From the NCBI GenBank assembly GCA_902532225.1, contig CACAHI010000003.1, positions 1 through 63,353 of the forward strand: a stretch of DNA of 63,353 nucleotides. Reading direction: 5' to 3'. Source of the stretch: an uncultured Pelagibacteraceae bacterium (GTDB taxonomy: Bacteria; Pseudomonadota; Alphaproteobacteria; Pelagibacterales; Pelagibacteraceae). The notes under the pieces were generated by a model, which did not search any database, was not told the origin of the DNA, and worked only from the letters and a program-made list of their open reading frames with translations. This document shows, piece after piece, positions 1-63,353 of this stretch. Numbering within the stretch: the first letter of the stretch is position 1; the number at the start of each line of letters is the position of its first letter. The position numbers and the translations under genes were made by a program.

Positions 1-970
1 TTATTGAAGAATATATTTCATCAAGATTATTACCATCAACAATCAAACCAGTTTTGTCGTTAATAATAGCATCCGACGCACCACCATCTTTACCACCAAT
101 AGAGGGGATACCTAACTCTGCAGCTTCAATAAATGATATACCAAATCCTTCAACAGATTTTTTATGAATAATAGAAGGCATAACAAATATATTTGATTTT
201 GAAATCAGTGCATTTGTTAAATTTTGAGAGGCATTTTTTATAAGCAATACATTTTCATTTAAATTTAGTTCACTTATAAGTTTTTTAATGTTTTCTTCTT
301 CTTCTCCGTAACCTACACAAATATAAATAATATTTGGATATATTTGTTTTAAATTTTTAATAGCCATAATAACTTTCTCATGATTTTTTCTCTTATCAAA
401 TCTTGCAACTGTAATTATTTTAGGTTTTTTCTTTTTTAGTATTTTTTCTGCTTCTGTTTGGCTTTTTTTATTTATGTCTTTTATTGGCTCTATTCCTGGA
501 TTAATTACTAATATTTTTTCAGGATTTACTCCAATTTCTGTAGCTAAATTTTTTGTAAAATTTGAATTTGAAACGACATAATCAACATTGTTTAAAACAT
601 TTAAAACTCTATTATTTAATCCAGAACCTTTTTTATGATTAATTTCTTTTGAATGTATTAAGCAAATTTTTTTATTATCAGTTTTAATCAATTCTAAACT
701 TTTCCAATGATCAGCAATAATGCATTTAACTTTATTTGTTTTTAAAAAACTATTAATTAAGTTAGATTTTCTATACTTCTTAAGTAATTTAAATCCTTTC
801 ACTCTTTCAATTGTAAATGAAACATTATCATCAAATTCTTCATGGTTTTCTTGAAAATCTGTTATAACTTTTGTTAAATCATATTTAGATATCGACTTTG
901 CTAATCCCCACATTAATTTTTGCATGCCGCCTATTTCTGGAGGGAAAGATCTCGTTACTATTAAATACAT
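1..970 (-). CDS. Glycosyltransferase (group 1/GT4-like), 3' end beyond window start (partial)
   Basis: Minus-strand frame opens with MYLIVTRSFPPEIGGMQKLMWGLAKSISKYD..., typical GT4 N-terminus; reading frame runs off position 1 without a stop. Confidence 0.75.
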   Translation of the reverse strand, partial: MYLIVTRSFPPEIGGMQKLMWGLAKSISKYDLTKVITDFQENHEEFDDNVSFTIERVKGFKLLKKYRKSNLINSFLKTNKVKCIIADHWKSLELIKTDNKKICLIHSKEINHKKGSGLNNRVLNVLNNVDYVVSNSNFTKNLATEIGVNPEKILVINPGIEPIKDINKKSQTEAEKILKKKKPKIITVARFDKRKNHEKVIMAIKNLKQIYPNIIYICVGYGEEEENIKKLISELNLNENVLLIKNASQNLTNALISKSNIFVMPSIIHKKSVEGFGISFIEAAELGIPSIGGKDGGASDAIINDKTGLIVDGNNLDEIYSSI

Positions 971-1527
971 TAATTATTTATCCACTTAATATTGCAGCCC
1001 ATACTTGGAATTTGATCTTTAGGACCATTATCAGTTTCAGCTATTTGTTTCATTGCTTTATATAAATCACTATCACCACCTCTAGTTGGTTTTAGCTCTT
1101 TTAGTTCTCGAATTCTTCCTCTGTATTGTAACTCTAAGTTTTTATTATAACCAAAAAAGTCTGGCGTACACACAGCTCCAAATTTTTTTGCAATTTCTTG
1201 CGTTTCATCAAAAAGATAAGGAAATCCAAAATTATGATTTTTTGAAAACTTTATCATATTATCAAAAGAATCTTCCGGATAGTTTTTCACATCATTAGAA
1301 CAAATTGCTACAGATTTTATTCCATTAGCTTCTAATTTTTTACAATCTTCAACGATATCTTCAATTACAGCTTTAACATAAGGACAGTGATTACAAATAA
1401 ACATAATCAAAGTACCATTTTCACCTTTAACATCATTAAGTGAAATTTTTTTATTATCGGTTGAATTTAATTCAAATTTTTCAGCTTTTTTCCCAAAATC
1501 ACATATTGGAGTTTTTGTAAGAGCCAT
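970..1527 (-). CDS. Thioredoxin-like / AhpC-TSA family protein
   Basis: FICNHCPYVKAV (CxxC) motif, thioredoxin-fold pattern, GRIRELKELKPTRGGDSDL. Confidence 0.8.
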   Translation of the reverse strand: MALTKTPICDFGKKAEKFELNSTDNKKISLNDVKGENGTLIMFICNHCPYVKAVIEDIVEDCKKLEANGIKSVAICSNDVKNYPEDSFDNMIKFSKNHNFGFPYLFDETQEIAKKFGAVCTPDFFGYNKNLELQYRGRIRELKELKPTRGGDSDLYKAMKQIAETDNGPKDQIPSMGCNIKWINN

Positions 1528-1546
1528 GTTAAGTATTATATAAAGT

Positions 1547-2059
1547 ATGTTTTACGATTTGGAAAATAAAAAACCAAAAAATTCAGGCGAAAATTGGGTT
1601 GCACCTAACGCAGTTATTATTGGGGATGTAACTTTAGAAAAAAATTCTAGTATTTGGTTCAATGCAACTTTAAGAGGTGATATTGAAAATATTCATATTG
1701 GAGAAGGTTCAAATATTCAAGACGGGAGTGTTTTGCATACCGATCCCGGTTGTCCATTGAAAGTTGGAAAAAATGTTACCGTTGGACATATGGTTATGCT
1801 TCATGGGTGCACAATTGGTGATAATAGTTTGATAGGTATTGGAGCAGTAATACTTAACAACGCCAAAATTGGTAAAAATTGTATTATTGGTGCAAAAGCA
1901 TTGATTACTGAAAATAAAGTAATACCTGATAATTCACTAGTAATAGGATCGCCAGGAAAGGTAATTAGAGAAGTCACAGAGGAAGAAAAAAAAGCTGTTG
2001 ATGAAAATACAAGACATTATCAAGATAATTGGAAGAAGTATTCAAAGTCAATATTCTAA
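1547..2059 (+). CDS. Gamma carbonic anhydrase family (left-handed beta-helix hexapeptide) protein
   Basis: NAVIIGDVTLEKNSSIWFNATLRGDIENIHIGEGSNIQDGSVLH hexapeptide repeats. Confidence 0.85.
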   Translation: MFYDLENKKPKNSGENWVAPNAVIIGDVTLEKNSSIWFNATLRGDIENIHIGEGSNIQDGSVLHTDPGCPLKVGKNVTVGHMVMLHGCTIGDNSLIGIGAVILNNAKIGKNCIIGAKALITENKVIPDNSLVIGSPGKVIREVTEEEKKAVDENTRHYQDNWKKYSKSIF

Positions 2060-2062
2060 TAC

Positions 2063-3430
2063 TTGATGATTAATTTTTTTAAATTTTTATTAATAATTAT
2101 CGTTTATTTTTTTTTTACAAAAGCCGCTTTTTCAAAAATTACATATAAAGAAATTTTAGACAATCCTATAGATTTAGAACTAAATTTAAATTACGCCAAG
2201 CAACAAGAAAATGCTGGAAACATTAAGTCAACAATTGCAACTTTAGAAAGACTTAGCACTCTTTACCCAAAAAACTCTGATATTAAATTATACTTGTTAT
2301 CAATTTTATTAAAGATGGATTCAAAAGTTAAAGTTGATTTTATGGTCAAAACGATGCTTGAAGATCCAAATACTTCTGATGAAACAAAAAATTTGATCGC
2401 TGAACTTTTATCAGATAAGGAATTTGAGGGTAAAAAAAAAAAGAAGTGGATAGCATATTTAGATCTTAAATACTCTCAAACAGAAGAAGACAATATTAGT
2501 GGTAGAACAAAATCTGGAAAGTTGGCTAAAAGCAACGGAACAACTGACTCTCAAGTGCCTTTTCCAACTAATGATAGTAGACTCACATTAGAGTATGACA
2601 AAACATACGCTAGAGGTACTTCTTTAACTTTAGGAAGAATACTTAGTGATAGTTCATCAATTTTTATGAATCTTGGATCAAACTTCAATACTAATAACAA
2701 AAAATTAAAAGGCGAAAATGATATTCATTCTGGATCTTTAAGTTATTTTAAAGCATTTAAAAATCATTATGTTTCTCCTTATATTTATTACAATAAATTT
2801 AATTACAGAATGCAGGAGGATTACCAAAGCAAAGGTATGGGGGTAAATAACACACACATATTCAATGACAAATTTAATTTAAATTATGCAATAAGTTATA
2901 CTGATAGTAAATATCACTCAGAACCTTCTCCACTTGACGCCCAAGGAAACCAAATTTTTGTAGATGCTGGCGATTTAAATAATAATGAAGTTTACGCCTT
3001 TAGCTCAAGATTTAATTATAATATTTCTAACGAAACTCAAATAAGTTCCAAAATTATTTATAGCAATATTGAACACTCAAAAAAATATGACAGTTATAAC
3101 TCAGGCGGATTAAATGTAATGATTGCAAGGGTTTTGCCATTTGGAACTTTAAGAGCATCTGCTACACATTTAACTAATATCTATGATGCAAAAAAATTCA
3201 CTGTTTCAACAATGAGAGATAGAAAAGATAAAAGTTTAGTTAGTAGTTTAAGTTTAACAGGTGATATAAATCAGCTGTTTCCTTTTTTAAGAAATATAAT
3301 CGAGGACAACAATTTCTTTTACACTTTAAGTGTTAGGGAATCTAATGTAAATTCAAATATATCAAGTTATGAGATTAAAAGATCTTTCAAGACAATTGGA
3401 ATCTCTAAAAGGATAAATTTTAATGAATAA
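2063..3430 (+). CDS. N-terminal TPR plus C-terminal outer-membrane beta-barrel protein, Slam/DUF560-like
   Basis: Signal/TM N-terminus, TPR-like helical region, amphipathic strands, terminal SNISSYEIKRSFKTIGISKRINF resembling DUF560 C-termini. Confidence 0.55.
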   Translation: MMINFFKFLLIIIVYFFFTKAAFSKITYKEILDNPIDLELNLNYAKQQENAGNIKSTIATLERLSTLYPKNSDIKLYLLSILLKMDSKVKVDFMVKTMLEDPNTSDETKNLIAELLSDKEFEGKKKKKWIAYLDLKYSQTEEDNISGRTKSGKLAKSNGTTDSQVPFPTNDSRLTLEYDKTYARGTSLTLGRILSDSSSIFMNLGSNFNTNNKKLKGENDIHSGSLSYFKAFKNHYVSPYIYYNKFNYRMQEDYQSKGMGVNNTHIFNDKFNLNYAISYTDSKYHSEPSPLDAQGNQIFVDAGDLNNNEVYAFSSRFNYNISNETQISSKIIYSNIEHSKKYDSYNSGGLNVMIARVLPFGTLRASATHLTNIYDAKKFTVSTMRDRKDKSLVSSLSLTGDINQLFPFLRNIIEDNNFFYTLSVRESNVNSNISSYEIKRSFKTIGISKRINFNE

Positions 3431-4958
3431 AAAATTTCTCACAACTTTGTTCTTTCTACTACTTTTTACGTCTAAATCGCTAGGAGTTGAATTCATTGGT
3501 GTAATCGGAGCTGCAGTTGGTGAGATTAACAATCAAAAAAATGAAAAATTATCTAACGGTTCCAAAATATATTATGGAGATACTATAAATGTAAAGCCTA
3601 ACTCAAATGCTCAAATTTTATTTTTGGATGAAACTGTTATGACGGTGGGGGAAAATACAGAGCTTACAATAGATGATTTCGTATATGACCCACAAACAAA
3701 TAATGGAAATTTTGTAACAAATATTAAATCTGGAATTGTAAAAACTATTTCAGGAAAAATTAGTGAAAAAAATCCTGAAAATTTAAAAGTAAAGATGCCT
3801 AATGGATCATTGGGTGTAAGAGGTACGGAATTTTTAGTTTCATCAAATTCTAATAATAATGAAAGTACTGTCGTACTGTTAGGACCAGGGCCAGAAAATA
3901 CTTTAGGGATGATACCTGGCAATATTCAACTTACAGATGGTTTAAATACGACAGAAATAACTAACCCCGGTTTCCAAGCAATGATAACAAATGTTGTTTC
4001 ATTATCATCACCAACAAATGCTGAAGTAATATCTCAAATGTCTAGCTCAATGAGTCATTCAGTTTTAAATGCTAGGAGTATTGTTGATAGTTCTAAAAAT
4101 TTAACAACAAACTTGATAAATTCAGCAGATTTAAAAAATAATATTATAGTTACTGCTGAAAAATTTGATTTAAAATCAGACGAAAGTGCTTCAGAAATAT
4201 TATCAAGCTTGTCGACAGAATCTGACTCTAAAGAAATATCAGTCGCTATGAATCAGTTGCAAGAAAATATAGTAGTTACAGATAATGAAAATTATGTAAG
4301 AACTTTAGACCAAGATACAATTTTATATGATAGTGGTTGGTTTGATCTTACACCAGTAGAAACAGGTTCAAACGGATTAACTTATAGTCTCGGCGATGAA
4401 GGAGTTTCACAAGTATTTGATACTGGAGCAACTCAACAGGGTCGTGCTAAAGTATATGTAAACTTTAATAAAAAAGAAATAAGTGCAGATGTGTTTTCTA
4501 AATTAACTTTAAAAGGAGCATCTACAGTGGACTATAGTTTTACAACGCCTACAGTTACTTTAACAACAATACCAGTCGTTGCATCAGTACCTAAAGCACT
4601 AGTTCCAGATGGAACAACAAGTCCAGATGAATTAATTGATAGTGGTGGCGGTGAATGCCCAGCTGACTCCTGTACATCCTTAGTTAGAGTTGCCAATACT
4701 TTACAAAGCAGTGCAGTAAGCAAGCAGGCGCTAATGGATTTATATAATCACGACACTAGCAATTCAGATGCTGCAAAAGAAGTATTTCAATACGGTAAAT
4801 TTACTACTGTCGATGGGTCTGGATTAACGGGTCTAGGAACTTTTGTTTTTGAAGGAGCCCATGATGCAACCGCAGCTCCAGCAGGAGAAGCTGCTTATGT
4901 TCAATCTATCGAGAGATTAGAGGGCTCAACAGTAGTTGTTGGTAAAGCATTAGAATAA
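3423..4958 (+). CDS. FecR-domain exported protein
   Basis: Signal peptide; GSKIYYGDTINVKPNSNAQILFLDETVMTVGENTELTIDDFVYD...MPNGSLGVRGTEFLV FecR pattern. Confidence 0.75.
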   Translation: MNKKFLTTLFFLLLFTSKSLGVEFIGVIGAAVGEINNQKNEKLSNGSKIYYGDTINVKPNSNAQILFLDETVMTVGENTELTIDDFVYDPQTNNGNFVTNIKSGIVKTISGKISEKNPENLKVKMPNGSLGVRGTEFLVSSNSNNNESTVVLLGPGPENTLGMIPGNIQLTDGLNTTEITNPGFQAMITNVVSLSSPTNAEVISQMSSSMSHSVLNARSIVDSSKNLTTNLINSADLKNNIIVTAEKFDLKSDESASEILSSLSTESDSKEISVAMNQLQENIVVTDNENYVRTLDQDTILYDSGWFDLTPVETGSNGLTYSLGDEGVSQVFDTGATQQGRAKVYVNFNKKEISADVFSKLTLKGASTVDYSFTTPTVTLTTIPVVASVPKALVPDGTTSPDELIDSGGGECPADSCTSLVRVANTLQSSAVSKQALMDLYNHDTSNSDAAKEVFQYGKFTTVDGSGLTGLGTFVFEGAHDATAAPAGEAAYVQSIERLEGSTVVVGKALE

Positions 4959-4959
4959 T

Positions 4960-5853
4960 ATGATATATTCTAAAAAAATGAAAAAAATTATATTAACATT
5001 AATATTATTAATCTTTTCATCGTCAGTATTTGCATCTGATGAAAAGCCAGGAAGATTTTTTGAAGATCAACCTGACGTAACAGATCAACCCCAAGTTCAT
5101 TTCATATACTTATTAAACAAGAATAGTAAAGATAATGAGTGGGATATTAGTGGAGAAATGGAGTCTGAACTCTTGGAAGCAAATCAAAAAATGTTTGATA
5201 TGACAAAAGGTAAACAAAAATTTAGATATGATTTTAGAAAAGATGGAAAATTAGATATCTCTTTTGTACGATTTGATAAAAAATACAAAGGTAATTATGG
5301 TATGAATTATCCTGATGCCTATTTAACTAAATTGGGTTTTAATGATCCAAATAAATTATATTTCTCATGGGTCGATGTGAGTCATAGAGATGGCGGCCAA
5401 GGATCTGTGCATCATGGATATATATTTTTAAAAAGTAAATATATACGCGGCAGCCACAAAAGAATTTTAATGACACTTCATGAATTAACACATGTAGCAG
5501 GTTTTGCTTGGGAATGTACCAAAGGAAACTCAAAAAGTCATGTTGGCAATACAATTATCGGGGGCCCGAGCACAGGTGATAAGTTTAGCCTTGGAAAAAG
5601 TTTGTATGATCATGGTGATCCTACTTGTCCAGACATGAAAGATTTAGTTTTTTTAGAGCCAACTTCTGACAAACCTTTTAATCCAGTATATTTAAAATGT
5701 GCAATGGCTGCTGAGGTAGGTAGAGGGATTGCTCCTGATAATAATTATGATTGGAGAAGCAGATATTCTCATAAAAAATTAAAAAAAATTAAAAAAAATA
5801 GAACTTGGTGTACCTACAACAGATATAAAAATTATAGTGACAGCGGACATTAA
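4960..5853 (+). CDS. Secreted putative zinc metallopeptidase (HExxHxxG)
   Basis: Signal peptide MKKIILTLILLIFSSSVFAS; LMTLHELTHVAGFAWEC motif; several Cys. Confidence 0.55.
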   Translation: MIYSKKMKKIILTLILLIFSSSVFASDEKPGRFFEDQPDVTDQPQVHFIYLLNKNSKDNEWDISGEMESELLEANQKMFDMTKGKQKFRYDFRKDGKLDISFVRFDKKYKGNYGMNYPDAYLTKLGFNDPNKLYFSWVDVSHRDGGQGSVHHGYIFLKSKYIRGSHKRILMTLHELTHVAGFAWECTKGNSKSHVGNTIIGGPSTGDKFSLGKSLYDHGDPTCPDMKDLVFLEPTSDKPFNPVYLKCAMAAEVGRGIAPDNNYDWRSRYSHKKLKKIKKNRTWCTYNRYKNYSDSGH

Positions 5854-6453
5854 CTAAGGAACTAACCAAACATTCTTATTAGTTTCTAAATCAAATTTGG
5901 CTCTTCGATGTCCTTTAGCTGCAAGATAAAGCCATTCAATAGATTTAATTTTACATTTTATAACTGTAAAGTTTTTATAACCTTCCTCACTTTGTTCCAT
6001 TGTGTAATCAAAATCTTCTAATTTAGATATCATACCAGAGGTTGGATTTTCCGATCTAGTTCCTGGAGGATTATCTGTTAAATAACAACGTCTGCTTATA
6101 TGTTGAGTTTTCTTCCACGACTCATCAGTCGTAGAATTTTGATTATTAACCTCACATTCAACTTTTACTCTTAATTGTATCTTTTCTTCTTTATCGTAGA
6201 AAACTAGAGAAGCGTTATTATTTTTTTTTAAGATATCTACCTTTGGAGATCTTAAATCAGTGTGAAATTGTAATAAGTTATTTCCTCTATCTGATTTTCG
6301 TAAAACAACAATTCTACCATCCACTTCATTTTGATGTGCACAAATAAAAACAGGAATTCTAAACGGTGAACCTCTATTAGTCACCGCATCATCTAGCATT
6401 GACCAATACTTATTTTGAATTTCCTCTAAATTTTCATAGTATGCTGGCTGCAT
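5854..6453 (-). CDS. Pyridoxamine 5'-phosphate oxidase-like FMN-binding protein
   Basis: GRIVVLRKSD...LQFHTDLRSPKVDILKKNNNASLVFYD; WLYLAAKGHRRAKF. Confidence 0.75.
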   Translation of the reverse strand: MQPAYYENLEEIQNKYWSMLDDAVTNRGSPFRIPVFICAHQNEVDGRIVVLRKSDRGNNLLQFHTDLRSPKVDILKKNNNASLVFYDKEEKIQLRVKVECEVNNQNSTTDESWKKTQHISRRCYLTDNPPGTRSENPTSGMISKLEDFDYTMEQSEEGYKNFTVIKCKIKSIEWLYLAAKGHRRAKFDLETNKNVWLVP

Positions 6454-6458
6454 ACTTT

Positions 6459-7328
6459 TTACTTTCTAAATCTTCTAATTAAACTTGAAGTATCCCATCT
6501 ATTTCCACCCATGTCTTGTACTTCAGCATAATATTTATCTATCACTTCAGTTATAGGAAGTGGTGAATTATTTTTTTTTGCTTCTTCAAGTGCAATTTTA
6601 AGATCTTTTCTCATCCAATCTACTGCAAAACCAAATTCAAACTTATCATCAATCATTGTTTTGTATCTATTTTCCATTTGCCAAGATTGAGCTGCACCTT
6701 TTGATATAACTTCTATTACATCTTCCATTTTAAGACCTGCATTCATCCCAAAATTAATAGCTTCAGATAAAGCTTGCACAAGACCACCAATACATATTTG
6801 GTTTACCATTTTTGCTAATTGTCCTGAGCCAGATTTGCCCAAGAGCTTCATCTTTTTACTATAACAATCAATTTTATCTTTTGCTTTGTCAAAATCTTCT
6901 TGGTCTCCACCTATCATTACTGTTAAAGCACCGTTTTCAGCTCCTGCTTGACCACCTGAAACAGGTGCATCTAAAAATCCAAAACTATTTTTTTTTGCAT
7001 AAGTATAAATTTCTCTAGCAATAGTTGCTGATGCAGTTGTGTTATCGATATAAACAGCACCCTTTTTTATAGTTTTAAAAATTCCTTTTTCACCAAATGT
7101 TACTTCTCTTAAATCGTTATCATTACCTACGCATGTAAATATAAAATCAGCTCCTGCAGCAGCTTTAGCTGGTGTATCAGCTTTATTTCCTTTGAATTCT
7201 TTTATCCACTTATCAGCTTTTGATTGGGTTCTATTAAAAACAGTTACATTGTGTCCTGCTTTTGATATATAACCTGCCATTGGGTAACCCATTACACCAA
7301 GACCTATGAAAGCTACATTACAACTCAT
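6459..7328 (-). CDS. NAD(P)-dependent beta-hydroxyacid dehydrogenase (3-hydroxyisobutyrate dehydrogenase family)
   Basis: GLGVMGYPMAGYISKAGHNVTVFNRT; DAPVSGGQAGAENGALTVMIGG. Confidence 0.85.
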   Translation of the reverse strand: MSCNVAFIGLGVMGYPMAGYISKAGHNVTVFNRTQSKADKWIKEFKGNKADTPAKAAAGADFIFTCVGNDNDLREVTFGEKGIFKTIKKGAVYIDNTTASATIAREIYTYAKKNSFGFLDAPVSGGQAGAENGALTVMIGGDQEDFDKAKDKIDCYSKKMKLLGKSGSGQLAKMVNQICIGGLVQALSEAINFGMNAGLKMEDVIEVISKGAAQSWQMENRYKTMIDDKFEFGFAVDWMRKDLKIALEEAKKNNSPLPITEVIDKYYAEVQDMGGNRWDTSSLIRRFRK

Positions 7329-7336
7329 AAAATAAT

Positions 7337-8545
7337 ATGTTTAAAAATTTAAGTTTAAAAGTAATTATATTTGGATTTATTTTTACATTTTTTTCGAGTT
7401 TTGGACAGAGTTTTTTTTTAGGAATTTTTAACTCAAGCATTAGAAACGATTTATCTATTACACATGGACAATTTGGCACAATTTATGCTTCTGCTACATT
7501 ATTAAGTAGTTTTCTATTGATTTGGATAGGAAAAAAGATTGACGATATAAACATTTTAAAGTTTTCATTGTTAGTAATAATTTTATTATCATTTTCTTGT
7601 TTCTTTTTTTCAAAAATTTCATCAGTTTATATTTTATTTATTGCAATTTTTTTAATGAGATTTTCAGGTCAAGGGATGATGTCTCATACAGCAACAACCA
7701 CAATTTCAAGATATTTTAATAAATCTAGAGGGAAAGCTTTAAGCACAGGATGGTTTGGTCTTTCAACTGCTGAATTTATTTTACCTGTTTTAATGATTTT
7801 TCTTCTTGGCTTAACTGATTGGAGAAATATTTGGATTGCTATATCTGTACTTGTTATAATTTTTTTACCATTAGCATCAATTTTTTTAGTAAAAAAAATT
7901 AATTTAGACTCTAGAGAACCATCAGATGAAGATAATTTTAAAGAGAAAAATATTAAACAATGGAAAAGAATAGAGGTTTTGAAAGATTTTAGATTTTATA
8001 TTATTTGTTCAAATATGTTGGCAATGCCTTGGATAGCAACTGGTGTTTTTGTTTATCAATCTTTTATTCTAACTTCAAAAGGTTGGGGACCTTATATTAT
8101 TGCACAATCCTTTATGGTTTATTCAATAACTTCACTTATAACATTATTTCTCTCTGGTTTTTTAATAGACAGATACTCAAGCAGAAATTTATTAGTTTAT
8201 ATGAATGTACCTCTATTGCTATCCGCTATAGTTCTATTTTATTTTAAAAACCCTATTTCTTCATTTTTTTTTCTAGGATTAATTGGAATTTCAAATGGTC
8301 TTGCAAATGTTTTAGGATCTTCTACATGGGCAGAAATATACGGCGTTAAACATATTGGTTCTATAAAAGCTTTAACAACTGCATTAATGGTTTTTGCAAC
8401 TGCTTTTGGAACTGCTTTATTTGGTATTTTAATTGATCTTGGTTTTTCTATTGAAAATATATCTGTTGTTTCTGGAACTTATATATTTCTATCCTTACTT
8501 TTATTATTTCTTATTAGGAGCAAGCTAAATCCTACATTATTATAG
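7337..8545 (+). CDS. MFS transporter
   Basis: Twelve-helix hydrophobic pattern, SRGKALSTGWFGLSTAEF. Confidence 0.75.
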   Translation: MFKNLSLKVIIFGFIFTFFSSFGQSFFLGIFNSSIRNDLSITHGQFGTIYASATLLSSFLLIWIGKKIDDINILKFSLLVIILLSFSCFFFSKISSVYILFIAIFLMRFSGQGMMSHTATTTISRYFNKSRGKALSTGWFGLSTAEFILPVLMIFLLGLTDWRNIWIAISVLVIIFLPLASIFLVKKINLDSREPSDEDNFKEKNIKQWKRIEVLKDFRFYIICSNMLAMPWIATGVFVYQSFILTSKGWGPYIIAQSFMVYSITSLITLFLSGFLIDRYSSRNLLVYMNVPLLLSAIVLFYFKNPISSFFFLGLIGISNGLANVLGSSTWAEIYGVKHIGSIKALTTALMVFATAFGTALFGILIDLGFSIENISVVSGTYIFLSLLLLFLIRSKLNPTLL

Positions 8546-8586
8546 AATTTCCTTGATTTTGTCTTATTGAATGATAAATACCTCGC

Positions 8587-9105
8587 ATGGCAAGAGTAAC
8601 AGTTGAAGATTGTATCGACAAGGTCGAAAGTCCCTACGAATTAGTTTTAGTTGCAAAAGAAAGAACTACGCAATTAAATTCAGGAATGGAACCTACATTA
8701 GATAGAGATAATGATAAAAACACTGTTATTTCATTAAGAGAAATAGCAGTAGAAAATGTTAAAGTTAAAGACTTGATAGACAGTGGAGTTTATAAGTTAA
8801 GAAAACATATCGAACAAGTTGACGATGGTGAAGATCTTGACGAAGTTGTTGGTGATGATTTTGAAAATTTATATAAAGGGGAAGTTTCAAAAAGTGGAAC
8901 ACCAATTTTACCATCAAAAAGAGCTAGAAAAGTACCAGAAAAAATTCAGGTTACTAAAGAAGATTTGTCTGAACTAAATCAAAGTCCAGAAATATCAGAT
9001 CAAAATATACCAGAAAATTCAGACGAAGATGTATCTTTAGATACAATTAAAGAACAAGAAACAGAAAATTCACCTAAAGAAGAAACTGAAACTTCAAATT
9101 CTTAA
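8587..9105 (+). CDS. rpoZ: DNA-directed RNA polymerase omega subunit
   Basis: MARVTVEDCIDKVESPYELVLVAKERTTQLNSG; long acidic C-terminal tail. Confidence 0.9.
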   Translation: MARVTVEDCIDKVESPYELVLVAKERTTQLNSGMEPTLDRDNDKNTVISLREIAVENVKVKDLIDSGVYKLRKHIEQVDDGEDLDEVVGDDFENLYKGEVSKSGTPILPSKRARKVPEKIQVTKEDLSELNQSPEISDQNIPENSDEDVSLDTIKEQETENSPKEETETSNS

Positions 9106-9129
9106 TAAAATAATATATCTATTAAGGTT

Positions 9130-10113
9130 ATGAATAGAATAGTCTCCGTAGCACCGATGATGGATTGTACTGATCGTCATGAAAGATATTTTCTAAGATT
9201 AATTAGTAAAAATGTCTTGCTTTATACTGAAATGATCGTTTCAGAAGCAATTGACAGAGGTGATAAAAAAAAATTACTGTCGTTTAATTTAAAAGAAAAA
9301 CCAGTAGCATTGCAACTAGGAGGTTCGTCACCAAAACTTTTAGCATCAGCCGCTAAAATTGGTGAAGAATTTGGTTATGATGAAATTAATCTAAATTTAG
9401 GATGCCCTAGTAAAAAAGTCCAAAAAAATAAATTTGGAGCCTGCTTAATTAAAGAACCAAAACTTGTAGCTGAATGTTTAAGTGAAATGCAAACAAAAAC
9501 AAAACTTCCAGTGACTGTAAAAACAAGAATTGGCTATGATGATGTTGATGATTATGAAAGTTTATTTAATTTTATAAATCATTTAAAATCAACTGGAGTT
9601 AAAACATTTATAATTCACGCAAGAAAAGCTATGCTGGGAAAATTTACTCCTAAGCAGAATTTAAATATTCCTCCATTAAAATATGAAATGGTCTATAAAT
9701 TAAAAAAAGATTTTAAAGATCTTGAAATAATTATTAATGGTGGAATTTCATCAACGCATGAAATTAAAAATCATTTAAATAAAGTTGATGGAGCTATGAT
9801 AGGAAGATCAATTTACCATTCACCTTATATGCTAGCTGAAATTGAAAAAGAAATATTTAATAATGATAATGTTTTATCTAGAGAACAAGTAATTGAACAA
9901 TTGGTTCCGTATGTTAAAAATGAAATTAAAAATGGAACTCGAATGAATCAAATAATGAGACATACTTTAGGTTTGTTCCATGGAAAAACTGGTTCGAGTT
10001 TCTGGAAAAATTATCTGACAAAAAATATGTGTGTTAGAGATGCTGATGTGCAAAAAATTGATCATATTATGGATAAAGTTAAATTAGCACCTCAAGCAAG
10101 ATCAGCAGGATAG
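9130..10113 (+). CDS. dusA: tRNA-dihydrouridine(20/20a) synthase
   Basis: VAPMMDCTDRHERYFLRLIS; NLNLGCPSKKVQ; GRSIYHSPYMLAEI. Confidence 0.9.
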   Translation: MNRIVSVAPMMDCTDRHERYFLRLISKNVLLYTEMIVSEAIDRGDKKKLLSFNLKEKPVALQLGGSSPKLLASAAKIGEEFGYDEINLNLGCPSKKVQKNKFGACLIKEPKLVAECLSEMQTKTKLPVTVKTRIGYDDVDDYESLFNFINHLKSTGVKTFIIHARKAMLGKFTPKQNLNIPPLKYEMVYKLKKDFKDLEIIINGGISSTHEIKNHLNKVDGAMIGRSIYHSPYMLAEIEKEIFNNDNVLSREQVIEQLVPYVKNEIKNGTRMNQIMRHTLGLFHGKTGSSFWKNYLTKNMCVRDADVQKIDHIMDKVKLAPQARSAG

Positions 10114-10114
10114 A

Positions 10115-10948
10115 TTGATTAGTTCAATTCTTACAAACGAATATTTTTTTTTCATATTATTAATGATCCTTACTGCTTTTCCAGTTGGTTTTCTTGCTGG
10201 ATTATTTGGAATTGGTGGAGGGCTTATTACTGTTCCTTTTCTATTTTTTATCTTTGATAGTTTAAACATAAATCAGGATTACTTGATGCATTTAGCGGTT
10301 GGAACTTCATTTTCAATAATTGTTCCTACTTCTATAATTTCTGTACTAACTCATAAAAAACATGGATCAGTTGATTTTAGTGTGATCAAAAATTATGCAT
10401 TTTTTGTAATAATAGGAGTTTTATCAGGAACTACATTTGCAGCTATTTTGCATACCAAATCTCTTTTATTATTTTTCACTATAATCGTTTATTTGTGTGG
10501 AGCTTACTTATTAAACATTAAGGATAAAACAAATAAGTTAAAAGTGAATTTTAATCTAATGCCAAGGATTTTACTTGGTTTTGTTTCAGGATTTGTTTCA
10601 TCTACTATGGGTATAGGAGGAGCAATTATGAATGTTCCTATCCTAAAATATTTTGGCTATCCAATTAATAAAGCAATAGGTAGTGCAGCCGCCATTGGTT
10701 CAGTGATTTCTTTATTTGGTGCAATAGGTTTTTTAATTTCAGGTTCTTTTTTAAAAGCTGATTTACCATTAAGCGTAGGATTTATAAATATTCCTGCTTT
10801 TTTAATATTTATACCAATAACCATGTTTATGGCGAGAGTAGGAGCTAACACAGTTAACAAACTTGATAAATCAAAATTACAGAATTTTTTTGGGATTTTT
10901 TTATATATAGTAGGAACTATCTTTTTATATAGATATCTTACTATTTAA
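10115..10948 (+). CDS. TauE/SafE family sulfite exporter-like membrane protein (TTG start)
   Basis: AGLFGIGGGLITVPFL and GFVSSTMGIGGAIMNVPIL repeats. Confidence 0.85.
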   Translation: MISSILTNEYFFFILLMILTAFPVGFLAGLFGIGGGLITVPFLFFIFDSLNINQDYLMHLAVGTSFSIIVPTSIISVLTHKKHGSVDFSVIKNYAFFVIIGVLSGTTFAAILHTKSLLLFFTIIVYLCGAYLLNIKDKTNKLKVNFNLMPRILLGFVSGFVSSTMGIGGAIMNVPILKYFGYPINKAIGSAAAIGSVISLFGAIGFLISGSFLKADLPLSVGFINIPAFLIFIPITMFMARVGANTVNKLDKSKLQNFFGIFLYIVGTIFLYRYLTI

Positions 10949-10955
10949 TTCTAAA

Positions 10956-12401
10956 TTAAATTTTTTGATCGTATTCACCAATTTTACCGGTTTTTTGGAG
11001 TAATTCATCAATGAATTCAAAGATCTTTTTCTTTCTATCATCAGATGCAGGACTCTCAGTAACAACCACTAATGAAGGTTTGTTTGAAGATGCTCTTATT
11101 AATCCCCACGAACCATCTTCTAAAGAAAATCTAATTCCATTAACTGTCAATATTTTATTTATAGTTAGTCCATCTATTTTTATATTATCATTTTTTAATT
11201 TTTTAATATTAGAGGTTAAATTATCAATTAAAATATATTTATCCTCATCTTTACAAAAAGGAGCCATTGTTGGACTTTGAAAAGTTTTTGGCAAACTTTC
11301 ATTTAATTCACTAATTTTTGAATTTTGGTTATCTAATAAATGACAAATTTGTATTGCAGAATTTATTCCATCATCAAATCCATATCCCAAAGGTTTATTA
11401 AAGAAAAAGTGTCCACTTTTTTCAAAACCAGCTATTGCATTATCTTCATTAACTTTTCTTTTGATATAAGAATGTCCAGTTTTCCAGTATATTGTTTTAC
11501 AATTATTTTTTATTAAAATTTCATCTTTTTCAAACAATCCAGTTGATTTAACATCTACAATAAACTTTGAATTTTGATGTTTATTTGAAATATTTCTTGC
11601 AATTAGTAAACCGATTTTATCTGCAAAAATTTCGTTTCCATTGTTATCAATTACTCCAACACGATCTCCATCTCCATCGAAACCAAATCCAACATCAGCA
11701 TTGTTTTCTTTTACTGATTTAGCTATTTCATGAAGCATTTTCATGTCCTCTGGATTTGGATTGTATTTTGGGAAATTAAAATCTAAATTACAATCTAATT
11801 CAATAACTTCACATCCTATACCTCTTAAAATATTTGGTGCAAAAATTCCTGCTGTTCCATTGCCACATGCTACTACTGCTTTAATTTTTTTTTTAATTTT
11901 ATTAGAAGATAAATCTTTTATATATATTTTATTAAAATCTTTTATTTCTTTATAAGAACCTTTATCTTCAGTAAATTTTCCTTGTAAAACAATTTCTTTA
12001 AGTTCAAGCATTTCTTCCTTACAATGTGTTAAGCCTTTTTCGATGCCCATTTTAATTCCTGTCCAACCATTTTCGTTATGGCTTGCAGTTATCATTGCAA
12101 CTGCATCGGTTTGTAATTTAAACTGCGAAAAATAGACGGTAGGTGATAGACTTAACCCTATATCTTCAACATGACATCCAGTTGAAATTAGACCATCTAT
12201 AAAATTTTTCTTTACTTCTTCACTATAAGATCTGTAGTCATGACCAACTGAAATTCTTGGATTTTTTATTTTATTATTAACTTGTGTTCCAAAACCTTTG
12301 CCTACCAGCTTTATCCCCTCTGAATTTATTTTTTCGGGATACAACCATCGGGCATCGTATTCTCTAAAACCCAGAGGATCAATTTTTATGGATTTTTGCA
12401 T
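10956..12401 (-). CDS. Phosphomannomutase/phosphoglucomutase
   Basis: MITASHNENGWTGIKMG phosphoserine loop, GFGFDGDGDRVGVID metal loop. Confidence 0.9.
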   Translation of the reverse strand: MQKSIKIDPLGFREYDARWLYPEKINSEGIKLVGKGFGTQVNNKIKNPRISVGHDYRSYSEEVKKNFIDGLISTGCHVEDIGLSLSPTVYFSQFKLQTDAVAMITASHNENGWTGIKMGIEKGLTHCKEEMLELKEIVLQGKFTEDKGSYKEIKDFNKIYIKDLSSNKIKKKIKAVVACGNGTAGIFAPNILRGIGCEVIELDCNLDFNFPKYNPNPEDMKMLHEIAKSVKENNADVGFGFDGDGDRVGVIDNNGNEIFADKIGLLIARNISNKHQNSKFIVDVKSTGLFEKDEILIKNNCKTIYWKTGHSYIKRKVNEDNAIAGFEKSGHFFFNKPLGYGFDDGINSAIQICHLLDNQNSKISELNESLPKTFQSPTMAPFCKDEDKYILIDNLTSNIKKLKNDNIKIDGLTINKILTVNGIRFSLEDGSWGLIRASSNKPSLVVVTESPASDDRKKKIFEFIDELLQKTGKIGEYDQKI

Positions 12402-12451
12402 TTAAATATATGTACATTTTTTTAACTTTTTTATTGATAAATTTTTTATAT

Positions 12452-12466
12452 GTTCTATATATGTTC
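12452..12466. promoter_or_regulatory. LexA-like box GTTC-N7-GTTC upstream of nrdAB
   Basis: GTTCTATATATGTTC read directly; exact match to the alphaproteobacterial LexA consensus GTTCN7GTTC. Confidence 0.55.
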
Positions 12467-12508
12467 TATTGATTTCTAATTTATATAGTATATTAAGGAA
12501 ATCTACAT

Positions 12509-12523
12509 ACAACATATAGTTGT
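12509..12523. promoter_or_regulatory. Inverted repeat ACAAC-N5-GTTGT, candidate operator
   Basis: ACAACATATAGTTGT, perfect 5-bp arms, downstream of a putative -10 TATATT (12489-12494). Confidence 0.4.
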
Positions 12524-12555
12524 TTTACAAAAAAAGTAATAAAAGGGTACTATAA

Positions 12556-14493
12556 ATGAACAAAATTTTGTCTCAGGCATTAAAGGAAGCTGTTTCCCAA
12601 TATTCACCTATTATAGAAAAGCAAAACAACGAAAAAAGACCAGACTTATTCACGTTAAATAACGAAACAGAGCTTTTCCAAAATGCTAAAGGAATAACAA
12701 TTAAAATAGATAGATCAAGAGATGAAAATTTAACAGTTTTTGGTAAAGCAACTTTAAGTGACAGGTACTTAGGTTTTAATGAATCTTATCAAGATTTATT
12801 TGCAAGGGTAGCCAGCTATTATGCTGACGACAATCTTCATGCACAAAGATTGTATAATTATATAAGCAATCTTTGGTTTATGCCAGCAACACCGGTTCTT
12901 TCTAATGGAGGGACAAAAAGAGGTTTGCCTATATCATGTTTTTTAAATGAAGCTGGAGATAGTCTAAATGGAATTTTAGATTTGTGGAGTGAGAATGTTT
13001 GGTTAGCAGCAAAAGGTGGCGGAATAGGAAGCTATTGGGGAAACTTAAGATCAATCGGTGAAAAAATTGGAAGAGTAGGAAAAACATCGGGAATAATTCC
13101 TTTTATAAAGGTAATGGATTCATTAACAATGGCAATTAGCCAAGGCTCATTAAGAAGAGGTTCGGCAGCTTGTTATCTTCCAATTGACCATCCTGAAATT
13201 GAAGAGTTTATTGAAATGAGAAGACCAACTGGCGGCGATCCAAATAGAAAAGCATTAAATTTACATCATGGAGTTTTAGTTACTGATGCTTTCATGAGAG
13301 CTGTGGAATTAGATGAACAATGGGGATTAAAAAGTCCAAAAGATGGTTCTGTGCAATCAACAGTATCCGCTAGAAATTTATGGATAAGACTTTTGACAGC
13401 TAGAGTTGAAACTGGCGAACCATATATAATTTTTATAGACACAGTAAATAGACAAATTCCACAACATCACAAACTTGCAGGATTAACTGTTAAGACATCT
13501 AATTTGTGCAGCGAAATAACATTACCAACTGGAATGGATAAAGATGGAAAAGATAGAACAGCTGTGTGCTGTTTATCATCTTTAAATATTGAAAAGTACG
13601 ACGAATGGAAAGATGATAAAAATTTTATAGAAGATGTAATGAGATTTTTAGATAATGTGCTAACTGATTTTATAGAAAGAGCTCCTGACGAATTCAGTGA
13701 TGCAAAGTATTCAGCTTTAAGAGAAAGAAGCGTTGGATTAGGTGTTATGGGTTTACATTCGTACTTTCAAAAAAAAATGATACCATTTGAGTCTGTAATG
13801 AGCAAAGTTTGGAACAAAAAAATATTTAATAACATACAACAAGATGTTGATAAAGCATCAAAGATTTTAGCAGAAGAAAGAGGAGCATGTCCTGATGCTG
13901 AAGATTACGGCATTAAAGAAAGATTTTCTAATAAGACAGCTATTGCACCAACTGCATCTATTTCTATTATTTGTGGAGGAACTTCTCCAGGAATTGAACC
14001 CATAGCTGCAAATAGTTATACTCATAAAACTTTATCTGGCTCATTTAATGTTAAAAATAAATATCTAAAAGATATTTTATCTAAATATGGAAAGGACGAT
14101 GATGAGACGTGGTCTAGTATAACAACAAACCAAGGCTCTGTTTCACATTTAGATTTTTTAACAAAAGAAGAAAAAGATGTTTTCAAAACAGCATTTGAGT
14201 TAGATCAAAGATGGGTCGTGGATTTAGGTGCAGACAGAACTCCTCATATTTCACAAGCTCAATCTATAAACATATTTTTACCTGCAGATGTACACAAAAG
14301 AGATCTTCATCAAATTCATTTCCAGGCATGGAAAAAAGGACTGAAAAGCCTTTATTATTGTAGATCAAAATCAATACAGAGAGCTGAAAATGTTAATGAT
14401 GCAAATTCTACTGATATTACAGCAAATGTATACAAATCAAAAAAACAGCAAGAAGACCAACCAGAATACGAGGAGTGTTTATCATGTCAGTAG
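12556..14493 (+). CDS. nrdA: Ribonucleoside-diphosphate reductase alpha subunit
   Basis: MPATPVLSNGGTKRGLPISCF, SLRRGSAACYLP, C-terminal EECLSCQ. Confidence 0.9.
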   Translation: MNKILSQALKEAVSQYSPIIEKQNNEKRPDLFTLNNETELFQNAKGITIKIDRSRDENLTVFGKATLSDRYLGFNESYQDLFARVASYYADDNLHAQRLYNYISNLWFMPATPVLSNGGTKRGLPISCFLNEAGDSLNGILDLWSENVWLAAKGGGIGSYWGNLRSIGEKIGRVGKTSGIIPFIKVMDSLTMAISQGSLRRGSAACYLPIDHPEIEEFIEMRRPTGGDPNRKALNLHHGVLVTDAFMRAVELDEQWGLKSPKDGSVQSTVSARNLWIRLLTARVETGEPYIIFIDTVNRQIPQHHKLAGLTVKTSNLCSEITLPTGMDKDGKDRTAVCCLSSLNIEKYDEWKDDKNFIEDVMRFLDNVLTDFIERAPDEFSDAKYSALRERSVGLGVMGLHSYFQKKMIPFESVMSKVWNKKIFNNIQQDVDKASKILAEERGACPDAEDYGIKERFSNKTAIAPTASISIICGGTSPGIEPIAANSYTHKTLSGSFNVKNKYLKDILSKYGKDDDETWSSITTNQGSVSHLDFLTKEEKDVFKTAFELDQRWVVDLGADRTPHISQAQSINIFLPADVHKRDLHQIHFQAWKKGLKSLYYCRSKSIQRAENVNDANSTDITANVYKSKKQQEDQPEYEECLSCQ

Positions 14494-15491
14494 TTAAAAA
14501 AATTAATTCAGAAATAATTCAACCAAAAAAAATGGGACTTTTAGTTGAAAATCCTGTTTATAAACCTTTTAGATATCCATGGTGTTACGATGCATGGCTC
14601 ACTCAACAAAGAATTCATTGGCTACCAGAAGAAGTTCCATTAGGAGATGATGTAAGAGATTGGCAAAAAAATTTATCACAAGCTGAAAAAAATTTATTGA
14701 CTCAAATTTTTAGATTTTTTACTCAAGCAGATGTTGAAGTTAATAATTGTTATCTAAGACACTACACAACGGTCTTTAAACCAACTGAAGTACTTATGAT
14801 GATGACTGCGTTTGCAGCAATGGAAACAGTTCATATAGCTGCTTACTCACACTTGTTAGATACCATTGGAATGCCAGAATCTGAATACTCTGCGTTTATG
14901 AAATACAAAGAGATGAAAGATAAATACGATTACATGCAAGGTTTTAATGTAAATTCAAAAGAAGATATTGCTAAAACAGTTGCAGTATTCAGTGCATTTA
15001 CAGAAGGTCTTCAGTTATTTGCAAGTTTTGCAATTTTGTTAAATTTTCCAAGACACAACAAAATGAAAGGTATGGGGCAAATTGTTACTTGGTCGGTTAG
15101 AGATGAAACGCTGCACTGCAATTCAATGATTAGACTCTTTAAAGAATTTATAAATGAAAATCCACAAATATGGACTCCTCAACTTAAAAAAGAACTTTAT
15201 GAGGCATGTAGAACAATAATCGATCATGAAGATGCTTTCATAGATTTAGCTTTTGAAATGGGACCCATGGAGGGATTAACTGCCAAAGAAGTTAAAGATT
15301 ATATAAGATTTATTGGAAACAGAAGATTGGTTCAATTAGGTTTAGAACCAATTTACAAAATTGATAAAAACCCACTAACTTGGTTAGATACAATGCTTAA
15401 TGCTGTTGAGCACATGAACTTCTTTGAAGGTAGAGCGACAGAGTATTCTAAAGCATCGACACAAGGAAATTGGACTGAAGCATTTTCTTAA
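14484..15491 (+). CDS. nrdB: Ribonucleoside-diphosphate reductase beta subunit (ATG at 14484 preferred over GTG at 14475)
   Basis: DEKNLL-type diiron motifs: AAMETVHIAAYSHLLD, WSVRDETLHCNSM. Confidence 0.9.
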   Translation: MSVVKKINSEIIQPKKMGLLVENPVYKPFRYPWCYDAWLTQQRIHWLPEEVPLGDDVRDWQKNLSQAEKNLLTQIFRFFTQADVEVNNCYLRHYTTVFKPTEVLMMMTAFAAMETVHIAAYSHLLDTIGMPESEYSAFMKYKEMKDKYDYMQGFNVNSKEDIAKTVAVFSAFTEGLQLFASFAILLNFPRHNKMKGMGQIVTWSVRDETLHCNSMIRLFKEFINENPQIWTPQLKKELYEACRTIIDHEDAFIDLAFEMGPMEGLTAKEVKDYIRFIGNRRLVQLGLEPIYKIDKNPLTWLDTMLNAVEHMNFFEGRATEYSKASTQGNWTEAFS

Positions 15492-16522
15492 TTTTTAAAA
15501 ATATTATTTAAAAGATTTTCATAAATAAAATTAGCTGCTTTAGCTGACCCTTGTTTATTTAGATGTGTCCAATCATAAAAGTCTTCATACTGCAAATTTG
15601 CATTTTTAGCTAAATTTATACAATGTAATTTTTTTTCATTACAATGATTTATAATTGTCTCTGAAATTATGTACAAATCTTTATTTATTCCAGTTCCAGA
15701 AATTTGAGTAATATAAATAACTTTTGATCCTCTTTTTAAAACTTTATTTGTTAGTTCTTCTAAATATTTAAGATAAATTTTATTAATTAAAGGAGTTTCG
15801 ATTTCGTCGTAATTAAATTTTTCATAACGAATAAAACTATTGTTATTTCTTTCTCCATAAACTTTTGTATTCTCATTAACAATATTAGCAAATTTATTAA
15901 ATTTAAATTTTAAATATAAGCTTGTTTTTAAAACTCTGTACTTTGTATAAAAAAAAGAGTTAGATTGTAAATATTCAATAATATTTTCTTTTTGACTATT
16001 TTCTTCTAAAAAATCAATTGCTCGAGGTTTTGAATTTTTTTTAATTATACTTTGGTCATTAATTCCAATATAAAATATATAATATTTTGGATTTAAGTTT
16101 TTAATTTTATCAAACCAACTTTCAAAGCTATTTAAATGCCCGATAATAGACATTCCATCAATACCAGCATTTACAATATTTTTTGAACTTTTTTTACTAT
16201 TTAGGATACCAACTATAGTTTCTTCATAATTTAAAAATTTTTGATTAGTTGTTGAACCACCTGAAAAAACTATATCAATATTTATTGGTTTTACTTCTTT
16301 TTTTCCTACTCTAAATGCTAGATTATTTCTTTTATATAAAGATGTTCCTTTGTGAAGTTCAAAATCGAATTTATAAACTCTTTCTATATTTCTTTCAGCA
16401 GTCAATTTAAGATCAAGTTTATTTTTAAACCAATAGCCAAATATCAGTTCAATAACAAACAATAAAAATATAAGTAAAAATAAATTAATAAATAAAACTT
16501 TAAATATTGGGTAGTTTTTCAA
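15488..16522 (-). CDS. Membrane-anchored SGNH/GDSL-like hydrolase
   Basis: N-terminal TM; FSGGSTTNQ, YIGINDQ, DWTHLNKQG blocks. Confidence 0.6.
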   Translation of the reverse strand: MKNYPIFKVLFINLFLLIFLLFVIELIFGYWFKNKLDLKLTAERNIERVYKFDFELHKGTSLYKRNNLAFRVGKKEVKPINIDIVFSGGSTTNQKFLNYEETIVGILNSKKSSKNIVNAGIDGMSIIGHLNSFESWFDKIKNLNPKYYIFYIGINDQSIIKKNSKPRAIDFLEENSQKENIIEYLQSNSFFYTKYRVLKTSLYLKFKFNKFANIVNENTKVYGERNNNSFIRYEKFNYDEIETPLINKIYLKYLEELTNKVLKRGSKVIYITQISGTGINKDLYIISETIINHCNEKKLHCINLAKNANLQYEDFYDWTHLNKQGSAKAANFIYENLLNNIFKN

Positions 16523-16523
16523 T

Positions 16524-17648
16524 TTATCTTTGATTTAACAACATCACTTTACGATGTTTTTGACCACTATACTTGGAAAGAGGTCTAATTAATTTGTTTG
16601 CAGCATGCTGTTCCATTATATGAGCAGACCAACCAGTAATTCTTGATGTAACAAATATAGGAGTAAAAAAATCAGTATCAAAACCCATTAAATGATAGGT
16701 TGGCCCCGTTGGATAATCAACGTTAGGATGAATATTTTTTTTATCTATCATCACCTTTTTAACGATATTGTAAATTTTAATAAATTTTTTATCAGATTTT
16801 ATTCTTGATACGTTTTTGAAATATTTCTCCATTGTAGGTACTCGTGAGTCACCAGATTTATAAACTCTATGTCCAAATCCCATAACAACTTCTTTTTTAC
16901 TTAAAGCATTGTTGATCCATTTAAGAGCATTCTCAGGCTTTTTAATTTTATTCATCATATGCATTACTTCTTCGTTTGCTCCACCGTGCAAAGGCCCTTT
17001 TAAACTTGCAATAGCTCCAGTAATTGCTCCATGAATATCTGATAAACTACTTGTTATAGTTCTTGCAGTAAAAGTTGAAACATTAAAACTATGTTCAGCA
17101 TATAAAATTAAAGAGACATCAAATGCTTTAACTATTTCTTTATTTGGAACTTTCCCAAAACACATATGAAAAAAGTTTTCAGCAAAAGAAAGATTTTTTT
17201 TCGGCTTAATTATTTTTTTTCCTTTTCTTATTCTATAAAAAGCAGCGAGTGCAGTAGGAGTTTTAGCAAAAATTCTCATTGCTTTTCTCATATTTGCTTC
17301 AGGAGAGTTGTTTGTTGTATCTTTATCTTCTAATCCCATCACACTTACAGCAGTTCTAGCTACATCCATTGGATGTGATTTTTTTGGCATATGTTTGATT
17401 ATTTCATTAAGATTTTTGCTTAAATCTCTATTCAGTTTTTCTTCTTTTTCGAATTTTTTTAACTGAATACTGTTTGGCAAATCTCCATTAAGTATTAAAT
17501 AAGCTGCCTCTTCAAATTTGCAAACTTCACATAAATCTTGAACTGCATAACCTCTATAAGTTAGAGAATTAATTTCTGGCATTACTTTAGACACCTGTGT
17601 TTCATCGACCACAATTCCTAATAGACCTTTTTTGATTTCATCGCTCAT
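16524..17648 (-). CDS. prpC: 2-methylcitrate synthase / citrate synthase family
   Basis: KGLLGIVVDETQ...LTYRGYAVQDL; GPLHGGANEEVM; MGFGHRVYKSGDSR; next to prpB and prpD. Confidence 0.85.
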   Translation of the reverse strand: MSDEIKKGLLGIVVDETQVSKVMPEINSLTYRGYAVQDLCEVCKFEEAAYLILNGDLPNSIQLKKFEKEEKLNRDLSKNLNEIIKHMPKKSHPMDVARTAVSVMGLEDKDTTNNSPEANMRKAMRIFAKTPTALAAFYRIRKGKKIIKPKKNLSFAENFFHMCFGKVPNKEIVKAFDVSLILYAEHSFNVSTFTARTITSSLSDIHGAITGAIASLKGPLHGGANEEVMHMMNKIKKPENALKWINNALSKKEVVMGFGHRVYKSGDSRVPTMEKYFKNVSRIKSDKKFIKIYNIVKKVMIDKKNIHPNVDYPTGPTYHLMGFDTDFFTPIFVTSRITGWSAHIMEQHAANKLIRPLSKYSGQKHRKVMLLNQR

Positions 17649-18544
17649 TATTCATGACCTTCAGTACTAAAGTTATAAATTTTTTCATCTAGTGAGTTAT
17701 ATTTTTCGTAATCAACTAGATCATATAATCTTTTTCTAGTTTGCATTTTATCAATAATATTATTTTGATGTCCATCGTCAAAAATAGCACGCAAACCATC
17801 TTCCACATTTTTCATTGCTAATCTTTGCGTTGTTACTGGATATATAACAATATTATAACCTAAATTTTCTAATTCTTTATAATTTAATAATTTTGTTTTA
17901 CCAAATTCTGTCATATTGGCTAGTAAGTAGCAGTCTAGATTTTTTCTAACAAGTTCAAAATCTTTTTCATTAGCTAGAGCTTCAGGAAAAATAATTTCAG
18001 CTCCTGCATCAATATATGCTTTACATCGATCAATCATTTTATCAATGCCCTCAACTTCTTTAGCATCCGATCTAGCTATTATTTTGAAATTTTTATCTTT
18101 TTTTGCTTTTACACATTCTTTGATTTTTCCTACCATTTTGTCTGTAGAAATTAATTCCTTATTCTCTAAATGACCGCATCTTTTACGTTCAATTTGATCT
18201 TCTAAATGAACTGCAGCAACACCAAATTCTTCAAATGTTCGTATTGTTTTCTCACATGATTTAAATCCTGTGTCGATATCTACTATGGTAGGTAAATTTG
18301 TTACTCTTGAAATTAAATAAGATCTTGTACTTACATCCTCTAGCGTTGTTAAACCTATGTCGGGGAAACCTAAATCATTTGCCATAACACCTCCGGACAC
18401 ATAAACAGCATCATATCCAATTTCTTCAATAAGTTTTGCAGTAAGTGGATTATATGCTCCAGGAACTCTTAAAATTTTATTGGATTTTAATTTTTGATTT
18501 AATAGCTCTCTTTTTTCTGTGGGTTTTTTTTCAACAAAGTGCAT
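17648..18544 (-). CDS. prpB: Methylisocitrate lyase
   Basis: PGAYNPLTAKLIEEIGYDAVYVSGG; DIDTGF; HLEDQIERKRCGHL. Confidence 0.9.
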   Translation of the reverse strand: MHFVEKKPTEKRELLNQKLKSNKILRVPGAYNPLTAKLIEEIGYDAVYVSGGVMANDLGFPDIGLTTLEDVSTRSYLISRVTNLPTIVDIDTGFKSCEKTIRTFEEFGVAAVHLEDQIERKRCGHLENKELISTDKMVGKIKECVKAKKDKNFKIIARSDAKEVEGIDKMIDRCKAYIDAGAEIIFPEALANEKDFELVRKNLDCYLLANMTEFGKTKLLNYKELENLGYNIVIYPVTTQRLAMKNVEDGLRAIFDDGHQNNIIDKMQTRKRLYDLVDYEKYNSLDEKIYNFSTEGHE

Positions 18545-20049
18545 TAAAAAATACCTTTTCTTTTATTCTTTTTTAATTGTGATTTATTAATTTCAATGTT
18601 TAACTTATCTAAATGACCAGATTTTAAATTCTTTAAATTTTGAACATTTTTTAGAAACATTTCACTTTCTTTTTTTGAAATAATATTTTTTGTTAAAATT
18701 AAAAACTTGTTAATATAATTTTTTCTCATAAATGGCCTTAACCCAAATGGATGGGCATCAGCCTTATCAAGTTGTTCAATAATTTTCTTGCCATTTTTTA
18801 ATGTAACAATAACTTTTGCTCCAAAAGATTTGTTTTTAGGATTTGGGTTATGATACTTTCTAGTCCATTTTTTATCTTCATGAGTTTTTATCGAACGCCA
18901 TATTTTTATTGTACTTTTTCTATTTGCTCTTGATTTTGTATAGGATTTTATATGGTGCCAATTTGCATCTTCTAAAGCTACTGCAAAAATATACATTATT
19001 GAATGATCTAAAGTTTCTCTGCTAGAATTAGGATTCATTTTTTGAGGATCATTTGCACCTGTTCCTATTACATTATGAGTATGGTGGCTTGTATAAATAT
19101 CTATTTTTTTTATTTGATTTAAATGATTAATTTTTTTATTAAGTTTTTTTGCAATATCTATTAAAGCCTGGGCTTGATATTCTGCAGAATATTCTTTTGT
19201 GTAAGTTTCTAATATTGCTTTTTTTTCTTCATTTTTTTTTGGTAAAGGAACTTTATATAGTGCTTTTTTTCCATCCAAAATTCTTGCGATTACACTATCT
19301 TCACCTTCATAAATAGGACTTGGTGCACCTTCGCCTCTCATAGCTCTATCAATAGCTTCAATAGCCAATTTGCCCGCATGAGCTGGAGCAAAAGCTTTCC
19401 AGCTGGAAATTTCCCCTTTTCTAGATTGTCTTGTTGAGACCGTTACATGTAAAGATTGTTGAATTGCTTGATAAATCGTTTCCGTATTTAGCTTTAACAT
19501 CGTGCCTAAACCAGCGGCGACACTTGGACCAAGATGGGCTATATGATCAACTTTATGTTTGTGAAGGCAAATACCTTTAACTAAATTAACTTGAACTTCG
19601 TATGCTGTAATAATTCCTTTAATTAAGTTAATACCACTAACTTTCTTTTGTTGTGCTACAGCTATAAGTGGTGGAATGTTATCGCCGGGATGACTGTAAT
19701 CTGCAGCTAAAAATGTATCGTGAAAATCCAATTCTCTCACAGCTGTTCCATTTGCCCATGCAGCCCATTCACAATCAAATTTAAGTTTTGATTTTACTCC
19801 AAACAAAGTTGCTCCATTTTTTTTAGGATGTCTCATAGCCATTTCCCTTGATGAAATTACTGGTTTTCTGTTTAACGAAGCAATTGCGACAGAAGCATTA
19901 TCAATAATTCTATTTATAACCATATTTAATGATTTTTTATTAATTTTTGAATTGTCACTAGCTATTTCTGCTAATTTCCATGCCAATTGTTTTTTTTTTG
20001 GCAAATATGTTCTAGATGGATAAACTTTTATATTATGAACTATCACCAT
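18544..20049 (-). CDS. prpD: 2-methylcitrate dehydratase (MmgE/PrpD family)
   Basis: ELDFHDTFLAADYSHPGDNIPPLIAVAQ; operon context. Confidence 0.9.
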   Translation of the reverse strand: MVIVHNIKVYPSRTYLPKKKQLAWKLAEIASDNSKINKKSLNMVINRIIDNASVAIASLNRKPVISSREMAMRHPKKNGATLFGVKSKLKFDCEWAAWANGTAVRELDFHDTFLAADYSHPGDNIPPLIAVAQQKKVSGINLIKGIITAYEVQVNLVKGICLHKHKVDHIAHLGPSVAAGLGTMLKLNTETIYQAIQQSLHVTVSTRQSRKGEISSWKAFAPAHAGKLAIEAIDRAMRGEGAPSPIYEGEDSVIARILDGKKALYKVPLPKKNEEKKAILETYTKEYSAEYQAQALIDIAKKLNKKINHLNQIKKIDIYTSHHTHNVIGTGANDPQKMNPNSSRETLDHSIMYIFAVALEDANWHHIKSYTKSRANRKSTIKIWRSIKTHEDKKWTRKYHNPNPKNKSFGAKVIVTLKNGKKIIEQLDKADAHPFGLRPFMRKNYINKFLILTKNIISKKESEMFLKNVQNLKNLKSGHLDKLNIEINKSQLKKNKRKGIF

Positions 20050-20066
20050 GTCTCCTAAAAATATAT

Positions 20067-20666
20067 TTACTGTAATACAATAATAATTGCAGTTATCAAA
20101 AGTAAAATTGCTAAAAAATACTCAATTAATGCTTTTATTTTATTATTCTTAACCATATTTCTTATAGCTGATCCAAAAGCAGCCCAAGGCGATATAGATA
20201 ATGGACAAATGATTAGAGCAACTATTCCAATAAGAAAAATTGAAAAAAATAAATCCCCATCCTTAGGCAAAAAACCTGAAGCAGCCATACTTGATATAGT
20301 CCAAGCTTTAGGATTTATTAATTGAAATAATGAAGCTTCATGGAATTTCAAAGGCCTTGAATCATCTTCTTTGATTTTGCTAAAAGATCCAATAATTTTA
20401 TAGCCAAGATACAAAAGGTAAAGTGCACATAATATTTTTAAAATATTTTGTAGGTGAGGAAAAATTTGAAAAATTTTTCCCAAACCCAAACATACTAAAA
20501 CTAACTGTAAAACATGACCAATTGTAATACCCGTCATGTGTGGGATAGTTTTTATAAAACCAAACTTTAGGCCAGACGCGAGTACCATTGCATTATTTGG
20601 ACCAGGGGTCACATACATTACAAAGTAAAAACTAATTAATGCTATTAAAATTTCTACATCAATCAT
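20067..20666 (-). CDS. LysE family translocator
   Basis: YVTPGPNNAMVLASGLKFG, INPKAW. Confidence 0.85.
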   Translation of the reverse strand: MIDVEILIALISFYFVMYVTPGPNNAMVLASGLKFGFIKTIPHMTGITIGHVLQLVLVCLGLGKIFQIFPHLQNILKILCALYLLYLGYKIIGSFSKIKEDDSRPLKFHEASLFQLINPKAWTISSMAASGFLPKDGDLFFSIFLIGIVALIICPLSISPWAAFGSAIRNMVKNNKIKALIEYFLAILLLITAIIIVLQ

Positions 20667-21348
20667 GAATGTACGATGATATTATTTTTTCTATACCAAT
20701 AAAATCTTTTATTAAATGATCGTGAGGAATTTCTTTAACTTTCTTTTCAGTATAACCGTCTTCTAAAAGTATAAAAGGTATATCAGCAGCTTTTGCTGTG
20801 CTAGAGTCAGTTTCGCTATCTCCTATCATTAAACTTTTATTTAAATCACCTTGCATAATTTCTATAACACTTGTTAAGTGTCTTGGATCAGGTTTGCAAT
20901 ATTCAAAAGTATTACTTCCAGCAATATACTCAAAATAGTCATATACATTAATTTTTTTTAGCAAATCCTTTGCCAAATAATCTTGTTTATTTGTGCATAT
21001 ACCAAGTGAAATATTTTTCTTTTTGCACCACTTTAAAAAATCTAAAGCTCCATTTACTAATTTGCTTTCATTAGCAATATTTTTTGCATAAAAATTTATA
21101 AATTCTGTTATCATTTCTTTTTTAATTTTATCATCATTAATTTTACCTAATTCTTTTTTTGCCTGACCCCAGACAGATCGTCCTATTAATGACTTTGTTC
21201 CTTTGCCTACCAATTTTCTAATATCGTCGGTAGATTTTGTTTCGTATCCAAATTTTTTCATTACATAATTGTGAGCATTCATTAAATCAGGCGCTGTGTC
21301 GACCAAAGTTCCGTCAAGATCGAATATTATTGTTAAATTTTGAGTCAT
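20659..21348 (-). CDS. gph: HAD phosphatase, phosphoglycolate phosphatase-like
   Basis: FDLDGTLVDTAPDL; MIGDSETDSSTAKAADIPFILL. Confidence 0.8.
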   Translation of the reverse strand: MTQNLTIIFDLDGTLVDTAPDLMNAHNYVMKKFGYETKSTDDIRKLVGKGTKSLIGRSVWGQAKKELGKINDDKIKKEMITEFINFYAKNIANESKLVNGALDFLKWCKKKNISLGICTNKQDYLAKDLLKKINVYDYFEYIAGSNTFEYCKPDPRHLTSVIEIMQGDLNKSLMIGDSETDSSTAKAADIPFILLEDGYTEKKVKEIPHDHLIKDFIGIEKIISSYIHD

Positions 21349-21420
21349 TTTAAAAGTATTAATAAGAAATAATTTGTGACTTAAAGAACATTATTACTTA
21401 ACTATAAGAAATCTTATTAA

Positions 21421-22032
21421 ATGAAACAAATAAATTTACAAGATAATTTAAGAAAAAAATTCATAAAAAAAGGAGTTAAGATGACAGCTCCCGAAACTGT
21501 TTATTTTTCGAATGATACTAAAATTGGAAAAAATGTGACTATCGACCCTTACGTTGTAATTGGAAAAAAAGTGCAAATTAATAATAACGTAACGATACAT
21601 TCATTCTCACATTTGGAAAATGCGAAATTAGAAAACAATGTGACTGTCGGACCTTATGCAAGATTAAGACCAGGATCAGTTTTAAAACCAGGTTCAAGAG
21701 TAGGAAATTTTGTAGAAATTAAAAAAAGTGTGATCGGCAAAGGAACAAAGGTAAATCATTTATCTTATATAGGAGATTCACAAATTGGAAAAAAAGTAAA
21801 TGTTGGTGCTGGAACAATTACTTGTAATTATGATGGAATAAAAAAAAATAAAACAAAAATTAAAGACAAAGTTTTTATTGGATCAAACTCATCTTTAGTA
21901 GCGCCTGTTACCATTGATGAAAGTAGCGTTATCGGCGCTGGTTCTGTTATTACAAAAAATGTTAAAAAAAAATCTTTAGCTTTAACTAGAAGCGATCAAA
22001 TTCAAATTAACAATTATAAAAGAAAAAAATAA
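21421..22032 (+). CDS. Stand-alone GlmU C-terminal-like left-handed beta-helix acetyltransferase
   Basis: GPYARLRPGSVLKPGSRVGNFVEIKKSVIGKGTKVNHLSYIGDSQIGKKVNVGAGTITCNYDG; no uridylyltransferase domain. Confidence 0.8.
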   Translation: MKQINLQDNLRKKFIKKGVKMTAPETVYFSNDTKIGKNVTIDPYVVIGKKVQINNNVTIHSFSHLENAKLENNVTVGPYARLRPGSVLKPGSRVGNFVEIKKSVIGKGTKVNHLSYIGDSQIGKKVNVGAGTITCNYDGIKKNKTKIKDKVFIGSNSSLVAPVTIDESSVIGAGSVITKNVKKKSLALTRSDQIQINNYKRKK

Positions 22033-23852
22033 TGTGTGGAATAGTTGGAATTGCAAGCAATAAGCAAGTTACATCGTCAATAATAAATTCTTTAAGAAAA
22101 TTGGAGTACAGGGGATATGATTCTGCCGGCATAGCAACTCTAAATGATGGGTTTATTAAAGAAGTTAAATGTGAAGGAAGAGTAGAGGCTTTAGAAAAAA
22201 ATCTATCTAAAAATAAATTAGTCGGAAATATTGGCATTGGACATGTTAGGTGGGCGACTCACGGTATACCAAGCACACTAAATGCTCACCCTCATTCTTC
22301 TGAAAATGTATCAGTTGTACATAATGGAATTATCGAAAACTCAACCATCCTGAAAAAATTTTTAGTTAACAAAGGACACAAATTTAAATCTCAAACTGAT
22401 ACAGAAGTTATAGTTCATTTGATAACTGAATATTTGAAAAAAAATGATTTAAAAAAATCTATTATTAAAATGTTAAAAAAACTTCATGGTAGTTTTGCCC
22501 TAGGTATAATTTTTAAAGATCAACCAGATTTGATTATAGGTGCTAGAAGAGGATCCCCGCTAGCAGTTGGATATGGACCATCAGAAAATTATCTTGGATC
22601 AGATTCTTATGCTTTAAAATCAATGACAAGTAAAATTTCTTATTTAAATGACGGTGAGTTTTGTATTATTAAAAAAGATAATGTTGAATTTTTTGATGAA
22701 AAAGGAAAAAAAATTAATAAAAAAGTTTTAACCCTTTCTTCTAATGAGAAGAACTATGACAAAGGTGATTATAAACATTTTATGGCTAAAGAAATAGAAG
22801 AGCAACCAACAACAATAAAAAATTGTATTAATGAGTATATTGATAAGATAAATAGCTCCATCAATATTTTTAATTTTCCTTGGAAGTCAAATGAGATTTC
22901 ATCAATAGTTTTAATAGGGTGTGGAACTGCATATCATTCTTGTTTAATGGCAAAATATTGGTTTGAACAATTAACTACATTAAATGTGACAGTTGATATT
23001 GCGTCTGAATTTAGATATCGAAAAAATAGATTTAGTAAGGATATTTTATATGTATTTGTATCACAATCAGGGGAAACAGCAGATACTTTTGCCGCATTAG
23101 ATTTATGTAATAAAAAAAAAATGAAAACTTGTAGCGTTGTTAACATTGTAGAAAGTTCAATAGCCAGAGAGTCTAAATTTGTTTTACCTATACATTGTGG
23201 ACCTGAAGTTGGCGTTGCTTCTACTAAAGCTTTTTTAGGTCAAATGTTAGTTCTGTACATTCTATGTTTAAAACTTGCAAATATGAGAGGTGATATAGTT
23301 AAAAATGTATATCTTAAAAAAATAAAATCTTTATTTTCTTTATCAAAATTAGCCAATCAAACTTTAGAAACAGAAAACAAAATACAGTCTATTTGTGGTT
23401 CATTTGTAAATATAAAAGGGTCAATGTTTTTAGGAAGAGGGTATTCTTTTCCTATAGCTCTTGAAGGTGCATTGAAATTAAAAGAATTAGCTTACGTTCA
23501 CGCCGAGGGTTATCCAGCTGGAGAAATGAAACATGGTCCTCTTGCTTTAATAGAAGAAGGAATGCCAGTTGTAGTATTGGCTCCAAGAGACGAATATTAC
23601 AAAAAAACTATTTCTAATATGCAAGAGGTAATTGCGAGAGGTGCTAAAGTTTTATTAATTACAAATAAAAGTAAAGATGAAATTTATTCTGAAAATATTT
23701 GGGAAAAAATTGAAGTTGAAAATACTTCTGATGACTTATTGCCATTTTTAATTACAATTCCACTGCAAAAATTGGCTTACTATTCTGCTTTGAAAAAAGG
23801 TTACGACATAGATAAACCAAGAAATTTAGCAAAATCTGTAACTGTTGAATAA
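22032..23852 (+). CDS. glmS: Glutamine--fructose-6-phosphate aminotransferase (isomerizing)
   Basis: MCGIVGIASNKQ; RWATHGIPSTLNAHPH; C-terminal DKPRNLAKSVTVE. Confidence 0.95.
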   Translation: MCGIVGIASNKQVTSSIINSLRKLEYRGYDSAGIATLNDGFIKEVKCEGRVEALEKNLSKNKLVGNIGIGHVRWATHGIPSTLNAHPHSSENVSVVHNGIIENSTILKKFLVNKGHKFKSQTDTEVIVHLITEYLKKNDLKKSIIKMLKKLHGSFALGIIFKDQPDLIIGARRGSPLAVGYGPSENYLGSDSYALKSMTSKISYLNDGEFCIIKKDNVEFFDEKGKKINKKVLTLSSNEKNYDKGDYKHFMAKEIEEQPTTIKNCINEYIDKINSSINIFNFPWKSNEISSIVLIGCGTAYHSCLMAKYWFEQLTTLNVTVDIASEFRYRKNRFSKDILYVFVSQSGETADTFAALDLCNKKKMKTCSVVNIVESSIARESKFVLPIHCGPEVGVASTKAFLGQMLVLYILCLKLANMRGDIVKNVYLKKIKSLFSLSKLANQTLETENKIQSICGSFVNIKGSMFLGRGYSFPIALEGALKLKELAYVHAEGYPAGEMKHGPLALIEEGMPVVVLAPRDEYYKKTISNMQEVIARGAKVLLITNKSKDEIYSENIWEKIEVENTSDDLLPFLITIPLQKLAYYSALKKGYDIDKPRNLAKSVTVE

Positions 23853-23887
23853 TCAATAAACTCTGTTAGAACACTCTTAGGTTGAAT

Positions 23888-25267
23888 ATGAAAAAATGGA
23901 AAATTAATAGTTGGAGAAATTATCCTGTAAAACACATCCCAACATATGAGGATGAGAAAGAACTAAATATGGTTCTTAATAAAATAAAAAATTTTCCTCC
24001 TCTAGTATTTGCTGGTGAGACAAGACATTTAAAAGAACAACTTGCAAATGTTGTTGATGGAAAAGCTTTTTTACTACAGGGAGGCGATTGTGCAGAAAGT
24101 TTTGCTGAATTTAATCCAGATAAAATAAGAGATTACTTTAAAGTTATTTTGCAAATGTCTTTGGTATTAACATATTCAGCTTCGCTCCCAGTAGTTAAAC
24201 TAGGAAGAATTGCTGGACAATTTTCTAAACCAAGAAGTGCACCAACTGAAAAACAAGGTGATAAAGAACTACCAAGTTATTTAGGTGACAATATAAATGG
24301 CATTGAGTTCAGTGAGAAATCTAGAAAACCTGATCCAAAAAGATTATTTAAAGCATATTCTCAATCTGCTTCTACATTAAACTTGATAAGAGCATTTTGT
24401 CATGGTGGATTTGCTGATTTAAAAAAAGTTCATTTATGGAATTTGGGATATATAAAAAAAAGTCCACAAGCTAAAAAATTTAAAGAATTAGAAGATAAAA
24501 TAGCTGATGCTTTAGCATTTATGGATGCTTGCGGAATAAATTCAGATTTTAACAGAAGATTAAAAACTGTAAATTTCTGGACTTCTCATGAAGCATTGCT
24601 GCTACCGTTTGAAGAAAATATGACTAGAGTTGATTCTACAACCGGGGAATATCATGATACATCAGCACATTTTGTTTGGATAGGAGATAGAACAAGACAA
24701 CTTGATGGAGGTCACGTTGAGTTTTGCAGAGGTATTGAAAACCCAATAGGTATTAAATGTGGCCCAACATCTAAACCCGATGAGATTGCTAAAATTTGTA
24801 ACGTGATTAATCCTAAGAATGAAAAAGGAAAAATTACTTTAATTTCAAGATTTGGTCATGATAAAGTAGAAAAATTTTTACCTAAATTAATAAGAGGAAT
24901 TAAAAAAGAAGGTCTTAATGTTATTTGGTCATGTGATCCAATGCATGGAAATACAATTAAGTCTACGACTGGATTTAAAACAAGACCTTTTAATAATGTG
25001 GTAAAAGAAGTAAAAAATGTTTTTGCCGTTCATCAAAGCGAAGGGTCTTACGCAGGTGGTTTACATATAGAAATGACGGGCCAGAATGTCACAGAATGCA
25101 CAGGCGGAGCAAAAAATATCTCAGATCAAGATTTATCAAGCAGATATCATACTCATTGTGATCCAAGATTGAATGCTGACCAAGCTTTAGAGCTTGCATT
25201 TCTAATTTCTGATGAGATTAAAAAGAATTCTATTTACGCAAGAAGCGGAATTAGAGCGGCTTCTTAA
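23888..25267 (+). CDS. Class II 3-deoxy-7-phosphoheptulonate synthase
   Basis: LLQGGDCAESFAEF; VWIGDRTRQLDGGHVEF; HTHCDPRLNADQALELAFL. Confidence 0.93.
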   Translation: MKKWKINSWRNYPVKHIPTYEDEKELNMVLNKIKNFPPLVFAGETRHLKEQLANVVDGKAFLLQGGDCAESFAEFNPDKIRDYFKVILQMSLVLTYSASLPVVKLGRIAGQFSKPRSAPTEKQGDKELPSYLGDNINGIEFSEKSRKPDPKRLFKAYSQSASTLNLIRAFCHGGFADLKKVHLWNLGYIKKSPQAKKFKELEDKIADALAFMDACGINSDFNRRLKTVNFWTSHEALLLPFEENMTRVDSTTGEYHDTSAHFVWIGDRTRQLDGGHVEFCRGIENPIGIKCGPTSKPDEIAKICNVINPKNEKGKITLISRFGHDKVEKFLPKLIRGIKKEGLNVIWSCDPMHGNTIKSTTGFKTRPFNNVVKEVKNVFAVHQSEGSYAGGLHIEMTGQNVTECTGGAKNISDQDLSSRYHTHCDPRLNADQALELAFLISDEIKKNSIYARSGIRAAS

Positions 25268-25305
25268 ACGTTTATAAAAGAAATCCTTTAACGTATATTT
25301 GAATT

Positions 25306-26043
25306 ATGGAAGTAAGTAAAAAAATTATATTTATAAAAGATTGGATATTGAATTATGTAAATTCAATGCCAAAAAAAGCACAATCATTAATTATTGGAAT
25401 TTCTGGTGGTATAGATTCATCAGTATCGAGTACTTTGTCAGCTATGACAGGCTTAAAAACTATAGTTTTAACTATGCCAATAAAACAAATAACAAACCAA
25501 CACGATTTAAGCATTCAACATAGAGATTGGTTAAAAGAGAAATTTAAAAATGTTGAAGCGCACACAATTGAACTGGACGAAGTATTTAACTCATTTAAAT
25601 TAAAACTATCAAAGTTTGATAATGATCATGGTTTGGCAAACTCAAGAGCCAGAATAAGAATGACAACACTTTATCAAGTAGCTTCAGCTAACAATGGAAT
25701 TGTAGTTGGAACAGGAAATAAAGTTGAAGACTTTGGTGTAGGTTTTTACACAAAATATGGAGATGGAGGAGTCGATATTTCACCATTAGCAGACTGTACA
25801 AAAACAGAAATATGGGAACTAGGTAGAGAGCTTGGCATAACAAAAAAAATAATAGATGCTCAACCAACAGATGGTTTATGGGACGATGGGAGAACTGATG
25901 AAGGACAGTTAGGATTAACATATCAAGAACTGGAAGAAGCTATGAATAACGAAAACTCGAAAAATAGAAAAAAATATCTTGAGATTAGAAAATTAAATTT
26001 ACACAAAATGAATTCAATTCCGGTATGCAAAATTCCAAAGTAA
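25306..26043 (+). CDS. nadE: Ammonia-dependent NAD+ synthase
   Basis: IIGISGGIDSSVSSTL; GTGNKVEDFGVGFYTKYGDGGVDISPLADCTKTEIW. Confidence 0.9.
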   Translation: MEVSKKIIFIKDWILNYVNSMPKKAQSLIIGISGGIDSSVSSTLSAMTGLKTIVLTMPIKQITNQHDLSIQHRDWLKEKFKNVEAHTIELDEVFNSFKLKLSKFDNDHGLANSRARIRMTTLYQVASANNGIVVGTGNKVEDFGVGFYTKYGDGGVDISPLADCTKTEIWELGRELGITKKIIDAQPTDGLWDDGRTDEGQLGLTYQELEEAMNNENSKNRKKYLEIRKLNLHKMNSIPVCKIPK

Positions 26044-26044
26044 A

Positions 26045-27406
26045 ATGAATAAAGATATTTTTTTGACAAATAGTCTAGGTAACAAAAAGGAAAAATTTGT
26101 ACCTATTGATAAAAATAAAATAGGAATGTACGTATGTGGACCAACTGTTTACGACGATCCACACATAGGTAACGCTAGACCCTTAGTAGTTTTTGATATT
26201 TTATATAAAGTTTTAAAATGTAATTACGGAAGCAAATCAGTCTCTTATGTGCGAAATATAACCGATGTTGACGATAAAATAATTCAATCATCTATTGAAA
26301 AAAAAATATCTATTGAAGATTTAACAAAAAAAGTAACAACAAACTATCATAGCGATTGCGATTATTTAAAATGTGAAAAACCAAATGAAGAACCAAAGGC
26401 TACTGAAAATATTTCACTTATGGTGAAAATGACTGAGGAGCTGATCAAAAAAAACTTTGCTTACATTAATAATAATCATGTTTATTTTGAAGTAAAAAAA
26501 TTTAAAGATTATGGAAAACTTTCAAATAAAAACTTAGACGAATTAATAGCCGGTTCCAGAGTTGAAATATCAGAAAATAAAAAAAATCCTGAAGATTTTG
26601 TTTTATGGAAGCCATCTAAAGAAAATGAACCATCTTGGGATTCTCCATGGGGCAAGGGTAGACCAGGATGGCATTTAGAATGTTCTGTAATGTCAAAAAA
26701 ATATCTTGGAACAAAATTTGATATCCATGGAGGAGGAAGAGATTTAATATTTCCTCACCATGAAAATGAAATTGCTCAATCAAGATGCGCTAACGATACT
26801 GATGTATTTGCAAATTATTGGTTACACAATGGATTCATCACAATTTCAAACGAGAAAATGGCAAAATCACAAGGTAATATTTTAAAAATAAAAGATCTTA
26901 AAAAAAGTATCAATGGTCAAGTTTTAAGACTAGCTCTTATAAGCGCTCATTACAAACAACCTTTAGATTGGAACGATAAGTTGCTTAATGAATGTCAAAA
27001 AATTTTAAACAAGTGGTACGATTGTTATGTTGAAGTAAAAAAAAGTGTTTTAATCCCTGAGGAATTTCTAGAACCTCTTTATGATGATTTAAATACACCA
27101 GGCTACATTTCAAATATTCATAAATTATATGATAAGGCACAAAATGGAAGCATCGAAGATAAAGAAATTTTTACTACAGCATGTAATTTTATTGGTTTAC
27201 TGACAGATACAAAAAATCAATGGTTAAAATTTAAAAAGGAAAAATCAGATATATCCGAGGAAGAAATATTATCTAAAATTAAAGAACGTGACAAAGCAAG
27301 AAAAAATAAAGATTATAAACTGTCAGATGAAATTAGAAATGAGTTATTAAACAAAGGTGTTTTAATAGAAGATAAAGATGGTAAAACCACTTGGAAATTA
27401 AAATGA
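26045..27406 (+). CDS. cysS: Cysteinyl-tRNA synthetase
   Basis: MYVCGPTVYDDPHIGNARPLVVFD; HGGGRDLIFPHHENEIAQS; KMAKSQGN. Confidence 0.95.
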   Translation: MNKDIFLTNSLGNKKEKFVPIDKNKIGMYVCGPTVYDDPHIGNARPLVVFDILYKVLKCNYGSKSVSYVRNITDVDDKIIQSSIEKKISIEDLTKKVTTNYHSDCDYLKCEKPNEEPKATENISLMVKMTEELIKKNFAYINNNHVYFEVKKFKDYGKLSNKNLDELIAGSRVEISENKKNPEDFVLWKPSKENEPSWDSPWGKGRPGWHLECSVMSKKYLGTKFDIHGGGRDLIFPHHENEIAQSRCANDTDVFANYWLHNGFITISNEKMAKSQGNILKIKDLKKSINGQVLRLALISAHYKQPLDWNDKLLNECQKILNKWYDCYVEVKKSVLIPEEFLEPLYDDLNTPGYISNIHKLYDKAQNGSIEDKEIFTTACNFIGLLTDTKNQWLKFKKEKSDISEEEILSKIKERDKARKNKDYKLSDEIRNELLNKGVLIEDKDGKTTWKLK

Positions 27407-29004
27407 GTAAAGAAAAACTATATATATTTGATACTACATTAAGAGATGGAGCACAAACTCAAGGTGTAGATTTTTCTATTGATGATAAACTTAAAATAAC
27501 GGAAGCTTTGGATGTTCTGGGAGTAGATTATATAGAAGGAGGTTGGCCAGGAGCCAACCCAACAGATACAGAATTTTTTCAAAAAAAAATTAATTGTAAA
27601 AACTCTATACTAACAGCATTTGGTATGACAAAAAAAACTGGAAGAAGCGCGGATAATGATCCTGGTTTATCTGCTCTTTTAAATAGCAACACAAAAGCTA
27701 TATGTATAGTTGGAAAGTCATGGGATTTTCATGTTGATGTTGCTCTTGGGATTTCTAATGAGGAAAATTTAGAAAATATTAGCGAAAGTGCAAAGCTTTT
27801 TGTAAAGGAAAAAAAAGAATTTATGTTTGATGCTGAACATTTCTTTGATGGTTATAAAGCAAATTCTAAATACACCATATCTTGTCTAAAAGCTGCTTAC
27901 GACAATGGAGCTAGATGGATAGTATTATGTGATACAAATGGTGGAACTTTGCCACATGAAGTGACAAAAATAGTTAACGAGGTTACAAAAGTTATTCCTG
28001 GAAAAAATTTAGGAATTCATGCACATAATGATACTGGCAATGCTGTTTCAAACACTCTAGCAGCTGTCTTAGCTGGAGTAAGACAAGTACAAGGAACTAT
28101 AAATGGATTGGGTGAAAGATGTGGAAATGCAAATCTAATGTCTTTAATACCAACATTTTACTTAAAAAAAGATTTTTCAAGTAAGTTTGAAATAAATATC
28201 AAAAAAAATAATATTAAAAATTTAACTCAGTGTTCAAGACTTTTAGATGAAATACTAAATAGAAAACCTAATAAACATCTTCCATATGTGGGAGCGGCTG
28301 CGTTTTCACACAAAGGAGGTTTGCACGTTTCTGCGGTTCAAAAAGATCCAAAAACTTATGAACATATAAATCCAGAAGAAGTTGGTAATGTAAGAAATAT
28401 TGTTGTTTCTGATCAAGCTGGAAAATCAAATATATTATCAAGATTAAAAACTATTGGAGTTGATGTAAAAGAAAACGATCCAAAAATTAAAAAATTATTA
28501 GATGAAGTTAAAGATAGAGAATTTATAGGCTACAGTTATGACGGTGCTGATGCATCTTTTGAATTATTAGCTAGAAGAATAATGAGCAAGATACCTAGAT
28601 ACATTTTAATCAAAGAATATGATGTAACAGTCAAAAAAAATTCTACAGGAAATATAATATCATCTGCAAAAGCACATTTAGAAGTAGATGGAGAAAAAAT
28701 TATTTGTGAGGGTGAGGGGAACGGACCAGTTAATGCATTAGATAATGCTATAAGAAATAACGTAGATCGATTAGCAAAATATTCAAAATATTTAAAAGAT
28801 CTTAAATTAGTTGACTACAAGGTTAGAATTTTAAACACCGGAACAGAAGCGATAACGAGAGTTTCTATCGAGAGCACTGACTCAAAAGGAAAAAATTGGT
28901 TTACAATTGGTGTTTCAACAAACATAATAGAAGCTTCATTTAAAGCTTTAATTGATAGTTTAGATTATAAGTTATTTAAAGATAATGCTCCTGCAAGTAA
29001 TTAA
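27403..29004 (+). CDS. cimA: Citramalate synthase (LeuA/homocitrate synthase superfamily)
   Basis: YIFDTTLRDGAQTQGVDFSIDDKLKI; overall length and C-terminal regulatory-type domain. Confidence 0.85.
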   Translation: MSKEKLYIFDTTLRDGAQTQGVDFSIDDKLKITEALDVLGVDYIEGGWPGANPTDTEFFQKKINCKNSILTAFGMTKKTGRSADNDPGLSALLNSNTKAICIVGKSWDFHVDVALGISNEENLENISESAKLFVKEKKEFMFDAEHFFDGYKANSKYTISCLKAAYDNGARWIVLCDTNGGTLPHEVTKIVNEVTKVIPGKNLGIHAHNDTGNAVSNTLAAVLAGVRQVQGTINGLGERCGNANLMSLIPTFYLKKDFSSKFEINIKKNNIKNLTQCSRLLDEILNRKPNKHLPYVGAAAFSHKGGLHVSAVQKDPKTYEHINPEEVGNVRNIVVSDQAGKSNILSRLKTIGVDVKENDPKIKKLLDEVKDREFIGYSYDGADASFELLARRIMSKIPRYILIKEYDVTVKKNSTGNIISSAKAHLEVDGEKIICEGEGNGPVNALDNAIRNNVDRLAKYSKYLKDLKLVDYKVRILNTGTEAITRVSIESTDSKGKNWFTIGVSTNIIEASFKALIDSLDYKLFKDNAPASN

Positions 29005-29711
29005 TGTCTTCCGTTACATTTATTCTTCATAAACCACAGTTATCAGAAAACATAGGAGCATGTGCTAGAGCTATTAAAAATTTTGATTTTAATAAATTAG
29101 TAGTAATCAATCCAAAACCTACATTTCCTAATGATAAAATTGTTGCAACTTCAGTAGGTGCAAAGGAAATTATAAAAAATTGCAAAGTTTATGAAAATTT
29201 AGAGTCTTCTTTAAAAAATATTGATTACCTTATCGCTACATCCTCTAGGTTTAGAAATAAAAATATTAAACATATAAGTTTAAATGAATTGTCGAAGATA
29301 GATTTTAGTAAAAAAATTGGCTTTCTGTTTGGTTCAGAGGCTTCAGGACTATCAAACAGTGAAATAGTTTATGCCAACTGCACTATGCAAATACCTGCTA
29401 ACCCAAATTTTAAATCACTTAATTTATCCCATAGTGTAATTATTGTGGCACAAGTAGTTTCAAGTTTAATTAAATTAAAAAGATCAAACTTTAAAAAGTC
29501 ACAAAAGGTTAAATCTGCATCCAAAAAAGATATTCAATCAATGATAAATTTATGCATTTCTCAGCTTGAGAGTAAAAATTTTTTTAAACCAAGTGAAAAA
29601 AAACCCATAATGTTAGAAAATCTTAGAAATATTTTTTATAAAATGGAGTTATCTGAAAAAGAAACTCGCATATTATCAAGTGTATTTGCTAATCTTGCAA
29701 AAAAAGGCTGA
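29004..29711 (+). CDS. trmJ: tRNA/rRNA methyltransferase, TrmJ-like SPOUT family
   Basis: FILHKPQLSENIGACARAIKNF; FLFGSEASGLSNSEI. Confidence 0.85.
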   Translation: MSSVTFILHKPQLSENIGACARAIKNFDFNKLVVINPKPTFPNDKIVATSVGAKEIIKNCKVYENLESSLKNIDYLIATSSRFRNKNIKHISLNELSKIDFSKKIGFLFGSEASGLSNSEIVYANCTMQIPANPNFKSLNLSHSVIIVAQVVSSLIKLKRSNFKKSQKVKSASKKDIQSMINLCISQLESKNFFKPSEKKPIMLENLRNIFYKMELSEKETRILSSVFANLAKKG

Positions 29712-29739
29712 TTGACAAAGTTAAGAGTAAGTCTATAAA
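29712..29739 (+). promoter_or_regulatory. Sigma70-type promoter for rpsD (TTGACA-16-TATAAA)
   Basis: TTGACA 29712-29717, 16-nt spacer, TATAAA 29734-29739, rpsD ATG at 29753. Confidence 0.7.
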
Positions 29740-29752
29740 AGCGATTTATTAA

Positions 29753-30370
29753 ATGACAAAAAGATTAAATTCTAAACACAAAGTTGATAGAAGATTAAGA
29801 GTCAATTTATGGGGCAGACCTAAAAGCCCTTTTAATTCAAGAGCATACCCTCCTGGACAACATGGACAAAGCAAGTCGTCGAAACCTTCTAATTACGGTG
29901 TGCAACTTAACGCAAAGCAAAAACTTAAATCATATTATGGAAATATTAACGAAAGACAGTTTAGAAATTTATATAAGAAAGCTATAATGAAAAAAGGAGA
30001 TACTGCAGAAAATTTAATTGGATTACTAGAAAGAAGATTGGATGCTGTTGTATATAGATCCAAACTTTCAAATACAAGTTTTTCATCTAGACAATTAATT
30101 AACCATGGCCATGTCAGTGTTAACGGAAAAAAAGTAAATATTTCAAGCTATCAAGTTAAAGAGGAAGATAGTATAGAAATAAGAGATAAGTCTAAACAAC
30201 TTTCAATTATCGATATTGCTCTTGCAAATAAAGAAAGAGAAACACCCGAATATCTTCAAGTGGATGAAAAAAATAAAAAAGTTAAATTTGTTAGGATACC
30301 TAAATTTGAAGAAGTTCCTTATCCCGTTGTCATGGAGCCAAATTTGGTGATCGAGTATTATTCTAGATAG
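29753..30370 (+). CDS. rpsD: 30S ribosomal protein S4
   Basis: [28 protein letters not shown]4 domain [15 protein letters not shown]. Confidence 0.95.
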
Positions 30371-30372
30371 TT

Positions 30373-30705
30373 TTATTTTTTAAAATTAATTCCTTTATTC
30401 TCAAGAATTTTTTTAAGCTCACCATTTTCGTACATTTCTTTTACAATATCACAACCACCTACAAATTCTTTCTTTATATATAACTGAGGTATTGTTGGCC
30501 AATCACTAAATTCTTTTATACCCTGTCTTAGTTTTTCATTTTCTAAAACATTAACACCTTTAAAATTTATTTCTAAAATTTTTAACATATTTGAAACAGC
30601 CATTGAGAAACCGCACTGTGGTGCATCAGGAGTGCCTTTCATAAAAAGGCAAACTTCATTATTTTCAATTTCTTTGCTGATTAAATCATTTATTTGTTGA
30701 TCCAT
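30373..30705 (-). CDS. grxD: Monothiol glutaredoxin Grx4 family
   Basis: VCLFMKGTPDAPQCGFSMAV; WPTIPQLYIKKEFVGGCDIV. Confidence 0.93.
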   Translation of the reverse strand: MDQQINDLISKEIENNEVCLFMKGTPDAPQCGFSMAVSNMLKILEINFKGVNVLENEKLRQGIKEFSDWPTIPQLYIKKEFVGGCDIVKEMYENGELKKILENKGINFKK

Positions 30706-30706
30706 A

Positions 30707-30934
30707 TTACTCCTTAGTTTTAATTGCTAACGCATGCAACTCATTTCCCATTTTACCTTTTAAAGAATTATATACCATTTTATGTTGTTCTATTTTGCTT
30801 TTTCCTGCAAATGTAGAAGAGGTAACAGTTGCTGAATAATGATTACCATCACCTGCTAAATCTTGAATTTCTATTTTTGCATCTGGCATTGCTTCCTTTA
30901 TTAACTTTTCAATTTCTTTTAAATCCATTGCCAT
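30707..30934 (-). CDS. BolA family protein
   Basis: SSTFAGKSKIEQHKMVYNSLKGKMGNELHALAIKT. Confidence 0.9.
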   Translation of the reverse strand: MAMDLKEIEKLIKEAMPDAKIEIQDLAGDGNHYSATVTSSTFAGKSKIEQHKMVYNSLKGKMGNELHALAIKTKE

Positions 30935-30935
30935 A

Positions 30936-33128
30936 TTATTTACTCATATAATCAATTAACCAAGTTTTATTAGATTTAGTTAAATCGTCAATATGTAGAA
31001 TTGGCTCTTTGTCTAGTATTACCTCATTTTTTGTTACAATTCCAATCTCATCATAATGAACTGAATTTTCTTTTAAAATTTTTTGTACTTTTGAAAGATT
31101 ATTAGGTTCAATTTCGATTATATATCTTCCTTGATCTTCTCCAAAATAATAATGAAATTTACTAGTTAATACCTTAGGTTTAATTAATTTAAAACCTTTT
31201 TCTCCTTTTATTGCCATTTTTGAAACTGCCGTGATGATCCCACCTAATGAAACATCATGAGTTGATTTAATTAATTTTTCATTAATTAATTTTAAAATTG
31301 TCTCACCATTATTTTTTTCGTTAAATAGATTAATTTCTGGAGGAGGTCCTTTTTTTTCATTTAAAATATTTCTAGCAAATATACTTTGCTCTATGTGACC
31401 TTCGGTTTTTCCAACTACTAAAATAAGATTATTAATATTTTTTAAGTCCATAGTGATTATTTTTTTGTAATCTGTAACCAAACCAACACCACCTATAGTA
31501 GGAGTGGGTTTAATGCCTTTATCTTTTGTTTCATTGTAAAAAGATACATTTCCTGAGACCACAGGGTAATCTAAAAATTTACTAGCTTCATTTATTCCCT
31601 CTACACACTCAACAAATTCTCCCATATTTTCCTCTTTTTCTGGGTTACCAAAGTTTAAACAATTAGTAATAGCAATTGGTTTTGATCCACAAGAAATTAA
31701 ATTTCTCCAATTTTCACAGACGACCTGTTTTCCTCCTGTAAGTGGATGTGCATAGCAATATATAGCCGACGAGTCCACAGAAGTTGCAACAGCTTTACTA
31801 GATCCATGAATTCTTACAATTCCAGAGTCCGATCCAGGTTTTTCAACAGTATCTCCCATAACAGTCTGATCGTATTGTTCCCAAATCCATTCCTTACTAG
31901 ATATATTTGGTGAACTTAAAATTTTTTTTAGAACCTCTGTAATTTTAAAATTTTTTAAATCATCTTTATTAAACTTTATCTTTTGAGGAAGTTTTGTTTT
32001 TTTGAATTTACGATCATATATAGGTGCATTTTCTGCTAATATATTGATTGGTATTTGCGCAACTCTAATTTTATCAAAAAATAATTCAATTTTTTTTGTG
32101 TCAGTAGTTTTACCTATAACCGCAAAATCTAAATTCCATTTATCAAATATTTTTTTTGCCTCTTCTTCTTTTCCGTTTTCTAAAATTATCAACATTCTTT
32201 CCTGACTCTCTGAAAGCATAATTTCATAAGGTGTCATTTTTTCTTCACGGCAGGGGACTTTATTTAAATTTAACTCAATTCCTAAATTACCTTTAGATGC
32301 CATTTCTATACTTGAGGATGTAAGGCCAGCAGCACCCATATCTTGAATTGAAATAATTGATTTTCCTGCCATTAACTCTAAACATGCTTCTAATAATAAT
32401 TTTTCTGTAAATGGATCACCAACTTGTACCGTTGGTTTTTTTTCTTCTATCTTGTCGTCAAAAACTGCTGACGCCATGCTAGCCCCATGAATTCCATCTC
32501 GACCCGTTTTTGATCCAACATAGATTACTGGTTTATTAACCCCTACAGCTTTAGAGTAAAAAATTTTATTTTTATTAACTAAACCCAAGGTCATTGCATT
32601 TACTAATATATTTCCGTTGTAAGACTCATCAAAATTGGTTTGTCCAGCAATTGTAGGTATTCCCATACAGTTTCCATAACCACCTATACCTTTAACCACA
32701 CCTCTTAATAAATTTTTTGTTTTAGGATTTTGAGTAGATCCAAAGTGAATAGAATTCAAATTTGCAATTGGTCTTGCTCCCATAGTAAAAACATCTCTCA
32801 TTATACCACCAACCCCAGTCGCAGCTCCTTGGTAAGGTTCAATAAAAGATGGATGATTATGACTTTCAATTTTAAAAACTATTGCATCGTCATCTTCTAT
32901 ATCGATTATACCAGCATTTTCGCCAGGTCCTTGAATTACTTTTTTACCTTTTGTATTAAGTTTTTTTAGATGAACTTTTGAAGATTTATATGAACAATGT
33001 TCATTCCACATCGCTGAAAAAATCCCAAGCTCAGTTAAGTTTGGTGTTCTTTTTAATAGATCACAAATTTTATTAAACTCTTCTTTGTTTAAGCCATGAT
33101 CCATTGCATTTTGTAAATTAACTTCCAT
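30936..33128 (-). CDS. purL: Phosphoribosylformylglycinamidine synthase subunit PurL
   Basis: EHCSYKSSKVHLKKL; VFKIESHNHPSFIEPYQGAATGVGGI. Confidence 0.95.
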   Translation of the reverse strand: MEVNLQNAMDHGLNKEEFNKICDLLKRTPNLTELGIFSAMWNEHCSYKSSKVHLKKLNTKGKKVIQGPGENAGIIDIEDDDAIVFKIESHNHPSFIEPYQGAATGVGGIMRDVFTMGARPIANLNSIHFGSTQNPKTKNLLRGVVKGIGGYGNCMGIPTIAGQTNFDESYNGNILVNAMTLGLVNKNKIFYSKAVGVNKPVIYVGSKTGRDGIHGASMASAVFDDKIEEKKPTVQVGDPFTEKLLLEACLELMAGKSIISIQDMGAAGLTSSSIEMASKGNLGIELNLNKVPCREEKMTPYEIMLSESQERMLIILENGKEEEAKKIFDKWNLDFAVIGKTTDTKKIELFFDKIRVAQIPINILAENAPIYDRKFKKTKLPQKIKFNKDDLKNFKITEVLKKILSSPNISSKEWIWEQYDQTVMGDTVEKPGSDSGIVRIHGSSKAVATSVDSSAIYCYAHPLTGGKQVVCENWRNLISCGSKPIAITNCLNFGNPEKEENMGEFVECVEGINEASKFLDYPVVSGNVSFYNETKDKGIKPTPTIGGVGLVTDYKKIITMDLKNINNLILVVGKTEGHIEQSIFARNILNEKKGPPPEINLFNEKNNGETILKLINEKLIKSTHDVSLGGIITAVSKMAIKGEKGFKLIKPKVLTSKFHYYFGEDQGRYIIEIEPNNLSKVQKILKENSVHYDEIGIVTKNEVILDKEPILHIDDLTKSNKTWLIDYMSK

Positions 33129-33811
33129 TATTTTAAATTATTTAAGAGATTTGTGAAAAAAATTGAACCATCTTCACCTGAAAGATATTTATCAATCATT
33201 CTTTCAGGATGAGGCATCATACCTAATACATTCTTTTTTTCATTAAATATGCCAGCTATATTTTTAATTGCTCCGTTAGGATTATTTTCTTCATTAATTT
33301 TACCATTTTGATCACAATAGGTAGCAGCAATTTGATCATTATCTTCTATAGATTTCAATTCATCTTGTGAGCAAAAATAATTACCTTCATTATGTGCAAT
33401 ATGCAATTCTAAGATATTCTTTTTAATATTTTCGAAATATTTATTTTTATTATTGTTAATTTTTATAAAAACATTTTTACAAATAAAATTTAGATTTATA
33501 TTTTGCTGCAAAACTCCAGAAAGAAGTCCTGTTTCTGTTAAAATTTGGAAACCATTACAGACACCCATTACCATTCCCCCAGATTTTGCAAAATCTATAA
33601 CTGAGCTGATTATTCTAGATTTTCCAGCTATACTTCCACATCTAAGATAGTCACCATATGAAAAACCCCCAGGCAAAACAATTAAATCACTCTTAGGTAA
33701 ATCGATATCATTATGCCAAACCATTTGGTTTATAAAACCAAATTTTTTTAGAGCAACATCCATATCTCTATCACAATTCGAACCTGGAAAAATAATTACT
33801 GATGATTTCAT
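33128..33811 (-). CDS. purQ: Phosphoribosylformylglycinamidine synthase subunit PurQ (internal ATG preferred)
   Basis: VIIFPGSNCDRDMDVAL; LPGGFSYGDYLRCGSIA; GVCNGFQIL. Confidence 0.95.
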   Translation of the reverse strand: MKSSVIIFPGSNCDRDMDVALKKFGFINQMVWHNDIDLPKSDLIVLPGGFSYGDYLRCGSIAGKSRIISSVIDFAKSGGMVMGVCNGFQILTETGLLSGVLQQNINLNFICKNVFIKINNNKNKYFENIKKNILELHIAHNEGNYFCSQDELKSIEDNDQIAATYCDQNGKINEENNPNGAIKNIAGIFNEKKNVLGMMPHPERMIDKYLSGEDGSIFFTNLLNNLK

Positions 33812-33818
33812 TAATAAT

Positions 33819-34052
33819 TTATATAATTTTAAAATCTTCAATTACTAAATTTGCTAAAAGTTTTTTGCACATTTCTTGAACTTTTGATTTAGCTTTTGTT
33901 TCATCTTTTTCGTTTATATCTATTTCAAAAAATTTGCCTTGCCTGACTTCTTTTACACTAGAAAAATTCATTCCAATGAGAGTTTGTTGTATTGCTTTAC
34001 CTTGTGGATCTAAAACACCTTTTTTAAGTGTTATTATTACTTTAACTATCAT
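33819..34052 (-). CDS. purS: Phosphoribosylformylglycinamidine synthase subunit PurS
   Basis: KVIITLKKGVLDPQGKAIQQTL; between purQ and purC. Confidence 0.93.
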   Translation of the reverse strand: MIVKVIITLKKGVLDPQGKAIQQTLIGMNFSSVKEVRQGKFFEIDINEKDETKAKSKVQEMCKKLLANLVIEDFKII

Positions 34053-34828
34053 TTATTTTTTTTTAATTTAACTGCTGTAGGTTTTGAAAATTTAATAGGT
34101 CTTATGTTAGATTCTAAATGTAATATTCCTAGTCTTCTAGCAACTTCTTGGTAAGCTTCAACTAAATTACCTAAATTTTGTCTAAATCTATCTTTATCAA
34201 GTTTTTTTTCTGTTGAAGAATCCCATAATCTACATGTGTCAGGACTTATTTCGTCAGCTAGGATAATTTTATTTTCATTTGTTTTTCCAAATTCAACTTT
34301 AAAATCCACCAACTTAATCCCAATACCTCTGAACATCCCTTGTAAAAAATCATTAATTCTTAATAATTCTTTTGATATCCAATCTAATTCAACAATATTT
34401 AACCAATTAAAAGTTAAGATATGCTCTCGACTAACTATTGGATCTCCTAACTCATCATTTTTAAGACAATACTCAATTAAAGGACGTTCTAAAACCGAAC
34501 CATCCTCAATTCCAAGTCTTTTTGTTAATGATCCAGTAGCAATGTTTCTTACTATAAATTCAATTGGTATTATTTTAACATGATGTACGAGTTGTTCTCT
34601 CATGTTTAATCTTTTTACTAGATGATTTTTAATTCCTATTTGACCAAGATTATTTAATATATGTTCTGAAATTCTATTATTTAAAATACCTTTACCATCT
34701 ATTACTGATTTTTTTTGATTATTAAATGCAGTTGCATCATCTTTAAAATGTTGAATAACTAAATTTTTTTCCTCTGTAGCAAAGATAATTTTAGCTTTTC
34801 CTTCATATAATTTCTTTTTTTTTTTCAT
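34049..34828 (-). CDS. purC: Phosphoribosylaminoimidazole-succinocarboxamide synthase
   Basis: LYEGKAKIIFATEEKNLVIQHFKDDATAFN; ILADEISPDTCRLWD. Confidence 0.95.
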   Translation of the reverse strand: MKKKKKLYEGKAKIIFATEEKNLVIQHFKDDATAFNNQKKSVIDGKGILNNRISEHILNNLGQIGIKNHLVKRLNMREQLVHHVKIIPIEFIVRNIATGSLTKRLGIEDGSVLERPLIEYCLKNDELGDPIVSREHILTFNWLNIVELDWISKELLRINDFLQGMFRGIGIKLVDFKVEFGKTNENKIILADEISPDTCRLWDSSTEKKLDKDRFRQNLGNLVEAYQEVARRLGILHLESNIRPIKFSKPTAVKLKKNK

Positions 34829-35643
34829 TAATTAATAAATTTATTTAGGATTCTGGTTATATTGTAATCTAAACCATTAGTATAATTTAAGTCTTGGTAT
34901 TTACCTTTATTTTTATTTATTAAATAAATCATATATTTATGCGCATCTAATCTTCGAGCCCACCAATTTTTTCCAAACTTTTTAAAATTAATATTACTTT
35001 CACCTTTTTTGTCTTGAAAATAATAAGTTAAATGATTGTTTATAACCTTAAAATCATTAAATAATATATTAGAAATTACCGCAAGTCTGAAATCAATAGT
35101 TAATAATGGAAATTTCCTGATTTTTAATTCTTTTGAAATCTTTAAAAAAAAATTATTTCTAATAGAAATACAACTTGTAGGTGGAAATTTTGGCCACTTT
35201 ACTACTTTGCGCCTATTTTTAAAGTTCTGACTTAAATAAAAATTATTTTTTGAAAAATAAACTATTGGTTTATCAAATAAAATATTTGATTTTTTATTTT
35301 GATTAAAAGATTTGACGATATTTTTTATTTTATTTTTTTTGAAAAAATCATCAGAGTCTAACAACGTTAGAATTTTGCCTTTTGACTTTTTGTAGGCATA
35401 TATATATGTGTCTATTTGATAAAAAGTATTAAATTTTATTTTTCCTTTTTTCTTTTTTCTTTTAAATACTTTTATATTTTTGAATTTTTTTGCAGTTTCA
35501 AAGGTTTTATCTGTCGATCCATCATCGACGAAAATAACTTCAATATTTTTATAAGTTTGATTTAGACATGATTTTATACATCGTTTTACGTATTTTTCTT
35601 TATTATAACTTGCAATTAATATTGAAACTAAAGGTTTTTCCAT
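34828..35643 (-). CDS. Glycosyltransferase family 2 protein
   Basis: VSILIASYNKEKYVKRCIKSCLNQTYKNIEVIFVDDGSTDKT; LLDSDDFF. Confidence 0.88.
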   Translation of the reverse strand: MEKPLVSILIASYNKEKYVKRCIKSCLNQTYKNIEVIFVDDGSTDKTFETAKKFKNIKVFKRKKKKGKIKFNTFYQIDTYIYAYKKSKGKILTLLDSDDFFKKNKIKNIVKSFNQNKKSNILFDKPIVYFSKNNFYLSQNFKNRRKVVKWPKFPPTSCISIRNNFFLKISKELKIRKFPLLTIDFRLAVISNILFNDFKVINNHLTYYFQDKKGESNINFKKFGKNWWARRLDAHKYMIYLINKNKGKYQDLNYTNGLDYNITRILNKFIN

Positions 35644-35687
35644 ATTTTTTAAGTTGTAGAATGAAGTATACTGTAATTGAACATTAA

Positions 35688-36980
35688 TTATTTAAAAACT
35701 CTTTTAAAAATAAAATTGACATTTTTTAAGTGTTTTTTGTATTCAAAAATACTTTTTAATTTTTTTTCATTAATTTTATTTTTTATAATTTTATCTATTT
35801 TTAGTAGATCGATTAAATTTTTATTTTCATGAAAACTTTTTTTAGCAATTTTTTGCACTAATCTATAGGCGTTCTCTCGTTTTATTCCTTTTTTTGTTAA
35901 TTCAAGCATGACTTCTTGTGAAAAAATCAGACCATTAGTTAAATTAAGATTTTTTAACATTGCCTTAGGATAAACAATTAATTTATCTAAAATATTTCCC
36001 AACCTATTAAGAGCAAAATCAAGTGTAATATTTGCATCAGGGCCTATATTTCTTTCAACACTTGAATGAGAAATGTCTCTTTCATGCCAAAGTGCAATAT
36101 TTTCTAACGCAGGCGTAACGTGACTACGCACTATTCTCGACAGTCCTGTAAGGTTTTCACTTAAAATTGGATTTTTTTTATGTGGCATTGCTGAGGATCC
36201 TTTTTGATCTTTTGAAAAAAATTCTTGAACCTCATAAACTTCGGATCGTTGAAGATGTCTAATTTCTGTTGCTACTCTCTCAATTGAACCAGCTATAATT
36301 CCTAAAACAGAAAAATAGTATGCGTGTCTATCTCTAGGAATTATTTGTGAGGATATTGGTTCGGGTCTTAATTTTAATTTTTTTGCTACATAAACTTCAA
36401 TTTTTGGATCTATATTTGCAAAAGTACCAACAGCACCTGATATACCACAAGTCGATACTTCATATATTGCACTTAATAATCTTCTTTTGTTTCTTTTAAA
36501 CTCTTCATAAAAAGAGGCTAATTTCAAACCAAATGTAGTTGGCTCAGCATGTATCCCGTGACTTCTTCCTATGCATGGAGTGTATTTATATTTTTTTGCT
36601 TTTCTTTTTAAAACACTAAGTATTTTGTTGATGTCATTAACAATAATATTTCCTGATTGAACTAATTGAATATTAAAACCCGTATCTATCACATCAGAAG
36701 ATGTCATTCCCTGGTGTAAGTATCTACTTTTAATTCCAGATCTTTCAGTAATTGATGTTAAAAAAGCTATGACATCATGTTTAACTTTTTTCTCTATTTG
36801 GTGAATTCTTTTTACATTAATTTTAGCTTTTTTTCTTACAGTGGACGCAACACCTTTTGGAATAATCTTATATTTTTCCATAGCTTGCGCAGCAGCAATT
36901 TCTATATCTAACCAAATTTTATATTTGTTTTCCTCTGACCAAATATTTATTAGTTCTTTTCTGGAATATCTATTTATCAT
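35688..36980 (-). CDS. purB: Adenylosuccinate lyase
   Basis: RYLHQGMTSSDVIDTGFNIQL; GSSAMPHKKNPILSENLTGL. Confidence 0.95.
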   Translation of the reverse strand: MINRYSRKELINIWSEENKYKIWLDIEIAAAQAMEKYKIIPKGVASTVRKKAKINVKRIHQIEKKVKHDVIAFLTSITERSGIKSRYLHQGMTSSDVIDTGFNIQLVQSGNIIVNDINKILSVLKRKAKKYKYTPCIGRSHGIHAEPTTFGLKLASFYEEFKRNKRRLLSAIYEVSTCGISGAVGTFANIDPKIEVYVAKKLKLRPEPISSQIIPRDRHAYYFSVLGIIAGSIERVATEIRHLQRSEVYEVQEFFSKDQKGSSAMPHKKNPILSENLTGLSRIVRSHVTPALENIALWHERDISHSSVERNIGPDANITLDFALNRLGNILDKLIVYPKAMLKNLNLTNGLIFSQEVMLELTKKGIKRENAYRLVQKIAKKSFHENKNLIDLLKIDKIIKNKINEKKLKSIFEYKKHLKNVNFIFKRVFK

Positions 36981-37753
36981 TAATTATAAGGAGGTTTATG
37001 TAAACTTTTAACAGATTCTGTAAAAATTTCATAACCATTTTCAGTTATACCTAATGTATGTTCAAACTGTGCAGATAATGATTTATCTTTAGTAACTGCA
37101 GTCCATCCATCATTAAGAACTTTAGTTTCAAATTTACCAGCATTAATCATTGGTTCAATTGTAAATGTCATTCCTGGAACTAATTCTATGCCAGTATTTT
37201 TTTTTCCATAGTGCAATATATTTGGCGCCTCGTGAAAAACATTACTTATACCGTGGCCACAAAAATCTCTTACAACTGAATAACCTTTATTTTCGACATA
37301 AGATTGTATTTCAAAACCTATATCTCCAAGTTTAATTCCTGGTTTCAATATTTTAATTGCATTCATCATTGATTGATATGTTGCTTCTATTAGATTCGTA
37401 GCTTTAACTGGCACCTTTCCTGCAGAAAACATTCTACTAGTATCCCCGTAATAACCATCAACAATGGCTGTAACATCAATATTTAAAATATCTCCATCAT
37501 TTAAAATTCTTTCAGAAGGTATTCCGTGGCACACAACGTGATTTAAAGATGTACATAAGGATTTTTTAAATCCTCTATAATATAGAGGAGCAGAATATCC
37601 TCCATTATCTCTAATAAATTCATAACCTAATTTATCAATCTCATTAGTTGTTATTCCTGGTTTTATCTGAGCTGATATCATATCAAGAGTTCTAGAAGCA
37701 AGATTTCCAGCTTTACGCATTTTTTCAAATTTTTCTAAATAATTATCAGTCAT
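36980..37753 (-). CDS. map: Type I methionine aminopeptidase
   Basis: SLNHVVCHGIPS; DVTAIVDGYYGDTSRMF; CGHGISNVFHEAP; FTIEPMIN. Confidence 0.95.
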   Translation of the reverse strand: MTDNYLEKFEKMRKAGNLASRTLDMISAQIKPGITTNEIDKLGYEFIRDNGGYSAPLYYRGFKKSLCTSLNHVVCHGIPSERILNDGDILNIDVTAIVDGYYGDTSRMFSAGKVPVKATNLIEATYQSMMNAIKILKPGIKLGDIGFEIQSYVENKGYSVVRDFCGHGISNVFHEAPNILHYGKKNTGIELVPGMTFTIEPMINAGKFETKVLNDGWTAVTKDKSLSAQFEHTLGITENGYEIFTESVKSLHKPPYN

Positions 37754-38432
37754 TCAAAATATTAATTTTTTTTTCAATTTTAATTTCTTTAGAATTTAAT
37801 TTACATCGGTAAGCTAAAAATTTTACTCCAGCTTTCTTAGCAATTAAATAATTTTGATAGTAATCATTATCAATGTCTTTTGCTATCTTAAAACTATTTA
37901 TATCCTGAATTTGAGTTAAAAATAAGACATAAGGTTTATAACCTTTTTCTAGAGATTTAATTAATTGTAGCAGATGTTTTGAGCCCCTTGATGTAATAGC
38001 ATCAGGAAATTCAGCTAGTTCTTTTTTTCTTAATAATGTTACGTTTTTAACTTCAATGATGTTTTTATCACATAAAAAATCAAACCTCGTATCATTTGAA
38101 AATTTAAATTCAGGTTTAATCATTTTAACTGACTTAAATTCTTCGAAGAGTTTGTTGTTTAAACCATGTTCAACAATTCTGTTTGCTCTATGAGTGTTAA
38201 CACCTACTAGTTTGTTTTTTGATTTGATTATTTCAAGTGTATATTTTAATTTTCTTTTTGGATCATTATTTTTGCTTATCCAAGTCTCATTTCCTTCATC
38301 TAATAGACCCATCATAGATCCTGTATTGGGACAATGAGCGGTAAGTGTGGAATTATTTACTTTTATATCTATAAAAAATCTTTTATATCGCTTGATTAAT
38401 TTGCCTTTAATTAAAGTACTGGTAAATTTCAT
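37746..38432 (-). CDS. sfsA: DNA/RNA nuclease SfsA family
   Basis: HCPNTGSMMGLL; SRGSKHLLQLIKSLEKGYKPYVLFLTQ. Confidence 0.88.
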   Translation of the reverse strand: MKFTSTLIKGKLIKRYKRFFIDIKVNNSTLTAHCPNTGSMMGLLDEGNETWISKNNDPKRKLKYTLEIIKSKNKLVGVNTHRANRIVEHGLNNKLFEEFKSVKMIKPEFKFSNDTRFDFLCDKNIIEVKNVTLLRKKELAEFPDAITSRGSKHLLQLIKSLEKGYKPYVLFLTQIQDINSFKIAKDIDNDYYQNYLIAKKAGVKFLAYRCKLNSKEIKIEKKINILND

Positions 38433-38454
38433 CTTAATTTATTTATATTTAAAA

Positions 38455-39207
38455 ATGACAAATAAAAAAGAAATATTTGCTGGAATAATTGTAATTGGTA
38501 ACGAAATATTATCAGGAAGAACTCAAGATACAAATACAAGTACACTTTCAATTTGGTTAAATTCTTTAGGTATAAAAGTTCAAGAGGTTAGAACAATCCC
38601 TGATTCAGAAAAAATTATTGTTGAAACAGTTGCTGATTTAAGAAAAAAGTTTGATTATGTTTTTACGACAGGAGGAATAGGACCTACACATGATGATATA
38701 ACTGCATCATCTATAGCAAAAGCATTTAATTTAAAATACGGGCCTCATAAAGAAGCAATGGATATTTTGGAAAAATATTATAAGCCTGGAGAATTTAATA
38801 AAGGAAGACAAAAAATGGCATGGATGCCAACAAGTGCTGAGTTAATTTATAATCCTACCAGTGGTGCACCTGGTTTTAATGTGGAAAATGTATTTTGTTT
38901 ACCAGGAGTTCCTTCAATATTAAAATCTATGCTTGGAGGGATCACTCATAAATTAGTTGGGGGAAAACCAATATTAAGTCAAACAATAAATTTAAAAACT
39001 GTTGAAAGTGAAATAGCCAAATCATTGTCAAATGTACAAAAAAATAATAAAGAAGTTGATATTGGTAGTTATCCATTTTTTAGAGCAGGAAAATTAGGTG
39101 TGGCAATAGTTTTAAGAAGTGATGTTCAAAGTCAAATTGACAAATGCAACTTAGAAATAATTAAGTTTGTAAAAGAGAAAAATATTGAAATTGTTGAAAA
39201 AGATTAA
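38455..39207 (+). CDS. CinA-like molybdopterin-binding domain protein (ATG 38455 preferred over ORF start 38347)
   Basis: IVIGNEILSGRTQDTNTSTLS; FTTGGIGPTHDDITASSIAKAF. Confidence 0.85.
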   Translation: MTNKKEIFAGIIVIGNEILSGRTQDTNTSTLSIWLNSLGIKVQEVRTIPDSEKIIVETVADLRKKFDYVFTTGGIGPTHDDITASSIAKAFNLKYGPHKEAMDILEKYYKPGEFNKGRQKMAWMPTSAELIYNPTSGAPGFNVENVFCLPGVPSILKSMLGGITHKLVGGKPILSQTINLKTVESEIAKSLSNVQKNNKEVDIGSYPFFRAGKLGVAIVLRSDVQSQIDKCNLEIIKFVKEKNIEIVEKD

Positions 39208-39650
39208 TGTTATATTTTGCTTACGGAAGTAATTTAAACCATATTCAAATGAAAGATAGATGCAGCAGAGCGAAATATATCAAAAAACATACTTTAAATG
39301 GTTATAAATTATGTTTTAGTCATAAAACAAATCATTCTGTTTATGGGCATGCAAACATTATAAAAAACAAAAAATCTGAAGTACATGGAGCCCTTTGGGA
39401 TATTACAAGAAATGATGAGAAAGAATTGGATGGATATGAAGGGGTTGATTATAATTATTATCAAAAGGAATATTTTACTTTAAAAGGTAAAAAGGTTTTA
39501 GTTTATGTTCAAAAAATATATTATTTGCAAAAACCAAATTCTACTTATTTACACACAATTATTCAGGGATACAAAGATTGCTCTTTAGATATGAAGAAAT
39601 TAAAAAAGACAATTTCTAATTATAAAATAAATTATATAGTTAATTGGTAG
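39207..39650 (+). CDS. Gamma-glutamylcyclotransferase-like protein
   Basis: MLYFAYGSNLNHIQMKDRC; HGALWDITRNDEKELDGYEG. Confidence 0.75.
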   Translation: MLYFAYGSNLNHIQMKDRCSRAKYIKKHTLNGYKLCFSHKTNHSVYGHANIIKNKKSEVHGALWDITRNDEKELDGYEGVDYNYYQKEYFTLKGKKVLVYVQKIYYLQKPNSTYLHTIIQGYKDCSLDMKKLKKTISNYKINYIVNW

Positions 39651-39707
39651 ACACTTACAAAGAGATAAATAAATCTTAAAAAATAAACCTAATTTTTTTT
39701 GAGCAAA

Positions 39708-39730
39708 CTTGTACTAAACTTGTATTTAAA
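39708..39730 (+). repeat. Imperfect direct repeat copy 1 upstream of autotransporter gene
   Basis: CTTGTACTAAACTTGTATTTAAA, 18/23 identical to copy at 39766. Confidence 0.45.
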
Positions 39731-39765
39731 GTGATAAAATAAAGCTCAAACCCATTTTGGGTAGT

Positions 39766-39788
39766 CTTACACTAAACTCGAACTTAAA
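39766..39788 (+). repeat. Imperfect direct repeat copy 2 upstream of autotransporter gene
   Basis: CTTACACTAAACTCGAACTTAAA, 58-bp offset from copy 1. Confidence 0.45.
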
Positions 39789-39806
39789 TAAATTTATAAA
39801 GCATTA

Positions 39807-41936
39807 ATGTTTATAAAAAATATTTTTAAAATTCATTATATTTTATTTTTTTTAGCTTTATTTCTTTCTAAGGCTATAGCGGAGCCAACCTTCGTACGAA
39901 GTAAATCAATAAATGCAGACAACGGAGAATTTGGATTAACATTTAATAATGATGGTACCAAAATGTATACTACACAACAGGATCAGAATGGTGGTGGCCT
40001 ACAAAGTGATAATGTTTACGAATATGTGTTAACTACTGCTTATGATATTTCAACAGCAACCTTAAACAATACTAAAACAGTACATGTATTAGCAACTCAT
40101 GGAGGTGGTGATAAACTTATACCAACCCAAGTAGTGTTTAATAACGATGGAACAAAAATGTTTATTGCTGACCATGCTTCTGATAATATAGATTACTGGT
40201 CACTAACCACTGCATTTGATGTTTCAACTGCTTCGCTTGATGGTAGATATGATGTTTCTAGTAAAGAAGTAAGATTAACTTCTGTTGCATTTAATAATGA
40301 TGGTACCAGAATGATTATTGCTGGTGTAGGAAATAATACTCAACATCACCTTAATGAATATTCACTAGATACAGCATTTGATCTTAGCTCAGGAGTTACA
40401 CATCTTAATACTGAAGACTTAAGTTCTTTGCACAGTTATATCAATGGAGTTACTTTTAATCACGATGGTACTAAAATGTATACCATTGATGTTGCAACCG
40501 ATGATATTTCTCAGTTTAAATTAACCACACCTTATGATGTTTCTACTTACTCCCTTGAAGGTACCTTTGATGTAGAATCTCATGATACAGGTGCAAGAGA
40601 AGTTGCGTTTAGCCATGATGGAAGTAAAATGTTTTTTATTGGAAATATTAATAATAAAGTTTTTGAATTTAACCTAAGCTGTAATTGGAGCATAATAGAC
40701 GGTGCTTGTGATGATCCAGCAGATACTAGTGATGAAGGTAAAGATATTTCAAGTTCAATTGAATCTCAAGCAGCAACAGCTAAACAAATTACTATTCAAG
40801 CAAGTACTCCAGTATTAAATCGTATGTATTGGTTAAGACGTCATAGAAATGAAGATAAATTAAGTAATCAAAATATTAAATTTAACTTTTCAAATTCAAT
40901 GATGGCATCGCTATCAAAAGTTATTCCAGTATCAAATAAAACGAATGAGGCTTTAGATAAAATATCTGATAATTGGTCATTTTGGAGTGAAGGTAGTGTT
41001 AGCGTTGGTAGAGTGGGCGACACATCTTCTTCATCATCAAAAAAAATTGATAGCAAAGGTATTACAATTGGAATGGATAAAAAAATTAGTGAAAACAAAA
41101 TGTATGGATATGCTCTTCGATTTGGTAATGATTATGTCGATGTAGGCACATCTGGAACATCTTTAGATACTGATTCATATAGTTTATCTCTTTATGGAAC
41201 TTTTCCTCATGATGATAAAAGATTCACTGAAGGTATTCTTGGAATAAGCACATTGAAGACTGATCATGTTAGAAAAGGTGATTTATATACTAGAACTGGG
41301 AAAAGAAATGGCGCACAAGTATTTGGATCAATTAATTATTTTACAACATATAAAAAAGATGAATTTAATATTGTTCCAAATATAAGAATTGATCTTAGCT
41401 ATACAGAACTATCCAAATACAGAGAAGAAGGAACTACTGCATTGGTGTATAAAAAACAAACAATTGAAACAGGAATGATTTCTACTGGTTTTACAATAAG
41501 CGATATTTTAGATTTTAATTCTTTTACGTTTAAACCAAATGGTGGTTTGGAACTTGGAATAGATTTTAGTCCATCTTCAGATGCTACTTATCGTTATCTT
41601 TCAGAAACTACAGAATATACGAAATCTATTGATCAAGATGCAATGAACGCAAGAGCAAATATTGGATTTGATTTAATAACTGAGAACGGTTTTTCTGTAA
41701 TGACCATCTATGAAAGAAATCAAAGTGACAATGCTCATAGTGACACTTTATATTTGGGATTTGGTTATATACCAACTGACGATATTCAATATGCTATGAG
41801 TTTAGATAATGACAAAGCATCTTTAACTTATAAGAGAGATTTAAATGGTTTTGATATCAGAATGAGTTCAAACTATAGTTTAATGAGTGAAATACCTGAC
41901 TATGGTGCAAACATAGAAGTTGTAAATACATTTTAG
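39807..41936 (+). CDS. Autotransporter-like outer-membrane protein with beta-propeller-type passenger repeats
   Basis: Five FNNDGTKMY...YxLTTAYDVSTASL repeats; C-terminal barrel WSFWSEGSVSVGRVG...GITIGMD...; terminal Phe. Confidence 0.7.
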   Translation: MFIKNIFKIHYILFFLALFLSKAIAEPTFVRSKSINADNGEFGLTFNNDGTKMYTTQQDQNGGGLQSDNVYEYVLTTAYDISTATLNNTKTVHVLATHGGGDKLIPTQVVFNNDGTKMFIADHASDNIDYWSLTTAFDVSTASLDGRYDVSSKEVRLTSVAFNNDGTRMIIAGVGNNTQHHLNEYSLDTAFDLSSGVTHLNTEDLSSLHSYINGVTFNHDGTKMYTIDVATDDISQFKLTTPYDVSTYSLEGTFDVESHDTGAREVAFSHDGSKMFFIGNINNKVFEFNLSCNWSIIDGACDDPADTSDEGKDISSSIESQAATAKQITIQASTPVLNRMYWLRRHRNEDKLSNQNIKFNFSNSMMASLSKVIPVSNKTNEALDKISDNWSFWSEGSVSVGRVGDTSSSSSKKIDSKGITIGMDKKISENKMYGYALRFGNDYVDVGTSGTSLDTDSYSLSLYGTFPHDDKRFTEGILGISTLKTDHVRKGDLYTRTGKRNGAQVFGSINYFTTYKKDEFNIVPNIRIDLSYTELSKYREEGTTALVYKKQTIETGMISTGFTISDILDFNSFTFKPNGGLELGIDFSPSSDATYRYLSETTEYTKSIDQDAMNARANIGFDLITENGFSVMTIYERNQSDNAHSDTLYLGFGYIPTDDIQYAMSLDNDKASLTYKRDLNGFDIRMSSNYSLMSEIPDYGANIEVVNTF

Positions 41937-41954
41937 TAAATTTAATTAAAATTC

Positions 41955-42003
41955 TATAGGATAATTTGCTCAAACAGGAGCAGGACAGGAGCATAGAGAG
42001 ATA
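41955..42003 (+). repeat. 49-bp direct repeat, copy A, upstream flank of HNH gene pair
   Basis: TATAGGATAATTTGCTCAAACAGGAGCAGGACAGGAGCATAGAGAGATA; 43/49 identical to copy B. Confidence 0.85.
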
Positions 42004-42010
42004 GTATAAT
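41982..42010 (+). promoter_or_regulatory. Candidate promoter of HNH genes with -35 inside repeat A (AGGACA-17-TATAAT)
   Basis: AGGACA 41982-41987, 17-nt spacer, TATAAT 42005-42010, ATG at 42025. Confidence 0.5.
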
Positions 42011-42024
42011 AGGATAGTATTTTT

Positions 42025-42726
42025 ATGGGTTATTGGAATAATATAAGAGCATCTGGCATAAATTTATATGAGCGATATTGCGTTAAATGCCAAACAAAAA
42101 AATCTATTTCACTTTTTCCAAAACATCAAAAGTATAAAAAATCAAATAAATGTTTTGAATGTCTTGATGAAGTAAAATGTAAAAGTTGTGGAGATATTAA
42201 GAAATATAAAGATTTTGAACCTAAATACAAAGGATCTCGTAAATCAAAGATTGAATGTTGGGAATGTTTTATAAGTAGAAAAAATTTAAGAAGAAGAAAA
42301 AGTTATGCTAAACAAAAAGCTGAAGGGACACTTATTCCAATAGATAGAGACAAAATGCAAATGCATAGTTTGTTATGGGCGAAAATTAGTTCTAAAAAAT
42401 CAAATTCCAATAATAAAAATAATGAAAGATCTTCAGTAGTAGAAATAACTAGTGAACAATTTAAAATTTGGTTCAAAAAAAATTATGATGAAACTTGTTA
42501 TTATTGTGGGATTTCTATTGAGCAATTCAGATCAAGTAAATTTGTTAAAAAAATAAGACCTCACATTAAAAATTTTGGAGTAGATAGAAAAGATACAAAA
42601 CAAGGCTATAAAGTCAGCAATATTGTTATTTGCTGTAATTTTTGCAATTCTGTTAAAGGATCCTTTTTTAATGATGAGGAATTTAGAAAAATAGGAAAAA
42701 AATATATTAGAAAACTTTATGACTAA
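42025..42726 (+). CDS. HNH endonuclease-like protein with N-terminal CxxC zinc-binding motifs
   Basis: CVKCQ, CFEC, CKSCG, CWEC, then CYYCG...GVDRKDTKQGYKVSNIVICCNFCNSVKG. Confidence 0.7.
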   Translation: MGYWNNIRASGINLYERYCVKCQTKKSISLFPKHQKYKKSNKCFECLDEVKCKSCGDIKKYKDFEPKYKGSRKSKIECWECFISRKNLRRRKSYAKQKAEGTLIPIDRDKMQMHSLLWAKISSKKSNSNNKNNERSSVVEITSEQFKIWFKKNYDETCYYCGISIEQFRSSKFVKKIRPHIKNFGVDRKDTKQGYKVSNIVICCNFCNSVKGSFFNDEEFRKIGKKYIRKLYD

Positions 42727-43369
42727 AAAAGTTGAGCGTCCGTATTTTCAACTAGGAAGACCTAGAAAGTACTCAAAAGAGGAGGCTAAGCAAAAATATG
42801 CTGAAAAAGCAAAAAAAAGATTATCTAACCTCTCTGATAAAGAAAAAGAGTTAATGTCTTTAAGAAGGAAAGAATATGCAAAAAAAAATAAAAAAAAAAT
42901 AAATCAAAATAGTAGAGCCAGACATCAGCGTAATATGCTTGATCCAGAATACAGAAAAAAAATAAGAGCTTTAAGAAAAAAAACAGAACAAAAAGCAAAA
43001 GAAAATAATCCTTTCGTAATGGTAGGTGAAAACCTCAAGGATAGTGCTAGAAATAGAAATATAGAAGCCCCACATAAACCACTTGAATATAGAAAATGGT
43101 ATGAAGAAAAAATAAAGGTTTGTTATTATTGTGGAAATAATAATGAGACAATTAAAAGTTATTTAAAAAAAATTGGAGAAAAAGTTGGTAATCAACAAAA
43201 TAGACTTCAAATAGAAAGAATAGACAGCTCCAAGGGTTACTTGCTTAATAATTTAACTTTAGCTTGTTCTATCTGCAACACACATAAATCAGATATAATT
43301 TCAGCTAAAGATTTTAAAGAAATTGCACAAAAATACATAATTCCAAAAATTAAAAGTGAATTGAGTTAA
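42719..43369 (+). CDS. HNH endonuclease-like protein with Lys/Arg-rich N-terminus
   Basis: CYYCG...RLQIERIDSSKGYLLNNLTLACSICNTHKS; start overlaps previous gene by 8 nt. Confidence 0.68.
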   Translation: MTKKVERPYFQLGRPRKYSKEEAKQKYAEKAKKRLSNLSDKEKELMSLRRKEYAKKNKKKINQNSRARHQRNMLDPEYRKKIRALRKKTEQKAKENNPFVMVGENLKDSARNRNIEAPHKPLEYRKWYEEKIKVCYYCGNNNETIKSYLKKIGEKVGNQQNRLQIERIDSSKGYLLNNLTLACSICNTHKSDIISAKDFKEIAQKYIIPKIKSELS

Positions 43370-43382
43370 TTTGAAAAATTTC

Positions 43383-43399
43383 TAATTCTATTAGAATTA
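43383..43399. repeat. Perfect inverted repeat TAATTCTA-T-TAGAATTA after the second HNH gene
   Basis: 8-bp arms with 1-nt spacer read directly. Confidence 0.6.
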
Positions 43400-43400
43400 T

Positions 43401-43449
43401 TATAGGATAATATGGGACAACAGGAGCAAGACAGGAGCATAGAGAGATA
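43401..43449 (+). repeat. 49-bp direct repeat, copy B, downstream flank of HNH gene pair
   Basis: TATAGGATAATATGGGACAACAGGAGCAAGACAGGAGCATAGAGAGATA. Confidence 0.85.
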
Positions 43450-43522
43450 AACTAAAAAAATTTTACTTATTGCTCTTGTTCAATTATAAATATTAGCATA
43501 AATACTCATGAAAATAACTCAT

Positions 43523-43608
43523 GCCCTCGTGGTGAAATTGGTAGACACAAAGGACTTAAAATCCTTGCCCTTTTGGGAGTGCCAGTTCGAGTCTGGCCGA
43601 GGGCACCA
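43523..43608 (+). tRNA. tRNA-Leu (TAA anticodon), CCA encoded
   Basis: GCCCTCG/CGAGGGC acceptor stem, long variable arm, loop CTTAAAA, GTTCGAGTC T-loop. Confidence 0.93.
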
Positions 43609-43613
43609 CATTA

Positions 43614-44366
43614 ATGAATAAAATTACAATAATCTCAGATACAAATAAAAAATCATTAAGAATAAAATCATTTATTTCTAAAAATATAAAAAAATATCAA
43701 TTCTTAAAATCAAATTTAATAATTGTTATTGGCGGAGATGGTTTTATGCTTAAAGTTTTAAAGAAAAATAAAAATTCAACAAAATCATTTTACGGGATTA
43801 ACTCTGGTAACTATGGTTTTTTAATGAACAAATTTTCACCTAAACATACTATAAAAAATTTTTCTAAGGCAAAAATGATCTCTATTTCACCGTTAGAAAT
43901 GATTGTAAAAAATAAAAAAGGACAAAATAAAAAATTTATCGCAATCAATGAGGTATCAATTTTGAGACAAAGTAGACAAGCTGCATCATTACTAATTAAA
44001 ACTGGTGCAAAAACTATTATTAAAAAATTAATTTCTGATGGAGTGTTGGTGTCAACACCAGCAGGAAGCACTGCCTATAACTTATCAGTCCATGGTCCTA
44101 TTTTAAGTTTGCATTCAAAAAAATTATCTATTTCTCCAATAAGTCCTTTTAGACCAAGAAGATGGAAGGGTAAAATTATAAGCGACAAATCAATTGTAAA
44201 AATAAGAAATTTAAATCCCCAAAAAAGACCAATTAGTGCAGTAGCTGATAATTTAGAATTTAGAAATGCAAAAAATATTTTAATAAAAACTGATAAAAAA
44301 ATTAAATTTAATTTATTATATGATTCAAACAGAAGTCTTCAAAAAAAATTAAAATTGAACAAATAA
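43614..44366 (+). CDS. nadK: NAD kinase
   Basis: LIIVIGGDGFMLKVLKK; GINSGNYGFLMN; STPAGSTAYNLSVHGPIL. Confidence 0.88.
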   Translation: MNKITIISDTNKKSLRIKSFISKNIKKYQFLKSNLIIVIGGDGFMLKVLKKNKNSTKSFYGINSGNYGFLMNKFSPKHTIKNFSKAKMISISPLEMIVKNKKGQNKKFIAINEVSILRQSRQAASLLIKTGAKTIIKKLISDGVLVSTPAGSTAYNLSVHGPILSLHSKKLSISPISPFRPRRWKGKIISDKSIVKIRNLNPQKRPISAVADNLEFRNAKNILIKTDKKIKFNLLYDSNRSLQKKLKLNK

Positions 44367-44383
44367 GAAAAGAAATTAGTTAG

Positions 44384-44459
44384 TGGTGCCCCCGCACGGA
44401 TTCGAACCGCGGACCTATTGATTACAAATCAATTGCTCTACCAACTGAGCTACAAGGGC
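44384..44459 (-). tRNA. tRNA-Thr (TGT anticodon), CCA encoded
   Basis: Reverse complement GCCCTTGTAGCTCAGTTGGTAGAGCAATTGATTTGTAATCAATAGGTC...GCGGGGGCACCA. Confidence 0.93.
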
Positions 44460-44491
44460 TTAGATCTTTTTTAATATGTATTTATAGATTA

Positions 44492-45235
44492 TCAAGATAT
44501 TTTTTTTTGTTTATTTATATGATGAAACGCAATTGACGCTGTATTTGATATATTTAAGCTTTCAACTTTATTATTAATATCAATTTTTACCAAATAATCT
44601 GAGTATTTTTCTGTGTTTTTTTTGATTCCATGTCCCTCAGATCCAAATAGCAAAACAATATTTCCTTCCCATTTTATATCTGTAAAATCTTTCTTACTTT
44701 TTGAGTCAAAACCATATATCCAAAAGTTTTTTTCTCTTAAATATTTTAATGCTGTATTTATATTCGATACTTGAAAAATATTTATATGTTCTAAACATCC
44801 ACTTGCAGACTTGTACATCAATTTACTTTCCTTTGGAAAATGTCTTTCTTTAACTACTATTCCATCTATTTTAAAGGAAGCTGCACTTCTTATTAATGAA
44901 CCAATATTTCTTGGATCTGTTACCTCATCTAAACATGCTAAAGTTAAATTTTTTCTATTTTTAATAAACTCTTTAAGCTCTATTTCTTCTATATGTTCAA
45001 TCTCTGCAACAAAACCTTGGTGCATAATTCCTTCATTTCTACTGTATTTGTCTAATTCTTTTTTGGTTTTAAAATAAACTTTTATATCTTTTAGCAAGTT
45101 TTTGTTTGGACTTTCTCGATGAATAGTTTTTTTACTTTCTTCGGTTAAAAAAATTCGTAAAACCTTTCTATTGTCATTTTTTAAGGCTTCTATAACAGGA
45201 TGCTTCCCAACAATGAAAAAAGATGATTTATTCAT
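44492..45235 (-). CDS. rlmB: TrmH/RlmB family RNA 2'-O-methyltransferase
   Basis: GKHPVIEALKNDNRKVLRIFLTEES; LDEVTDPRNIGSLIRSAASF; LLFGSEGHGI; ESLNISNTASIAFH. Confidence 0.88.
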   Translation of the reverse strand: MNKSSFFIVGKHPVIEALKNDNRKVLRIFLTEESKKTIHRESPNKNLLKDIKVYFKTKKELDKYSRNEGIMHQGFVAEIEHIEEIELKEFIKNRKNLTLACLDEVTDPRNIGSLIRSAASFKIDGIVVKERHFPKESKLMYKSASGCLEHINIFQVSNINTALKYLREKNFWIYGFDSKSKKDFTDIKWEGNIVLLFGSEGHGIKKNTEKYSDYLVKIDINNKVESLNISNTASIAFHHINKQKKIS

Positions 45236-45289
45236 AAATATTTATGTTTTTTATACGTTTTTTAAGCACTTTTCCCTTTATTTCTCGTA

Positions 45290-45317
45290 TTGCATTTATG
45301 CAATAAAAATATATAAA
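45290..45317 (+). promoter_or_regulatory. Promoter for tRNA-Tyr/tRNA-Gly/tuf unit (TTGCAT-16-TATAAA)
   Basis: TTGCAT 45290-45295; TATAAA 45312-45317. Confidence 0.55.
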
Positions 45318-45371
45318 ACCCATGTTGTTTGAAGCTTTATTCAGCAAGGGGACGCTTCCCCTACTTAGATG

Positions 45372-45457
<86 letters not shown>

Positions 45458-45500
45458 TTTTATAAAGTGTTTAAACAACTTGGAGTGTGAACTTGGTTAT

Positions 45501-45574
45501 GCGGGTGTAGTTCAATGGTAGAACGCTAGCCTTCCAAGCTGGATGTAAGGGTTCGATTCCCTTTACCCGCTCCA
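45501..45574 (+). tRNA. tRNA-Gly (TCC anticodon), CCA encoded
   Basis: GCGGGTGTAGTTCAATGGTAGAACGCTAGCCTTCCAAGCT...CCCGCTCCA. Confidence 0.93.
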
Positions 45575-45608
45575 AAAAATTAAAATTTAAAGCGAGGTAT
45601 AAAAAGTA

Positions 45609-46799
45609 ATGTCAAAGGAAAAATTTAATAGGACGAAACCACATTGTAATATTGGTACAATAGGACACGTCGACCATGGAAAAACAACACTGACAGCTGC
45701 TATAACAAAAGTTTTATCAGAGTCAGGTGGAGCAAACTTTGTAGCTTATGATCAAATTGATAAAGCTCCAGAGGAAAAAGAAAGAGGAATTACAATTTCA
45801 ACTGCTCACGTTGAATATGAAACTGAAAAAAGGCATTACGCCCATGTTGATTGCCCGGGCCATGCTGACTATGTAAAAAATATGATTACTGGTGCAGCAC
45901 AAATGGATGGAGCAATTCTAGTTGTAAACGCTGCTGACGGACCAATGCCTCAAACAAGAGAACATATTCTTCTTGCAAGGCAAGTAGGAGTTCCGGCAAT
46001 CGTAGTTTTTTTAAATAAAGTTGATCAAGTAAAAGATAAAGAATTGATAGAACTTGTTGAAGAGGAAATTAAAGAATTATTAACATCTTACAAATTTCCA
46101 GGAGACAAAACTCCAATTATTAAAGGATCAGCATTAGCTGCTGTTGAAGGTAAAGATGAGGAGATTGGCAAAAAAGCAATTACGGAATTAATGAAAGCTG
46201 TTGACGAACATATTCCACAACCAGATAGACCGAAAGATAAACCTTTCTTAATGCCAGTTGAAGATGTTTTTTCAATTTCTGGAAGAGGTACGGTTGTTAC
46301 AGGTAGAGTAGAACAAGGTGTTGTAAAAACTGGAGAAGAAATAGAAATCGTTGGTATTAGAGAAACAAAAAAATCAGTTTGTACTGGTGTAGAAATGTTT
46401 AGAAAAATTTTAGACACAGGTGAGGCAGGCGATAATATTGGTGCCTTATTAAGAGGTGTTGAAAGAACTGATGTCGAACGAGGACAAGTACTTGCAAAAC
46501 CTGGATCTGTTACACCACATACAGAGTTTGAAGCTCAAGCTTATGTGTTAAAAAAAGAAGAAGGTGGAAGACATACTCCTTTTTTTACTAAATATAGACC
46601 ACAGTTTTATTTTAGAACCACAGATGTTACTGGTGAAGTTGAATTACCTTCAGGCACAGAAATGGTAATGCCAGGTGATGATGCTAAGTTTAAAGTAAAA
46701 CTAATTACACCAATTGCAATGAGTGAAAAGTTAAATTTTGCTATTAGAGAAGGTGGAAGAACAGTAGGAGCTGGAGTAGTAACTAAGATAATAAAGTAA
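45609..46799 (+). CDS. tuf: Elongation factor Tu
   Basis: [46 protein letters not shown]. Confidence 0.97.
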
Positions 46800-46809
46800 G
46801 CTACCCCAT

Positions 46810-46885
46810 AGGAGTGTAGCTCAATTGGTAGAGCGCCGGTCTCCAAAACCGGAGGTTGGGGGTTCGATTCCCTCCGCTCCTGCCA
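46810..46885 (+). tRNA. tRNA-Trp (CCA anticodon), CCA encoded
   Basis: AGGAGTGTAGCTCAATTGGTAGAGCGCCGGTCTCCAAAACCGGAGG...CGCTCCTGCCA. Confidence 0.93.
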
Positions 46886-46909
46886 AATATTAAAAATGAA
46901 GAAAGTTAT

Positions 46910-47098
46910 ATGAACCCTTTAAAATTTATTCAGGAAGTTAAACAGGAAGCTTTTAAGGTTACTTGGCCTACAGGTAAAGAAACTATGCAAGGAACATTGA
47001 TGGTTGTTGCAATGGCTATAATTGCCTCTTTATTCTTTTTATTAGTTGATCAAATACTAAAATCACTCCTTCAAATAGTTTTGAACATAGGTTTATAA
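46910..47098 (+). CDS. secE: Preprotein translocase subunit SecE
   Basis: MNPLKFIQEVKQEAFKVTWPTGKETMQGTLMVV; ATG at 46910, since the ORF-track GTG start lies in tRNA-Trp. Confidence 0.92.
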   Translation: MNPLKFIQEVKQEAFKVTWPTGKETMQGTLMVVAMAIIASLFFLLVDQILKSLLQIVLNIGL

Positions 47099-47628
47099 TG
47101 AAAAATTGGTATATAGTTCAGTCTCATTCTAGCTTTGAAAATAAAGTAGCTCAATTAATTAAAGAAGAAGCTGAAAAAGCTAAAATATCAGAAAAAATAG
47201 AAGAAATAATAGTCCCAACGCATGATATCACTGAGGTAAAAAGAGGAAAAAGAGTCCAAAGAAAAAAAAAATATTTTCCAGGCTATGTTTTAATTAAGTC
47301 TGAAATGGATAATAATATATATCATATGATTAAAAATATTAAAAAAGTTAGTGGATTTCTAGGTTCAAGAGGGACACCAGTCCCAGTATCTGACAATGAG
47401 ATTGAAAAAATATTAGGACAAATTAAAGATGGAGTTGCTCAACCAAAATCAAGTGTAGACTATTCTATAGGAGAAAAAGTGCAAGTAATTGACGGACCTT
47501 TTGCATCTTTCAGTGGACTTGTAGAAGAAATAGATGACGATAAATCAAGATTAAAAGTTTCAGTTTCAATATTTGGTAGACCAACGCCTGTAGATTTAGA
47601 ATTTAATCAAGTAGAAAAGATGAGCTAA
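47098..47628 (+). CDS. nusG: Transcription termination/antitermination protein NusG
   Basis: [42 protein letters not shown]. Confidence 0.95.
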
Positions 47629-48056
47629 TGGCAAAAAAAGAAATTTCCGGATACGTAAAATTACAAATAAATGGAGGTCAAGCCAATCCAGCTCCACCTG
47701 TGGGGCCTGCGTTAGGTCAAAGAGGAATAAATATAATGGAATTTTGTAAAGCCTTTAATGAGAAGACCAAAAATTTTATGGGCAAACCAGTACCTGTAGT
47801 TATTACTGTATATAAAGATAAAAAATTCGATTTTATTATTAAATCTCCACCAGCATCTCACTTTATTAAAGAAGCAGCTAAATTAAAAAGTGGTTCACAA
47901 GAACCAGGAAGAAACATAGTTGCTTCAATTACAAGAAAGCAAGCTGAAGAAATAGCAAAAAAGAAAATGCAAGATTTAAATGCTAACGATATAGAAGAAG
48001 CGGTAAAAATAATATCTGGATCAGCAAGATCTATGGGTATAGAGGTTAAAGACTAA
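47628..48056 (+). CDS. rplK: 50S ribosomal protein L11
   Basis: [35 protein letters not shown]. Confidence 0.97.
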
Positions 48057-48058
48057 TT

Positions 48059-48745
48059 ATGTCAAAAAGATTTAAAAAATTATCAGAAAATAAACTAAAA
48101 AATTCAGACGCAATTGATAAAATTTTAAGCAAGGTTAAAAGCAATTGTACCACAAAATTTGATGAGTCAATTGATCTAAGTCTTCAAATAAATAATAAAC
48201 AAAAAAAAGGTGAATTTAACTTGAGAACGGTAGTAAATTTACCTTCTGGATCAGGTAAAAAAATTAAAATAGCTGTCGTTTGCGAAGATTCTAAACAAAA
48301 GGATGCTAAAGATGCAGGAGCAGACATTGTAGGTGGAGATGATTTAATTGAAAAGATAAAAAATGGTAATATTAATTTTGAAAAGTTGATATGTACACCT
48401 TCTATGATGATTAAATTATCAAAATTAGGAAAAATTCTTGGTCCCAAGGGTTTAATGCCAAATCCAAAACTAGGAACTGTAAATGAAAATATTAAAAAAG
48501 CTATATCAGAAGCTAAACTTGGTCAAGTTGAACTTAAAAATGATAAGGATGGAAATGTAGGATTAAGCATAGGAAAAAAATCTTTTTCGGACGAAAAAAT
48601 TATAAAAAATTTTAATGCTGTTATGGAAACTTTAGATAGAGAAAAATCAAATAATCCACTAAAAAAAGGAGATTTAATAAAAAGTATATTTATTACTTCA
48701 ACAATGGGAATATCCTATAAACTAAAATTAACTAAAAACATTTAA
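48059..48745 (+). CDS. rplA: 50S ribosomal protein L1
   Basis: LGKILGPKGLMPNPKLGTV. Confidence 0.95.
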   Translation: MSKRFKKLSENKLKNSDAIDKILSKVKSNCTTKFDESIDLSLQINNKQKKGEFNLRTVVNLPSGSGKKIKIAVVCEDSKQKDAKDAGADIVGGDDLIEKIKNGNINFEKLICTPSMMIKLSKLGKILGPKGLMPNPKLGTVNENIKKAISEAKLGQVELKNDKDGNVGLSIGKKSFSDEKIIKNFNAVMETLDREKSNNPLKKGDLIKSIFITSTMGISYKLKLTKNI

Positions 48746-48749
48746 ATTT

Positions 48750-49265
48750 ATGATGAACAAAGCTAAAAAAAAGCAATACATTAAAGAAATGACAACTTAC
48801 TTTGATACAAGTGAAGCTGTTATTGTTGCTCATTATCAAGGACTTACAGTTTCTCAACTTGATAAATTAAGAAAAGAAATGAGACAACATGGTATAATTT
48901 TTAAAATTACAAAAAATAGAATTACAAAATTAGCATTAGAAAAGACTAAATCTAAGGAATTAGCTAAACTATTTTCTGGTCCAACAGCAGTCGCACTTTC
49001 TGATGACGCAATTACATCAGCAAAAATCTTAACTAAGTTTTCTAAGGATAATGATAAATTAAAAATTTTAGGTGGAATCATGGGAAATGACATTTTGGAT
49101 GTTGCAGGAGTCAAAAATGTCGCGACACTTCCGTCACTGGATGAAGCAAGGGCTAAAATAGTAGGTATTTTAAGATCTCCAGCACAAAAAATAGCAAGTA
49201 TTTTGCTTGCACCTGCTTCAAAAATCGCTATTTTAGCGCTCGAAAAATCAAAAAAACAAAATTAA
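48750..49265 (+). CDS. rplJ: 50S ribosomal protein L10
   Basis: VAHYQGLTVSQLDKLRKEMRQHG; position between rplA and rplL. Confidence 0.95.
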   Translation: MMNKAKKKQYIKEMTTYFDTSEAVIVAHYQGLTVSQLDKLRKEMRQHGIIFKITKNRITKLALEKTKSKELAKLFSGPTAVALSDDAITSAKILTKFSKDNDKLKILGGIMGNDILDVAGVKNVATLPSLDEARAKIVGILRSPAQKIASILLAPASKIAILALEKSKKQN

Positions 49266-49275
49266 GGACTAATCA

Positions 49276-49647
49276 ATGGCTGATTTAAATAAAATTATAG
49301 AAGATTTATCAAGTTTAACTGTTGTTGAAGCAGCTGAACTTTCAAAACAATTAGAAGAAAAATGGGGAGTTACAGCAGCGGCAGCTGTAGCACAAGCAGC
49401 ACCTGCAGCGGCAGGAGCAGCACCAGCTGAAGAAAAAGACGAATTTACAATAGTACTTGCATCAGCAGGAGACAAAAAAATCAATGTAATTAAAGAAGTT
49501 AGAGCAGTAACATCTTTGGGATTAAAAGAAGCAAAAGACCTAGTCGAAGGTGCTCCAAAAGATGTTAAAACAGGTGTTAATAAAAAAGAAGCAGAAGAAA
49601 TTAAAAAGAAACTTGAAGCTGCTGGCGCTAAAGTAGAATTAAAATAA
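49276..49647 (+). CDS. rplL: 50S ribosomal protein L7/L12
   Basis: Ala-rich hinge; [28 protein letters not shown]. Confidence 0.97.
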
Positions 49648-49663
49648 ATTAAAAAATTAAACT

Positions 49664-49686
49664 GCTGGTCGTAAAATCAGCTTTTT
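49664..49686 (+). terminator. Attenuator-like hairpin plus T5 in the rplL-rpoB gap
   Basis: GCTGGT-CGTAAA-ATCAGC then TTTTT, ending 2 nt before rpoB ATG. Confidence 0.5.
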
Positions 49687-49688
49687 GC

Positions 49689-52600
49689 ATGCAATTATCT
49701 TATACCGAAAAAAAAAATATAAGAAAAAATTTTGGAAAATTAAAAGAAGATTTATCAATACCAAATTTAATAGAAGTTCAAAAAAATTCTTATAAACAAC
49801 TTACAGAATTTAAAGAAAACTTAGAATTAAATTTAGTAAAAGGATTTGATAGAGTTTTTAAAAGCATATTTCCTATAGAAGATATAAATGATAAAGCAAC
49901 ATTAGAATATGTTTCTTACAGATTTGAAAAACCAAAATTTGATACAGAAGAATGTATTCAAAGAGGACTAACTTACTCATCTGCTTTAAAATGCACACTG
50001 AGATTGGTTGTTTACGAAATAGATCAAGAGAATAATACAAAAGATATTTTATCAGCAAAAGAGCAAGAAGTTTACATGGGAGAAGTTCCAATGATGACCC
50101 ATAGCGGAACTTTTATTACAAATGGCGTTCAAAGAGTTGTTGTAAATCAGATGCATAGAAGTCCAGGTGTTTTCTTTGATCATGATAAAGGAAAATCACA
50201 TGCTAGTGGTAAACTACTTTTTAATTGTAGAGTTATTCCAAATCGAGGATCATGGCTAGATTTTGAGTATGATGTGCAAGATAAATTATATTTTAAAATT
50301 GATAGAAAGAAGAAAATTTTAGCATCAACACTTTTGTTAGCTTTAGGTTATACAAAATCTGATATGATAAATGAATTTTACGATAAAGATTTATATCAAT
50401 TTAACAAAGATTTAAATAAATGGAAAACTAAATTTGTTCCAGATAATTACAAGGTAAAAAATGTTCCTGAAGAAATTATTGATGCCAAAACTCAAAAAGT
50501 TGTTATAAAATTAAATGATAAGCTAAATTTTTTAATTGCTAAAAAACTATCAAATGATGGTCTTAAAGATATTTTAGTTTCAAATAAATCTTTAATTGGA
50601 AAATTTTTACATAAGGATATTCAAATTAATGATGAAACATTTAAAATTGGAACTGAAGTAACTGAAGAAATTTTAGAAAAAATAACTTCCTCAAATATAA
50701 ATATAGTTGAAATATCAAGGACAAATCCAATTAACAAAGGGCCTTATATGCTTTTAACTATTTATCATGATAAAAATGAAAACAAAAATGATGCTATTAC
50801 TGAAATTTATAAAGTTCTGAGACCAGGAGAGCCTCCAACAATTGAAATTGCTTCCCAAATATTTAATAATTTATTTTTTAGTTCAGATAGATATGATTTA
50901 TCAGATGTTGGCAGAGTAAAAATGAATTCAAGACTCAATCTTAATTGCTCAGATAAAATAACTATTTTAAGAAACGACGATATTTTAGCAATAATTAATA
51001 AAATGTTAGACTTACGTGATGGAAAAGATGAAGTTGACGATATAGATCATCTCGGAAACAGAAGAGTTAGATCAGTCGGTGAGTTAGTGGAAAATCAAGC
51101 AAGAATAGGCGTTTATAGAATGGAAAGAGCAATTAAAGAAAAAATGACTAATTTAGATATAGAGTCAGCAATGCCACAAGACTTGATAAATGCAAAGCCA
51201 CTTACAATTTCATTAAAAGATTTCTTTGCAACTTCTCAACTTTCCCAGTTTATGGATCAGACAAATCCACTTTCAGAAATAACTCATAAAAGAAGAGTTT
51301 CAGCTTTAGGACCAGGAGGATTGACCAGGGAAAGAGCAGGCTTTGAAGTTAGAGATGTTCATCCAACGCATTACGGCAGAATATGCCCAATTGAAACCCC
51401 AGAAGGTCCAAATATTGGTTTGATAAATAGTTTGTCAACATATTCAAAAATAAACAAATATGGTTTTATAGAAAGTCCTTACAAAAAAGTCAAAGATGCC
51501 ATTGTTCAACAAGAAATAGTTTATTTGTCAGCAATGGAGGAAACAAAATTTACAATAGCACAAGCGAATTCAAAAATTGATAAAAATGGAAAACTAATTG
51601 AAGAGTTAGTTTCATCAAGACAAAATTTAAATTTTATTTTATCAAAACCAGATAGTATTGATTACATCGACGTTTCACCAAAACAATTAGTATCAGTAGC
51701 TGCATCTTTAATACCTTTTTTAGAAAATGATGATGCTAATAGAGCGCTAATGGGATCAAATATGATGAGACAAGCTGTACCATTATTAAAACCTGAGTCC
51801 CCTTTAGTTGGTACAGGAATTGAAAGCGATGTAGCTTTAGATTCCGGTGTAACAATTGTTGCTAAAAGAAATGGAATAGTTGATAAAATTGATGGTAAAA
51901 GAATTGTAATTAAAGCTACTGATGATACTGACCTAACAAAATCTGGTGTTGATATATATAATTTACAAAAATTTAAAAGGTCAAATCAAAATACATGTAT
52001 AAATCAAAAACCCCTTGTAAGAGTTGGGGAAAAAGTTAAATCCGGAGATATAATTGCAGATGGACCCTCAACAAAACTTGGTGAACTTGCATTAGGAAAA
52101 AATGTGACTGTAGCATTTATGCCATGGCAGGGTTATAATTTTGAAGATTCAATTCTTATATCTGAAAGATGTGTAACAGATGATGTATTCACATCAGTTC
52201 ATATTGAAGAACATGAATTAATGGCCAGAGACACAAAATTAGGTGAAGAAGATATAACAAGAGACATACCTAATGTTAGTGAAGAATCATTAAAAAACTT
52301 AGATGAATCCGGAATTGTATACATCGGAGCAGAAGTAAAACCCGGAGATATACTAGTTGGTAAAGTTACACCAAAAGGAGACAGCGCATCAGGTCCTGAG
52401 GAAAAATTATTAAGATCTATATTTGGTGAAAAGGCAATCGATGTAATAGACTCATCATTAAGAATGCCTAGCGGTAGTGGCGGAACTATTGTGGATGTAA
52501 GAGTATTCAATAGACATGGTATTGAAAAAGACGAAAGATCCATTACAATTGAAAGAGCTGAAATTGAGTCTGTAAATCAAGATAAAATTGTCGAAGAAGA

Positions 52601-53768
52601 AATTTTAGAAAGAAGCATTAAACAAAGAGCTGCTTCTATATTAGAAAACAAAAAATTTAAAGCCTTGAAAGAGATAGAAAAAGGCAATCAAAACGTTTCG
52701 GAAAAAATAAACTCGATGACAATAAATAATATTTTTAAAATTTCAATTGATGATAAATCTGCAATAAACTCACTCGAACAACTTAAAGATCAGTATAATG
52801 AAGCAAAAAAAGATATAACTGAAAGATTTGAGGATAAAGTTTTAAAAATAAAACAAGGTGATGATTTATTACCTAGTGTGATGAAGATGGTTAAAGTTTT
52901 TGTAGCTGTAAAAAGAAGACTAAAACCTGGTGATAAAATGTCAGGAAGACATGGTAACAAAGGAGTAGTAAGTAAAATTGTTCCGGTAGAAGATATGCCT
53001 TACTTAGAAAACGGAAAAGCTGTAGATATAGTTCTTAATCCACTAGGAGTACCAAGTAGAATGAATGTGGGTCAAATACTAGAGACTCACTTAGGTTGGG
53101 CCTGTTCTCAACTTGGTGAAAATTTAAAAGAACTAATAAATGATAATCAAAAAAAAGTAGAAAAAAGTGAAAAAATATCTTCATTTTATAAATCAGTATA
53201 TGGCGCAGAAAAATTTGAAAATGAAATTAACAAGCTTAATAAAATAGAATTTAACGATTTATGTGAAAACTTACAAAATGGTGTGCCTATAGCTACACCT
53301 GTCTTTGATGGAGCTAAAGAATTAGATGTAACAAAAATGCTTAAAACTGCCAATCTACCAGAATCTGGACAAACTTACCTATGGGATGGAAGAACCGGTG
53401 AAAAATTTGATAGACCGGTTACTGTAGGAACAATATACATGTTAAAACTTCATCATTTAGTTGAAGATAAAATTCATGCTAGATCTACAGGTCCATACAG
53501 TTTGGTTACACAACAACCTTTAGGTGGAAAAGCACAATTAGGTGGGCAGAGATTTGGAGAAATGGAAGTTTGGGCATTAGAAGCGTATGGTGCATCATAT
53601 ACTCTTCAAGAAATCTTAACAGTAAAATCAGATGATGTAGCTGGAAGGGTTAAAGTTTATGAAACCATTGTAAAAGGTGAGGAAAATTTTGAATCTGGTA
53701 TTCCAGAATCATTCAACGTGCTAGTAAAAGAAATGAAGGCGTTAGCACTTAATGTAGAGTTAAATTAA
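49689..53768 (+). CDS. rpoB: DNA-directed RNA polymerase subunit beta
   Basis: [61 protein letters not shown]. Confidence 0.98.
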
Positions 53769-53770
53769 TT

Positions 53771-56700
53771 ATGAAAGATCAAATTGTAGATCCATTTAAA
53801 AAACCGAGCCTAATTGATGAACAAAATTTTACCAGCATCAAGATCACTCTAGCAAGTCCAGAGAAAATAAAATCGTGGACCTACGGTGAGATAAAAAAAC
53901 CCGAAACAATAAACTACAGAACTTTTAGACCTGAAAAAGATGGATTATTCTGTGCAAGAATATTTGGACCCATAAAGGATTATGAGTGTTTATGTGGAAA
54001 ATATAAAAGAATGAAATTTAGAGGTATTATTTGTGAAAAATGCGGAGTTGAAGTAACAAAATCAAATGTAAGAAGAGAGAGAATGGGTCATATTAACCTT
54101 GCCACGCCAGTAGCGCATATTTGGTTTTTAAAATCTCTTCCAAGCAGAATAGCACTAGCCGTAGACATGAAACTAAAAGAAGTTGAAAGAGTTTTATATT
54201 TTGAAAATTTTATAGTAATTGAACCTGGGTTAACTGGTTTAAAGCCAAACCAACTTTTGAATGAGGATGAGCTTTTAAAATACCAAAACGAATTTGGTGA
54301 AGAGTCTTTTACCGCTGGCATTGGTGCCGAAGCTATCTTAGAAATATTAAAATCAATAAATCTTGAGGAAGAAAAAAATAAACTAGTTAAAAATATTAAT
54401 GAAACTAAGTCAAAAGTAGCTGAAGAAAGATCTATTAAAAGATTAAAGTTAATTGACTCATTTATAGAAACTGGAAATAAACCAGAATGGATGATATTAA
54501 CCGTTGTTCCGGTTATTCCACCAGAACTTAGACCTTTAGTTCCTCTAGATGGAGGACGTTTTGCAACTTCGGACTTAAATGATTTATATAGAAGAGTTAT
54601 TAATAGAAACAATAGATTAAAAAGATTAATTGATCTTAAAGCTCCTGACATAATAATTAGAAATGAAAAAAGAATGTTGCAGGAGTCAGTAGATGCACTA
54701 TTCGACAATGGAAGAAGAGGTAGAGTTATTACTGGAACTGGAAAAAGACCACTTAAATCTTTAGCTGAAATGCTTAAAGGGAAACAGGGAAGATTTAGAC
54801 AAAATCTTTTAGGAAAACGAGTTGATTATTCAGGACGATCAGTAATTGTAGTTGGTCCTGATTTAAAACTTCATGAATGTGGTTTGCCTAAAAAAATGGC
54901 CTTGGAATTATTTAAACCATTTCTTTATGCTAGACTTAATAAACTTGGATTAGCATCTACAATTAAGCAAGCAAAAAAAATAGTAGAAAAGGAAAAAAAT
55001 GAAGTTTGGGATGCATTAGAATTAATTGTAAGGGAACATCCGGTTATTTTAAATAGAGCACCTACCTTGCATAGATTAGGAGTTCAGGCTTTTGAACCAA
55101 AGTTAATTGAAGGTGAGGCTATAGAATTACATCCATTAGTGTGTGCGGCATTCAATGCAGATTTTGATGGAGATCAAATGGCAGTTCACATACCTTTAAG
55201 TTTAGAGGCCCAACTTGAAGCAAGAGTATTAATGATGTCAACAAATAATATATTAAGTCCTTCAAATGGAAAACCAATTATTGTTCCAAGTCAAGATATG
55301 ATACTTGGTATTTACTACTTATCTTTAGAACCAAAAAAGAAAGAAAAAATTGATGGATATTTTGTTAACAATTCTGAAATAGAACAAGCTTTAGAAATGG
55401 GAAAAATAAAGGTTCATTCCAAAATTATATCAAGGTTTGAAACTATCGATAAAAATGGAAAAAAAGTTATAGAAAAATACACAAGTACTGCTGGGAGATT
55501 TTTATTAGCAAATTTGTTACCAAAAAATAAAGATATTTCATTTTCATTAGTTGATAGAGTTTTACCAAAAAGAACTGTTTCTGAAATAATTGATATAGTT
55601 TTTAGGTTTACAGGACAAAAGAACACAGTAATATTTTGCGATAAATTAAAGGACTTAGGTTTTAAACATGCATTTAAAGCAGGTATCTCTTTTGGAAAAG
55701 ACGATTTAATTATCCCTGAAAATAAAGAGCAACTAATAGACGAAACAAAAAAACTTATAGCAGAATATGAAAACCAATATTCTGAGGGATTAATTACAAG
55801 AGGAGAAAAATATAACAAAGTAGTTGATGCGTGGTCGAAATGTACTGACAAAGTTGCAGTTGAAATGATGAAAGGAATATCTGCAACTGAAATTTCTGAC
55901 GAACAGTTAAAAATAAATTCTGTATTTATGATGGCGGATAGTGGAGCAAGAGGTTCAGCTGCTCAAATGAAGCAACTTGCTGGTATGAGAGGTTTAATAG
56001 CGAAACCATCAGGCGAAATTATTGAGTCTCCTATTACATCAAATTTTAAAGAAGGCTTGACTGCTCTTGAGTACTTTAATTCAACTCACGGTGCTAGAAA
56101 AGGATTAGCTGATACAGCATTAAAAACTGCAAATTCAGGCTATTTAACAAGAAGATTATGTGATGTTGCTCAAGATTTAACAATAACAAAAACTAAATGT
56201 GAAAACCCCGGAGACATAAAATTAGCTGAAATAATAGAGGGTGGAAATGTTATAGTTAGTTTGTCTGAACGTTCTTTAGGACGAGTTGCCGCAAAAGATA
56301 TAAAGAATCCTATTTCTGGTGAAATTATCCTTAAAAAATTTGAAATGATAGATGAAGCTGTATGTGAAAAAATTGATGCAGCAGGAGTTAAAATTATTAA
56401 TGTATTTTCTGTTATTACATGCTCTATGAAAGAAGGCGTTTGTGCAACTTGTTATGGACGAGACCTATCAAGAGGTAAAATGGTCCATTCTGGTGAAGCA
56501 ATTGGAATGATATCAGCACAGTCAATCGGTGAACCAGGTACACAATTAACCATGAGAACTTTTCACGTAGGTGGTACCGCGCAAATAAAACAAGATTCTC
56601 AAATCATAACTAAAAATGACGGAATTTTAAAAGTTATAAATACAAATTTATTAGTAGATTCTAAAAATAATTTAGTTGTTATGGGTAGAAATACTCAATT

Positions 56701-57934
56701 ATCATTAGAAGATGAAAATGGATTGCAAATAGCAGTGTACAAAGTCCCTTATGGTTCAAAATTATTTTTTAAAAATGATGAAAAAATAAAAAAAAATACA
56801 AAAATTTGTGAGTGGGATCCATATACAACACCAGTGATTGCAGAAAAAAGTGGCATAGTAAATTATGTTGATTTAATAGATGGCATATCACTTGCAGAAA
56901 CTTTAGATGATGCTACTGGTATTACTTCTAATTCAGTTATTGATTGGCGTGCACAATCTAAAAATACTGAATTAAAACCAAGAATTACATTAAGAGATGA
57001 AAAGGGTAATGTTGTAAAAAAAGCTGACGACAATGAAGCTAGATACTATTTAGTTCCAGATTCAATATTGTCAGTAAAAGATGGTCAAAAGATTCATGCT
57101 GGTGATGTAATAGCTAGACTTCCAAAAGAAACTTCTAAAACCAAAGATATAACAGGTGGTCTACCAAGAGTTGCTGAATTATTTGAAGCAAGAAGACCAA
57201 AAGAAAGTGCAATTATTGCTGAAAATGATGGAAAGGTAATATTTGGAAAAGAAGTAAGAGGTAAACAACGAGTTAGTATACAACCAGAAAACGGAGAAGC
57301 ATCAAATTATTTAATTCCAAAAGGAAAACATATTAATTTTAACCAAGGTGAAGCAATTAAAAAAGGGGAATATTTATTAGACGGAAGTCCTGCACCTCAT
57401 GATATATTAAGAATTCTTGGTATAGAAGAATTAACTGATTATTTTGTTAACCAAGTTCAAGAAGTTTATAGATTACAAGGTGTAGTAATAAATGACAAAC
57501 ATATAGAGACAATTTTGAGACAAATGCTTAAAAAAGTTGAAATTAAAACTTCTGGAGATTCTAAATATTTACCTGGCGAAATTATTGATAGAATTAAATT
57601 TGATGAAAATAATGAAAAATTAAATACAGAAGGTAAAAAACCTGCTACAGGAGAAAGAGTTTTGATGGGAATTACCAAAGCATCTCTCCAAACTGAATCA
57701 TTCATTTCCGCAGCTTCATTCCAAGAAACTACAAGAGTTTTAACAGACGCCGCAATAAGAGGAAAAATTGATAAATTATCAGGTTTAAAAGAAAATGTCA
57801 TAGTTGGAAGACTCGTTCCAGCTGGAACTGGTGTGATTAAGAGCAAATGGAACAAAAAAGCACTAGAGGATGATAAAGAATTTTTATCCAATCAGGAAAG
57901 CAAAGAAGCTCCCGAAACTCAGGTAAATCAATAA
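53771..57934 (+). CDS. rpoC: DNA-directed RNA polymerase subunit beta'
   Basis: [12 protein letters not shown]; zinc-binding [23 protein letters not shown]. Confidence 0.98.
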
Positions 57935-57963
57935 AAAATTAATCATCAATATACAATTTTAAA

Positions 57964-57991
57964 TTGACAAAATACATTTCTTATGTATTTT
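57964..57991 (+). promoter_or_regulatory. Candidate promoter of rpsL operon (TTGACA-16-TATTTT) overlapping a 9-bp inverted repeat
   Basis: TTGACA 57964-57969; AAAATACAT-TTCTT-ATGTATTTT 57969-57991. Confidence 0.45.
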
Positions 57992-58094
57992 GGCGATGAT
58001 TTTGGTTGGAACGTAGTGCTCTATTGTACTAAACGCTGCCATATAAATAACGACAAAAAGTCGACTATTTTCTTTCCAAAAATTTAAAAAATTT

Positions 58095-58466
58095 ATGCCA
58101 ACTATAAACCAGTTATTAAAGAAAAAAAGAATAAAGCAAAAATCTAGGGATAAAGTTCCAGCCTTAGAAAAATCTCCACAGAAAAGAGGAGTTTGCGTAA
58201 AAGTATATACAACAACACCTAAAAAACCGAATTCTGCTTTAAGAAAAGTTGCTAGAGTTAGATTATCAAACGGTCATGAAGTAACCTCTTATATACCTGG
58301 AGAAGGTCATAATTTACAAGAACACTCCGTTGTTTTAATAAGAGGCGGTAGAGTTAAAGACTTGCCAGGTGTTCGCTATCATATACTAAGAGGCAATCTA
58401 GACACCCAAGGAGTAACTGCAAGAAAACAACAAAGATCTAAATATGGAGCAAAAAAAGGTAAGTAA
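58095..58466 (+). CDS. rpsL: 30S ribosomal protein S12
   Basis: [33 protein letters not shown]. Confidence 0.98.
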
Positions 58467-58468
58467 AA

Positions 58469-58939
58469 ATGTCTAGAAAAAAACGAGCTCCAAAAAAAAT
58501 TCCTATTGTAGATCACAAATTTAAATCTAACGTAATTCCTAAACTAATTAATTCACTAATGTATGATGGAAAAAAAACTGTTGCTGAAAAAATTGTTTAT
58601 GATGCTTTAGATAAATTAAAAACCAAAGGTAAAGAAGAACCAATAAACATATTTAACGAAGCAATCAATAATATTAAACCAACAGTAGAAGTTAGATCTA
58701 GAAGAGTTGGTGGAGCTACTTATCAAGTTCCAGTTGAAGTAAAATCTAAACGATCTCAAGCTTTAGCACTTAGATGGTTAATAGACGCTTCAAGAAAAAG
58801 AAAAAATAAAAAAATGGCTGATAAAATTTTTAACGAAATATTTGATGCATACCAAAATAAAGGATCAGCAATTAAAAAGAAAGAAGATACACATAAAATG
58901 GCAGAGTCAAATAAAGCTTTTGCTCATTTTAGATGGTAA
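58469..58939 (+). CDS. rpsG: 30S ribosomal protein S7
   Basis: VEVRSRRVGGATYQVPVEV. Confidence 0.97.
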   Translation: MSRKKRAPKKIPIVDHKFKSNVIPKLINSLMYDGKKTVAEKIVYDALDKLKTKGKEEPINIFNEAINNIKPTVEVRSRRVGGATYQVPVEVKSKRSQALALRWLIDASRKRKNKKMADKIFNEIFDAYQNKGSAIKKKEDTHKMAESNKAFAHFRW

Positions 58940-58945
58940 AAAATT

Positions 58946-61021
58946 ATGCCAAGAACTCATAAATTAGATAAGTACAGAAACATAGGGATCATGGCTCATA
59001 TCGATGCTGGAAAAACAACTACAACTGAAAGAATATTATATTACACGGGTAAAAGTCATAAAATAGGTGAAGTTCATGATGGTGCAGCAACTATGGATTG
59101 GATGGAACAGGAACAAGAAAGAGGAATTACAATAACTTCAGCAGCAACAACTTGTTTTTGGAGAGATCATAGAGTTAATATTATTGATACACCAGGTCAT
59201 GTAGATTTTACTATTGAAGTTGAAAGATCTTTGAAAGTTCTTGATGGAGCAGTTGCAGTTTTTGATGGTGTTGCTGGTGTTGAACCACAATCAGAGACAG
59301 TGTGGAGACAAGCAGACAAGTATAAAGTACCAAGAATTTGTTTTGTTAATAAACTAGATAGAACAGGCGCTAATTTTTTTATGTGTGTTGATATGATTAG
59401 AGATAGATTAGGGGCAAAACCTTTGGTTACTCAAATACCTGTAGGTATAGAGTCTTCTCTTAAAGGAATTGTGGATTTAATTAAAATGAAAGCAGTAATT
59501 TGGAAAGATGAATCTCTCGGAGCTGAATTTGAAATAACAGATATTCCGGAGGATTTAAAAGAGAGTGCCAATAAGTATAGACAAGAATTACTTGAAACAG
59601 CAGTCGAACAAGATGAAAAATTAATGGAAGATTATTTAAATGGAAAAGAAATATCAGAAAAAGATCTGATTAGCTGTATAAGAAAAGGATGTCTTAAATT
59701 TGATTTTGTTCCTGTTTTAACTGGATCAGCATTTAAAAATAAAGGCGTTCAACCTTTATTAGATGCAGTTGTAGATTACTTACCAAGCCCAGAAGATATT
59801 GGATCAATTAAGGGAACTAAGCCAGGTTCAGGGGATGAATTAGAAATGAAATTTGATGATACATCACCTTTTTCTGCTTTAGCATTTAAAGTAGCTAATG
59901 ATCCATTTGTTGGATCACTAACATTTATTAGAATATATTCAGGTACTATTAAATCAGGGACAGGAATTTTTAATACTTCAAAAGATAAAGAAGAGAGAGT
60001 AGGCAGAATGCTTCTAATGCATGCGAATTCCAGAGAAGATATTAAGGAAGCAAATGCGGGTGATATTGTAGCATTAGCAGGTTTAAAACATACGATTACT
60101 GGACACACATTGTCTGATGAAGAAAACCCAGTTTTACTAGAACCTATGGAATTTCCTGATCCAGTTATTGAAATTGCTGTTGAACCTAAAACAAAAGGTG
60201 ACCAAGAAAAAATGGGCGAAGCACTTGGTCGATTAGCAAAAGAAGACCCTTCATTCAGAGTTACTTCAGATGAAGAGTCAGGGCAAACAATAATTAAAGG
60301 AATGGGAGAGCTTCATTTAGATATAATAGTTGATAGAATGAAAAGAGAATTTAAAGTTGAGGCTAATATCGGAGCTCCTCAAGTTGCTTATAGAGAAACA
60401 ATATTAGGGAATTCTACAGCTGATTATATTCATAAAAAACAGAGTGGTGGAGCAGGCCAGTTTGCTAGAGTTAAATTATCAATTGAACCACTAGAACCTG
60501 GAAAAGGTAGAGAAGTTGAAAATAAAATAAAAGGAGGTGCAATTCCTAAAGAATTTATCCCTGGTGTAGAAAAAGGTATTGAGTCAGTATCAGACACAGG
60601 AATTTTAGCCGGTTTCCCAATTATTGATTATAAAGTGACTATTGTTGATGGATTACATCACGATGTTGACTCTAGTGTTTTAGCTTTTGAACTTGCATCA
60701 AGACAATGTTTTAAAGAAGCTTGTCAGAAAGCAACATTAAAATTATTAGAACCTATAATGAGAGTTGAGGTAGTTACTCCTGAAGATTATATGGGTGATG
60801 TTATTGGTGATTTAAACAGTAGAAGAGGTCAAATTAATACTCAGGAGCAAAGAGGGAACGCAACAGTAATAACCGCAATGGTACCTTTAGCTAACATGTT
60901 TGGTTATATAAATAACTTAAGATCAATGTCCCAAGGTAGAGCGCAATACTCAATGTTTTTTGATCATTATGATAAAGTACCTCAAAATGTTCAAGACGAA
61001 GTTACAAAAAAAATGGCATAA
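58946..61021 (+). CDS. fusA: Elongation factor G
   Basis: [45 protein letters not shown]. Confidence 0.98.
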
Positions 61022-61024
61022 TTT

Positions 61025-61333
61025 ATGGATAAACAAAATATAAGAATCAAACTAAGAGCATACGATAATAAAATTTTAGACCAATCCACCGAAGAGATTG
61101 TAAATACTGTAAAAAGAACGGGCGCAAACATAAAAGGTCCAATACCTTTGCCTACTAAAATTGAAAAATATACAGTTTTAAGATCACCTCATATTGATAA
61201 AAAAAGTAGAGAACAATTTGAAACAAGAACTCATAAACGATTAATAGATATAATTGAACCTACTCCACAAACTGTTGAAGCATTAATGAAGTTAGATTTA
61301 GCTTCAGGTGTAGATGTGGAGATTAAAATATAA
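61025..61333 (+). CDS. rpsJ: 30S ribosomal protein S10
   Basis: [38 protein letters not shown]. Confidence 0.97.
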
Positions 61334-61340
61334 AATTACT

Positions 61341-62051
61341 ATGAACGAAATTGGATTAATTGGAAAAAAAATAGGAATGTCAAGGGAGTTTTATAAAACT
61401 GGCCAATCAGTTCCTGTAACGGTTCTAAAATTTGAAAAAGGAAGAATAATTAATGTTATTGAGAAAGATAAAAGAGGATATGCAGCTGTACAAATAGGTT
61501 TTGGAAAAGTTAAACAATCAAAACTCACAAAACAAATGAAAGGATTTTTTACAAAAAAAAACACAGAACCTAAAAAAAAATTAAAAGAATTTAGAGTAAT
61601 TGACACAAGCAAGTATAAGGAAGGAAATGAGCTTGGAATAGAAATTTTTAACGAAGTTAAGTTTGTAGATGTACAATCAAAAACCATAGGAAAGGGATTT
61701 GCAGGTGCAATGAAAAGACACAACTTTTCGGGACTAAGAGCCACTCATGGTGTTTCTGTATCTCACAGATCTCACGGATCCACAGGTCAAAGACAAGATC
61801 CAGGGAAAGTATTTAAAGGAAAAAAGATGGCTGGCCATATGGGAAGCAAGATTAGAAAAATGCAAAATTTAGAAATAATTAAATCAGATATAGAAAACAA
61901 TCTGTTATTTATCAAAGGTTCAATACCTGGATCTAAAAATACTGAAGTAATAGTTAAAAAATCAATAAAAAATATATCGAAACTTAATATGAAAGAAAAA
62001 ATTGAAATTTTAGAAAAACAAAAAAAAATTCCAGAGAAAAAAAAGAAATAA
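61341..62051 (+). CDS. rplC: 50S ribosomal protein L3 (ATG at 61341 preferred)
   Basis: IGLIGKKIGMSREF; GVSVSHRSHGSTGQRQDPGKVFKGKKMAGHMG. Confidence 0.96.
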   Translation: MNEIGLIGKKIGMSREFYKTGQSVPVTVLKFEKGRIINVIEKDKRGYAAVQIGFGKVKQSKLTKQMKGFFTKKNTEPKKKLKEFRVIDTSKYKEGNELGIEIFNEVKFVDVQSKTIGKGFAGAMKRHNFSGLRATHGVSVSHRSHGSTGQRQDPGKVFKGKKMAGHMGSKIRKMQNLEIIKSDIENNLLFIKGSIPGSKNTEVIVKKSIKNISKLNMKEKIEILEKQKKIPEKKKK

Positions 62052-62054
62052 TTT

Positions 62055-62678
62055 ATGAAAATTGATAAAATAAATTTAACAGGTAAAAAAGAAACTTTTG
62101 AAATAACAGGAAAAATTTTTAGTAATAAAAATTACGATAAATTAATACAAACAGTTATTTATAAGCAAAATGCTAATTTCAAAAAAAGGAAAGCAAAAAC
62201 TAAACAAAAAAATGAAATTATAGGATCTACCTCAAAAATTTATGCACAAAAGGGCACAGGAAATGCTAGACATGCAAGTAGAAAAGCCCCGATATTTGTT
62301 GGTGGAGGTGTTGCTCATGGACCTAAAGGTGAAAATGCATATAAGATTAGAAAACTTAACAAAAATGAAAAAAAAGTTAGTGTTTCAGCAATAATTTCAA
62401 AAAAACACAAAACAAATAATCTTATAATTTTTGAAGATTTTAAATCCACGATTTCTAAAACAAAAAAGATGTTTGATATTTTAAATCAAAATGATGCTAA
62501 AAATGCAATTTTAATTCTAGATAAAACTTCAAAAGAAAATATTTATAAATCTGCAAAAAACATTCCTAATATTAAAATCACTGATGTAAATCATTTTAGT
62601 TCTTTTGATTTACTTAAATATAATAAAATAATTTTTACTGAAACTTCTATAAAGGAATTGGAAAAAAAATATGAGTAA
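62055..62678 (+). CDS. rplD: 50S ribosomal protein L4
   Basis: KIYAQKGTGNARHASRKAPIFVGGGVAHGPK. Confidence 0.96.
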   Translation: MKIDKINLTGKKETFEITGKIFSNKNYDKLIQTVIYKQNANFKKRKAKTKQKNEIIGSTSKIYAQKGTGNARHASRKAPIFVGGGVAHGPKGENAYKIRKLNKNEKKVSVSAIISKKHKTNNLIIFEDFKSTISKTKKMFDILNQNDAKNAILILDKTSKENIYKSAKNIPNIKITDVNHFSSFDLLKYNKIIFTETSIKELEKKYE

Positions 62679-62973
62679 TCAAAACAAAATTCACCTATAT
62701 GACAAAATTTTGTCTCCAATAATGACTGAAAAATCTACTAATTTATCTTCGTTAAATAAAGTTAGCTTTAAAGTTCCATTTGACTCAAACAAAAAAATAT
62801 TGAAGAAAACTGTAGAAAAAATATTTAAAGTTAATGTAATAAAAATTAATATTATAAATAAAAAATCAATCATCAAAATTACACGAGGACGTAAAGTAAA
62901 AAAAAAAGGTTATAAAAAAGCTATAATAACTTTGAAAAAAGGTCAAAATATTGATCTTACAACAGGAGTTTAA
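62671..62973 (+). CDS. rplW: 50S ribosomal protein L23
   Basis: YDKILSPIMTEKSTNLSSLNKVSFKV. Confidence 0.94.
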   Translation: MSNQNKIHLYDKILSPIMTEKSTNLSSLNKVSFKVPFDSNKKILKKTVEKIFKVNVIKINIINKKSIIKITRGRKVKKKGYKKAIITLKKGQNIDLTTGV

Positions 62974-62979
62974 TAAATT

Positions 62980-63353
62980 ATGACGCTTAAAACTTTTAAA
63001 CCATATACAAAATCTACCAGAGGAACAATATTGGTAAGTAAATCAAATTTATGGAAAGGGAAACCTTATAAACCGCTTACTTCATCAAAAAGATCTTCAA
63101 AAGGTAGAAATAATCTTGGAAGAATTACCTCAAGAAATCATGGCGGAGGTCACAAACAAAGATATAGAAATATCGACTTTCATAGAAGTGGTTCTTTTGT
63201 AGTTGAAGTAGAAAGAATTGAATATGATCCAAACAGATCTTCTTACATAATTTTGGTTAAAAATGATAAAGAAAAAAAATATTATTATATAGCTCCACAA
63301 GGCATTAAAGTTGGCGATAAAATTGAAAATGGTGAAAATTGTGAAATTAAAAA
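62980..63353 (+). CDS. rplB: 50S ribosomal protein L2 (partial, runs off window end)
   Basis: MTLKTFKPYTKSTRGTILVSKSNLWKGKPYKPLTSSKRSSKGRNNLGRITSRNHGGGHKQRYRNIDF. Confidence 0.95.
   Translation, partial: MTLKTFKPYTKSTRGTILVSKSNLWKGKPYKPLTSSKRSSKGRNNLGRITSRNHGGGHKQRYRNIDFHRSGSFVVEVERIEYDPNRSSYIILVKNDKEKKYYYIAPQGIKVGDKIENGENCEIK

Follow-up and report, generated by a model that had tools for sequence, protein, structure and literature searches.

An HNH-carrying cassette at a SAR11 tRNA-Leu gene, probably mobilised in trans by a satellite-type integrase

Introduction

SAR11 bacteria outnumber all other heterotrophs in the sea; their genomes are streamlined and are thought to contain few mobile elements. 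To our knowledge, little has been established about how they exchange accessory genes. A locus that bears on this lies in a contig of an uncultured Pelagibacteraceae bacterium (GCA_902532225.1, CACAHI010000003.1), of which a stretch of 63,353 nucleotides, hereafter the window, was analysed. Here two HNH nuclease-like genes are enclosed by two copies of a 49-bp direct repeat, immediately upstream of a tRNA-Leu gene. What kind of unit is this, and what could move it? The initial annotation, made from the sequence of the window, offered two readings, a compact mobile or homing-type element, or a cassette exchanged by recombination between the repeats. Comparison with relatives and with viral contigs bears on both.

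Results

Architecture of the window unit

The coordinates initially given for the two HNH reading frames, which overlap by 8 nt, were reproduced, as were the 43 identities between the two 49-mers and the distance of 73 bp from repeat copy 2 to the tRNA gene, identified as tRNA-Leu(TAA) (Table 1). The unit holds these two reading frames only, in agreement with the earlier remark that neither integrase nor transposase is encoded between the repeats, and an Rfam scan of the region found the tRNA alone.

Each repeat is itself an internal tandem of two 11-bp units (ACAGGAGCARG ACAGGAGCATA GAGAGATA); the arm word of this unit, ACAGGAGC, is present twice per arm and is followed by GAGAGATA. A 31-nt core of the repeat occurs at two places only in the window (0 expected from shuffles), and a 19-nt core has just two occurrences, both at this locus, in the 830-kb assembly of the bacterium itself (completeness 68.6%). 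The general pattern of paired 11-bp direct repeats and RGAGATA is found in front of tRNA-Leu elsewhere in this SAR11 genus. The exact core had no match in IMG/VR, where a relaxed search for ACAGGAGC in tandem returned one unrelated phage contig (L198); additional exact matches in GTDB, on Clostridium and Chlorobiaceae contigs, lack the tandem and are likewise unrelated.

A third, degenerate copy, whose word is different (ACTTGTAC), lies before the autotransporter gene, so that this gene is flanked by repeats too. Upstream of it, at the end of a GGACT reading frame and where a left junction would be expected, lies a possible remnant of a tRNA-Leu 5′ half, which 2 of 200 shuffles of the region equalled in score. 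Repeat copy 1 is a hybrid that passes from right-end-type sequence (TATAGGATAAT) into left-end-type sequence (TTGCTCAA), with no tRNA fragment between. Since the autotransporter belongs to a family of cassette cargo and has its own degenerate arm, the window holds two fused cassettes.

Table 1. Positions of the features discussed (window numbering, except for the last row)
Feature	Position	Strand	Remarks
Possible degenerate tRNA-Leu 5′ half remnant, TTAATTGGTAGACAC	39640..39654	+	13/15 to tRNA; tentative
Degenerate left arm of autotransporter cassette, ACTTGTAC x2	39707..39736	+	0 matches in 586 kb shuffled control
Autotransporter gene, 709 aa	39807..41936	+	Family is cassette cargo in L048, L051, L099, L112
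Repeat copy 1, fused right end TATAGGATAAT and left end TTGCTCAA	41955..42003	+
Arm motif of repeat copy 1, ACAGGAGC x2	41974..42003	+
Cargo gene 1, HNH nuclease, PacI-like, 233 aa	42025..42726	+
Cargo gene 2, HNH nuclease, PacI-like, 216 aa	42719..43369	+	Paralogue of gene 1
Repeat copy 2, right end	43401..43449	+	Arm motif ACAGGAGC x2 at 43420-43449
Element-borne tRNA promoter region, part of right end	43450..43522	+	TTGTTC-17 nt-TAAATA; from alignment of loci, promoter by eye
tRNA-Leu 5′ half supplied by element	43523..43561	+	Core ends ..GGACTTAAAA, anticodon loop
Intact tRNA-Leu(TAA), attachment site	43523..43608	+
NAD kinase gene	43614..44366	+	Conserved chromosomal flank in relatives
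Phosphate-operon cassette of L207	6228-13676 of L207		G478:C10, SAR11 single-cell genome AG-414-N18; further cassettes precede

The locus in relatives

With the right repeat plus tRNA as query, the locus was found in 283 of the 399 genomes of the genus. Eighty loci were fetched and aligned from the tRNA side; they were chosen by similarity to the tRNA region of the window, and frequencies among them are therefore biased and are not population frequencies. Most of the aligned loci have the same architecture upstream of the tRNA with other words in place of that of the window (ACTGGAGC, ACTAGAAC, ACTAGACG, ACCAGCAC, TCTCGGAT and others). An arm motif was recognisable beside the intact tRNA in 68/84 loci. 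The two halves within one motif were identical in 55 of these 68, against 3.7% in between-locus comparisons, and the word itself is hypervariable, with 27 distinct forms.

At many loci one to three truncated tRNA-Leu 5′ halves lie further upstream, broken off at ..GGACTTAAAA, the point at which the core of the window tRNA ends. Left-end sequence follows the truncated half, and the left arm is reached ~125 bp on (~165 bp from the tRNA start). From these fragments and arms the unit can be read as left end, left arm, cargo, right arm, tRNA promoter and tRNA 5′ half; units run from a cut tRNA-Leu 5′ half to the intact tRNA and most measure about 1.2-6 kb. Identical 7-mers were found at both ends in 39 of the 48 units with both arms (expected 2.8; none of 20,000 permutations as good). 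The 7-mers differ in the other nine, one of which (L102) is a register artefact, so that ends diverge or recombine.

The limits first assigned to the element are thus only partly right: the repeats do flank the unit, but its true left boundary in relatives is the truncated tRNA-Leu, which is invisible in the window because the left end there is a fusion that lost it. While relatives keep both ends, the window cassette has a complete right end and, on the left, an arm whose tRNA fragment is gone; hence excision of this copy as one unit may no longer be possible.

Two other loci (L054 and L067) show a fusion of the same kind as the window left end, and a third (L098) consists of core, left end, one arm and right end with zero cargo. 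By their sequence, this cargo-less scar and the fused ends are the products expected of arm-arm recombination, the process between repeats that had been proposed initially. Unoccupied sites, for which the initial annotation had suggested a search, exist as well: 14 fetched loci have tRNA-Leu with neither repeat nor upstream tRNA fragment. An excised circle of an integrase-less cassette was not seen. At a further locus (L008, G105:C2:74915) an arm motif and a promoter of tRNA type stand ahead of a protein gene in place of tRNA-Leu.

A search of the cassette loci with a profile of the satellite integrase described below gave no match in any of them. SAR11 genomes typically have one PF00589 match each, and among the matches listed none, compared by eye, lay between tRNA fragment and tRNA. 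The match in the window's own genome (G000:C1, 442 aa) is at another locus and was not recognised by the satellite-integrase profile. As judged from alignments and profiles, then, the tRNA-Leu gene is a docking site for swappable small cassettes with matching ends, and these cassettes lack an integrase of the satellite type.

Cargo of the cassettes

That relatives would carry different genes at this locus was correctly anticipated, the slot being occupied by unrelated cargo. Besides HNH genes it includes trypsin-like proteases, pilin-like proteins, autotransporters, PD-(D/E)XK, McrBC, GmrSD and methyltransferase genes. The word of the window itself, ACAGGAGC, brackets one secreted-protein gene in L012. 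In L207 it stands at both ends of a complete phoR-pstSCAB-phoUB operon, in the order histidine kinase, phosphate-binding protein, two permeases, ATPase, PhoU and response regulator. Among the matches listed for other genomes, compared by eye, no pstS was near tRNA-Leu on the same contig; pstS lying elsewhere in these, L207 is an isolated and unusual instance.

Cassettes frequently carry pilin-like genes (FTLIELLVVVAIIGILAAVG; L065, L104, L107, L116, L188), often several in tandem per cassette. In L050, L069, L071, L125, L207 and others, many unrelated cargo proteins share an almost identical signal peptide at their start (MKKLLGIVVLGLLW..), as though a common secretion start came with the left end of the cassette.

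The HNH pair

Both HNH proteins score below the Pfam cut-offs. They match the PHROG endonuclease VII/HNH family (6e-17 and 1.3e-9) and PacI (2.7e-11 and 1.2e-5), and are paralogues of one another with 28% identity. Both align over the beta-beta-alpha-metal/zinc region of PacI, and by this similarity across the catalytic and zinc-binding region they are classed as PacI-like HNH proteins; the window differs from PacI in having two tandem genes, extra N-terminal regions and no adjacent methyltransferase gene. Gene 2 was absent from the 398 other genomes of the genus searched and had no relative in the viral contigs searched, and phage records contained no relative of either gene. The pair is cargo of the cassette and the repeat is most probably no HNH target; the two proteins are perhaps a phage-restricting nuclease pair.

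Satellite-like elements with the same attachment site

Viral contigs containing the tRNA half were taken from the IMG/VR viral collection, membership of which is no proof of packaging; they include L156, L171, L175 and L177. L156 is a 7.8-kb contig with repeated ends, i.e. circular. L156, L171 and L177 have an arm motif ~100 bp to the left and ~165 bp to the right of the same tRNA core, and in L175 the left arm is visible, on the side that lies inside the contig. The right arm of these satellites falls within the first codons of a 545-aa integrase gene. L156 also has genes for an AEP-type primase, which includes a DUF5906 helicase region, and for a RusA-like protein; capsid genes were not seen in L156-like elements, nor conjugation genes in the att-sharing satellite-like elements. 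Integrated elements of the L156 kind are present at tRNA-Leu in SAR11 genomes (L185, L186, L188), and 6 of the 399 genomes contain the integrase family. Some integrase-less cassettes bear the same words as L185 (ACCAGCAC) and L186 (ACTAGAAAC), and a satellite bearing the window's own word, ACAGGAGC, was not found.

The satellite integrase matches phrog_1 (4.3e-20), retains the conserved R-K-R-H-Y residues and had no match among named phages. In the predicted structure (mean pLDDT 81, pTM 0.47) its fold matches lambda and Tn1549 Int. The N-terminal domain of this model matches the arm-binding domains of the HAI7, HPI and P4-like integrases (3ju0, 3jtz, 3rmp) with Foldseek E values of 0.04-0.17 (prob 1.00); by sequence, the integrase profile retrieved designed repeat proteins only from the PDB. 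Integrases of L172 and L174, whose words differ, share 52% in the N-terminus versus 96% elsewhere, while those of L156 and L177, with the same word, show 96%/94% and no N-terminal divergence. This suggests that the N-terminal domain diverges with the repeat word and would contact the arms. With direct-repeat arms flanking the tRNA core and matching a putative arm-binding N-terminal domain, the att site is, as modelled, of the P4-type-arm kind.

Several observations extend beyond these elements. L172, L174 and L188, among viral and SAR11 contigs, carry a second integrase type with the same core and other 11-bp words (AGTTGCCCACC, AGTTACCCAAG, TGGTTCCACAC). The same tRNA-Leu core is present without these arms in viral contigs L157, L160-L163, L165-L168, L170, L173, L176 and L178; in L166 a tyrosine integrase and a phage RNA polymerase lie near it, so that ordinary phages, too, seem to use the tRNA half as an attachment core. 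A contig bearing T4-like phage genes (L164:3765-5129; PhoH, GIY-YIG-like) contains a cassette right end, consisting of the arm ACCTGTAC x2, the SAR11 tRNA promoter and the tRNA 5′ half, followed by a short ATG-started stretch; a phage may have acquired a cassette here, or the assembly may be chimeric. The satellite-like contig L177 (9405-12305, 966 aa) and the integrase-less cassette L084 (2664-5960) each encode a large helicase/nuclease-like protein, and the two have similar N-termini, which suggests exchange of cargo between satellites and cassettes.

Discussion

The compact mobile element proposed initially can now be described as an att-flanked cassette at tRNA-Leu. We consider it likely that the 1.45-kb unit is a non-autonomous, integrase-less cassette at tRNA-Leu(TAA), moved by a satellite integrase in trans and carrying the HNH genes as cargo. 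At the level of sequence we regard as established the att architecture, the matched hypervariable arms, the lack of a satellite-type integrase in the cassettes, the existence of satellites with the same att site, and the products of arm-arm recombination; mobilisation in trans by the satellite integrase is the probable step that joins them.

According to this model, the cassette ends would be the P and P′ arms of a tyrosine-integrase att site, each with two 11-bp direct repeats. The arm word (here ACAGGAGC) would be specific to the element, and the right end would also bring the tRNA promoter and the tRNA-Leu 5′ half. The integrase would be supplied in trans by a satellite-like element (integrase plus primase/helicase, no capsid genes seen) and would recombine the core GGACTTAAAA in the anticodon loop. 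An incoming element would thereby replace the tRNA 5′ half and leave the old half upstream, and repeated integration would stack cassettes. Homologous recombination between arms would then delete tRNA fragments, as at the window left end, or cargo.

The strongest rival holds that the cassettes are relics spread solely by homologous recombination through arms, promoter, tRNA and nadK flank, with no integrase acting today. The L098 scar and the fused ends do show arm-arm recombination, and units with mixed arms exist. A study of HIMB59, another streamlined marine group, argues for the same route for phosphate islands, as no tRNA or IS mark was seen at their edges (PMC10734472). We nevertheless think it unlikely, since it leaves unexplained why tRNA 5′ halves break exactly at the core, why the left end is satellite-like and why the words match from left to right.

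A homing element, in which the HNH proteins would cleave an unoccupied repeat site and the cassette would be copied in during repair, was suggested by the two HNH genes between repeats and by their endonuclease VII/HNH similarity in PHROG. It is now highly improbable: in a homing element the nuclease gene is constant and interrupts its own target, whereas here the end plan is constant and the HNH genes are rare, gene 2 being absent from the 398 other genomes searched while the repeat type is common. Dozens of units have the same kind of ends around unrelated cargo without an HNH gene, and a tyrosine-integrase attP at tRNA-Leu has arm sites that match these ends. Equally improbable is a regulatory role, in which a transcription factor would bind the 11-bp tandem units as half-sites ahead of the HNH operon and of tRNA-Leu. 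The spacing of 11 bp speaks for it, as does a TATAAT-like box that lies between copy 1 and the ATG. Against it, the word varies among relatives at the same tRNA gene yet matches across the ends of one element, the motifs lie inside integrase coding sequence in satellites, and the tRNA has an apparent promoter of its own; the arms may affect transcription secondarily.

For the cassette moved in trans, the parts of a precise candidate mechanism are visible: a tRNA gene as dock, address repeats that match, and an integrase that could act on them. Such a mechanism would account for a class of hypervariable SAR11 genes (those of restriction systems, autotransporters, pilin-like proteins and proteases, and one phosphate regulon), and it predicts which satellites move which cassettes. 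We give about even weight to a broader proposal, an integron-like cassette economy at SAR11 tRNA-Leu in which a large pool of integrase-less cassettes is sorted by arm words acting as addresses, the integrases of satellites read each word in trans and cargo is swapped by arm-arm recombination. If true, this economy would pass genes for defence, the cell surface and even nutrient uptake (phoR-pstSCAB-phoUB in L207) from cell to cell.

Comparison with known systems

The literature covered consists of open-licence papers, with tycheposons and VEIMEs compared through secondary accounts, and the system may have been described elsewhere. Integron cassettes are similar in being small and promiscuous, arrayed at one site and served by a tyrosine recombinase made elsewhere. 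They differ in that the present locus has no IntI, the site is a tRNA gene, and the cassettes have full att arms, the window-type ends consisting of 11-bp arms in tandem and half a tRNA gene. PICMI and other phage satellites resemble L156, L185 and L186, which have integrase and primase, no capsid genes seen and a size of about 8 kb; but no helper phage is known for these three. The window cassette differs from phage satellites in having no satellite core gene, neither an integrase of its own nor a replication gene.

Tycheposons and VEIMEs, in the secondary accounts, are marine, tRNA-located and cargo-carrying, with autonomous members that encode a tyrosine recombinase (PMC10872708, PMC10803314). 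As far as these accounts go, the window unit shares with them the position at a tRNA gene and the cargo, and L156-like elements resemble them, but the window cassette lacks a recombinase and falls below the size range of 4-200 kb given for tycheposons. A CIME is defined as lacking integration and transfer genes, keeping attL and attR and accreting in tandem at one site (PMC5704250). The window unit is like the CIMEs of ICE/IME families (e.g. ICESt1/ICESt3) in lacking integration and transfer genes. Units of the window type differ as SAR11 gene cassettes, mostly of 1-7 kb, with many arm words per genus, common at one locus, and in place of an origin by ICE/IME decay they share their att site with satellite-like elements encoding integrase and primase. 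The cassette fits neither the CIME, no ICE/IME parent being seen, nor, on the accounts available, the tycheposon, having no recombinase, and it resembles both in its working.
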